A stretch of 64,000 bases of DNA, taken from Loxodes magnus. Taxonomy: Eukaryota; Ciliophora; Karyorelictea; Loxodida; Loxodidae. The translations under genes were made by a program, and so were the position numbers. Numbering within the stretch: position 1 is the first letter of the stretch; every line of letters starts with the position of its first letter. The stretch is taken from the NCBI GenBank assembly GCA_946699065.1, contig CAMPDV010000021.1, positions 930,001 through 994,000 of the forward strand, in the 5' to 3' direction. Of this stretch, positions 1 to 64,000 are shown in pieces. Under the pieces are notes generated by a model. It had not been told where the DNA came from, made no database searches, and saw only the letters and a program-made list of their open reading frames with translations.

Positions 1-3000
1 TCACCTCCTTAACCCCAAGGATTGCTACTTTTAATAGGATTATTTTCATTTTCCTCATCTTTTTCCTCTAGATAACTAATGTTCTTCTCTATCTCCTGGT
101 TATTTAGAGCATCTATTAGATCTTCTCTACTAACTATTTCTTCATCATCAGCTAGACTTCTAAATAGCACAGTAAACTCAATTTCATGCAACTCTTCGAA
201 TCCAAGTTCTTACAAACTCTATAGAAGTTCATATGGCGACATCTAAGGAGGGAAAAAGTCTTCAGGCTTTTTATTTCCAAGAGTTTGCTTAATCTTTTGA
301 AGCAACTAAACAAAAATTTAAATTCTTTGATTTTCCGTAAGCTCTAAAACTTCTTCATCATCTCCATTTGCACTTCCTTCCTCTTTCTAAGAAACTTATT
401 CACTTGATATGCCATATGCATTTATAAAATCAACATAAGGCACTTAATCTAGTTTTCTTTCAAAGCTATAAAAAAGTAAAGTCATGTATTGTACATGTCG
501 GTCATTTAAATCCAGCTCTAAGTTATTTAATACTTCCAAAAACTGAGTTTTTGTTATAAATTTAGTTTGATCTTTATCAATCACTTAGCATTCTTACTTT
601 ATTTATTACTTGTTTTTACTTATTACCTGCCTTAGATGCTCGTCAAATTCTTGCTCTTCTTCTGCTGATAATGGAGTTCAATTATCCATATTTTTATAAA
701 GCTTGTTTGCAATCTGTTTTCCTGCACATTTGTAAGGGTGCTTTTGATTTTTATCTTTTTCCTCCAGAAACAAGAAATCAATTAAAGCATCTAAGTCTTC
801 TTCTTCTGTAATTTCAAACGGTTCTCTAAAGTATATAGAAATATTACTTTTATAGAGCAATTCTTATTTAAGTCTCTTCATAAATTTGATCTTTATCATA
901 CTTCTCGTTAAAGAGTAAAAGAACTGTTTTCTTTCGTTCATTCCTGTGTAGTTGACTTCTTAGGCAAATATGCTGAATTAAATTAACAATTCGTTATTTA
1001 TCTCCTTTCTTTACTTTTTGAACTATCTTTCCTTACTTCTAAGGACTTTCCTCTTACTTTTCATTTTCTTAAACTTTCGGTTCTTTTCGTTCTTTTTGTT
1101 CTTTTTGGTCTTTTTGTTCTTTTTGTTCTTTTTGGTCTTTTTGGTCTTTTTGGTCTTTTTGGTCTTTTTGGTCTTTTTGGTCTTTTTGGTCTTTTTGGTC
1201 TTTTTGGTCTTTTTGGTCTTTTTGGTCTTTTTGGTCTTTTTGGTCTTTTTGGTCTTTTTGGTCTTTTTGTTCTTTTTTCTTTTTAGTCTCTTAATTAACT
1301 GCTTTATGGTCTTCAGGAACATATTCTGGCTTTTCTTCCTTTTACGATAATTATTTTTCTTTATTATTTTACTGAAAATTTTTATTTTCTTCAATTACCT
1401 ATTCCTTGATTTGGGCTTTTGCTTCATAACTTGAATTTTGTTAAACATATTCTTCACTGTCACTAGATTGGATTTATTCTTAAGCTCATCTTTTATAAGC
1501 ATTTTTAAGCATTTTTTTATCGATAGTTTTTTCACCAAATATTTTTAGAAAAGCTTTGATGTCCGTTTTTGAAAACTACTTGACTGAAAGCTATTCTGCA
1601 ATATCATTAATGCATTCTAATATATCTTTAGCATTGACTCTTCCTTTATCCTCAATATCAAATTCTTCTTCCCAAAGTTATGAAAGAGAAAGTTTTTTCT
1701 ATTGCATATAATTTTTCAGTAACTCAAACAGTTATTAATTAGTATCAACTGCCTAAACATTTTAGCTATTTTCTGTCTTATATTCCTATTATTCCATCTT
1801 TGCAGAATTAGGGATTGATTCAGGAGCTACTGACTCTTCAACTATTTGCTCTTAAGGCGATTACAGATCTAGTTATTCTGCTTTCTTTTCTTCCTCCTTT
1901 TTAACTTCAGTTTTGATTTCATATTTTTGCTGAAATTATATATCATTCTCGCTTTCATTTTTGGTTTCTTTTATAGCATTATTTTAAATCTCTACTTCTT
2001 CTTCATTTTAGGTTATTAGGAAATTAGTAGACTAAAAATTTTACTGGTTTAATGATTTTTCTTTACTTGCTCTTAACTCTTCATCGTTTTGATATTTTTC
2101 TTAAATGGACTCCCTTTCAAAATCTTTGCTCTGATTCTCTTCAAAGTTTTAATCCTATTAGTATATTTAATTTTAGATTTCTTGCTTTTGTTGCTAGAGT
2201 TAAGCAAGATCATTTTAATTCTATTAGAGAATTTCTTTCTTTGCATATTCAATCTCCTATAAATTTTCTTATGATTTAATGTTCTGTTTTTAGATTTAAT
2301 TTTTTGGAGATGTCAACCTTTGTAGTTAGATTTTATAATTATTGTTTGCCTTTATTAGATCTTGAATTTATGCTTCCTGATTCTTTATTTTATCAAGAAG
2401 TTCTCTAGTATGAACAGGTGGACCAGAACTTGCTCTTCCTTATTGAATCTTCAATAGTTACATTTTAGCATCTTCCTGCTTTTTTTTAGCCTCAATAATT
2501 TAGCTGTTATAATGACTTTATTTAGACATTTTATCGCTTAATTCAATTTGCATCCTTTTAATCTATTCTCTCAAAGCTTTGATTTCTTGGTACTTTTATC
2601 TGTTTACTTTATTTCTCTATTTAGCAAAATTTGACCCAATCTCTTTGTTCTTTTGAGTTTGTTACTATAGTTACTATTATAGTCTTCTATTTTGAGATTC
2701 TAGTTCATTAATTTCTCTTTTCAGGCTTTTATTTTGCTGCATATATATTTAAGTTTTTTCCCTTAACTCCTAAAGCTCTTGGTATTCAAGTTATCCAGGT
2801 AATACACCAAGTCTTCCTTAGAAAGCTTCTTCCAGCAAGTGTTTAAGTCTTGTACACTCATCTATATACTACTTAATTTCGATTTCTAATTCGCTTACTC
2901 TAGTAGCTTTTATATTTTTCTTTAGTTTTTCCAATTCATCGGTACTTTTCTTAAGATCAAACTAGAGGCTTTTTATAGTTTGCTTATAAGATTTCTCGGA

Positions 3001-3542
3001 TTGTAGTAGTTTAAGTTTTCCGTTATTAGATGGGTTGAATTTATCATTTAACTGATCGATTATTTCTTCCTACCTTGCTATTTCTTTATCTTTCTTATTA
3101 ATTTAAGATTTCAAAAATAGATTTTCTTCTCTTACCAAGTTTAGCTGCTTTTTAAGCTAGATTGCATCGTCCTGGAGTTTCTCCTTTTCGAACATCTATT
3201 GCTGCTTAATTGCGTTCTCAATTTGATTTATTTTTCGTCTGGTGAAGAATCTCCTTTTACCTCCTACCTAATTTTAAGAAGGAAGAACGAAGTTATTAAA
3301 CTTCTTAATTGGTTTTGCTGACTCAGTTCTTATTTCTTTAGGGATCTTCATGAGTAACTTCTAGTTCATCTTCTAATTTTCCGCAGAAACTGGCCTATTT
3401 TCCTGGGTTTTATTTTCAAAGTCAAGCTTGCGTAGATTGCTCTTCTTGAAATGCTCTAGTTCTACTTGCTGCTGGTTCTAAATATCAAAGTCACTATCTT
3501 AATTGCTTGAGTCTCTTTAATCTTATTTCCAATTTTCCATTT
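1..3542 (-). CDS. Long coiled-coil protein with an EF-hand-like C-terminal region (3' end outside window)
   Basis: Read with UAR as Gln from the ATG at 3542, the frame stays open to the window edge, about 1,170 residues. Residues ~100-420 are a dense coiled coil rich in Lys, Glu and Gln. An acidic Ser/Glu region follows, then a Lys-Asp-Gln tripeptide repeat (coding 1129-1263), then a C-terminal region with helix-loop-helix stretches resembling degenerate EF-hands. The frame changes just after the repeat; removing a 19-nt intron at 1039-1057 (GTAAGAGGAAAGTCCTTAG on the minus strand) restores it. In-frame UGA occurs at least twice, for example before Thr-Pro-Leu-Ser near 686, and is read as Trp. 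The family is not recognised. A cytoskeletal or ciliary role is only inferred from the architecture. The true stop lies left of the window. Confidence 0.8.
1129..1263 (-). repeat. 9-bp minisatellite inside a coding region, 15 perfect copies
   Basis: The plus strand carries the unit TTTTTGGTC fifteen times without a mismatch, flanked by variant copies (GTTC for GGTC). On the coding strand the unit is in frame and gives Lys-Asp-Gln repeats. In another frame the same DNA gives Lys-Lys-Thr, and on the opposite strand a hydrophobic Val-Phe-Leu repeat. Perfect copies imply recent expansion, so the copy number is probably polymorphic. Confidence 0.95.
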
Positions 3543-4509
3543 AAAGACTTTATAAAACTGTAAAATAATGAAGTAATCAACAACACCAAGCTACAATAAT
3601 ACTCTTTGAGTTCTCAAGTAACTCATAACAATCCAATCCATTAGCTTTACATACCTTAATAAATATTGCTTATACCAAGAATGCATAGATTGATAGATTT
3701 TAGTATAAAAAGCATTAGTTAAAGCTTATGGTTTAGGTTCATTAGTTAAAGCATTTGTTAGTATTTAAAGTCCTTCATTAAACATATAACGTTAATTACA
3801 TTTTTTAATCCCTTATTTCTTTAGATTTCCTAAACTGATTTATATATAGAATTTACAAAGTTAAGGGCTAGTTTAGTAAACCTATTTTTATTTCTACTCC
3901 TTTAAGTTTAGTACTAGATAAGTCTTACTTTCCTTTAACCCTACTAATACTTCTTCTTTTTTTTAATCTTCTTACGCAAATGCGGCAAGGAAAATTGAGA
4001 TTATGAAAATCTCTAAAATATGGTTTTCCTAGCACAAATAAACTAAAAAGGGCATATTATAAGGATGGCTAACTAAAAAGGAAAAGAGTAATGGAAGTTA
4101 AGATGAAAATGGTATTTAACACTATATTTTATATAATAAAATGAGGTAAATTAAGGATTAAAGGACTTATGGTATATCTATTTATATATAATAATCTTTT
4201 TGTAATGGCTTCTCAAAAAATTTTGTTTGCTTTGTTAAGAACATTAGTAGACTAATGATATATCAGTACTTCTTCAAAATGCTGATTAGTTCTTTTTTCA
4301 AAGTTATCTCATAAGGGATATTCAATAGAACTTAAATTTTAAATTTCGGCTGTGATTAGACTATCAAGTTGAGGTATAAATCCTGAAGAATGTAAATGAG
4401 CAAGCACAAAGCATATCTATAATATTTTTTAGATGAAATGGAAATAGATGAATCGATAGATGGTACTAGAGTTAAATAATAAAGAATGGAGTTAGATTAA
4501 TTTATCTTT
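3543..4509. other. Intergenic stretch without a supported gene
   Basis: Very AT-rich sequence between the upstream end of the coiled-coil gene and the DNAJB13 stop. A minus-strand frame continues open beyond the DNAJB13 UGA and briefly looks protein-like, but it has no usable ATG and ordinary background composition. I see no convincing RNA gene or repeat. Confidence 0.5.
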
Positions 4510-5535
4510 TCAAGTAAATTATAATAAATGTTATTAAGCAAGTGCTTCACGAAGCAACTGTTTTTTGGACTCTTCTATATAACTTGGAAACTAGATGTCA
4601 AAACCTATTATAAGATGACCTTTTTTCACTTATTTACCATCAATTCCAAAACTGTTCAAAGCTGGATTGAAATTTTCTTAATTATAAATAGGCATTCCTT
4701 CATTTTCTATCCATTTCTTGGTAGCTGGATTTATCACTTCATCTACACTTATACTCAAAACCCTTCCATCTAGTGATGTTACTTCTATTGCTTTTGATTC
4801 AAGAGCGTCTAAAAGATTAATAGTGATAACGCAGCTCAAATTATTCTTATGTCTTTTAAATATATTATGGGGAATCTCTTTGATCCTAACTATCAAATTT
4901 GAATTCTTTTATCCAGGAACTTCATGTCCCTCTCCTTAGAAAACTAGAACTGTTTCGTTGCTATAACCTGGATGAATCTGTATACTTTTGGTGATTTCAC
5001 GTGTACTTGAGGTTCTTTTATCTGGATTTAAAGTTCTTCTATGGTAAACCAGTTTTTTAATGGCTCCAAGAAAAAGCTCTTCTAAAGTACATTCTACTGA
5101 CACTTCTAAGTTTTCAGGAGGTGGAAAGGGGGGTGCTTTTAAGCCTCCAATAGCAGAACCAAAGATTGTAGGCTCTTCTCCTTCATGAGTACCTTCAAAA
5201 ATATCAAAAAAAGGATTAGTTGTTCCTGTGAATTTTTCAAAAATTTCCTATGCGTTACCCTTATACAAATAGCCTCCTCTAAAATAACCCTATTAATCAA
5301 TAATTCCTTCTTTTAATTTCTATTCTCCAAACTGATCATAATAAGCTCTTAAAACTGCGTTATTCAAAACTTCATACGCTTCCGAAATCTGGTTAAACAA
5401 AGCTGTCGAAGTAGTTTGATCTGCTATATTCTTATTAGGATGCCATTTAAGCGCAAGTCTTCGATAGGCTTTCTAAATATCTAAATGAGATGCGTCCTTT
5501 GGAATTTCAAGTATTTCATAATAATCTTTCGACAT
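4510..5535 (-). CDS. DNAJB13: DNAJB13-like type II DnaJ protein (radial spoke co-chaperone)
   Basis: 341 residues, single exon, ATG at 5535 and UGA at 4512-4510. The J-domain occupies residues 1-70 (starts MSKDYYEILEIPKDA). A short Gly/Phe region follows, then two DnaJ C-terminal beta-sandwich domains. Overall layout and motifs match DNAJB13: a G-Y-L-Y-K-G segment after the J-domain, GHEVPGQ, and a final FDIQFPSY followed by a Leu-Arg-Glu-Ala-Leu end. In animals and algae this protein belongs to the axonemal radial spoke, so a ciliary role is likely. The HPD tripeptide that stimulates Hsp70 is His-Pro-Asn here (residues 32-34); mammalian DNAJB13 also lacks a canonical HPD. No in-frame UGA precedes the stop, and the stop falls where the family ends. 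Confidence 0.92.
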
Positions 5536-8043
<2,508 letters not shown>

Positions 8044-8214
8044 TGAGTTTTCAAGACAATTTACTTTTACAATTAAATTTATTCTTAATTCCTCTTTAAC
8101 CTTATCCTATCTCTATTTCTTTACTCCTTTACACTACAGCTAAAATATTCCCTCTTAATGATATTTATATAAAGCAATATTCAAAATAATTAGCGATTAA
8201 AGCAAACTGTATTT

Positions 8215-9498
8215 ATGAATATGCTTAACCTCTGATAATTGGTAGGTTGATCTTAGAATAAGAATAAGAATAAGGATTACTTATCTATAAAGAGTAATAA
8301 ATAAATACAATAATTCCATCTATAGAGTTATAACTCCCTCATTCTAGAGTCTAAGTTAAATTTATTCATAGTAGTGAAGATACTCAACTGTCACTTAGAT
8401 TAAGTTATTATATACTAAACTTAAAAGTGTAATTATTAGTTTAGAGTAGCTTAAGATATAGGAAAGAGATAGGGAGTATTACAATATTTAAAAGATTAAT
8501 AAAGTAAAATATCAAAGAAGACTTTTAAAGTTAAGCTAGTAGAAATAAACCTAAGCAAGAGTTTATTAAATAAATAAAAAGCTTATATATAAGAAAAAAC
8601 TGAATAGAGTAGATTTAATGTATAAAGTAAGGCTATTAATTCAAAATGTAGAAAAAGGTAAAAAATGATTATTTTATCAGAAGCTAGTTAAATTAATTTA
8701 ACTTTCCTTATAATTAATAAATCAAGATTGGAATGCTTAAGATGTAGTAAGCTTAATGTTTTCCAATAGCTTTTAGCTTATGAAATTTTACATAGCTTTA
8801 AAATAAGTAACACACAAAGCCAATAAGTAAATATCAATACACGCTTTATAAATTTAGATAAATTTGGTAAATTTTTTGGTAAGACTGTAATGCGGATTCT
8901 TCTTTGGGTTTCTTATAACTTAAGAGAATAAGCTATAAAATGGACCTAAATATATGTTTCATAAAATGACTTAATGTACTAAATATTAAAGAAGCTAAAA
9001 ATTAAGTATTATAAACTGAAAACTCTAAAATAGTAAAAAGATATCCTTCAAATCTCTGATATGGTTAAATTGCTTTTACTATCCCTCTAGTATAAATCAA
9101 CTTTCTACATTAATAAAAGAAACTTATTAATCAAAGAAGGCCTTAATTATAAGCATTAAGATAGATAATAATAAACAGAGGCTTATTATTAGAAGCTGAC
9201 CAAGATTATTGCTTTTATAAGATTGATTTGGTGATATAACTAAAAGATTAAATATTTTCTGCTTAATATTTTGACCTTTAAAAATTACCCTAACATACTT
9301 CTAGAGTATCAAGAGTTTATTTTACTTTTAGATGATTTATATGCTTAATACTACGATAAGCTATTAATCTTTCACTTATTTATGTTTTTAAGCTATTAAA
9401 AAACTTAAAAAATTTAGTATAAGTATATTAGAAAATACTGCTAAAGATCATAAAAGTCTGAAACTATATGAATTTTAAATGTTGGGCAAAAGTTTTGA
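8215..9498 (+). CDS. Possible ORF downstream of enolase, unknown
   Basis: A 427-codon frame with an ATG at 8215 and UGA at 9496-9498 runs convergently towards the DSC3-like gene, with stops about 30 bp apart. It contains four in-frame UGA codons, one reading Trp-Trp next to UGG. The translation is rich in Leu, Ile, Lys, Gln and Tyr and poor in Gly, Ala and Pro, as expected from non-coding AT-rich DNA. A UGA-free run of about 325 codons is notable but not improbable in a window this size. No domain recognised. Confidence 0.22.
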
Positions 9499-9530
9499 AT
9501 TGAGTATTATATTAAAAAATGTTAGTAAGT

Positions 9531-10411
9531 TCAAAGAACGTTTGCCAATGATAAAATTATTGCTAAAGAAAGAACCATACCACAAAACATCCCTTTTTTT
9601 TTAGAGTCATTGGTAGAGCAAAAACAAATCTAAAATTGAATATTTACTATAAAGACAGAAAAGACTGACAGAAAGAAACCAATAAAGAGGCCATATAAAA
9701 ATTATCGAACTAAGAAATATTGAGCAACTTGTTATGCTTAAGGGAGACTTCTATTATGAGAATTAGAACGTGAATTGTCTCTTTAGTTATTACTACTGGA
9801 ATTATTTTAATTATCGATTTGTAAATTTACTTCTCTCATATTATTAGGCTGATTACTTTATAGTCATTCAATTTCTCTATCTAATCTTTCTTAATCATTC
9901 TAATAATTTCTGTTTGCATGATAACTCATTCTCATGATTTCTATCTCTTCTAGAGAAAATCCAGATTTTAAAAGAGCATCAAAACCCTTTAACTCCTTAA
10001 TTTTATTCTGTGTGAAAGTTTACATTTTCCATTTCCTTATTTTCAGTGAGTTATTTAACTCTACCATGCATTACTATACTATCTTCAAGTCAGTCTATAT
10101 TAATAATCCTTACTCAACTCTGAAATTTTGGTATCATCATGCAGAAATTTTCCAAGATAGATTAATTAGCAGTCTTTCAATTTATCCTAAATCTCCTCCT
10201 TAAAAATTGTTTATCTTATATCCCTAACATAATCCTTCTTAATATTAGCTTTCATTTACCTAACCTTTCCATTAACAAATCGGACTTCAATATCATGCAG
10301 ATCTTTATCTTTATTATCCAACTCAATTTAAGTGATATCAACATAGATAGGAATTATAGTAGTGTAGCTATCTTATTAATTATGTATTATATCTTAATTT
10401 TTTACTTCCAT
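9531..10411 (-). CDS. DSC3-like ubiquitin-like membrane protein (ER/Golgi E3 ligase complex subunit)
   Basis: 281 residues after removal of two introns, at 10061-10079 (19 nt) and 10008-10023 (16 nt, GTAAACTTTCACACAG); the spliced length is an exact multiple of three. The N-terminal half is ubiquitin-like, with LIYLGKFLHDDTKISEL resembling the Dsc3/TMUB beta-grasp end. The C-terminal half matches the Dsc3 C-terminal domain: KGFDALLKSGFSLEEIEIMR, then LDREIEW where the conserved Trp is a UGA codon, then two transmembrane segments near the end. In fungi Dsc3 is part of the Golgi Tul1/Dsc E3 ubiquitin ligase acting on membrane proteins. The family call rests on motif order, so a TMUB-like relative remains possible. 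Confidence 0.72.
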
Positions 10412-11685
10412 TTTTCACTTGTTCTATCTAGGATTCTTTTTAGATTAAAAAGCAAGAGTGTTAGCCGAAGAATTTAATCCTTTTAATTTCAAATTAAAGG
10501 TTTATTTAAATAATCAAATGCAATAAATTCATCTCTTGCTACTTTCATACTCCTTGTATTTAGCCCGTCTTTCATGATCTTATGATGATACTTTTTAGTT
10601 GTACTAAATGATATCAATTAAGACTATTAGTTTAAAATAGCTTATTGAAGATTTTACTTTCTAAGAGTTACTTTCTTTTAAAGGTTACCTTAAGAACAAT
10701 AAAAGTCTAAAATGATGGAAATGCTTAAAGCTTAAGTAAGCGAGAAAAAATTCTAGAGTACAAGATATTAAATAAAACTTCGTTCTAATACAGCTAAATT
10801 AAATTGAACTAAATAGGTAAGTTAGTATAAGGTAATTATATCATAAAGAAAGGTTTAAACTAAACAAGTTTAATCGACTTTTCTATTTAATTTTGATATA
10901 TCTATTTTGATTTAAATAAAGCCTAATTCTATTATAGTAGCTAAATCATATTTTATCTACTATTTTGTATAAAAATTATTGCTCTATTTAATTTTTCTGT
11001 CAGTTAATTATAATAAAGCTTAGGTAGATAAGAGAGGATTTATAATTAAGATTGTTGTTTTAATTTATTATACTAAGCACTTCTAAGAAGTATAAGCTAG
11101 AATTTAGACAAGAATGCTTTATACATATTTAGAGATATTATTTTACTAACTTGTAGTGCTTTTAAATAGCTTTATGTATCTAAGCTTTATCTAACCTTTA
11201 ATATTGAAACTTTTGTCTAAAACTGATTGTTTAAATCTAGAATAGCATGCAATTTGACATTGCTTGATTAATAATCTCTTTTTTTGGTTCATTATAGACT
11301 GAAATAATATAAGTAATTCTTAATAAAAAGCGCAGAATTAATTAGCAGTATGATCAGATAGATCTTTAAAGTATGCTATTAAAATTAAACTCTGTATTAG
11401 TTATTTTCAATCAGCTAAACTTAATTTTATAATCTGTTTCCTTTTTAAAATGATTCTTTAAATCTAGCTTACTCCTTAATTAAATTTGAAATACTGAATA
11501 CTTATTTACTATTTCATTTAGGTAAAAATAATTAAACTTCATTCTTTAACTCACTTAGAGACACTTTGATTAGATAAAAGTTCTTTTCAAACTAAAAAGT
11601 GAGAGAAAGGTTAAGCTAAAATACCTTCAAAGACTATGAGTTATTAGAACTTCCTCTACACTATAGTTCATAAAAGGTTATAAGG
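10412..11685. other. Intergenic, AT-rich, no supported gene
   Basis: Nearly 1.3 kb between the divergent starts of the DSC3-like gene and the small plus-strand gene at 11686. Both strands show only short or compositionally random frames. No GC-rich island, tandem repeat or long hairpin was noticed. Confidence 0.5.
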
Positions 11686-12256
11686 ATGATGCTGTTTATT
11701 CATTTGCTATCCTTTTCTCATGATTTAGCAGGCAATAAAGGTTTTTATGCTATTTAACTTAAGAATCAATAATACCCACTAATAGAAATAAAAACTAACC
11801 TTTTATATTAATGTAATGTAGATAGAACTATAGGGATTATAAGACTACAGGTATAGCATAAGCCAAGTTAAGAAAATTCAGTGCTAACCACTTTTATCTA
11901 TATTTGGTTAAAAGATTCTAAAGGATATTATTTTCCTTATTATGATTAATACAAAATAGGATAAGTAGCTATCTCTTTTGTTTGCCATGCTTAGTATTAA
12001 TATCCATTTTAATTTGGATTTTAGAGTGTCAAATAAGCTAGAGAGTTTAATTATCTTATCTCTAGATTGGCTTGCTAAATTGTTTTAATGGTAAAATGAA
12101 TTGGGAAATAAATTCATTAAGGTTTATAGACTTAATCAATTAAAACCTTTCAACAAAGTTGGTATAAAAGAGTATGGTAATAGTTAGGGATTTGATAGAG
12201 AGTAAGTTGTAAAGGATATAGTTAAATTAGAATGGTTTAATGTTATAAATAAATGA
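11686..12256 (+). CDS. Small protein of unknown function, two exons
   Basis: Two frames of coding-like composition (Gly ~5%, Asp+Glu ~9%, above background) join if a 31-nt GT..AG intron at 12091-12121 is removed, giving 179 residues. The start is a tandem ATG ATG at 11686. Characteristic stretches are GNKGFYAIQL near the start, DSKGYYFPYYDQYKIGQ in the middle, and FDREQVVKDIVKLEWF at the end. The stop UGA at 12254-12256 lies 18 bp from the stop of the convergent EF-hand gene. No family recognised. The intron is longer than most others here, so the exon junction is less certain than the exons. Confidence 0.5.
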
Positions 12257-12274
12257 AGAGTTAAATCAAAATAT

Positions 12275-13291
12275 TCAAGCCTTTCGGAAGAATTTTTCTA
12301 TCATTCCCTTGTAATCAACTGTACTGTTCATATCAGTATATTCTTTTAAGACCTCTTCAATTTCCTGGTCAGTTAAAACATCTCCCTAAGTTTTTAGAAT
12401 ACTTTTTAAGGTTTCAAAAAGAACTTTTCCTGATTTACCTTCATCAAGTAGTTCGAAAATCTATTTAATATCGTTTTGATTGATTTCTTATAGCTATTTG
12501 TAGTAATTGATAAATGCATTGAAGTCAATTGTATCCGTATTTATTACTTTTAATAACGCTTAAAATTCTTCTTCCACTAAAATTTTACCTAAAGCTCTAA
12601 ATGCATAATTTAGCTTATTTTTATGAATTTTTCCTCCTTACTCAAAATGTTTGAATACTTCTTTAGCATCATTAAAAGTCTAAGTATCAAGACCATACTA
12701 ATCCTAAGCTTGTGATAGTCCTTTTTAATTAGGATTTTATCCTGTTAAATTTATATTACTTAAAGTTACTTGCTGACTAGTGGCTGGTTTATTTGGATCA
12801 GCTGCAGGTGGTTATTATTACATATTTAATTGCAAAGGTGTTTTAGTTGCTTAAGCAGTATTAGAAAGATTTTATCCTTGCATATTTGGATTATTTGGTA
12901 AATTAGAAGATTAATAGTTACTTTCTGGTGCTTTTAAAGCTGATTATTGAGTTTAGCCTGAAATATTCGTAGGTTATGGTTAGAAATTTAGATTCTGGTT
13001 TTGAGGTTAAATATTTCCTTAAGGTAGATTACTATTTGCTTATTATGGGGATAAATTCTGCTAATTCTAAAATTAGTTCTATGAGGTCTAAGCTTAATTT
13101 GGATTTTACATCTTAGTTTATTACAAATTCGTATTTTATGGCGGTAGATTTTAAGCAGTTACACCCTAAGGCTACTAAGTGACTGGTTTGATCTAGGATT
13201 AAACATTAGGAACTTATCCTTGAAAATTCGTAGGTGCTTAAGCCTAGAAATTATTTACATAAGGAGTTTATTAGTTTTAAGCTCCCTACAT
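12275..13291 (-). CDS. Calmodulin-like EF-hand protein with a long Gln/Asn/Pro-rich N-terminus
   Basis: 338 residues, single exon. Residues ~1-170 are low complexity, dominated by Gln, Asn, Pro, Thr and Ser, with most glutamines written UAA or UAG, so the DNA looks full of stops in the standard code. Residues ~190-338 resemble the four-helix-pair layout of calmodulin/centrin-like proteins: FNDAKEVFKHFEQGGKIHKN, then ALGKILVEEEFQ, IDFNAFINYY, and IKQIFELLDEGKSGKV with LTDQEIEEVLKEY. The loops are degenerate; the DEGKSGKV loop is nearest to a canonical calcium site, so calcium binding is uncertain. A regulatory or structural light-chain-like role is inferred. The N-terminus is prion-like in composition. 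No in-frame UGA. Confidence 0.85.
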
Positions 13292-13863
13292 TTAATATAA
13301 TTATAATTAATTATTTAAAATCTAATAAATACATTATACCATTCCACTACTACCATCTACTATCTTACTACTACTACTGCTACTTCATAGAGTACTCTTT
13401 ATATTGTATCTAGCCCCATTTAAGAACTTGTTATTTAAGGAGGTAAGCTAGATTAAGCATAGTAAAGTGGTATTTTACATAAGTAAATAATATAGCCATT
13501 TTATTAAATCATAATTCTAGTTTAATTCATGGAGTTTAAACCCTTTATTTGGAATATCTAGTAGTGATACTAAAAGAATCCATATCATTAGCGCTAATAC
13601 ACTAAGTATAATAGTCATTTATACCTTATTTGCTAGCTTTAGGATATTATACTGACTAAGAAGTGATAATTAGTTAAATCATATAACTTTCCATTAGATT
13701 GATAGTTTACTACCTTTAAGTTGGAAGTGAGTTATATTTAATAGATAAGGTAATTGGATTGATAAGGTAGATTGATGGATGACTTTTCTTTATTAGCCAA
13801 TAGCTAAAGTATGCTTAATATAAAGGCATATATTATAAATACAATGCAGACTACTAAGTTTGA

Positions 13864-14406
13864 ATGTAGAGTTTATAAGTTAAAGAGAAATATAAATTTT
13901 AGAAGATGTTAACTATTAAGAATTAGGCTATTATTAAAAATGCCATTATAGCTTGTTTTCTATATACTTTTGCTTATCTTAAGAGATTTAGAAGAAAATT
14001 GAAAAGCTGGATTAAAACCATTCAGTCTCAGATAAAAATGTATTCAGTAAGAGAGAAAGAGCATTATAAAAAAAACTTATAGAGTTATTTTGCTTAATTA
14101 TTTAAAGGTTCAAGATTAAAAAAGCGAAAAATTAAAAAGGAAAATGGCTAGAGATAAATAGACTAACATATATATATATTAAAGCAAAAATCAATTTATA
14201 AATATAAAATGTAAGAAGATTCATCAATTTTGGGAATATACGATCAATAAAATTCATTAAGAAGTAAAAGAATATTAAATGGTTTTATACCCAACTATGT
14301 TTAAGATAGCTTCAGCGATTTTAATTAGCAAAGCTTCTATAATTTGATAGTATTGATGGATAGCTAAATCCTTTTATTGTAGTCTTATAATAAATCATGC
14401 ATTTGA
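13864..14406 (+). CDS. Possible small basic protein, unknown
   Basis: 180-codon frame from the ATG at 13864 (preceded directly by an in-frame UGA) to UGA at 14404-14406. The translation is Lys- and Arg-rich with one hydrophobic stretch (AIIACFLYTFAYL) followed by basic residues, as in a small membrane-anchored protein. Asp+Glu and Gly are slightly above background. No homology recognised and no independent support, so it may be spurious. Confidence 0.3.
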
Positions 14407-14872
14407 TAAGTTAAAGGAGTCTGCTTTTCATAACTTAACTTAATATTTAGGTTTTTTTTAATTATTAGATAGAAAATATAATCAATAAGAAAAAGAAAGA
14501 TCGGAGAGGAATACCTTCTCTTTAACTTAAGCAACGATTGCTAAAAGATATAGAGGTTAATGATTTTGTATTATGTGAGAGCTTTTTAATTCTTCTTTTC
14601 TAAAATATGGAGATTGACTTAATCTGTCTCACTAGTTTTGTTGAAATATACCTAAATTATATTACTAAAATATCCAAGTATTTTTCATTAGCGAATGATC
14701 AAAACAAGTAATACATATAGCGAAAATTATCTCCTTTTTATTATTTGCATAAACTATAAAACTTTTTCTTAACCCCATCATCAGCAAAACTTTAGAAATT
14801 AAGCTTTTTAGCATTTATTTGACTTACCTCCCCTTCTGTATAATGATACCATTTAACTTCTTATCAAATAGC

Positions 14873-16092
14873 ATACTCTCGATATATAAAGCTTTATAGT
14901 ACTTTCATTACTTAAATATATGATTTCTAATTTAGACTTAAGTTTAATCTAGAGATAGGTGAAGATGAAGTTAAAGTGATAATGCTTATATATTAAATAT
15001 TTTGAACCTTTATCGTTTAAACATTAATTGTCTGCTTTTATTTTTGAGTTGCTTTTCAAATAATCTACCACTCTGCTTTTTTTATATTGTATTTCCAGAT
15101 CTTGCTTTCATTCTGTTCTTGAACATAAATGCTATTGTTAACAGTTTATGGCTTACACTAGGTTTTTGAAATAATAGGAGATGATCCATGCTATTAGATC
15201 TAATTCTCGTCTATTAAGTATGTATTCCTTAACTTTCCTTATAAATCACGGTTGAAAATTAAAGTTGAATTTTGGAATCCTGCAGCGATACATGCTGAAG
15301 GTTCTGGGATTTATAATTAACTAATAACTCATTAATCAGTCATTCTGCTATAAATTTAAATTTAGTTCAGTTGGAGATCGTTTTTGCAATCTATTCCCCC
15401 TATTAATCTAAAGTAATCAAAAATATCATATCAATCAATTCCTGCATGGTAAGTACTAACAAGTATATTTGCCAGTTATTACTTAGATTTGGTTATATGG
15501 TTATATACCTCACTTTATAAGATAGGAATTGTGATTTAACAGTTATAATTATACTTAAGACACCCTCCTATGAAATACGTTAGATGCTAATCAATTATGT
15601 TCTTTATTGTTAAAATTGCACACTTCTATCTTGAAAAAATAGAAGTAACTTCCTCAACAGTTTAGTTAATTTTGCACTTAAGACTCATAAAATTAAAATT
15701 TTGATTTGGATTGGTAATGATAAATTCAGTGTTAGTGTACTGTTCTATGAATGTATCTTCATTAAAATCTATACTTTTACTTATCAGCTTCATCAGTTTC
15801 TTATCTACCACCTTTCTTTTACTATCACACTAAGTTCATATAACTTTAGTATCATGCTATTCTTCACGATTATCAACAGAAACTAAAAACTTATTGTATA
15901 CCAAATTAGGAATTATTTCGTATTTAATTACAAGAAGGGAAATGTTTTTAAAAAATGAGATATTAGGTCTTAAGGAAAGTTTGAGGCGTTTTCTGAGGGC
16001 AATGATTTTAGAAATCTAGTGAAGTTTAGAATATTTAGCCGTATCATAGATAAGTAAACCTCCTTAAGGTTTTTTTGTTTTCTTTTGCTCAT
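14873..16092 (-). CDS. Kelch-repeat protein
   Basis: About 398 residues. The C-terminal half carries kelch-type blades: double Gly in FRLIGGID, then QIYSRMTDQW where the conserved kelch Trp is UGA, then an acidic strand, and a further blade with WKYNIKKAEW in which the same position is UGG. An earlier TYFIGGC suggests another blade. A frame change near 15.8 kb requires one intron of length 2 modulo 3. Two adjacent 23-nt candidates, 15822-15844 and 15800-15822, each give an intact frame and cannot be separated by eye. The N-terminal ~90 residues and ATG at 16092 are less certain. Kelch propellers bind protein partners; no specific substrate can be named. Confidence 0.58.
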
Positions 16093-16461
16093 TTTAAGAA
16101 AAGTTATTCTTTTCAGATGCTTACATTTATACCAATATTTTATCTAATATAAAGCATAATATCATTTAGAGGTTAAAAGCCTCTTATATAAGATTTGTTT
16201 GCTTATGAAGATTAAAAATGATTTTTTATAAGTATCTATAGGTTATTTATTCTAGTTATTTAGCCTGATTTTCTTTACCGTTTAGATAGAGAAGGTCTAT
16301 AAAAGATACTTATAATAATACTTTTTAGATATTAAATACCTTAAATAAGTCCATACCTTTATAGCTTTTTCCAGTTAAGATTAAAATGAAACTTTAGCAT
16401 TTTGTAGATACAAATGATTAATACAGATATAAAAAATATTTTAGCTTTTATAAAGCATATT

Positions 16462-16887
16462 ATGAATGAGACTTGTTTCTTAGTTCTGTTTATCTTTTCA
16501 TTGATAGCAATTTTATTATATTATACAAGTTTATTTTACTTGCATATATAAGAGTTTTTCTCTGCTGATTGAACTTATATCGTCTTGTATGTCTTTAATA
16601 ATAAGATGAGTAAGAGATATATCTATTAAAGTCACTTTACTTAATTTCCTATTGAATATAAGTTTATTAGATATCCTAAGTCTGACTTTTTAGATGTGAG
16701 AATTTCACTATAGATTTGAGAATTTTCATCTCGTTCTTTATGAAAAAAGCAGATAAACTAGATAATTTAGAACTAGATTTAGAATGATTATTATATCTTG
16801 ACTTAAGTGTCTAGTAAATTTAAATAGCAACTATAGTTAAGCTTTCTAGGAGTTAAATAAGTAACTATGAAGAGTTAGGTTAATTGA
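16462..16887 (+). CDS. Possible signal-anchored small protein
   Basis: 141 codons from ATG 16462 to UGA 16885-16887, converging on the LIM gene with stops about 48 bp apart. The first ~25 residues (MNETCFLVLFIFSLIAILLYY) look like a signal peptide or signal anchor, followed by a mixed polar region. Three in-frame UGA codons would be Trp. No homology recognised. The good signal sequence raises it slightly above background frames. Confidence 0.33.
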
Positions 16888-16934
16888 TAAGGATTATAAA
16901 AATTTATAGTATTAAGCTAAAATAAATTTATAAT

Positions 16935-18506
16935 TCAAAACAAATTAGCTTTCTTGCGAAGCATTACCTTCTTCCAAGTTGGTAAATTCTTGTAACTTTC
17001 TTTGTCACATCCGAATTTCTTCTTGAAAACGTCTTCATCTAACCATAGTTCTTTATTAGCAGGATCAACCTCAGGCGGTAGATTATTGCCTTATAATTAT
17101 TCAAAAGTGTAAGTTTTTTCTACAGAATCTGAAGTCTTACCAGCTGTTTCATGCTTACTTTCCTCTTTTGCTGTTGCCTATTTTTAGACTTTTAATGCTG
17201 CGTTGCTTACAGCCGAGCTCCTCCTTCTTATTGATTCCTTTGGAGGCTATGGAGGATGATTTTCTTAAGGTTTTTCTTTTTATTGAACAGGTGCCTGCTA
17301 TTATGTTGATGCTTATTATTAATCACTTTTAGTTACTTCTTAAACTTAAGGAACTGATGATTCTTATTACTGAGCTGTATATTGCTTCTCTTCACTTTTT
17401 ATCTACTCTTACTGATTTTGTTCGATTTATTTTTATGCAGCTTACACAGAACTTGGCTATGCAATGCTCTAATCGACTTTAGTTTCATTTCTCTCAAGTT
17501 CGGGTGCTTCAGGTATTTATGACAATTCCTTTTTAAGATCAGGTTACTACTCGATTTTCTTAGGAGTTTCATCAATACCTTTAGTTTCTTCTTTTTGACT
17601 TTGAGCTTATACTTCAGATTTTTATTCTAGTATTTGCTTGTTTTAGGTTGTTTCCTACTAAGGTGGTTTCTAATCACTTTATTCTGCACGAGCAGGTTTA
17701 GTAGTTTACTTCTCTTATTCCTAAGACGATACTTAAGCTTAGCTTTGCTTTTTCTTTTCCTTTTTACCTTCACTTTGTGCGACAGTACTTAGAAAACATG
17801 ATTGGCAATAATAGCAATTGTTTTGTTCAATCCAAGTCTCCTTTTCTAAGCTTTTTTAGCATACTTTGCAGATAAAGCATGACTCATGTAAAGGCTACTC
17901 GTTAGCTTAAAGATAAGACCCAATAATTTTATCGTTACAAGCGTGGCATTTAATTCCGAATAATAGAGAATAGCATTACTCGTGGTAAGGCTACTCTTCA
18001 TGCTCTACAAATTTGAAATCTGTAAAGGGCTTCTAGCAGTGCTAACACTTGAAGCAGAACCCATGCCAGGATTTATTTAATGCTGAGTAAATTCTATCCA
18101 AAATATATTTTCCACATCCTGTGCAAACAGCATTGTTGACTTTTAAAAAGTCTTCTTTGCAATAGGGTTTATCATTATGCTTGTAAAAGCAATTTCCTTT
18201 GATAGGAGCTTAGCATCCCTCGCAAACAAAGTGTTCAGGATGGAATCACTTATCTAACGCTTGTATAAAATTTTCCTTAATAACTTCTTTACAGTATTCG
18301 CAAATTTTTCCAAACAATGTGAAATAGCAATTAAGACAATAAAATTCATTCTTTTAAACATCTTTTTCGAAAAATTCTTCAGAAGCCAGCTCAATGCTGC
18401 ATTTGTTACAGGTGAAGCATCCGATGTGATATTTGAATCCACTAGCTGCTACATATTTGGCTTCTTATACTTAGTTTTAGCACTTTTTACATATAATATC
18501 TTCCAT
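16935..18506 (-). CDS. Four-LIM-domain protein with C-terminal villin headpiece
   Basis: 523 residues, one exon. Residues ~1-245 hold four LIM zinc-finger modules in tandem, visible as CxxC..HxxC..CxxC patterns: CKKC, CEYC (with ALDK-Trp-FHPEHFVC, the Trp a UGA codon), CTGC, and CHAC. Residues ~250-470 are a Gln/Glu/Lys/Pro-rich linker. The last ~40 residues, LWLDEDVFKKKFGCDKESY onward with LPTWKK and a terminal KKANLF, are a villin headpiece, a compact F-actin-binding fold. LIM plus headpiece is the abLIM/actin-binding LIM arrangement in animals, where four LIM domains precede the headpiece. The protein should link actin to signalling partners. UGA at 16937-16935 stops it exactly after the headpiece Leu-Phe. 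Confidence 0.93.
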
Positions 18507-18846
18507 ATATTGACAAGTTTATTTAATTAATTGTTTTCAACTTTTACCCTTATTGTTACTTTTTATTGTTAAAACCTTTCCTCTACATCCTCCAACACTC
18601 TCTCAAGATAAAACTTTTAACTTTTTATCTTACAAACAGAATGAGAAGCTTTATAAAGTAGTGCCTTATTTTCTTTTTACTTATATGAAGTAAGGAAAAA
18701 CAGTTTATTTTAAGACAAGTAGATAACAATAAGTATAAGCTTAAATACTAAAGTAATGTTGATAATAGAAAGTATCAATAAGAGAAAGTTAGCTTTCCTT
18801 ACTAAGCCATGCTGAGATCTCTAGTAATAATCCTATTTAAATTTAT

Positions 18847-19602
18847 TCAGCTAGCTCCTACATTTAAAGCCTTATTTAAGAGTCTTAATTTTAAAGTATC
18901 TGATTAGATACGTAAATTCATCATTTGACTGTGATATTAATATCCACCTTATTTGGCTAAAATAATTTTTTAATTACATTGGAATATTATTCTAGTGATC
19001 TTATATTATAAACTATTAAGTTTTAAGTGTCTTTGTATTGAAGGTGAGTTAGATTATTTACTTCTAAATATTTGCAAAATTTTGAGGGATATATTTAAGC
19101 TAATTTCACAAGAGCTACTTTCTTTAGCTCATAAACTTAAGCTGTAAAGAAATTCCATATCCTTCAATTATTCTCCCATAATCGAACTTATTTTCTCAGT
19201 TTGATTGAAACTAGATTTGAGGAAAGATAACTCTTTCTGCATCTCTTAGTCCTGATAATTTGTTAATCCAATACTAGTTAATAATTAAGCTTATTTTGCT
19301 ACTTTAGTTAGTCTATAATTTCATAATGTTGTGTCTCTATTAAATCCACTGTCTTAATACAGAATTATCCAATTTTTAGAGACTTATTTAAGTAAATTTT
19401 TGCTAACAACTGCTTTATATTTTCTTATCTGACTATTAATTATATATAGCTTCTGAAAACAAATAGGATGCTTAAGCTAAGTATTCAAAATTAAAGGGCA
19501 AAGATAATAGTTATAAGTATAGAATCAAATATCACAAAGTGGTTAGTGATTAATGGGTTAATATTACTAGAGAATAAATCAATAAAGTAAAGCAGCTTTC
19601 AT
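18847..19602 (-). CDS. Possible protein of unknown function
   Basis: 251 codons in one frame from ATG 19602 to UGA 18849-18847, with four in-frame UGA. The central part (SKNWIILYQDSGFNRDT, and QEMQKELSFLKSSFNQTEK, EKISSIMGEQLKDMEF) has near-normal protein composition; the first ~60 residues are hydrophobic and less convincing. Lies head-to-head with Piwi (166 bp between starts), so the two would share a promoter region. No family recognised. Confidence 0.4.
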
Positions 19603-19767
19603 TATAACTTTGTAAGAAGATTTTAATAGAATATACTTTAGAAGAGTCATATGTTAGTACTTTTAAGGATATTTTAAATCAGATAGCCTTTTTAAGGGTT
19701 TAAAAATAGCATAAATTAATGCATTTTAATTATTTAAGCACATACTTTTTTATAATTATAACTGAAA

Positions 19768-22302
19768 ATGGTGGATGTTAGAATGGAGTCGTCGATGCTG
19801 GATTAAAAACTTTACCAGTATGCACTTAAGCCTGGTGAGTATGATTTTAGCAAGTGCAAAAAGGTGCAGTTGATAACGAACTGTTATCCAATCAAAAACA
19901 AGCAAATGACAACTATATTTTAGTATCATATTGATTTTGAGCCTTAGATAGAGCCTCTCAATAGAAGAAAGCAATAAGCTGTCATCTCTTCGCTCAGAGA
20001 ATAGTTACAAAAGGAAATAGGCAAGAAATACATATACACAGGTTAGATTTTCTATTGTACCTAAATGTTTATAGAGACAGTCAGAAGATTGGAAAATAAT
20101 GAAGATTAGACTGTGATTTTCACTTACGTAAATTAAGTAGACGTTTCTTCAATTTATACTAAGGAATAACCTCAAATTCTATAATTTCTCAATTAAGTTG
20201 TCAAATGAGCCATGAGGACTTAAAACTACCTGGAATTAACAACTAAAAACAAGTTTTTTGATCAAAATCAATAAAGAGAAGTATACGGCTAAAATTTAGT
20301 CGTATGGAAGGGGTGGCAAATAACTTTAAAGCCTTATATATCTGGATAGTATATTCAAGTAGACGCATGTAGCAGAATTCTGAGGAAGGACTGACTATTG
20401 TAAGAAATGAATATAATATGGGATTAATGTCATAACTAGGAAGTTTTTAAAAGAGAAGTAGAGAATCTCGTTATTGGAAATTCTGTATGAACTCCTTATA
20501 AAAACAATAAAATATACAGAATTGACGCCATTAGATGGGATATGAATCCTATAAGCTAATTTTTAAAAGATGGTAAATAAATTACTTTTATTGAATATTA
20601 TAAGCAAAACTATAACTTAGAAGTTACTGATTTCAACTAGCCTTTGCTAGAAAATAGATAGAGAAGGACTAATCAATAAATATTCCTTATTCCAGAATTT
20701 GTCAACTTATGTGGCATGTCTGAGGATTTAAAGTCTGATTATTAAGTTATGTCAGCTGTAGCTTAACATACACGAATATCACCTTAAACTAGGAATAGCA
20801 ATCAGCAATAACTAGTTGAAAAATTAACAAATTAATAACTGAAAGCTTCTTAGCATCTTTCAGAGTGGAATCTTGAAATAGGATAGAACCCTAAATAAGT
20901 AAGTGGATATTAATTTGATGGTGAATAAGCTACGTTTGGTAATAATATATCCATTCAAATACAGGGAAATATAAACCTCAAATAGCATATATATGAACAA
21001 ATCCATCTAGAAAGATGAATAATTGTAGGTTAAGGATTAAACGAAGTACATGAATTCGTCTAAAATTTGTATTAATGCATGATTACATATGGAGTTAATA
21101 TATCAGAACCTAGAACAATTATAGTTGCAAGATAAAGCTAAAATGAATGTGTTAACTTCAAGAATGCTATAATGACAATGTCACTATAAGAAGTAAAGTA
21201 AGCTTAGATTATAGTAGTGCTAATATCTAGAAACTAAAAAAGAACAGTTTATCAATTCATTAAGAAACTCCTTACTGTAGAAGTGGGAGTAATTTCGTAG
21301 TTTGTTGTCTACTCAAACTTAAATAAAAACAAGATGTCAGTAATAAGTAAGATTGGAATGCAAATCTAAGCAAAACTTAATGCTAAATTATGAACCATTC
21401 AAAAACCATAGTCGCTGATGTCTAAAGAGTTACAAACTCTTGTAGTGGTGGGTCTTGATACTACTCATGATACTGTAAATAGAAATGAATCTTGAACTGC
21501 TCTAACAGCTTCCTATTCTCCTGATTTTACTAAATTTTATGGATTTGTTTTTAAGAATGAAAATGGAGGATAAGAGATATAGAATAAATCTCTTAGTGAG
21601 GTATTTTTTTAACTGATTGGAAAATATTATAGCTTATTCAAAACTAATGTTCCAAATAAATCAACTGAATATTACATAAATTGACTACCTCAATAGTTTT
21701 TAATCTATAGAGATGGAGTTGCTGAGTCAATGTATAATCAAATAATGGATAATGAAATTAACTAAATAAAGGCAGGAATTTAGAAAATTAGAAACTTTGG
21801 AAAGGAATGAGAAACTTATAACCCTAAAATTACCTTTGTTGTTGTGAATAAACGTATCTAACAAAGGTTTTTCTAAGATGAGGGATAGAATTTATAAACT
21901 GAATAAAAAAGAGGCTTATAGCTGAAGTAACAATCCGGAAGGGGATAAGGATATTAAGAATTTATATAGCAAGGGTCTAAAATTACTAATCCATTGCCAG
22001 GAACAGCTATTATTGACTAAGTAACTCATGCGTTTTATTATGACTTCTATCTAGTACCCTAATAAGTTACTTAAGGAACTGTTACACCTGTTCATTACAC
22101 TGTTCTAAAGGATGAAATTCAAATTCCAATGCAAGATTTGGTTCATTTATCCTACAAACTTTGTTTGCTATACTATAATTGGATGGGACCTATTAGAATT
22201 CCAAATTGCCTTATGTACGCACATAAATTGGCGTTCTTAGCAGGACAGTATCTTCATATCTCATAGAACAAGTGCTTAGATGACTTAATGTGGTACCTTT
22301 GA
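19768..22302 (+). CDS. PIWI: Piwi/Argonaute protein with PAZ, MID and PIWI domains
   Basis: 844 residues in one unbroken frame. PAZ ends near residue 315-335 with the Piwi-clade signature FVNLCGMSEDLKSDY and a HTRISPQTR motif. MID begins near residue 415. PIWI follows, with catalytic Asp564 (VGLDTTHD), Asp649 (YRDGV) and His776 (TPVHYTVL), so slicer activity is expected. YRID near VWTPYKNNK and the TPLPG-like NPLPGT are also family motifs. Eight in-frame UGA codons are read as Trp. Two align with Trp highly conserved across the family: residue 417 (LERWIIV) and residue 542 (AKLWTI). UGG Trp is also used. UGA at 22300-22302 ends the protein where Piwi proteins end. In ciliates Piwi proteins carry scan RNAs guiding genome rearrangement; that role here is inference. 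Confidence 0.95.
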
Positions 22303-22701
22303 GATAGAATTATTAATAATCATATATATATGTTTATAACATTAATCTCCCTCATCTTTATTTCATTATTCCTTCAAATTTGATTAAACTAATCAAAAAG
22401 ATTACACCATCATATTCCTTAATCTATCAACTATATTAGCTTAAAAAACTTAGATTAATGATAATAGAAATTAGATTAAGTATTTAGAAGCAAACTGGGT
22501 ATTACAAAGTTTAATAAGTTGCTCAATAATTAATTTATCAAATACATTTACTTTTCTACTTTTTCTTATGTATTGATATTATAACTCCCTTACACTTAAA
22601 GATAAGCAGCACATTACTTTCATTTTTATTACGTAGCATTCTATTAAATCTTTAAAGAACTAATATTTACTTAGTTAAAGCCTGTTACTGCTTCTTATAT
22701 A

Positions 22702-23490
22702 ATGACATTTGTGTTTTATATTTTATCCTTCTTTTACTTTTTTGAATCTTAATCTTCAGAAATTAAAATATAACGCTCCTTAAAATCCTAGAAAATAAGC
22801 ACATTTCTATACACTAAATGTGCTAGTTTAAGATACTTCAAAAAATCTAAGGATAAGCATTATTTATGTAATTATAGAAAGTTCTTAGTCTATACTTAGA
22901 GTTATGGGTAATCTTTAACCTGTGATAGCATTTAATCAAACTTATTAAGATTTAAAAAGGTAAGGCTTTATTATTCCATCAATATGCTAATAAACTAATT
23001 GTAATTTTAATCTATTTTGCTTTACTGCTTATTAGTGGATAAGGTGTTATGTTTTTAAATCCTGTTTCTTACTACTTGTATTATTTAACTGCAGTTATAG
23101 AAAACTAAATTTTATAGATGAATTTTGTAGACAATTAATGATTATAAGTTGGGTGATAAGGAAGATGAAATAGTATAAGTTCAAATTAAAGGAATAAGAC
23201 CTCTAAGCTTTTTGCAGTTGCTGAAACTTTTATTTTACTAATTCCAAATGAAAGCTAAATAAGCTATTGATTAATACTTTATACCTACATATGAAGGTAA
23301 AATTATTCTTTTGAAAATATTAATTTTAAGTCTAAAGATAATAAATATGCTAACTGAAGCAAATTTGCTTAAATAATTCTAAAGTCACATTTAAATTACC
23401 ATAGATATTTAACTTTCAAACTATATTCAATTATATCCTTTTTATAACTATTCTAAGATAAAATTAGTATATCAGAGGCTTTATATTTTA
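22702..23490 (+). CDS. Possible ORF between Piwi and the next gene
   Basis: 262 codons from ATG 22702 to UGA 23488-23490, with one in-frame UGA, stopping about 24 bp from the convergent gene at 23515. Most of it has background composition, but the stretch INDYKLGDKEDEIVQVQIKG and AIDQYFIPTYEGK look like real protein. No family recognised. It may be part of a multi-exon gene whose other exons I have not resolved. Confidence 0.25.
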
Positions 23491-23514
23491 TGAACAGAAG
23501 TGGTTTGCTATATT

Positions 23515-24488
23515 TCAAGAGTAAAATTAGGTATAAATTAACACTTATACCTAAAATGAGAAATTGTCTTAATCAATATCAAAACTTCTATATTTATGAG
23601 TAATTTAAAAATTATATATTATATCAAGAAATTAGTTTATTTTTTATAAACAGGTATATGTGTATAGATGCAATAAAAGTCTATATTGAAATTTTCCAAT
23701 TTCATGAATTTCAACTATTTCAGTAAGGCCTTCACTTAGATGCAAAAGATATCCCCCTTCTATTTTTAAATTAAAAGTTTCCTCTTATAGATATAGCTCT
23801 GTGGGTTACTTTACATTTTATTGAATTTATGCGTTATTATTTTATTTGTTCTTAATATTTTATCCAATATAGGTCTTCCCAGTAGATTTTCTATACTTAG
23901 CCTGAACTGTATAAATGCTTTCCATTCCACAAGGGTTGTATTTCTTCATTTTCTTTTAACTCTTTTATTTTTGAGAAGACAAGGGAAGGCGCAGATTATG
24001 TGGTTTTCTTTATTTCTATTGGCTGAAAGACAAATATATTTGGCTGTTTAAGTATTGCAAGTCCAAGATTCTGTTTACTATTACTTTATTGTCAATTAAG
24101 ATCTAAATCTAATTCCAGAAGTCAGTCAATTTCCTATCTATATTATCATAATGCCTTCACATTTCTTAATCAAATCCCTAATAAGTTTGCAGAGCATCTC
24201 TCTGTCATCTTAAAGTGAGAACTTCCTCTTAGAACTCAGATAATGCATTATAAAGTTGGCAGAGTCCAAGGAATACTCAGTCTTTTCATTTTGACTTATA
24301 GAATTAGCCTCTTGAGTTTACTTTACTTCACAGTGAGCCTCTCTCTCTATTGGATTAATTAAAATATTCTAAGATCGCTTTCACATTGCTACATAGAATT
24401 TGATTACAATTGATTTTAATTTCTGTTGCCTCATACTTTTTTCTTCCTGTTTAGAAACAGAAAAGATCCTTTTATTTAAACTTTACAT
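23515..24488 (-). CDS. Protein of unknown function, four exons with tiny introns
   Basis: 306 residues once three introns are removed: 24138-24160 (23 nt), 24071-24084 (14 nt, GTAATAGTAAACAG) and 23799-23814 (16 nt, GTAAAGTAACCCACAG). Each removal joins frames of coding composition, and the total length becomes divisible by three. Segments: DDREMLCKLIRDLIKK, then KLTDFWNQIQILIDN, then ENEEIQPLWNGKHLYSSG and IYWEDLYWIKYQEQI, then KIEGGYLLHLSEGLTEIVEI. One UGA codes Trp early. The last ~35 residues before the UGA at 23517-23515 are less protein-like, so the stop may be misplaced. No domain recognised. The 14-nt intron would be the shortest in the window. Confidence 0.68.
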
Positions 24489-25290
24489 TTTTTAACTTAT
24501 TTTTGTAAATAAAAAGGAATAATTATATTATAACGTATCTCTAAGGCATTTCTATTTATCATTATTAATGCTTAAATTATTTTTTAGATAAAGCCGAAAA
24601 ATGAATGACTTAATCTCTTATCTTGAAAGCTTTAGTTCCCTTTTCATAGATAATTATTAAGAGATTAATCATTCTTGATATAAACAACTTATACATGCTT
24701 ACATTTATTCAAACAGCTAGATATATTTTTAAGGCTTTTTAAAGTGATATTTTAGAAGGTTTAAATAAGAACTTCTATTAATAGATAGTTTACTCATAGC
24801 AGCTTAAAAAGAGTTATACATATAATATATCTATCTTTCAGATTTAATTAATACCATTAAATTTCAACTATTGTGTTCAATGCAGTATTATGAAGCCTAT
24901 TATATCACTTAAGGATAGCAATACCTTATCGTATACTTTTTACTTTATTGTTTGATTTAATTAAAACTGCAAAGATATTTATTTTGAAGTTGAGATAATA
25001 GTCATATACCTGATATGCAGTAATTGAAGATGTTTATATCGGATTTTATATTTGCTTGGGCTATTTTGATTTACTAAGTTTCTATTTTAATTAGAGCACC
25101 AAAAAGGAATTCCAATTTATTGAAGCTATTATATAAGATTTACTAGGCATCTCACTGCTACTTATTTAATCATCTTTCCTTTCTAAATTTATTAGTACAA
25201 AGACTAAACATAAAGTTTGCATTATGCTTGCTACTAATAAGCTAAAACTCTAATTTAGAAATGAATGTAATTAATGATTCTTTAAATAAG
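24489..25290. other. Intergenic, with an antisense-type open frame judged spurious
   Basis: AT-rich DNA upstream of the unknown gene and downstream of the deubiquitinase. A plus-strand frame from 24601 continues to 25521, but it has background composition, four UGA codons, and its end lies antisense to the deubiquitinase tail. No other feature noticed. Confidence 0.45.
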
Positions 25291-28200
25291 TCATTAGTTA
25301 AAATAGCTAAATTATTATGTTTAAATCTCATTAAAGTTTTTCAGATTCTTGATAGCTCTAGGATGCTAAAGTTAAAAAATACCCTGGTTCTCGTTGATTT
25401 ATTGACTTCCTTGAAATCCATTCTCTTATGCTTCTGCTTGATTTTCTTCCTTGACTTCTTCATTTTTATGAATCTTCTTTTTGACTTATATTTAAATACT
25501 CTTCTCTTTGAATCGCTTTGAAGATCAATCTTGTTGATGCTAAGAGTTATTATTTTCATTTGTTGGCTTTCTATTATACTTCTTGGAATCTTCTTCTGAA
25601 AGGATGCCGAACTCTTCCTCTTCGTTCTTAACTCTATATATAATTAAGTTACATGAAGAAAGCACAGTCGAAGTTTACAAACAAAGGTCAGTTAGTTAAT
25701 CTGCTATCACTGTATTAAGGACTTGAAATTTTAACATAAGTCTCAGTTTTGAGGTCAAACCTGCAATAATACATCGGAGAACCAAGAAATTTGAAGACTT
25801 CAATTTTTTCTTACTAAAGGACTAAAAATTCTTACAGGTATATTGAACATTTGCTCAAACTTAGTCGCTAAATATTGAACAGGAAGCTCTTTATTTATAT
25901 AAAATGTTTGTAAGTCAGACATAATTCAGGTTGAAGGACTGAAATGCTTAGCGAAACATAGTATATCATTTTCTACAACCTTTTCTTCCTCTTGTAAAAT
26001 CTCAATTGCTAAGTTCATTTTGTCATATGAATAGACTTATTTTAGATCAGCACAATCCTTTAGAACTTTCTATAATTTATCATACGATTTTTCCCACAGT
26101 CTTATAAATCTTATCTCTGGATATTTTTGCTTATACTCGGAATCCTTTTCTCTTTTTGCGTTATGCTCTGCAATGATTTGCTTTTTAATTTCAGAGATTG
26201 GATTGCTTTCATTACAAACTGTTTCAAAGAGCTCAGTTATTACATGTGAAGGTATGTCTTAATCTGGATCATTTTTAATATTAGCAATCCAGACTACAAC
26301 CAAGGTCTCTCCATTCTTTATAGGTTTTCCATATTCTAATCACAGGTAAAATTCCTTATAGTCTTACGTTAATTAAGAAATTAAGTCTTATGAATTTTTA
26401 ACTTCTTATCCATGTTTTCCTCCTCTTTTTATTACAAATTCATCCTCATCAATTTATAAGCATTGAGCTATAATCCTTCTCATATCTGCTATATTTTAAT
26501 TCTTTTATACAAAAACTTCTCTATTCATTTCTTAATACCCATTAACATTATTTATAGGATTTTTAATATCATTGAACTTCAAGCATACTTTATTAAGCTC
26601 ATTATCAAACTCTTATTTTCATTTCAAGTTGAACTTATCCTCATTTTCTTCAATATACATTATCATTCCTTCGAAAATGGGCTTTTGAAATATTTAAGAT
26701 TAGAGATCATTTTCTGTTTTATTTATTAGCTCCATGACGTATCCGTTTCATGTGGAGAATTTTCTTATTAGTCGAATCTTTGCTTTGTCCATATTGAACA
26801 TTTAATGAAACTGATCTACTAATTCTTCCAGAAGCTTATCTCTTCCTATACTTATTATCTACAGCTTTTTCTTCTTAGATATGCTTTCAGCAGCATTTTA
26901 TTCTTCCTCTCTTCAAACTTAAATTTTGAAGTGAATTTCATATTATCTATAAGCTTCAAATTTATCATTTTCCTCTTTAACCTCTAGAGCTAATGGCTTG
27001 AAATCATAGAATTTATGATATTCAAGTGTTCTTTCTTCTTCTTCAAAAGTTTCTTGCATCATTTCATAGTGAATTGAATACTCTCTGATTCTACAGTTAT
27101 GTTCACTAATAGTTTAATCAAGCTAGAACTACTTTAAAACAGCTTATTTGAACTCTTATAATGTATTTGTAAGTTTGATACTAATTAGTTAATAGTCTTC
27201 ATTATAATACACTTTTACCTGTACGTTGTTCAATCTCTCTTTTCTTTCCGCTTCTTCTTCCATTTTCTTCTTTCTGTCTTATTCTAATAAATCTCTTATA
27301 TGAAGCGGAACCAGGCTATTGTCAATACTTTCTGAAACTTCATATCCGACTTTTCTATACATAAGCAAATATGCATTTGATCCTCCTCAGCAATTCTAAC
27401 TCTCTATAGTATTACCATAAGCTTTGTAAATTTCGTTTTCTTCTATCTGTGAAACGAATGAATCATTAAAGTTAAACCAAGAATCTATTTCAAAATCTTT
27501 TATATAAGCATAGTAATGCCCTCCTAATGCAGATCCACTATGTATCATAATAGAGAATAACTCATACACATTAGGACCTTCTTAAAGATATTTTTCAATA
27601 GTCTAATCCTTTTCCCTTCTAATATCCTCTTTTGTCTTTTTAGGTTGTGGTGGCTTAGAAATGGTGACATGATAGCCAGGCTTATTTTTACTTTCTTCCT
27701 TAAGTTTTAAGAAATCGCTTTGAATTTTATTAACTTCTTCTTTAGATTCTTCCAAATCGATAGGGTTCTCTGGACTAGAAGGTTTATTCTACTATTATTC
27801 TTCTAAATCTTATTAGAGAAACTGTTACTAATAGATCTTAGAAGAAGACTTATTTAATTATTCATTTTTTCTAAGTTATATTATTTTAGGAAGGTAGCTG
27901 TTCATATTCAAGATCTGAGGAAATGATACAAAATCGTTAAGTTTTTTTCTCATCAGGGTTTAGTAATCAAGATCAAATCTTTTGAGCTGTAAGCATAAAA
28001 TTGGAGGGAAAGATAGAAACTTCAGACCTTTCAGAGCGTCCACTTTCTTGTTGCATTTTTCACAATGATACTTGTTTTCACCCTCAAGCTTTTCAGGGTT
28101 GACATAATTATCTAGAGCTTCTTAAATTGATTTGTTATAAATCTTATCAATATCATTCCTAACTGTAAGGCTTATATCTAAGTACTTGTCTTCTCTTTAA

Positions 28201-28724
28201 GATTCTGACTAGCATTCCAAGCATTGAACATAGTCTTACAAGGTTCCTTAATACAGCTTATTTATAATATTGGATTATTCAATATCTTGGCAACTTTTCT
28301 CTATAGCATCAAATAGCACCCTACAAAACTCTTGCACATCATGCTGCTAGAAGCTTTCTTATAAATCCCATCCAAAAGATTTAGTAAGATCGGTAGTTTC
28401 AATATAAGTTCGTTCAGTTTGCTATAATAATTATAGCTTTCCAAATAGGGCTTGTAGTTAGAAAGTAATGCAGTCCTTTTACTCTACTTCCTTTTCTTGA
28501 TCGTAGATCCAACGATAAATTTCTCTTCTAAATGGTTTTGTCATGAACAAACTCTAAAGAAGTGAATTCATATAACAAGTGGCTCCCTAGTTAGCAAGTC
28601 CAACAAATCGTTAAAGATAAGTAATATTAATGTTGGATTAGGCAAAGTCAGCTCGAGGTACAGGTTCTTAATCGCCATCAGTTTATGGAATAGATTAATT
28701 TTCATTATCTTTACCTCTAACCAT
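25291..28724 (-). CDS. USP7/USP47-like ubiquitin carboxyl-terminal hydrolase
   Basis: About 1,130 residues with ATG at 28724. It removes ubiquitin from proteins. The Cys box [19 protein letters not shown] places the nucleophile near residue 49; zinc-finger-like CxxC pairs (CLEC, CEKC) follow; the His box is [16 protein letters not shown] and the fold ends with UGA-encoded Trp in [14 protein letters not shown] long C-terminus resembles the ubiquitin-like repeats of USP7/USP47. Two introns, 25814-25835 (22 nt) and 25634-25652 (19 nt, GTAACTTAATTATATATAG), restore the frame near the end. The stop is ambiguous: UGA at 25527-25525 would give 1,052 residues, but the frame continues with convincing Lys/Glu-rich protein to UGA 25293-25291. 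I prefer the longer form. Confidence 0.9.
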
Positions 28725-29751
28725 TTTTTAAAGAGAGTTTACAAGGTAAAGCCTTATAAGTATGCTTATAATTTTATAAACTTCTATTATATCAAGTTAG
28801 ATTATAAATTTACAATATAAATCCCTTATCTCTCATCTTATTCTTCTATTTCTATCTCTATCAGATTCTTTAAATTCATAAGAACTTCTTCAAGCAATAA
28901 GCTATAATTCTTACTATTCTATTGGTTTTACTCTCAGTTTTTATTCCAAATTTAGATATAAAAGGGAAGAAATGATTATTGAATTTTAAAGCAAATGCAT
29001 TTATTTTTAAATGCTTATTGTAATATTTTAAGTCACTTCCTATATTCCACTCTCTAATCATAGCTATTATAGTCTAATGAATATCAGTTGCTTGTAATTA
29101 GTTATTTTATAACTTGAAATATTAAGAAAGCTAGTAACTTATAGTCCTGTAGTTGTTTAAAGGTAAGTTTATTATGAGTATTACACACTATAATACTATA
29201 TTTCTGAGTTATTTAACCCTGATGATTATTCTATATACTCTTATCTTTGTTAGTTTCAGATTTAGATAAATTCTGGTTTATTACTTTTCTATTCTAATCA
29301 TATATAGAGTATAATTTAAGAGATTATATATAATTAAAAGCTCAAAATAAATAAATTTTAAGGTTAATTGTATTATTTTACCTTTTATGATAATTTGAAC
29401 TGCTAACCAATGCTAGGTATTTGTCAATAATCAAGTTAATTTCTTTCTGATTAGTTCATTATTATTTATAAGTTTAGTTCTGTAACTGAAGCTATGCTTA
29501 CATCTGCTTTCTACTTTAATCTAATCATATTCAAATTTGTTTATTCTAAGAAGCTAAATCTTAAAAACTAATGGTTTTTAATATAGATTTAGAAATAATT
29601 AATAAACCTTAGCTTTTAAATACCATTTTTTAGTTCTACTTTGATACTTTGTTTGTTTCTTTATTCCTATGCTGCTAGTTCTTCAGAATATAAGAGTATT
29701 AGATACTTAACTGAGAAATGTAATAAATAAATATAATATTAGTCTTTCACT
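28725..29751. other. Intergenic; one small minus-strand ORF of doubtful reality
   Basis: AT-rich. A 61-codon minus-strand ORF (29061-28876, starting MIREWNIGSDLKYY) contains no UAA or UAG and ends in UGA, which is unusual here, but it is isolated. The remaining ~650 bp show nothing beyond A/T runs. Confidence 0.45.
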
Positions 29752-30540
29752 TCAATTTTCTACCTCCTTTCTTTCTTCTTCTTCATCTATCTCTTTTATA
29801 TTCTCTTTCGCTACTTCTTAATATTCCTTCTTTTTTTCGCTTTATAATTACTTGTTTTACTCTTAAACTTACTTTTCGCTTATTTTCTTGTTATCTTTTG
29901 GCTTAACGCTATTTGAATTTTACTTTTGCTATGAAAGTTTGGCTTTGTCATTTTGAATGATTTTAGATTTATATTCATTAAGAAGGCTTAAATATTCATT
30001 TGCTTCCATTGGTTTAACATTCAAATCTTTCTTATTTATTTTTGGTTGCTAAGAGGTACTTCTAATTGGTTTCTCTAATGGGCTTTTTCTAGAGTTAGTA
30101 GAAATTTCCTTCAATTTCTGCTGTATTATTTTTTCTTTTTCATTTTCTTATTCTTTATTTTCTTTTTCCTTTATAAATGGCTTTTCAGTTTTACTTTCAC
30201 TCTTTGGATTTTTAGCCACTATTAATGATCCTTTGCTTTTACTTTTCCTTGAGCTTGCTTAGTCACTTTACTAGAATAAAAATCTTACCTACGTTTCGAA
30301 TACCATCTAAGTAGCTAAATTTCCAATCCCTTAAGGAGATTCCCATAATCTAGCTGATTTAGGATTTTTAAACTCTCCAGTCTTGGTCAAAATTCCTGTT
30401 TTAATTAGATGTTTCATCATCCTCCTATTGGCAAAGTAACCCCTCAAATTTTTGTCTTATAAAGAATCATAATCTTACAGCTTAGCCTGCTGAGTAAAGC
30501 AATCAAGCACAAAATCTTTTTATTAAGGACTTCTTCACAT
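29752..30540 (-). CDS. Lys/Glu-rich protein of unknown function
   Basis: 262 residues, single exon. The ordered N-terminal region includes DFVLDCFTQQAKLQDYDSL, KNLRGYFANRRMMKHLIKTG, and a basic-aromatic stretch ending KSARLWESPQGIGN. From residue ~110 on it is strongly charged and probably partly coiled (KEKENKEQENEKEKII), ending in an acidic cluster IDEEEERKEVEN just before UGA 29754-29752. The second codon would be UGA (Trp) directly after the ATG at 30540; if that is not tolerated, the next start is the Met-Met pair near residue 41. Family not recognised; similar short ordered domains followed by charged tails are frequent in ciliary microtubule-associated proteins, but that is only an analogy. 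Confidence 0.72.
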
Positions 30541-31641
30541 TATTAATAAATCCTTAAAACGTGTAAAATTAAATTCAAATCACTATTTAATTATATCTCC
30601 ATTAGCTTCTCTACCTTATAACTAATGACTAGATATACAATTTTAAGCATCTCTTGATTTAACCTTTTAACTAAAGGCTTTATACTAGCTATCCTTCTCT
30701 TTAAGCTCTAACTTACTTATATTATATCTGACTTTTAAAGTTAACTATACCCATTTTTAACTCTATTCGCTATAAATCTTCTATTACCCCCTTCTCTCAC
30801 ATTTGCTTCCTTGATCTATACACTATTCTTTATCTATCAAATTTATAGCATTTCGTTATTTATCTAATTTACAATTCTTAAATAAAAACGCAGAAAATTA
30901 AAGTGAAAATACAATTTGAAGTATCTATTACTTGATATATCTAGAATCTAAAAGGAACTAAAGCAGTATCTAAGCAGAGTGCCTAAAGATTACTAGAGAA
31001 GCTTAAAAGAGACTTTAAGATTATCAGACTGAATAAGATTAAGCAGCCTCCAATTAAACTTTCTCGCTTTATTGATTTAAATACCTTGTAGGATAATTCT
31101 TAGGTTAGAATATCCAAAATCTAGTAACTAAAAAGGTAGCCAATTTATTGAGCAAGTAAATGGAGCCAAAGATCCGTCTATATTGTTTTGATTATAGGGT
31201 ATATTAACTAATTTACTATCACTTGCTTAAGTTTTATTATAATAAGATTTATACTTAATTAAGCAATAAAAAGTCTAAATAGAACTATAGAATACAATAC
31301 TATAATAATTGCCCTATTTTTAATTAAAAAGAGAATAAATATAGCTAAGTAAAACTAATAGTCCACTTTAGATAGTACAATCAATTCTGCTTTCAAAAAG
31401 AGTAGAAAGGGTTAAAAGAATCATAAGGTAAAGAGCTAAAGTAAATTTCATTACAAGCATCTAAATCTATCTCGAATAGCTTATAGAGTATTGTATTTCT
31501 GTAAATAAAGTGTAACGCTTTTATCAGTTAAAAGAGCTTAAAAAGAGAGTGAATAACAGATAATAGAATAATAGTTAAAAGTTTAACAATTTTAAATAAC
31601 TAAAATAAAAGTAAAGAAGTATCCCATTTTGTTAAATAAAA
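30541..31641. other. Intergenic region with ambiguous open frames on the plus strand
   Basis: From about 30900 to 31560 the plus strand is purine-rich and two overlapping frames both translate to plausible charged protein, one of them continuous (two UGA as Trp) to UGA near 31552. No ATG precedes it in frame. Because two frames look equally good, composition alone cannot decide, and I do not call a gene. 30541-30880 is pyrimidine-rich and featureless. Confidence 0.4.
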
Positions 31642-32723
31642 ATGCTAGATTAATTGTCTTCTAATGAGCCTAAAATATAGAAATACAAGCTTTTTTATAT
31701 CCAATAAACGGAATAAACTCTTAGGGAAAATGTGCCTGATAAGTTAGCTGAGTTAAAGGCTTTGTAGCATGAATAGTAAGTTTATTTACTCTATTTAGTT
31801 AGTAGTAAAAGGATGAGCTGCTTTAGAGCTATCGATAATAGCAAAAGCTATAGAAGAAAGTAATGAAACTTAAGGTTAAGAATATTGAGCTGTAGCAGAA
31901 TATTAATGACTATTAATAAAAAATGAAGTAGGCTATAGCTAATAGAGATACAGCTATTGGGGAAAAGTTTGTCATCTAAAAAAAGTACGAAGAACTGCAG
32001 AACAAATAGTAATCCCTATCAACTGAACCATCCTAATAGATTATTTTAACTTCGGAGGCTAGAACTGAAGGTAATACATTTGACAGTGTTGAGTAACTAA
32101 AATTGTAAATGTAGACCTTGGAGTAAAGATATGTTTAGATAAAAACTGATAACAACTAGCGAAAATAAGAACTAGAGGATTGCTAGTTTGAGCTTAAGAA
32201 ATATCTAAAAGTTATATAGGAGTAAAAAAAGACTATAATTGACCTGCAAACGGTGATTGAAACTCAGGCAAAGTAGAGAGGAAATTAATAAATGCATCAA
32301 ACTAAAAAGTATTCTTATGACTTTAACTCAAGCACATTTATGAATGGATTACATAATTAAAGCTATCAACGTTAAAATGCAAATCAAGAGTTATCTAGAG
32401 GACTTAATTAAAGATCATAGCAGGGTTAGTCTTCGCTTCAAGAAAATCCTGAAAAATCTGTCGAATAATCCTCTTAATAAATCTTAGGCTTTTAAGCAAA
32501 CTTACAAAAGCTATAATAATAGTAAACGAAAACGGATTAAAATCAAAGAAACATACCACTGACTAGTAGAGATTATTAAGTAGATAATTAATAGGATTTG
32601 CCTGATATTATCTTATCAGCACTTAACTTTAACCCAACTAATTAGCAAGTTTCAAAAAAAAGAATTGAAAAATGTTTTGGAAAAGACACTATTAAGAGTA
32701 AGAAGCCAAATAGATGGTTTTGA
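31642..32723 (+). CDS. Coiled-coil protein
   Basis: 352 residues after removal of a 23-nt intron at 31780-31802; the spliced length is divisible by three. ATG at 31642, UGA at 32721-32723. Residues ~20-230 form an extended coiled coil (KNIELQQNINDYQQKMKQ, LEQRYVQIKTDNNQRKQELE, QKKTIIDLQTVIETQAKQ). The C-terminal ~110 residues are Gln/Ser/Asn-rich, then a short ordered end with ILSALNFNPTNQQ and a basic tail, KKRIEKCFGKDTIKSKK. No in-frame UGA after splicing. Family unknown; structural or cytoskeletal role inferred from architecture only. Confidence 0.83.
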
Positions 32724-33315
32724 TTAATGTTTAAATATTTAACTAATTATTCGTTCTCAGTCCTGTTTTGTCTCCTTAGAAATTTTAAATAATCATTTAA
32801 GTTTTTTCCTATTAATCAGATCAATTTACAGTCTCATTTTCTTAAACTACTTAAAGTCAACTAAATCTTAAGTTTCTTACTTTAGTACCTATTTGAACTT
32901 ATTTGTTGCTACTCTTACAATGTCTTATGTTCTCAACCTTTATCTTACAAATATAAATTAAGGGATAGTTAAATATTTAGACAATTTTATTTAATAAGCG
33001 TTTAAATTTAAATATAGTCAAATTCTTTAGAGCCATTCTGAATTCTTTAATTGGAGCAAGCTTTTTCTATTCAATTGTTATAGATAAATAACAGTTGAAG
33101 GATTTTACAATTTAAATAACTATCTTTATTAATTACTTGAGATAGAAAATTTAAAGACTCCATAGTAAATACATTGATAATGCTTAAAACTGCTTTACTA
33201 ATTATAGCTTCTTATTACTTTATGTAGGTGTAGAAGATATAGAAGATATAGAGGTGAGTGCTAATTAATACTTGTAGAGAAGATTTTTATTAAAGAAAGT
33301 GTTAAAATGTAAAGT
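32724..33315. other. Short convergent intergenic region
   Basis: Lies between the stops of the coiled-coil gene and epsin. AT-rich. Contains a small imperfect tandem of AGAAGATAT-like units near 33234-33255 and nothing else of note. Confidence 0.5.
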
Positions 33316-34917
33316 TCAAAGGAATTCTAAATTTTTGATACTCGATTCAAATTCTTGCTTTGTTTTCTGTATTGAAATACTTACTTGCTGTGGCTACTGC
33401 TTTTGAGCTTAATTTGTCTGTCCTGGAGGCATTGCTTTCATACTATATCCTTAGTTCTTTAAGTTTGAAGGAACATTTATCTGTTGTTAAATATAGCTTG
33501 GTTAAGGTATTCCTTACATAGGCTACTGAAAACCTACATTTTGATACATCGTATTAGGCTGCTAATATCCCCATTATTATTGAGGCATCTAGTTATAATA
33601 CATTGGAGGTTAGCCTGGAAATCCTTACATAGGCATTTACTAAGGACCCTAATATCCAACTTGTTACATGCCAGGAATTTATTATCCAGGGAATAAATTA
33701 GGTTAAGTTGGATTTGGAAAAGTGACTTATTGATTTTAGTTAAAGAGATTATTTATCTAATTTATTTTTTCATTTCTCTACTAGCCTTAAACTTATTTTT
33801 GTGGTTCCTACTTATTTTACTGTTAATTTGGAAAAAGTGATTAAGAAGTTGAAGTCTAAACCGGATTGTCAAACAAGGATTCCAAAAGATTTTAGTTTTA
33901 GTTTGTTTTAACTTGCTATTGCTAAGTGGGTTATACATCAAAATCTATAAGAGAAACTGCCTATTACTATGGTTATTACTATTCTTGCTTGACAGGCTTA
34001 ACTTCTAATTAAGCTTTAGGTTAAATTGTTATTTTGTTTTAATTTTGTGTTGGTTGAGCTTACTACTATTGAGTTTAAGGAACAGGCTTTACTATATTCT
34101 ATTAAGTTGCAGTTTGGGTAGGCTTTATAGAAAAATTAATTTTGCTTTAATCCTTTCTTTGCTATTATTACTGCTGCCATTCTTACTTTCTTTACTTTTC
34201 TCTTTCTTCAACATTTCCTTAAGGATCAATGAAACCACCATAACCTTTACTTCATTCATTGTCCCTTCTTTAGTTTTGGAAATTACTGGTTCCTTACTAG
34301 CTGCTTTATGAGGTTTCACTTCCAAATCCTTAAATTCTATCTTTGTAATTCGAGCTGCTTTAACTATTATAAGTTCCATATCCTCCACCTCCTCCACTAT
34401 AATTTCCTTAATTTCTATCTTAATAATTATAAGTGTCATCACCACTCATCCCTACAAACTTATTCCTAATTTAACGTGATTTTTCTCTTTCTTACTCTAA
34501 TTTTGATTGATCTGACATCAAATCCACTAAAAGTCTAGCTTTTTCCCTAACCCCACTTCCTCTTTCATTTCCATCTTCTTGGTATGAAAAATCTTATAGT
34601 CCTCTCAATTTAAACATGTTGTCTTAAATTTAAGATCCAACTCTAGGACTTCCAAACTTTAAAAGGAATTCAAGTAATTGTAAAGTTTTATAGATTCTTC
34701 TTCATTCTTTAGGCTTCGTATTGTTTACTTTATCTCATGTGAACTTCATTATTATTTCAAACTGTTCCCAATCATGAGAAGCGTCTGCAATGCTATGAAG
34801 AGTAGTATTGCTGATTCCCCAATTATCGTTTGAAGTAGCTTCGTTAAGTTGCTTTTCTAAGGGAGATTTGAAAATAGTACTACGTAAACCTTCCGCTGCC
34901 TTTTTTATTTGCTCCAT
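33316..34917 (-). CDS. Epsin (ENTH-domain clathrin adaptor)
   Basis: 533 residues, one exon. Residues 1-~150 are an ENTH domain: a basic amphipathic start, then KQLNEATSNDNWGISNTTL, HDWEQFEIIMKFTWDKV, KEWRRIYKTLQLLEFLLK FGSPRV. The Trp after KFT (UGA at 34737-34735) and the Trp in KEWRR (UGA at 34704-34702) match tryptophans conserved in epsins. ENTH binds PtdIns(4,5)P2 and bends membrane at clathrin-coated pits. The rest is Gln/Asn-rich and disordered, with adaptor motifs: a clathrin-box-like LIDFD, NLLESLFDNP, and Pro/Gly/Met-rich repeats. A third UGA (NEWSKG) lies in the linker. UGA 33318-33316 ends it after KNLEFL. Confidence 0.95.
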
Positions 34918-35338
34918 ATTAATTTTTTGAAATTGGCCTAAAATCTTTTTTAAATCTGAATCCTCAGTAAGATTACATTAGTATATAACCTCAGAATTTT
35001 TTGTCTTTAAATATGCAGATTATATATATTTTACCTACTAAAAGATCTAACTATGATTTTTGATTATTTTCATTTAATTAAACTTTACTTTATGTGTCTA
35101 TAAAGTATCACCTTCTTAATTTTCAGTCCAATTAACTAATGATATAGTCAGTTTAATCCTTTCTAGGCTATTTATCTTACTATGTATCTTTTAACCCTCT
35201 TTTGCTTATTTCCTTAAATAGCAGCTTGACTAATACTAGTTACTCTTACTATTAGCTTAAAATAAAGGGATTCAGTATATAAGAATTAGCTTCCTTTTTA
35301 GTTTCAGATTGATATAAAAAGCCAATCACAATATTATT
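34918..35338. other. Upstream region of epsin
   Basis: AT-rich, head-to-head promoter region between epsin and the possible plus-strand gene at 35339. No distinct motif seen. Confidence 0.45.
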
Positions 35339-35851
35339 ATGATTTCTCATTTTAAAGCTAAAGCTTTAGGAGAAGGCTCTATAAAAGAGCTCATTAAAGT
35401 ATTAGATTTATCTAGTCAATTAATAGCTTTTAAGCATTTTAGAACTCAATTTAGAGCTAGTAAACATCTAAATCTATAGCTAAATGATGCAAATAAGATA
35501 GTTAGAGTAAAAACAGAGTAGCATATTTAACAGTCTAAGTAGCTAGTATAATATCTAAGATTGCTAGTTAGGTTCTAAGATTCTGATATTTGTTTACTCA
35601 TATAAAAGCAAATAAAAAGGAATAAATTAATTAAAAGCATAAACACTTCTAACTACAAATTAAAGTGTATAATAGATAATAAGAACATTAAATAGGAACT
35701 AATTAATTATAGAGATTTGCAAATCTTTAATTAATAAACTAGAAGGATGTTGCTTTTAGGTGAACTTAGATAATTTAATGCTAAATGTTTAAAATTGATA
35801 GCCTTTTCAAATAATTAACTTTAACTAGATAAGTTACTATATCTGAATTGA
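35339..35851 (+). CDS. Possible small protein of unknown function
   Basis: 170 codons, UGA-free, ATG at 35339 and UGA at 35849-35851. The start has good composition (MISHFKAKALGEGSIKELIK, then VLDLSSQLIAFKHFRTQFRA), predicted largely helical, with Leu heptads through the middle. Convergent with the kinase gene, 128 bp between stops. No family recognised. A 170-codon UGA-free frame is not by itself significant in this DNA. Confidence 0.42.
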
Positions 35852-35979
35852 TAAATCTAGGTAATATACCAAAAATGAATTGGACTTTAGGAAAAGTTTT
35901 GCTGATTGATAAATAAGAAAGAATTTATACTTTGGTTATTCAGTAAGTCAATTAAGATAATTTAAAATATCTATAGTTC

Positions 35980-38345
<2,366 letters not shown>

Positions 38346-38936
38346 TTTTAAATTATCACTATCCTTAAAATTACGAATATTACATTTTCAAGTATGTAAT
38401 ACACGTTTTACTTTGTACTATGTGCTTCTTTGCATTTAGCTATTCTAAAACTATTATTCTTATTTTGTCTGATTTTGCTATTTTATAGCATTATTGATTA
38501 CTTTCTTATTACTTTTATCTTAGAAGCTTAGAAAATTATTATCTAAATACTAAGGCAAATCAGTGTATTACTATGAATATTGATTTGCTTTTTATTCCTT
38601 TAAGATCCTTAAATTTAAGCTACACTTAAATACTTTCTATTTATCACTATCAACTCATGTTAATTTCAGAGTGATATCATCAAACTGCTGACATATGAGC
38701 GAACCGATAATTTTTCCTTATACCTTTGAACTACTCATCCAATATTTATCTTAATAGGACATAATATAAAGCAAAGTGGTTCTTAACTATATTACCATTT
38801 ATATCTTATACATTAATATAAAAGACTTGCACGAAAGTAATTCATATTACTTAATCTTATATAAGGATAAAGAGAAATTACTTGTATATACCTAATCTTA
38901 TATATTCCTTTATATCCTTTTGTTCATATTTTCTTT
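38346..38936. other. Intergenic upstream of the kinase
   Basis: AT-rich; head-to-head with a doubtful plus-strand ORF. No repeat or RNA signal seen. Confidence 0.45.
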
Positions 38937-39355
38937 ATGGATTTTCTCCTTACCTTGCCTAAGTTTATCATTATATCAATTTATTTTTCCTTTTTAAGTT
39001 AATTAGAAGGTATTCTAGCATTTATAAAGTTTACTTTGGATGGTGATAAGATACTAGATTTAGTAATTCAAAATGCTTTTTTTTGGTTTTATCTTAGAGG
39101 GTATTGACTAAAACACTAAAGGAGTTGATATAAGTATTATAATTTAAAAGAAAAGAAAGCAAATTCCTATCATTGAATAGTCTGGTATAATTTAACTATG
39201 GTAGCTCTGGATAATAATAGAACATTTCCATTATTCTCAAATCTACTTTTAGTTGCTTATTAACTGCTTCTTTATAATTATTGCTAAATATAGACTTAAA
39301 AGAGCTCAATTTAACATAAGATAGAAAGAGTTAATTAACTGAGCCATTATTTTGA
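38937..39355 (+). CDS. Doubtful two-exon small ORF
   Basis: ATG 38937 begins a hydrophobic signal-like segment, then LEGILAFIKFTLDGDKILDL. A T-rich 35-nt GT..AG segment ending near 39098 would join it to VLTKTLKELIQVLQFKRKESK in another frame and on to UGA 39353-39355, 127 codons in total and divisible by three. The intron is longer than the well-supported ones, and no homology supports it. Confidence 0.25.
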
Positions 39356-40359
39356 TAAATGCCAATAAGCAATAGCATAGTAATACCTTATAAGTAAACT
39401 ATTTGTGAAATCATATTTTAATGCTTCTGATTAATTAAATGAAACTAGCTATATCTATAATGCTGGCTACTCTATTGGATTTAGATGTTTAATAGTATAA
39501 AAACCAAAGGTTTTCTAGTTAACTTAGAGATATCAAAGTTGCTAGCAATATACTTCCCAGTTATTACTTATTATCATATGTCATTTTTTAACTCTGTTTT
39601 CTTGAAATCTTCCATGTGTCCTTATTGAAGTGAGAATAGATGTACTAATTGATATGGTGATATCTAATCCACTTTAACCTAACATTTTTTACTATAAATT
39701 GAAACTTACTTGAGACATCCATAGTTTCATAGTAAAACACTAACTAGATAGAAAGGAAAGAAATTTTAAGATAACTATCTTGTTGAAAGATTAAAAAGCC
39801 TTAGCTTAGTTACAGTAATGCAAAAGTAAGTTAATAGTTTTACCTCTTAGATAAATACTTACACAAGCATATGAAATGCATAAAGCTTTATTTATGATTA
39901 ATAGTAAAGAAAGTTTATAAGCAAATTATTAAAACTCCACTAAGTTAAAAATTTAAAATTATATACCTATTTCCAGCTTTTGCTCAATTAGCTTGAAATA
40001 GAATTTTAAAGTTGTTCTGAGTATTAAATTTTAACTTATAAAAGCTAAGGTAATAGTTAGATACATTACTATATGCATTAATTAAACTATAATGAAATCA
40101 TTTAGAAGTAAGTTTTGGGATTCTTAGGACAAAATAGATTGATTATTTGGAAATGTAAGGAAGTTAATACTTTAATGATAAGTATTGATTATAAAGTTAA
40201 AATGATTAATAAATGAAAAGATAATCTTAAAACTCAAATTTCAGTGTGAAAATATAGCATCATCTATATTAAGCACAAGGCAATTATAAAGGCTATCAAG
40301 TATACAAATTAAAATTTTTCAGAACTTGCTATTATTTTAAGTTTTTAGTAGTATTCCTT
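39356..40359. other. Intergenic, no feature
   Basis: AT-rich sequence with only random-looking frames on both strands. Confidence 0.5.
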
Positions 40360-40911
40360 TCACTAGGATTGACGAGGCTATATGTTTTAGACCGGTCTTA
40401 CTCTTTTCAAGGCTTATGGAACTGCTGATTCTTCACAGTCAGCTTCAGATATAACAGCAAGTCTTTGCTTCGTACTTATTGTATTTACAGTTAAGGGAGT
40501 TTTAAAGCGCTTTTTGATTGGTTTTTTCTCTTTTAAATTTTTTGGAGCATTGTTCTAGTTTTTATAAGAACTCTGTTTTTTAATTTCTTACTATAAATCT
40601 TCTAAATACTTATACCTTATATTTCCCTTTAATTAATTTGCCTATACTTATCTTGGAAGCTTAAAAGATTAAGATTTATGCTTGGGATTTCCATTTTCCT
40701 CACATTCACCTAAGTCAGAAGCATCTAGTGAATGTATAGAATTTTCAATTTGCAAGTCTTCCTCGTTTTCTTCTTTAATAGACTCAAGTGATTCTGATTT
40801 TTAACTAGAGGAAGATATTGCAGAATTTTCTTGATCAGGAGCATCACTGAGCTAGCTTATATTTTCACTCGCTTCTGAATCTTAAGGAGATGACTGATTT
40901 TAAGTATTCAT
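40360..40911 (-). CDS. Small acidic/basic two-part protein, unknown
   Basis: 183 residues in one exon. The N-terminal ~75 residues are Ser/Glu/Asp-rich and acidic (SLESIKEENEEDLQIEN, LGECEENGNPKHK); the remainder is basic with KGNIRYKYLEDLQQEIKKQ and NLKEKKPIKKRFKTPLTV. Codon and residue usage clearly differ from the surrounding non-coding DNA. No UGA before the stop at 40362-40360. Probably intrinsically disordered. No family recognised; a nuclear or cytoskeletal-binding protein is possible but not shown. Confidence 0.75.
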
Positions 40912-42324
40912 TTTATTTAAATAATCAGTTAAGGTTAAATTTATTCTTGTTAATTAAGTAGATTTTATCCCCAATTTTCTCAATTTATTCATTTCTCTAC
41001 TTTCACTCTACACCTTTTTAACTACCAACTATCCTAAATTGGAAATTTATTTTCAAAATTAACCTTCTTTTCAGAACTCCTTTAAAGCCTTCAAGCTCTT
41101 TGAGATATATTTACAATCAATACATCAAAATATAACTTCATTGGATTATTATTTCTAAAGCTTCTCTGTTATGTATAACTCTCCTAAGCCACTTCAATAA
41201 CATAAATAGTGTACCACTTTAATACTAACTAAACTTAGTTCTGACTATTATCAGTAGGTAATAAAATTTAGAGGGCTTATTAAGAGTAGAAATAAAAGGC
41301 AGATAATTTGTATATAAAAGGAAATATTTTCAGTTCTTTTTAGCTTTGAAAGTAAGGAGTAATAATATCCTTTTCTTGCTTCTATTTTCTTAATAAGCTC
41401 TTCTTAATTGAATTCATCGTTACTCTATTAACTATCAAATATTTGCTAACTTTATTGCTAATTTTTAATTATGTGATAGAGTAAGTTACTTATATCCCTA
41501 ATAGTATACTTTTTAATAACTAGAACATATAAGATTAGTTATGCTTCTATTAGTTGAGCAGACTTTGTCTTTAACTGTACTATATTAAACGATTTAATTA
41601 GTTAACTTCTAGAATTCTAGCTTTATAAATTACTAGCTGAATGCAAGTTACAAGCTTTAAGCTTAATTTAAGCCTCTCAAAAGAATTTATCGTTATGAAA
41701 TGGTTAAAAGGTAGAGAATGATAAGCTTTAAGAATATGTGCCATCAGAGTTGGAATAAGAGACATAAGCTTAATTTTAGCAGGGAATAATATAGAATATA
41801 CTAACAAGGTTTGAAATAATCTTAGTAAGAAGTTAATAATGAAATAAGTTATCATTTACTTTCTAAGCCTTTATTCATTACTTCAAAAATACTCTTATCT
41901 AAGTCTAGTCTCTATTTTATTATTTAATAGGTTAACTTAGTCTGTCTTTTCAAAAATTTTGATTTTAGAGGTAAAAGATAAAGTGTAAAATGTAAATAGG
42001 TAATTATTTCTAGGCCTAATATATCTCAATAAAGTCTAGTTTAGCTTTTTACTACAGGCTAATAGTTATAGTTATGGAGGCTATAACTTATATTATACCT
42101 TATAATTGCTAAAAAGCAAAAATTAGATTCTTTACTAATATTAAATAAATGACTAGAATGAAGTAAGCATATCAAGCTACTAAAGTATCTTTCTCTAAAC
42201 TAAACAAAAGTTGAAAAAATAAAGTAACAAGAGAGATTTAGAGTGTTTGGTTAAATTGCTTATTTATAGTTTTCTCTTTGGTGAGCTTAATGATAAATAA
42301 TAAAGGCTAATTAATAAATAAAAT
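40912..42324. other. Intergenic, with one long minus-strand frame rejected
   Basis: A UGA-free minus-strand frame of about 250 codons (41855 to ~41100) is open, but it has almost no Gly and background Asp/Glu. The rest is AT-rich and featureless. Confidence 0.45.
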
Positions 42325-43344
42325 ATGGATTATTTAAACATATCCCTCTATAAGGCTATTATCAATAGCTTTGCTTTATTACTAGGATAGTTTAAGAAAA
42401 CCCAGTAAGTATCTTTAACTTTGATTAAATATCCTGTATTTTGCTTAAAAAGCAGGTAGTACCAATAAGATCATATATATACTAACAAATGTATGGAAAG
42501 TAATTAAGTAGATGATAAAAGATTAAAAAGGAAAAAGGAGTTTCTACACTTTCTATGCGTTTCATGCTATTTATCAGAAAATTAAAAGAATCTAATTCAT
42601 TCAATTTCTATTGATCGAGCTATTAGGATATATTCTATTATGTATATTCAATAAGTCTCACTACATAATAAATTGAGCATCTTCAAACTCAAGTATAATA
42701 CTATTTCCTTATAGAAAATAAAAATAGAACTGATATTCTAAAATTAAGTAACTTAAGAGTATCTCAAATTAGAACATTACAAGTAAGAAAAAATTGGAAG
42801 GAAAGAATAGTTTTTGAGGCAATATAACTAAACTAGTTATATATTTAAGATACATAGTAAGCTGGTTTATTATAGTTACATTGCTTGAGTAAAATTAAGT
42901 CTCTAGATGATATAAATAAGATTAAATACATAAAGATCTGATGCTTATTTTAAATAACCTAGATATATTTAAGGATAAAAGCAATATATATTCCAATTAT
43001 TTAGAACAAGAAGAATATCTAAGATTATATAATATAGTTAAGCTTAAAGAAATAAAAATACAGAAATAGCAATACCTATGTATCTTCACGCCCTCTATAG
43101 AATAAGCCTTCCTAATATCATAATCATAAGTATAAAATAGATTAAACATTTAAAAAGTAGTTAGTTATATCATAAATAAAATAGCCTAAAAGATTATAGC
43201 AGAGATAAAGTCTAAAAAGGGATAAATAAAAATCTAAGTTCTAAGAGATTAATTTATATTAAATATAATCAATCATTTTATTAATTAATTAAGCTCCTTT
43301 CTAAAATAAAGAGATTGCTTACTATACTCATATTAGGATTTTGA
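42325..43344 (+). CDS. Possible ORF of unknown function
   Basis: 339 codons from ATG 42325 to UGA 43342-43344 with a single in-frame UGA, fewer than expected by chance. Basic protein (Lys, Arg, Gln, Ile, Tyr) with a short charged segment (ESNQVDDKRLKRKKEFLHF) and EYLKLEHYKQEKIGRKEQFL. It ends 18 bp before the ATG of the next plus-strand gene. Gly and Asp/Glu are close to background, so this remains uncertain. Confidence 0.33.
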
Positions 43345-43362
43345 AATTTGGTAATAAATTAA

Positions 43363-44052
43363 ATGGTTGAAGATATTTAGAAAAGTAGAAAAAGAGTTTC
43401 TGATAAATCACTTTAAGATTTAGAATTAAGCTAGGAATCTAGTCTAGCTTTATAATAAAAAAGTAAATAATCAGTAGAAAGTTCTTCAATAAGGGATAGC
43501 AATAAATCTAGTCACTAAAGAAAGAAATTTAAAAACTCTGGAAATAATTAAAGTAATAAAAAACTAAAAACAGGAGAACTAGAAGAGGGAGAAATAAAAG
43601 AGATTAAAAAGTAGAAGTAAAGGAAAAAAAATAAATCGTAATTTAATAACAGAAAAGATGATAGAGATTTAAGAGAACTAATTAACGAAGAAAGGAGAAA
43701 AGATAGCAGCAGTTAAAAGAAAATTAGAAGAAGAGATAATAGAATAAATTTTAAGAAGTTGTAAGTTTTTAAATTCAGATAAGAAGAACTAAAAGAAATT
43801 ATGGATCAAGTTGGGAAAAAGAAACTATTCTCTTGGCTCTCTTAGTCTCGATAACTTTTAATAAATTATTTTAAAATCTTTTATTTTATACTGCTAAGTT
43901 AATAGAGTATAAATACTAATCTATAATTCCTTTAGTAGGAGTTATATGACAAGATTAATAGAAAATTAGGCAAAAGATTAGTTTTTTAATTTCACATATA
44001 ATATAACTCAAAGATGTGTTATCAATAAAAATATTAATTATCTTTATTATGA
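43363..44052 (+). CDS. Lys/Arg/Ser-rich protein, unknown
   Basis: 229 codons from ATG 43363 to UGA 44050-44052. Residues 1-~160 are strongly charged: a Ser-rich segment (SVESSSIRDSNKSSHQRKKF), then KTGELEEGEIKEIKK, then KDDRDLRELINEERRKDSSS. They resemble disordered nuclear or RNA-associated proteins with Arg/Ser/Lys clusters. The last ~65 residues after KKKLFSWLSQ revert to AT-rich background composition, so the real C-terminus may be earlier through an unrecognised intron. Convergent with the next gene (about 180 bp). Confidence 0.6.
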
Positions 44053-44229
44053 TCTGCTATAGGATATTTTTTGACTTCAATTATTAAAAAGAAGATATGA
44101 GTGTAATTTAATTAAAATTAGAATTAGTTTTAATATATAAACTAAGACTCGGTTGATTCCTAACCAAAATGAAATATATAGCTAAAGAAGACAATAGATA
44201 AATTGTTTAATTTTGATAATCTAGACCTT

Positions 44230-46224
44230 TCACTTATTTTTCCTTGATTTCTTTTTACTATCGATTGGAGAATTTTAAGTTCCAATTGAACTTGCAAATT
44301 ATAAATTTGAATAGCTAGGTGATTTCCTTTGAGAAAAGTGTCTTTGAACACTAGACGGAGATTAATCTGGAGATGCTTAGAAGGAGTTTTTATTAGTGAT
44401 AGACAGAGATTGAAGAGATATAGAATTATTTGGACTAAGCTTCGTTAAAGTAAGAGCATTTCTTTTTCCATACATAGATTGAGGTCTTTATTTTCTAATT
44501 ATTAGAGTAGGAATATCTAATTTTTTTCTCAGTTTCTCTCTTATTTTCGTTAGTCTTTCTTCTGCCTATTCAGAACTTAAATATACATTCTTAATTTCCT
44601 TCTTAGATTCACTAAATTTGCTAAGAAACTGATTAGCTTTATAAAGCTTCTCAAATTTCAAATCGAATTACCCTAAAGGACTTTGATTTCTTGATGTTAT
44701 AAATTTTGATGAGCAGATGAGTTAATTAATTCCCCCCAAATCTTAGACTTCATAAGCAAGGGTTTGATACATCTATCTATTCTCAGAAAAAATATCAACT
44801 TAAACAGCTTAATCTTATAAATCTCTTTCCTGATACCATTATTGAATCATTTTTCAGAATTAATCTTAGGCTATTTCTATAGCATTATTTAAAGCTATTT
44901 TATCTATAGCTTTTTCTACTTTTTTGTATTAGTTTATTAGCTTTCTTTATACCTTAATCTCAGAGTTTAATTACAAAATAGATTTATCTTAATTTTCCTT
45001 TATATCTAGTAGATGATTTTTAGTAAGTTCTAATTTTTTGATACTATTTGAAATGCAATTTCCTAGTTAATTGATGAGATCTGGCTAAATTAGAGTATTT
45101 CTATTTAAGAATTACTAGTCAAAGTTTATAACTTGGAAGATTTGTAATGTCAACTACTGAAAATTTTTATTCTGCATATCGATTTAATTCTGCTTTTGCT
45201 CTATTAACTTCTTATAGTTATTTACTTCAGTTATCCTTAAGTCCAAGGATTAATTCAGTGCATTTACTTATTTTTCCAACTCGTTTACTCTCTGAATGTA
45301 TATCTAAACCCTTTTCTTTATTTTTCTTTTTTCCCTTTCTTTTTCCTTTATTTCCTCATGGGCCTTAGTCATACTTTAGTTCATTTCTTCAAATGATTTA
45401 ATTTTATCTTAATTATCAGAATCCTAATATATTTATATGTCTAGCAAATCTACTTAAACACACTGACTTTTAACTTCTTTTTTAATACTCAAATTTAGTT
45501 TTTTTAACTCAGTAATTTTCCTTTTAAAATTTTGAATAGCAGTTTGCGCTTCCTTTTAAGATTTATCTAAGTCTTTACTCTTAATTAGTTGGTTTAGTTT
45601 TTCCACAATTTAGAAATGATTTGAGATGGTTTCAATCTAACCTGTGATAGTTTACTCCTACTACTGAAAGAATTAAATTATTTTGTTTAGTTCATTATTC
45701 TTATACTTTATGTCATTTAGGAAATACTCATCTTACTTCTACTTTTGATGGTATTTCTGAATCTCCGTTTGCAAACTAGCCAGCTTGTGATCTCAGGTTG
45801 AAATCTGACTCTAAAATCAGTTGTTTTTTTCCTTTAATAAGTTGTATATTAACTCTCTATTTATATTTTTATTTTCTGCTAAAATTTGTTATTCAATCTT
45901 AGTGAAAACTTAATATACACTCATTACGCTCTTAAAGTCCCAACTATCTTCTATCAATTTTATATTTCCCAAAGCTTAAGCAATTTCCTACTCCAATCAC
46001 TTATGACTATTTTTCATTTTTCTCTGCAAAATTTTTTGATACTAAGTATCTTTCAAAACTTGCTAATAAACTTCTCCAAAGCTAGAAGCACTCTTCTATT
46101 TTTAATCGGTAACAGTAGTAAGTTAAAAAGCGAAGTTTTTCAAGTTTTAAGGAGATTGAAGTAAAAATTTAGAATTATTAGGATAAAATTTATTATCTTA
46201 AAAAGCATATTAATCAGATTCCAT
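44230..46224 (-). CDS. Long coiled-coil protein
   Basis: 664 residues in a single exon, ATG at 46224 and UGA at 44232-44230. A ~75-residue disordered head (FAFQLTTVTDQKQKSASSFG) precedes coiled coil from ~residue 75 to ~520 (for example KSFEEMNQSMTKAHEEIKEK and RVNEKEKQ-like heptads). An ordered patch with EIAQDQFWKMIQQWYQERD lies near 430, and a Ser/Pro/Gln-rich tail (SPDQSPSSVQRHFSQRKSPS) ends it. Four in-frame UGA codons (HKW, NNW, STW, QFW) are read as Trp; without that the frame would be broken four times although composition is constant across them. Family unknown; centrosomal, basal-body or tethering roles are typical of such architecture, not demonstrated. Confidence 0.88.
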
Positions 46225-46989
46225 TTATCTAGTTACTTCAAAGGTATACTAATTTTAAACTACATAACTATCTTTATTAGTATAAATGCACTTAGCTTAT
46301 TATCCCCTAGTTTCATATTATACTTAGTTTAGTATTTATGTAGCATTGCATAGTAAGTTATTTACTCTTATTGCTTTTCCTTTTATTTTCATTATTCTCA
46401 TATTAGTATGTCCTTAGCTTGAACTCAGAAAATTCTTAGTACTAAGATAATATATAGATAACGACTAGTAATATGTAGTTATGGTCTTGAAAAATAAATA
46501 GAAAGTGTCATCAGATTTAAACTTCTTAAGAACGAACCTTCTTTTAGATTCTATAGAGGAAGAGTTTTTTATTGAAGAAAGATGGAAGTTAGTACTTTAT
46601 GAATCAGATTTATAGAATAGTTAGCATTAGGGTTATTGTATGATGATAGAGTTAAATCATATATGCTAGCTTTTAAAAATAGATAGTTCTTATATGCAGT
46701 TTAAGTATTATTTAATAAAATTAGTAATTGGTAAATGTTAACTAATATGTACTGAAAGAAGAAATAGTAGTACATCATTTGATAGACCAGTTGGAAATTT
46801 TAATAAAAGTGATATAGATAAAATACTTTAAGTTATTATATTATCATAGATTATTGTCTATCTTTGCTTTACTTTATTATCTGTGCTAATAACTCTATTT
46901 AATAAACTCATAAGCATCCAATTGTATCACTTAACTACTTTAATAGCTTTATCTCATGTATGATTGAAATCTTAGTAGAGCTTTCTGTA
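46225..46989. other. Intergenic, no feature
   Basis: AT-rich DNA between the coiled-coil gene and the retrotransposon remnant. Nothing supported on either strand. Confidence 0.5.
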
Positions 46990-48770
46990 TGATATCCTTT
47001 ATTCTTGGTATTCAGTTTAAAAAAAGATGATTCTGCAGCTAGAAAACTTAGAAACAAATATATGGAATCTTTTTGGAAGTGGAAAGAAATTTAGACTAAA
47101 GGCAAGTTTCTTAAACTCAATGGAAACCGGTGAACGATGTTCTTCTAAGCGAAAGGGATTATCAACTATAAAATAAGGTATTAAATGAAATTTTACCAAG
47201 AACTCTAGGATTCTTTTACTGATAGCTGATAAACTTTGTACTTAACAAGCATAAAAATATTAAATAGAAGCAACTTAAGTTCAGTAAACGATAAATAGAT
47301 CTCATTTATCAAAATCCTTAACTTAGCAATTATTCATCTTCTCACTTATAAAATTTTGAACTTTTCTAATTTTAAGAAATTCAAGAAATCATTGAGCATA
47401 TTCCAAACTGCAAGGAAGCTGGGCCTGATGGAATAAAGGATGAATTTATCAAGTATGCAGGAGAAGAAATAAAGTTAATAATGCACTGTTTTATCAATAA
47501 TATGTCAAGATTCTAAAGAATTACTTAAAAGTTTAATACCTCCATCATCATCCCTATTTTTAAGAAAGGTAATAAGAGTAATTGAAAAAACTGAAGACAA
47601 ATTAGCTTATTAATACTATACTGAAGATCTACGACAAGGCTTTAAAAGAAAGTATTTACAAAATTCTTTAAAAACGTAACCTCATACATCCAGTTTAAAT
47701 CGGATTTTTTAAGAAGATAAAAAAAGTTCACTAATTATGATAATTGTAGCAGATTATTGACCTCTATTAGAGTGAAGGAAAAGGCTCATAAAAGATAGTT
47801 GCTAATCTTATTGATGTCAAGAAGATGTTCGATAGCATTGAGAGAAAGGAATTTTTTCAACATCTTAGGAGATTAAAACTACCACTAGGAGTGATACTGG
47901 CACTAGAATTTTTCTATAATAATCTGAATCCCTCTTTTCCCATCGATGGGTAAATTTACTCATAAAATTAATTATAGCAATGGAGCTGGGAGTTCACATG
48001 GCCATATAATCTCACTCTTATATTATGATATAATAATCAGACATTTACAGGAAAGAAACCAAACTAGGCATTAATCTGCACAATATGAAATTCATCTGCA
48101 GATTATGAGCAAATGACCTTATACTCCTTTCTTGTTCTACTTAGAGGATGTTAAAATTTATAGATTAGTGTAACAGAGTATTTTAGTGGATTTTTCTGTA
48201 AATAAACGCAAGTAAATGTAAAGTAATTCAATTTGTTAAAAAAAGAAGAGCTGAAAAATTTGATTTGAATTTGAAAATGAAAATGAAAGGTAGCGTATCA
48301 AGTAGAAGAATCAAGTGACTTACCTTGGAGTCTTAGTGAAAGAAAATGGGAATTTGATTAGGTGTTATAAATAAAGAACTTACAATTACATAGAATCGGT
48401 AAAGAAAGACATTTATACTCTCATTAGATACAAGAATGTTACTCCCTGACACTTCAAAATGTCTATCGCATGTTTACACTGCCTAAGGCTGAATACGGTG
48501 AGGAACTGGTTCCTTTAACTGTAATGAGAATTTCAAAGAATATGAAAGAGAAGATAAACAAAAGTATGCGTATAGTGGCGAGGAAGGTTATACAATCACC
48601 TACTACTGTCTTTATCGAGGCTTGCTATATAGACTTTAATTGACAATCATTTGTGTAAATAATGTCTAAACGCTTTTTCCGATTCTACTTTAAAATACGG
48701 AAAGAAGCTAGGACTTATCCAGAATCCATGATAGGAAGACTCTTCGAACGTAATTGAAACTAAAAATCTT
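46990..48770 (+). mobile_element. Decayed LINE-like (non-LTR) retrotransposon, reverse transcriptase remnant
   Basis: Plus-strand RT motifs appear in order but in changing frames: KEAGPDGIKDEFIKYAGEE (47.4 kb), IIIPIFKKGNKSN (47.55 kb), LIDVKKMFDSIERKEFF (47.8 kb), WANDLILLS (48.1 kb, the catalytic box, where the first Asp of ADD is Asn), INASKCKVIQF, and TYLGVLVKENGNLIR (48.3 kb). These match LINE/Jockey-like RTs. An upstream stretch KDDSAARKLRNKY at 47.0 kb may belong to the linker region. In-frame UGA aligns as Trp here too. Several one-base frame changes do not fit GT..AG introns, so this is a pseudogene copy, inactive at the catalytic centre. No endonuclease domain, target-site duplication or tail was identified, and the borders are approximate. 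Confidence 0.85.
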
Positions 48771-49996
48771 AGTACTTTTAGTAAGTAAAAAAATGTTTTA
48801 GTTTTATGGAATTAATAATGAAGACCAAAATTATGTTTTCTAACTAACTTTCTATTGAAAAATTTATCGAAGATATAATAAGAAACAAATTATATTAAAA
48901 GCAACTCAACATTATTTAGACATGCCCACTTCACAGATTTTAGAGAGTAACTTGAAGGATTTCAGAAATCTCCGGTTATAAATTATACTAAATTTAATAA
49001 GGAATACAAGAAAGAAATAATTAGATCTTTTTGAAGTCCACTTAAACTTATAATTTTCAATATAATTTATATAAACGTCATTATCTGTGGAAAATGTGAT
49101 TGACATGCTGAAGAAAAACTTTATTTAAACAAATCTTCGAATATATCCACTATTTTGACTCACTTCGAAATATTTCTGATAAATTTCCTTAAAAAACAGA
49201 AAATTAATAACTATGATCAATTCTATATAAACTAACATTTCACTTCTCAAAATTAAATGGATGCAAGCTTTAAAATTTATATTTTTCACTGGAATCTACT
49301 AAAAAATAGAATTGAAATTGTAAGATAAAGTAAAAATAAATAAATGGAGCCTTAAGAAGAACAGCAAGAAAGTACAAGAAATGGAGATAAGTTGAAAAAT
49401 GAAAAGAACAATACTTGAGCTTGATGAACATAGATAAAATTAATCTACTGAATCATACCAGTAACTTCATTTCATTAATATTTTTATTAAAGTGATTTCT
49501 CAGTCTAAAAAATGTGAAGTAGTCAAAACATCGATGATCTTTTAAATCAAATATTTTATCATTAAAATTAATCTAAAGCAAGAAATTTGAGTTTTATATA
49601 AATTTTGTAGAATAAGAATCTGAAATTAGTTATAAAAAATCTTAACTCAAAAATATTTGACAGTCTATTTGCTTACTATTACTACCTTGATCGTTCATTT
49701 ATTTTCTCAACTGCATTCAATTTATATTACGAAATTAATTAGACTTTATATAATGTATTATGAATGGAAAATTAATTAATTTAATCTAATTCGAGTAGCA
49801 ATTCAATAAACTATAACTATACTCTACTACTGCTTATTTTTATAGATTTCTTCTCTTTTCCATAAAAATTATTTAAATTTAAGAATATGAAGAAAATGTA
49901 AAATTATCTTCGCCTTAAGATAGACATCCATAGAGATCAAAAAAGTAAGCCAAATGAATATTTAAAGTTAATTACTTCTTATTGATTAAAATAATA
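48771..49996. other. Intergenic, no supported gene
   Basis: AT-rich. A 24-codon plus-strand ORF near 49344 (MEPQEEQQESTRNGDKLK...) has coding-like composition but stops at UGA and has no recognisable continuation. Otherwise featureless. Confidence 0.45.
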
Positions 49997-51791
49997 TCAT
50001 AGTTGTAAAGCTAATAAAATAAGATATTTTTATTTAAATTTAAACGGTAAAACTAAGTTAATAAATTAAGATTTTAAGAGATTTTGTAGCTGCTTTTTTC
50101 TTATCAATGCATATTTCATTTCTTCCTTCACTCTTTCCATTTAGCTAAGATTCATTTTTTTAGTCCATTATATTCCTTCTCTCTTAATGGAATCCATTTA
50201 CGATTTTCATGAGTCTTAAAATCTTTTCATTTTCTATTATAAAGACTATTTCATATTTTTATTATTCCTTTTTTCACTTTGAAAGGTTTTTTCACTATAA
50301 ATGCTTGATTATTTTTCAAACTGAGTTAAACTAGAAAGTGAATTCAGTTTGAAATAATAATTTTGTAGATTAGGATTTTACCTTTAAATTTTATCCAATT
50401 AAACGTTAAACGAAGTATTTGTTCCAGCATTTTTACGACTTCATCTATCTTATAAAGTTTGAGTTGTAGACTCTCTTAGCTTTTTATTTATATCTCCAGT
50501 GCTTTTACTTTATGTCACTTTATGTTCAAACTATGAGGATGTAATCTTCAAATCTTCTTCTTTTAAAGGACTATTAGTGTCTAGATAGCTTTTCCTTTCT
50601 TAATATTATTTACTTTATCTTTCAATTTATTATCATTAAATGGTTTCAGTTTAAGCATCTGCCATTAACATTTTAGTGGTTTCACTAGATTATTATTTAA
50701 TTACTTCTTTCTTGATTTTTTCATTAGCTCTTTTAACCTACTAATCTTATTCTTGATTTTAAATCTCTTATCTTGCTTTATTTTTATCTTTAGAATAAGA
50801 TTATTCAAGTTAAGAACTTTCTGTAGTAGTTAGAGTAGGTCAGTTCATCTAAATTTTAGGAATAATATTCTACTGTAATTGCTATGCTTAGTTTCATTTC
50901 TCTTTTCAAATATTGCTTTATTATTCTAAACTTCCTTCTTAGGATTTAGCTTTACTTTTCTATTAGCAGTTTTAAGCTTACATACCTACATTTTACTTAG
51001 GGTAATTGTTATTGGAATTTACTAAGCCTGAGTTTTATTCTATTGATGTTTCGAATAATATATTAGGACTCTTTTATCTACTGACATTTAAAATAGGCGA
51101 TATTATACCAGAAATAGCATTCTATTTTTAATTCTGACTATAGCTTTATGAGTAAGGTTGCTATTACTCACTAAGATTTCGCTACTTTTAATTCTAAGAA
51201 TATTTTCCTTAGAAACTCCTATATTTTTAAGACACTTTTGGAGTTTTATCTCCATCAAGTTCGTAGAGTTAAGGAAGCTATGAATACACAATCTATTTAT
51301 AACAGTCTCCTAAAAGGGGATTCCCTTAGAGAAATAGCGTTTACAGATTAGCATTAAAGCTTAGTTGCCTTATTTATATATGAGCATGCTTTAGATCATT
51401 ATATGAAAGGTCTAGAAAATTAAGGCTTTTTAAAGTTTCCAACCCTTCTAATTTCTAAATTCTATTGTTCTTTAGCACTAAATGCTACAAAAAAATGCAC
51501 TTCTCCAGTCCTTTTGTCTAACTTAAAGAGTTAAAGGAAATATCTAAAATTTTAATACTATGGGCAATGCAGGAAAACCCTTATAGCTTAGTTATTTGGT
51601 TATGTGATAAATTCAAAAATTATATACACAAGAAGTTAGACAGAGAACTAACGTCGCCTGTTAATTAATTAAATGACAAATTAACACTTAGAACATCATA
51701 GAATTAATTGAACTCTAAACATAAAAATCTTACCAATTTTATCCAATTTCTTAATCTTCTTTTTACTGAGATCTAGTTCCTTTTCTTCCAT
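49997..51791 (-). CDS. Leucine-rich repeat protein with long charged tail
   Basis: 591 residues after a 19-nt intron at 51715-51733 (GTAAGATTTTTATGTTTAG) that lies inside the first LRR. ATG 51791. Repeats: LDLSKKKIKKLDKIEF, VLSVNLSFNQLTGDVSSL, FLNLSHNQITKLQGF, ILDISFNSL, HLVLKNNRIQKLEGL, FLDLSYNDL, LQTLFLQGNPLLGD, then the LRR cap (YKQIVYSQLPQLYELDGDK). This SDS22/LRRC-like layout is common in ciliary and phosphatase-regulator proteins. The remaining ~380 residues are Gln/Ser/Lys-rich with coiled-coil stretches. Six UGA codons in the tail are read as Trp. Stop UGA at 49999-49997. No UGA separates this frame from the upstream CDS, so a fusion is possible. Confidence 0.88.
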
Positions 51792-51841
51792 TTTAAGATA
51801 CAATTTGAAAAATTAATTAGTAAAACATAAAGTGTTTAAAA

Positions 51842-53389
51842 CTTTGAGCAATTTTGCTACATTATAAGCATTTTCTATAGTTCTTTTTTAGCTTTCAACT
51901 ACTCATCGAACTTCCTTATCATATATTCTGCAATTTCCTTTTACTTTTACACAGCTTTCTAGAAGTTTTTTATTGGAGGGACTTTAGGAATATATTCAAC
52001 TGATTTGTTAAATTTTTAGTTGGTGTTGATATCAGCACTTTGATAAGAAAGCTACTTATCTTGTATGTTATTTATATCTGTAGATATACTTTTTGACTAC
52101 ATTTCCTTTATTTTTCTTCTCTAGGTTCTTTACATGCAATTCTTATCTTTTATTACACTACTTTTAGTCTAATTTCTAGTTTAATCCTTTAAAGGAGCAA
52201 CAGAGCTTTTTTTTTATTAAAAATGCTTGTTCTTTTTCACAAAATTGATTGGTGATGGCTCTTTTATAGAACCATATTATAACTGTTATTTCTGAATTTA
52301 TTGTATTTCTTAATCATCGAAACTATCATTGCTTTCAAGCATAACCATAGAGTTAGATTTTATCTCTTTTTTATTTAATTATTTTACTTAGTCTATTTAC
52401 TTAAAACTTCTTTTCTTAGGTTAATTAGTATCATTCAAAAGCTATTTTTGGTTTTGTAAGTTTTCGCTATGCTATTAAGCATTCTCTTTCTACTAAACAA
52501 TCAATTAAATGCTTTAATTCAAATTGGCTCTTTTAAGAGACCTTTATTTAATCACTTTGTTATTCCCAGGAAGTAGCAGCTAATATTTCTTTATATTAAT
52601 CAGAAAAAGCCTTCCTTTAAAATCCATGATAAAGTCACATTAAAGTTCGACTATCTTATAGTTCTTCAGTATGAACTTTTAGTATAAGTTTATTATAGTT
52701 TGCATCATTAAATCAATCTAGCTACATTCTTGAACTGCCAGTTTTTGATAATTTTGATTACTAGTAAGGCAGTATTTTTATCTTATATTTTCTTAGTTCT
52801 GAAAGTTTTTAATTACTGAAGATTGAAGCTTATTCAGTTCGCTGGTATTAAGAGTGTTAGTGTTAATTAAGTTAATTTTATGTATTACTTTGGCTTGATA
52901 ATTTCAAGTAGCTCTTATTATGTTAAAGTGTCCTTATTTGTTATTCCTATTACTTTGAACAAATCTTTGAATTATGTTGTTCTGAGTTTTGTAAAAGTTT
53001 CAGCATTAGATGCAATCTTCCATTGAGAACAAAGGTTTACAGATGTCTTATCAAGAATCACCTCGTGGTTATTTACAAACTGCCAAAGGCTAGTAATTCT
53101 AATTTTGCTTTATGAAAAACTCTACGCTTTCACTTAGAATTCTAGTTGAAACTCCTTCTTACAATAATAGTTATCCTGTGTCATAATCTGTGCACATAAG
53201 AACTGGTTTGGGAAATCCCATCCCACATATGATAGTTTCAGGAATATTCAAATGAATTTTATTCTTTTTCACTATCTAAGCTAAAGCCTAAAAAAATAGC
53301 AGCTAAGTGATAAAAAGCTAATCTTAGTTATTCTATTTATTTTCAATAAACTGATTTTCCAATTACCCTATCTTTTTACTAATCTCCAT
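51842..53389 (-). CDS. Protein of unknown function directly upstream of the LRR gene (3' end uncertain)
   Basis: ATG at 53389. Residues ~40-150 are ordered: PETIICGMGFPKPVLMCTD, QLLLQEGVSTRILSESVEFF, QPRGDSWQDICKPLF and CIQCWNFYKTQN. Around residues 235-265 is KIVELQCDFIMDFKGRLFLI, and the remainder is Gln/Lys-rich with a coiled coil near the end (KEIAEYMIRKFDEQLKAKK). Three UGA codons (DSW, QCW, ATW) are read as Trp. No in-frame UGA occurs before the LRR gene begins. Either a short unrecognised intron leads to a UGA near 52.0 kb, or this is the N-terminal half of one ~1,100-residue protein. The right-hand limit given is where the frame stops looking coding. Family not recognised. Confidence 0.75.
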
Positions 53390-54067
53390 TTTTAGAAGTT
53401 TCGCATAACTTAAAAATGAATTAATTCTTCAGATTTATGTTTAGCTTAGTTTGGCTTTAAATCTTTATAAAACTATATCAAAATAACAACTATATAGACA
53501 GTTTCCTATGATTATGTAATATTAAGTATAATGATTCTTGAAATGCTTACTTCTTACATATGGAGCTCTAATAATTTAAAATAGTTCTTTATAATTGCTA
53601 ATTCGATATAATAGGACTATATACCTATTACTATTCTATTCTACTCTTTCATTATAAAATTTAGTTTATTATGCTTTTTTAAATTATCTTAAGCTTATTT
53701 CCTTAACTTTTATTCCTTTTCCTTTTATGTTTCTACATGTAAAAGCTTATATTATAAGCATTATTATGGTAAGTGTTATGTATGGCTAACTGCTTTTTTC
53801 TAGTAATAAAATTTTAGAAAAGTGTAGTTTTAAAAGTTTAGTTCGGACCTAAAAGAAATATAATTGGTTAAACGGTATTAGTAATAAAGCTAAAGTAGAT
53901 ACTAAAAGGTTCTAGGTTCTATTGTATTGATTTAATCTAGGTGTTTCAAATTGCCTTTATTACTTAGATTTACTTCTGTGACTATTTTAAATATCGAGGC
54001 TTATAAGATTAATTATAAAAAGCAACTAATTTTGTAAGAAATTTAAGTTTAAAGCTATAATATATTA
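53390..54067. other. Intergenic, AT-rich
   Basis: No supported gene. The last bases grade into an almost pure A/T tract that precedes the GC-rich RNA-like island. Confidence 0.5.
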
Positions 54068-54080
54068 TATTATATATAAA
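54068..54080 (+). promoter_or_regulatory. TATA-like element before the putative RNA gene
   Basis: TATTATATATAAA immediately precedes an abrupt rise in GC content at 54081. A similar ATATAAAATGG context stands before the coiled-coil gene at 55480. The proximity to the start of structure fits an upstream element only if the transcript begins further in, or if this is simply AT background. Confidence 0.3.
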
Positions 54081-54262
54081 ATGGATGTCAGCCGCGTCAG
54101 TCAAACTAGTAGGTAATCTGGTGCAGTGTATACTGCATTGCGAGTAATCTCCCACTAGATGCCACCACGGGGAAGGGTGGATAAGCTCTGTTGAGACGTA
54201 CCTAACTTACCCCGAGGGTTCTCTAGAGTATGAAAGTTTGACTGACGGGACTTCTAATTACC
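54081..54262 (+). ncRNA. Putative structured non-coding RNA, unidentified
   Basis: A ~180-bp island near 50% GC inside DNA of about 25-30% GC, with no coding frame. Its ends pair: 54095-54107 (CGTCAGTCAAACT) is the exact complement of 54235-54247. Inside lie a near-perfect helix 54108-54113/54151-54156, a hairpin 54122-54127/54132-54137 (TGCAGT, loop GTAT), and a hairpin 54162-54166/54176-54180 (CCACC/GGTGG). The loop of the last one, CGGGG at 54168-54172, is complementary to CCCCG at 54210-54214, a possible pseudoknot. I checked for U1-U6, SRP, RNase P, tRNA and group I core sequences and do not see them. No ciliate telomere template (C4A2 or C4A4 type) is visible. Strand is assumed from the TATA-like side. 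Confidence 0.6.
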
Positions 54263-54444
54263 AACTTAATAACTATCTCTTATTTGGACCTTATTCAAGA
54301 AGACTGAAGCATTTGACTCAAAATTTTAGAATAATTTTTAATAAGAAGATTCCCCATTTGGAGAAGCTGACATAACTCATCGGACCTCTAGAATTTAACA
54401 AGAAACATAAGAACATTTTTTAAATATTAAATATTAATATTGAA

Positions 54445-54489
54445 AGAGCTGAGCGCCATCAAGGTGCTATGCGCTCTATAATCATTTTT
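54445..54489 (+). other. GC-rich hairpin followed by a T5 run
   Basis: GAGCGC at 54451-54456 pairs perfectly with GCGCTC at 54471-54476. An alternative pairing is AGAGC/GCTCT outside with GCGCC/GGTGC inside. TTTTT follows at 54485-54489, the form of a Pol III terminator. It may be the 3' end of the RNA that starts near 54081, giving a ~400-nt transcript, or a separate small RNA. Confidence 0.4.
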
Positions 54490-55479
54490 ATTTATTATAT
54501 GCCAACCAGTTTAATTATCAACAATAGGTTTCTCAAATTGCTAGAAAGGTAATTTAAAAAGTAGATAACTATAGCCTTCATAGACATATTATCTATTATT
54601 TCTACATAGATAATCTAGAAATGTTTATTGTTCTTTTTATTAGCTTTGATGCTACTCTATCGCTATATTAAGCTTGGAAATAGTAAATCTAATATTAAAA
54701 TTATTAAATAAAATTTGATGTCTAATTAATCTTTATTATAGTAAGAAAAGTTTTCGTTTAATTTAGTCTGCTAAACTACATTTATAGTATGTTAAGCATA
54801 TAAATAACTTTTAGTTTAACTAAATTGAGTCAAGTATATAATATTTATAAAATTATAAATTAGACTTAGAAAATTCGTTTTTCAAGTTTATTAATTTTGT
54901 CTACCAAACCCTTGTGTTTTGTGTATACTACAAAATACTCAAATCGGGTTTAATCTAATAATCAAACTCTTAGACGTTGTATTTCAAAAGAGATTCCGTT
55001 AGAAAGAAACGATTAAGAATCTCAATTTAACGATAATTTTAAAGAAATACATTAAGTATAAAAATCAATCTTTTTCTTGCTAATTTCAGTTAAATCTAAT
55101 TACTAACTCACTCACTCTTAGATGCGTTTCTTTTTCTAGCAACATTTATTTCTGTTAATTTCTGGTAATATAATTAATGGATTTAGATCCTTTATAATGC
55201 TAAAGATTTACCTTGCATTACATAATATCTGATAGACATTGCATTATCCTGATAGCAGTAAAGCAAACTTGTACCAGTAGCTTAAATATTTACATTTGAA
55301 TATACTTGTAAGTACTCTGCTTAATTAAGAAGAGAGCTAAGCTTAACTATCGCAAAAAGGATAAAATAATTACTAAGAAGGACAAAAAAGGCTTAAAATA
55401 GACTGACTTAGTATATAAATTAACGCTATTATTATTATAATAATTAGTTAAATCTAATATAGTCAGTTTCAAATATAAA
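54490..55479. other. Intergenic upstream of the coiled-coil gene
   Basis: AT-rich with no long frame of coding composition and no repeat noticed. Confidence 0.5.
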
Positions 55480-57901
55480 ATGGAGCAAAATAAGGAAAGT
55501 GGGATTTAAGAATTAGTAGAAAGTCTTTAAAAGAATGGCCGGTACCAGATCAAGATAAAAGATACTAATTAGTATTAAATAAAAAATTAAGATGCAATAG
55601 ACTAACTTCTAGATTAAAGCTTTCGTAACTTTTATTTTATCTTTTAATATTCTTTGTAGTTTAGATAGTATATAACAATGAACTCCTGTTAGAAGCTACT
55701 AGGAATAAGAGCCTTAAAATAATTAAGAAGGCAATAACCAATAACAAAAAAAATAGTAACTTGAGTCTACTAAAAAGGCATAGAGAAAGCAAAAATACAT
55801 ATAATAGTAAAATAAAATCGTTAAAGTTATGAGTTCTCTAAGCAAATTTGAAAGAATGGAAAGGAAAAAGGATTATTTGTATAACTATCAGTTCAATAAC
55901 TCAAATGAAAATTAAAAGAAAAGAGCCAGTCTAAATACTCAAAACTTATAAAAAATCTGAAAGGAAAATTTAACGTAAGAGACTCCTAAAGAATTATAAT
56001 ATAAAAAATAGTAGAATCTAAATACTTAATTAATATCACTTCCTACTACAAATGATAAGATGATGCTAGAGTCTCTATATTTTACGAAGAAAATAAACTC
56101 TCTATTTCCAAACTAAAATGAGAATAAAAATCTTTTTAACTTCGAGAGGAAAATAATGACTGCCAGTTAGTAAAGAAAGCTGTAAATGTTTCATGCAAGA
56201 GAACAAGCAAATCAGTAAAGGAAGCAAAAGTATATGCTAAAGGTTATTAGTTAAAAGCAATTAGAGATAGAGAAATAGTAAAAGCAACTTTTGCACATAA
56301 GAAACTTGCAAAAATATACCTAATGGAAATAAAAAATACAACAAAGGCAAAGTAATAAAAAAGATGATTTATATTTATAACTTCCAGTAAGAGATAGCCT
56401 TGCTTTAAACAACTATTATGAACAGATAGAGAATTAAGATAGCAGAAGCTTAAATTTTTTCCCTAGATTAAGATCTTTAAATGAATTAGAACTTAAATAG
56501 AAATATTTAACTCCAAAAAAGGAAAAGAAGAAAGTAATAAATTATCCGGATACTGAAACTCCTAATCTGAGAGATAAGATAAATTTCAAAGAATATAACT
56601 AAAACACTTAAAAATCAAAAAAAGGATAATAATATACTGTTCCTCTTAAAATTTTTGAGATTATTTAAGAAAACTTTTCTAGCGAAGGAAGAAACAAAGA
56701 ACTAATGGAAAGCTAAAATTTATTTATATATACAGACTAATATTTAGACTAAAAGGATGCTTAATTGAATATATAAAGCTTACCTTAAAGTAATTAAAAG
56801 AAGTAGTATAACTATAACTCAGATCTAAAGGATAAATCGAAGAAAAAGCTAAAACCAGCAGAAGAGGAAAGCGAAATGATCGAGTTAAACTTTGTTAAAA
56901 GTGACAAAAAGAAAAGATATTACTTTAATCCTGATTATCGAGAAAAAATAAAAAAAGGAATAACTAAAATGACCAGCTTTTAACTTTTTCTAGTTTATAA
57001 ATTTAATTTATTCTAAAAAAGGTAAAAATTATAATAGTATCTTAAGAATTCATCTAGATTAACTCTTAAATTCATCAATCAAACATTTAAAATTTCACAA
57101 TTATAAAATAAGGAAAAATTGCCTTTTTTAAATACGACAGTTGCTTAAAATTACATAATAAAAAGAAATAATTTAAGTAGAACATAATCTAGAGACCCTC
57201 TTGTTGTTAGATTAAAACTTATACTTAAATTTATTAAATCTGCTTTAAAAAATTAAAGGTAATTAGCTAACTTACATAATATGATATTGTAGTATTTTAA
57301 ATTATTATTTGGAAAATAGATTCTAAAATTATTTAACTTTTTATTGGTTTTTTTTTGCATACAGAATGGAAAAAGCACTTAGAGTTTTTCGGTTATAACA
57401 AATACAGCAAGCAAGGAAAAAGATATAAAGCATAAATATAGAAAATTACAAAGCTTATAAAATAAAACTGAAGAGAAAATAAATAGTCTAAAATAGCATT
57501 TTATAATTAGAGTTATGTTTAGATTTCAGTTCTATCTAGACATTACATACTTTAGATTGAACATTTTATATAATTAAGACTAATAAATCAATCATTTCCA
57601 TATAGCTTTCAAGATCTCAAAGTTTTGGAGTATCTACACTCACTCCAAAAAAGGAAAAATAAATTCCCTTATATAAGCAGACTTAATTAAACTAATATAC
57701 TAAGATATAAATTATTATATTTAGCTCTCTATCAAAGTAAGCAGTTTTGAATATTTTTAAACTTAAGAAATTAGACAATAAATATAGTATCTTTAATAAG
57801 ATGCAAGCTTCATTTTCAAACAGATTTAAAGATATGCTAAATTAAGTTATTATAATAGTAAAAGCCATGTACTTACTAGTCAAAGGCCTTTATATTATTG
57901 A
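55480..57901 (+). CDS. Long Gln/Lys-rich coiled-coil protein
   Basis: A frame with one in-frame UGA runs from ~55690 to UGA 57899-57901, over 700 codons where about a dozen UGA would be expected by chance. A first exon from ATG 55480 (MEQNKESGIQELVESLQKNG) lies in another frame and is joined through either a 13-nt or a T-rich 40-nt GT..AG intron between 55625 and 55680; both keep the length divisible by three. Clear coiled-coil and charged segments reach ~56990 (EREQ-type heptads, KKEKKKVINYPDTETPNLRD, EEESEMIELNFVKSDKKKRYY). From there to the stop, composition is nearer to background, with some good stretches (SRTQSRDPLVVRLKLILKF). The last third may include unresolved introns. Family unknown. 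Confidence 0.75.
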
Positions 57902-58633
57902 TAAGATGTAATATAATCTTAATATCTAAAATAATAATATAAATATAATGCTCTAAAATAGAGTAGAAAGAGGGAATATAATAAAGCAAAATAATTAGAT
58001 AAAAAATCAAAGGATGGCTTCTCTGCGTAAATGCTAAAGAGTAACTGCTTTATTTTTCATCCAAAAATAGAAAAGGCAAGTAAAAGTGAATATAAAGAAT
58101 CCTGACTTAATTAAATTTATTATCAGCATTACATCCATCACTGTTTCAAAATTCCTGCTATCACAATTCCCTTCGTATCCCCATCTTTTTATTGCTCCGT
58201 ATAATACTCAAACTAGTATAAAGCAAGTTAGTAAGAAGTTTATTAAGAAGCGAACTTTTCATCAGCTATTGTAGATAATCTGATTCTATTGTAGAGTGTT
58301 TAAAATACCCACTTATTGCTTTTTATCTAGAATACTCAGACAGGCAAAAATGATATAAATGGAAATAGTGATAAAGTAGATTAAATTTCATTCAAATAAA
58401 CGTTCAGAGCATTTAACATCATCATAATGTATCAGAAATATCATATAAATGAAAAATTCAGTTAAGTACTCAGTAATAAACATACAAAATGCACATTTCA
58501 GGAAAATCAAAAAGTTATACAATATCTCCTAGTCTATTTCTCCATTCTCCTACATTTTTTAATTTTAAATCCTATTTATTTAATCTTTAGCTCAAACCAA
58601 AAATATTGCTTTATCATTACTAAACGAGATTAA
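57902..58633. other. Intergenic, no supported gene
   Basis: AT-rich. A 60-codon plus-strand stretch near 58086-58274 without UAR or UGA codons is slightly GC-richer but lacks an ATG. Confidence 0.45.
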
Positions 58634-59290
58634 TCATATCCAGCTCATTTACTTAAGCGATAAAAACTCTTTTAATTTGAGAGCATTAAAAAAGGATTTT
58701 AGTATCATAGTATAAGGCTTTTAAAGGATCAGGATAATTAGATCTAAAGAGCTAAAGATAATCTGATAACTTATTATAGAAATAAGCAAATCTATTAAAC
58801 GAGCAAATTTAGTCAAATAAGCATTAACGAAACACTAGCAAATTAGAAAGTTATTATAAGTCAAGCTTTATGTTGCTTCTTTTGTAGGATTGAGATTGAA
58901 ACTATTATATTAAGCTAGGATTTATTTGTAGAATGCTGAAATAGTTTACAAAATGATGACTTAATTATTTTAAGAAGTACTTAGAATCTTAAAAACTTAG
59001 CAAAAAGCTTAAGTGCAAAGATATTAATATTTTTCTATATAATAAGCGTCCTAATAGCAATCTTCAATTCTTAAAATAAAAAATGATTAAATACTAAGGC
59101 TAAAAGAAAATGGGATAATATGATAAACTATCAAAATAGCACTTAGGAATGGATTTTAGTTATTATATTATAGAATATTTATATCTTTAACTCTAAAACT
59201 TTCAGCTTCTTTAAAAATTGCTGTATACCATTTAGTAAGCATGTTTACTTTAGCAGTAGATTCTGGACCTTTTATCTTAGATTTCTTCAT
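58634..59290 (-). CDS. Possible protein of unknown function
   Basis: 218 codons, UGA-free, ATG 59290. The first ~45 residues are convincing (MKKSKIKGPESTAKVNMLTK, then WYTAIFKEAESFRVKDINIL). The rest is hydrophobic and Ile/Leu/Gln/Phe-rich with possible membrane helices and a few good stretches (NPTKEATQSLTYNNFL). It may be a short real exon running into non-coding sequence through an unrecognised intron. No family recognised. Confidence 0.4.
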
Positions 59291-59495
59291 TTAATAAGGA
59301 AATTAAAATTATAAAAAGCGAGTTGAATAAAAAGTTATAGGTAAGCTAGTTATCTTAGAATGAAGTTTACTTCACCTTATTTCAGTATAAAGGAAAACTA
59401 TTATTAAAGACTAAATTGATTAAAGAAGAAGATTAGAAATAATGAAATAAGCAAAGATATCATATTATCTTAGTTGATGCATATAGTAAATATCA

Positions 59496-60102
59496 TCAAA
59501 GTCTATATCCCTTCCCACTAAAAGGAGTAAATTCTCTAGTTTTAGATTCTTCTGCTTGAGATTAATTTGACTGAGAATTTTACATAAGAGATGATTACTA
59601 AGGAGAGTAATTGCTTTATTAATAAGTGCCTGTATAAATAATTACCATAGTTACTTTGTGGCGCCTAAGAAAAGGCGAAATCGTTTTGACTATACCCATA
59701 TGTCATCGCTTTAAACTCTTTATAAGCTTAAAAACTATAATAAATTGACACTAAGTAAAAGGGAACTGAGACGAATGAGACGCATATCAAAATCAGTTTT
59801 AATTTATCTTCATCTTTATAATCTCCAGAGTAAAACCACTCAGCATAGAAAATAGTCAACTAAATGAGAGTACTAAGGCAAAGAATATTATAAACTAGAG
59901 CTTTACAAAAATCTGCCATTCTAATAGAACATCATAAAATCAAAGCTCCTAAAATCAAAAATATTGCTGTAAAAGGTGAAACAAAAACAAAAAGTATACC
60001 AATGATAAATTAAACTATCATTATGGTTCTTAAAGGCGTCAATAGGCCTTTAGCTTTTTCCGAGTAATTAGGAGGAGGTAAGTCAGGGTCGATGCAGAAC
60101 AT
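59496..60102 (-). CDS. Four-transmembrane protein, COPI-associated/TVP15-like
   Basis: 196 residues after a 16-nt intron at 59630-59645 (GTAATTATTTATACAG), total divisible by three. MFCIDPDLPPPNYSEKAKG is a short cytosolic head. Four hydrophobic helices follow (IMIVQFIIGILFVFV; AIFLILGALILWCSIRMA, where W is UGA; ILCLSTLIQLTIFYA; LILICVSFVSVPFYLVSIYY). A cytosolic tail rich in Gln/Ser/Asn (FSQAPQSNYGTYQQSNYSP) ends KTREFTPFSGKGYRL. Size, topology and the YxxF/Q tail resemble the small Golgi COPI-associated/TVP15-type proteins; tetraspan vesicle proteins are an alternative. Without the intron the tail becomes hydrophobic nonsense, which supports the splice. Confidence 0.75.
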
Positions 60103-60493
60103 TTTACTTACTAGTTATTATAAAAACAGCTAAAAACAGATATTCTTCTGTACAATGATTTATTTATAATTAAAGCTATTTAAATATTTAATTTCCACTT
60201 AAACTTATAATATTCTAATAAGTAAGTCAATTAAACATATTTATGATATAGATACTAACGGAATTTATCCAAATAATTAAATAGCTGATTTAAATAAACG
60301 CAATTAAGATAGCTAAGCAGTCGATCTCAATCATTAATGAAGTTATATAGTTAAGAGAAATAATATGAAAGCTCCTAAGATGTAATCCTAGTTTATATCT
60401 TCAAATTAACGTATATAAGAGTTTTTCTTTTAACTTAGCTTTTTATAGTATAAAGCTTAACTAGCAAACTAAACACTTAAACAATTATTTAAA

Positions 60494-62737
60494 TCATATT
60501 TTCAGTCTAAAGTTCTTTAAATTTTTTGAAGACTAAAGGAATGTTTCATCAATCCACTCCATAACTTCCTTTTTATTGGATAATACAACTTTACAGTTTT
60601 TATTAGCATCTAATACAATTTGAGGTACAACTAGATTCTTAATGGAAGTTGATTAATACTCCTTATAGTAGATATTTTGAATTTTTGTTGGAAGCTAAAC
60701 TCTTAAAATGTGACTTTGTTTTGAATCCTTTTATTTCTTTGATCTTGTTACTAAGTTCTAAATAGTTTTGTTTTACTATCCAGTAGCTTCTCAATAAGTA
60801 GAAGCGTTATAAGCTAAATGTACCACTCTTCAAGCTAAAGGAACTATAAATTTTTTATTATAAACTTCTTGGAATACTTTCTATATTCATTCTGTGTGGT
60901 CTTCTCACTAGTAATTAAGAACAAAGGTATCAAATACATACTTTGGAAGTAAATATGAAGCTGCTGGCTATCATAATCCATATCAATTTCATTTTTAGTT
61001 CACATCAATATCCTATCTTTAGCACTTAGCATGAAAAGGAGTTCCAAGTGAGGCGAAACTTACAGTTTTGCCTAAATAAGGATTTTAAATTCAAAACTTA
61101 TATGTATAAGTCATGAACTCATATGCATCTTAAGAAAACTTCAAATCATCTTCTGTATAAAGAGCAACTGGAGATTTCATAAACCCAAGAGTAAAGTTCA
61201 GAATATAAATCTAGTGTCTGTTAATTCTTTGAAACCATCTATAGAGAAATTTTTAATAAGGAGTTTATATTTAAAAATGATCAGGCTACTCAGGGAAATA
61301 CAAATGCACTATATTAAGTTTCTTTTGATAGCTTTTTATTAGATTTTGTATTTAACTGGAATTTCCCTGCTAAGAAATGACTATAATAGTTTCATTAATC
61401 TTTCTTACTTCTAATAGCGATTTCAATACTTGAGAAATGTAGTCAGTTCTTTTATAAGTTATTATACATATTGGAATAAAATGATTTGGTAACTTTTCAG
61501 CTATTTTTTAATAGTTGCTCTTAAACTTCTCGTAATATGGCGTAGGATCTAGAAGTCAGAAATCTGTAACATTTCAAGAATCTTTATTTTAAGCATTATA
61601 ATACTCCATTCCCTCATCATTCTTTCTTTCTATGAAATCAACTTTTTTAGCTAAATTATATGAAATCTCTGATGTTAGATTTACAGTTCAAGGCTCTTTT
61701 TGGTAGCAAAAATTAAATCCCTTTTTAGAGAAAGATTCATTAGTTTTCAAAGAGTTATAGTAGAAGATGCCATAAGACTTTCAGTCATTAGTTTTAGCTA
61801 CTCTCTTTTCAAAATTAGCATAAAAGACTTTGTCTACTTATATATTATTACCCTCTAGTATACTTTGAATTTCTCATTTCTTTATTATTTTGTTTATGAG
61901 AATGAAGTCGTCAAACCATCCATTAAAATGAAATCCTACTTTCTCTGTTAAGTTACGATTAACACTTTCTTTTTAGATAATTCAACTTCCTAATCTTAAA
62001 GACTGGCCTCCTTATATTAAGCGATAGGTTTAAAAATTTTAGTATACTAGCTATCCATTTATGTAAAAATCTACCTTTTACTTCGTTCTAAAGTTACCTC
62101 CAAGAGCTGTGAAAACTACTGCCATATGATTTCATTATTCTAGTTTTATATCTGCTCGAATTTATAAAACTTAGCACTACTTATCATTTCCAAGTTCCAT
62201 GGAAAGCTAGCTTTCGTTAACATAGATTGAGTATCCTCAATGGAAAATTAAACTACCACATCCATAAACGTTATTACTTACTAGAGTTTGTATCTTATTA
62301 ATCATTTTATCTCTCTTAAATCATAAAAGCAAAGTTATTTCAGGAAAGTCAAGAGAAGGATAATAAGATGCCACTCTTAACTGTTTATCAACAGTTGAAT
62401 AATATGATATTGATTACTTGAAATACCTATCTATAAAGCTCTCTTCTTTCAAAGTACTTTGGTTAGTTCTACTTTCATAAATTTAGTTTTATATCCTACT
62501 TTCCTTTTACTCTCTATGAACTTAAATAGTCTCTTAATTCTTTATTCTATCTTGCTTTCCTTTATTATCGCTTATGCTAGTATTTTATAACATAACAACT
62601 TGTCTATCTGCCTTCTAAATACTTATGTTCTAAAATTTGAGAGTAGAAACTGCTTTATCAGATTTGTTGGATAAAAGAGAGAAAAAAGAAACAAGGAAAA
62701 GAAAAAAGAAAATGACAGGTATAATTTTCCTATCCAT
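60494..62737 (-). CDS. Golgi glycosyltransferase: LamG-like domain fused to a GNT-I/POMGNT1-type GlcNAc transferase
   Basis: 747 residues, one exon. Residues ~5-25 are a type II signal anchor (IIPVIFFFLFLVSFFSLL). Residues ~120-310 form a LamG-like jelly-roll (TLVSNNVYGCGSLIFHW, QWNHMAVVFTALGG, DFYINGQLV, FHFNGWFDDFILI). The catalytic part from ~residue 410 is GT13-like: IPICIITYKRTDYISQVLKSL, then IIVISQQGN, and ALYTEDDLKFSQDAYEF (the EDD metal/nucleotide motif, ~527-529). SLGTPFHAK and WYGLWQPAASYLLP follow. Seventeen in-frame UGA codons are read as Trp, including the hallmark LamG Trp at residue 202 (62134-62132); only about three Trp are UGG. The stop is taken as UGA 60496-60494; a later UGA is possible. 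Donor and acceptor are inferred from the family. Confidence 0.9.
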
Positions 62738-63212
62738 TTTAGATATTTTAAAATATTAAATAAGATACTACCTAATTATCTTTAGCTTATCTATTGTCTA
62801 AGCACTTCTACTATAAGTCTCATATTAAACTTCTAATGGAGGATAGTATTATTAATTGGCATTTGCTAATTAGATGAATCTCTATATGTAGAAAAGGATA
62901 AAAATACTAGTAAGTTAGAACTTTAAAATATAATACATAACTATTCTATTATTAGCTTCATTTTATGTGTCTAGATATCTTTTACTCTCTATTAATTATT
63001 CAAATGAAAGTTCAGAATTTTATTATTTAGGGTTTGGAGTTTAATATATGATATAGCTCCTTATATCTAGCAATCTATTTCAAAAATAGCAAGAAGAAAA
63101 TAATTCAAAAAGGATAATTAATCTAGGCGAAATGAAAGGAGTAGAAGTGAATGAAAATAAAGCATATTTATAAACTGAAAATGCTATTAAAAAGTGATTA
63201 ATATAAGATATG
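62738..63212. other. Intergenic between glycosyltransferase start and RNase H end
   Basis: AT-rich and featureless; must contain the glycosyltransferase promoter. Confidence 0.5.
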
Positions 63213-64000
63213 TCAACATTCAGTTTCCTACATTTTAGATTGAAATAAAATAAAGCTATAACATAAAGTTGCCTTATTGAGTTTCTTAAATTTTAAGCAG
63301 TATTTATAGAAATAAAGTTAATAAGATTAGTCTAGAATTTTATTGTCTATGGCATAGTTTGCCAATCTATCAGCAATACTATTACGCTCTCTAAACACAT
63401 GCTAAAATTTAATATTAACATTCTTGTTCACTTAGCTTATCAAATCTAACACACTTTGATTCTTGATTTAAAGACGAGGTTCCTTAATTTTCCATCTTTT
63501 ATTGAGTTAGTTAACTAATAACAAACTATCCATACATATTTTTAAACTTGAAGCATTATCTAGAAATTTAAGACTTTTTTACAAAGCTAATATTAGAGCA
63601 TCATATTCAGCTTCATTATTAGTACTTAAATTTCCTAAATATTTACATCCTTCATAAATTTTCATTTTGTTCAGAAAAATTACAAACCCTGCTCCTGACT
63701 CTCCTGGATTGCCACGAGCAGCTCCATCAGAAAACAAAGTAACCTCATAAGGTTTCTGGATTTAAGGAATTTCAATTTCCTAATTAATTTTAACTTTTTA
63801 AGGCTGAATTTATATTTTTTCTTCTTCTAAAGCTATATTAGTTTATTATCTTTCCTATATATTTTCTAAAGAAGTTAATTACTCCTCCTTCTTATCCAAT
63901 GCTTATTAAGATACTTTTTAAGCTTTGAAATTGCTATTTTGCTAAGAATTTATTAACTGATTTCCTTTAATAAAGGCAATGGCTTCTTCCTCAGTAGAAA
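63213..64000 (-). CDS. Ribonuclease H1 (5' end outside window)
   Basis: The frame enters from the right edge. STEEEAIAFIKGNQ at the edge resembles the end of the RNase H1 N-terminal hybrid-binding domain. A Gln/Glu-rich linker follows, then a complete RNase HI fold: VTLFSDGAARGNPGESGAGF (catalytic Asp), NEAEYDALILAL (Glu), CMDSLLLVNQL (Asp), and FRERNSIADRLANYAID (Asp). It cleaves the RNA strand of RNA-DNA hybrids. Architecture with a linker and hybrid-binding domain suggests the host enzyme rather than a retrotransposon RNase H. The catalytic domain ends near 63330; the ~40 codons between there and the first UGA (63215-63213) have background composition, so the true C-terminus is uncertain. 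Confidence 0.88.

Follow-up and report, generated by a model that had tools for sequence, protein, structure and literature searches.

Dual-meaning UGA in a Piwi gene of the ciliate Loxodes magnus, consistent with the published karyorelict code

Introduction

The available part of the L. magnus genome paper assigns karyorelict ciliates, including Loxodes, an ambiguous genetic code (NCBI table 27) in which UGA is the only stop codon and also encodes tryptophan (PMC11441545, Seah et al. 2024). An older survey gives, in its accessible portion, UAR as glutamine and UGA as stop for Loxodes, and UGA as tryptophan is not listed there (PMC6935857). According to the accessible text of the genome paper, UGA and UAA, but not UAG, are depleted ahead of the true stops of L. 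magnus, and the dependence of the stop meaning on poly(A) proximity is also taken from this source (PMC11441545). A corresponding idea has been put forward for Condylostoma magnum (table 28), where termination is held to be favoured by a nearby poly(A) tail and the protein that binds it (PMC4967479, as far as available).

Within the same limits of the source, C. magnum resembles the case described here in having UGA as tryptophan and stop by context, and a tRNA-Trp(UCA) was undetected there too, whereas UAA and UAG are also stops in that organism and the Piwi ends of Loxodes show UGA alone (7 loci; Swart et al. 2016, PMC4967479). The nonstop code of Blastocrithidia, in the available parts of two papers, shares with Loxodes the reading of UGA as tryptophan and a tRNA-Trp(CCA) with a 4-bp anticodon stem, but differs in UAR, which is glutamate, and in the stop codon, which is UAA (PMC13092985, PMC12153298). 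The 4-bp-stem tRNA of Loxodes is itself already in print; the accessible passages of two papers credit it to a critique from Swart and co-workers (PMC13092985, PMC12005148).

The present analysis concerns a Piwi-family gene (gene A) lying in a 64-kb stretch of the L. magnus genome, hereafter the window (C21:930001-994000), and the whole assembly of 705,730,643 bases in 7843 contigs was searched for related loci. The earlier note, made from the letters of the window alone, had assigned the dual use of UGA together with UAR as glutamine to the karyorelict code, and this assignment agrees with table 27 as given in the available part of PMC11441545. Since the dual UGA of this Piwi gene follows the published code of the group, the observation is correct yet ordinary, and the code itself is already known. 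Indeed, gene A shares with the karyorelict table the reading of UAR as glutamine, of UGA as tryptophan or stop, and the depletion of UGA and UAA before the stop that spares UAG; against the accessible text of PMC11441545 no difference was found. The gene confirms the published code and makes no addition to it. What it offers is a clean single-gene example of a codon with two meanings, with UGA and UGG swapping between two copies that share a UGA stop. The word Piwi occurs three times in the main text of that paper, in each case in the reference list, and gene A itself may be undescribed, though it is an ordinary member of its family.

Results and discussion

A Piwi gene with eight internal UGA codons

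The frame of gene A is open through 844 codons once UAA, UAG and UGA are counted as residues (Table 1). It contains 47 TAA and 22 TAG codons beside 24 CAA and 5 CAG, and its 15 tryptophan codons divide into UGA (8/15) and TGG (7/15). The eight internal UGA codons counted in the earlier note were all recovered.

The best match of the protein among solved structures was Piwi-like protein 1 (E 2.2e-91). Piwi chains as a group ranked first (2.2e-91 to 8.9e-69), followed by HrAgo1 (4.7e-43), while other full-length Argonautes scored about 1e-23 or weaker. Common to gene A and the animal Piwi proteins (Piwi-like protein 1, Piwi-A and Siwi) are the PAZ and PIWI domains, the residues fitting DEDH and a C-terminal YL. 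The DEDH slicer tetrad of Piwi proteins is matched by D564, E603, D649 and H819, as judged both from motifs and from the alignment with Piwi-like protein 1. Gene A differs from the animal proteins by an extra insert of ~25 residues (about 710-740) ahead of the conserved NPLPGT stretch and by its 78 codons, including the terminal UGA, that are stops under table 11.

Table 1. Features of the L. magnus Piwi gene A. Positions refer to the window; gene B is the second copy of the gene.
Feature	Position	Strand	Remarks
Piwi-family CDS, gene A	19768..22302	+	844 codons + terminal UGA, table 27
PAZ domain, residues 214-337	20407..20778	+	Pfam PF02170, E 6.3e-27; coordinates converted from residues
PIWI domain, residues 481-829	21208..22254	+	Pfam PF02171, E 5.5e-63
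Internal UGA, residue 147	20206..20208	+	UAG (Gln) in gene B
Internal UGA, residue 209	20392..20394	+	AGU (Ser) in gene B
Internal UGA, residue 241	20488..20490	+	UGA in gene B
Internal UGA, residue 417	21016..21018	+	UGG in gene B; Trp in 3 inspected structures and on all 5 other contigs reached
Internal UGA, residue 542	21391..21393	+	UGG in gene B; Trp in 3 inspected structures and on all 5 other contigs reached
Internal UGA, residue 576	21493..21495	+	UGG in gene B; Trp in 2 metagenomic Piwis
Internal UGA, residue 639	21682..21684	+	UGG in gene B
Internal UGA, residue 681	21808..21810	+	UGA in gene B
Terminal UGA, codon 845	22300..22302	+	directly after the C-terminal YL; gene B also has UGA at this codon

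Three structure alignments were inspected out of 55 matched sequences, and in all three residues 417 and 542 face tryptophan; the other six UGA sites stand opposite no conserved tryptophan in those structures. A search of a large protein database returned two distant homologues, both metagenomic Piwis with 24% identity, which carry tryptophan at 417, 542 and 576. The claim that 417 and 542 coincide with conserved tryptophans was thus borne out by the structures, and it was equally borne out by the distant Loxodes Piwis and by the second copy described below.

Splicing was considered as a way of removing the UGA-bearing stretches from the message. Loxodes introns are very short, with a mode of 17 bp in the available part of PMC11441545, and two GT...AG stretches, of 17 nt and 20 nt, do span the UGA at residue 147. 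The excision of either would shift the frame, however, and none of the remaining seven UGA codons is covered by a GT...AG stretch of 15-31 nt. Moreover, the second copy aligns without a gap across all eight sites and has tryptophan at six of them, and we give the intron reading an exceedingly small probability.

Codon meanings from a second copy

A second copy, gene B, was found at C145:576024-578555; its protein is 80% identical to that of gene A. Aligned gap-free over 845 codons, the copies are identical in 672 of the 845 columns, among them that of the stop. Opposite the eight internal UGA codons of gene A, gene B has, in order, TAG, AGT, TGA, TGG, TGG, TGG, TGG and TGA, that is, tryptophan at 6/8. 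The reverse comparison of the six internal UGA codons of gene B gave TGG, TGG, TGA, TGG, CAT and TGA in gene A (tryptophan at 5/6), and every UGG (7 in A, 8 in B) faces tryptophan in the partner copy. Because UGA and UGG exchange at tryptophan positions between the copies, they behave as synonymous codons. The probability that at least six of eight randomly placed positions would hit the 14 tryptophans of gene B is 1.7e-10. A tabulation of the residues opposite the UGA codons, which the earlier note had proposed, is therefore clearly non-random. Residues 147 and 209 of gene A and 428 of gene B face a non-tryptophan residue in the partner, and these three are read as ordinary substitutions. While 417 and 542 are conserved sites in their own right, the case for 241, 576, 639 and 681 lies in the tryptophan found at those positions in the second copy.

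The same alignment bears on the UAR codons. Both copies have glutamine in 83 columns, and in 28 of these UAR in one copy is paired with CAR in the other, in agreement with the earlier assignment of UAR to glutamine. Overall, the codon-by-codon comparison with gene B supports UGA as tryptophan, UGA as stop and UAR as glutamine.

It has also to be considered whether the internal UGA codons specify some other residue, given that the meanings of UGA elsewhere include selenocysteine and cysteine. The residues opposite the eight sites in gene B are tryptophan (six), glutamine (one) and serine (one), and cysteine appears in distant paralogs in a single instance across the eight sites, at 576. With tryptophan widely conserved at 417 and 542, a meaning other than tryptophan is extremely improbable.

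Were UGA a stop codon only, eight of them in frame would be nonsense, and gene A might be taken for a decaying pseudogene with chance stops. The substitution pattern between the copies (pN 0.118 and a saturated pS of 0.765; pN/pS 0.15) speaks otherwise: such a low pN beside a saturated pS indicates strong purifying selection on gene A. The 844 codons are free of frameshifts, the residues fitting the slicer tetrad are retained and UGA and UGG swap at conserved tryptophans, so that decay of the gene is to be regarded as extremely improbable. As judged from these sequence features, gene A is almost certainly an ordinary, functional L. magnus Piwi gene written in the ambiguous code of NCBI table 27. 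It illustrates that a long Piwi gene can hold eight UGA codons while under strong purifying selection.

Piwi-family matches occurred at 11 places in the genome, four of them on contig C160. The distant comparison included 16 Piwi locus sequences, partly overlapping, on five contigs. On all five other contigs whose alignments reach residues 417 and 542, tryptophan is present at both, encoded by UGA or UGG. The other six UGA sites of gene A are mostly met by non-tryptophan residues or gaps in the distant loci. Conversely, 9 of the 26 UGA codons of the distant loci face tryptophan in gene A (one of the 26 stands against a gap), a smaller share than the 21 of 33 for UGG codons; low-identity alignments, such as that of C397 (22%), may partly account for the lower value of UGA. 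In its accessible text, the genome paper reports no evidence of editing-associated small RNAs in L. magnus (PMC11441545).

Termination at the last UGA

The alignment to Piwi-like protein 1 extends to the final residue of both sequences (844 in the query, 870 in the chain), and therefore the terminal UGA sits at the end of a Piwi protein. This is the position at which the frame had been said to end, and gene B stops at the same codon. Ungapped identity between the copies was 87% across the last 150 nt and 42% over the 60 nt past the stop.

The C-terminus could be placed in seven Piwi loci, namely genes A and B and five others, the alignments of C147, C56 and C397 having ended early. In this one gene family, the codon after the C-terminal leucine is UGA in six of the seven loci, UGG in one and UAA or UAG in none. 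Their final 30 codons contain six UAG but neither UGA nor UAA, counts that are non-independent since the loci are paralogs, and UAG is found at 10-18 codons from the end in 6/7 loci. The earlier note had proposed context-dependent termination, and the lack of UGA and UAA over the 30 codons before the end, with UAG present there in 6/7 loci, is compatible with that proposal.

These ends also bear on a usage like that of table 28, with UAA and UAG serving as additional stops as in Condylostoma. At certain Piwi loci the stop does have a UAA shortly behind it, as in the TGATAA of L050 and L007. On the other hand, neither UAA nor UAG is the first codon past the conserved C-terminus in any of the seven loci, and in six of them a UAG lies at the short distance from the end given above. 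UGA is, moreover, stated to be the only stop of L. magnus in the available part of PMC11441545, and we consider a table 28-like code very improbable and table 27 the appropriate one.

The base following the codon (+4) was tried as a stop signal and rejected. It is G after the stop of gene A and also G after the coding UGA codons 147 and 681, so the +4 base alone cannot separate the two uses.

Two further observations concern the ends of genes. The Piwi copy L004 (C160, about 269.9 kb) has TGG replacing the terminal UGA, and its frame meets the next UGA at the 259th codon past the C-terminal leucine; it is possibly a decayed copy or one with an extended protein. A tandem UGA UGA, a possible back-up stop, ends both the enolase gene (window 8041-8046, + strand) and the Piwi copy L005.

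Tryptophan tRNAs and eRF1

The earlier note had proposed a search for a tRNA-Trp(UCA). A strict pattern for such a tRNA, applied to the whole genome, gave no matches (a tRNA whose D arm differs, or one of mitochondrial origin, would escape it); a pattern identical in shape but with CCA picks up the array copies at the array loci described below. A looser pattern produced 190 matches, compared with 83 in the backward control; among the 100 listed, 18 lay outside both arrays, and ARAGORN called no tRNA at the 10 of these 18 places to which it was applied. What the genome does carry is a tRNA-Trp(CCA) whose anticodon stem is shortened.

These genes form tandem arrays, for which the copy numbers given here cover tRNA-Trp alone. 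One array on C67:482324-491201 has 48 copies by pattern with a unit of about 187 bp, including one copy with a small D-arm deletion, and an additional truncated piece lies at the array end. On C148, from 155465 onward, ARAGORN called 31 tRNA-Trp(CCA) genes in the first 10 kb, 30 of them in an array with a 241-bp unit; as the count covers the 10 kb taken, this array has at least 30 copies. The fifth pair of the anticodon stem, 27-43, is broken in both, being A27.C43 in the C67 array and U27.C43 in the C148 array. The pairing was judged by eye on the tRNA-Trp(cca) genes called by ARAGORN; a free-energy fold of the bare sequence came out without the cloverleaf. The tandem arrays of tRNA-Trp genes are the sole mildly fresh point of this analysis.

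Following the papers cited above, the 4-bp-stem tRNA-Trp(CCA) would read internal UGA codons by near-cognate pairing, and eRF1 would prevail at the last UGA owing to the nearby poly(A) tail and the protein that binds it. It is conceivable, if unlikely, that the dosage provided by the arrays allows the near-cognate tRNA to win over eRF1 at UGA codons inside genes, with poly(A) proximity tipping the balance at the end.

As for the release factor, eRF1 is represented by two near-identical genes (L059 and L060) about 35 kb apart on C196, both with the NIKS motif kept. A third PF03463 match, on C2, is a putative Pelota.

UGA in the rest of the window

An Rfam scan of the 64-kb window at the gathering threshold gave zero matches. 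The protein-coding content was assessed by a codon-usage scan in which UGA was neutral, trained on the Piwi and eRF1 loci, and the segment ends are accordingly predictions. Ten coding segments were predicted, with a total of 42 UGA and 33 UGG codons. The predicted Piwi segment accounts for 8 UGA and 6 UGG, leaving 34 and 27, respectively. The enolase segment has 0 UGA and 4 UGG, and the DnaJ segment 0 and 2. A GNT-I-like segment (window 60542-62314, - strand) contains 16 UGA and 3 UGG; it is either exceptionally rich in UGA, or a decayed gene, or a segment with wrongly placed bounds. When the Piwi and GNT-I-like segments are both set aside, 18 UGA and 24 UGG codons are counted in the other predicted segments of the window.
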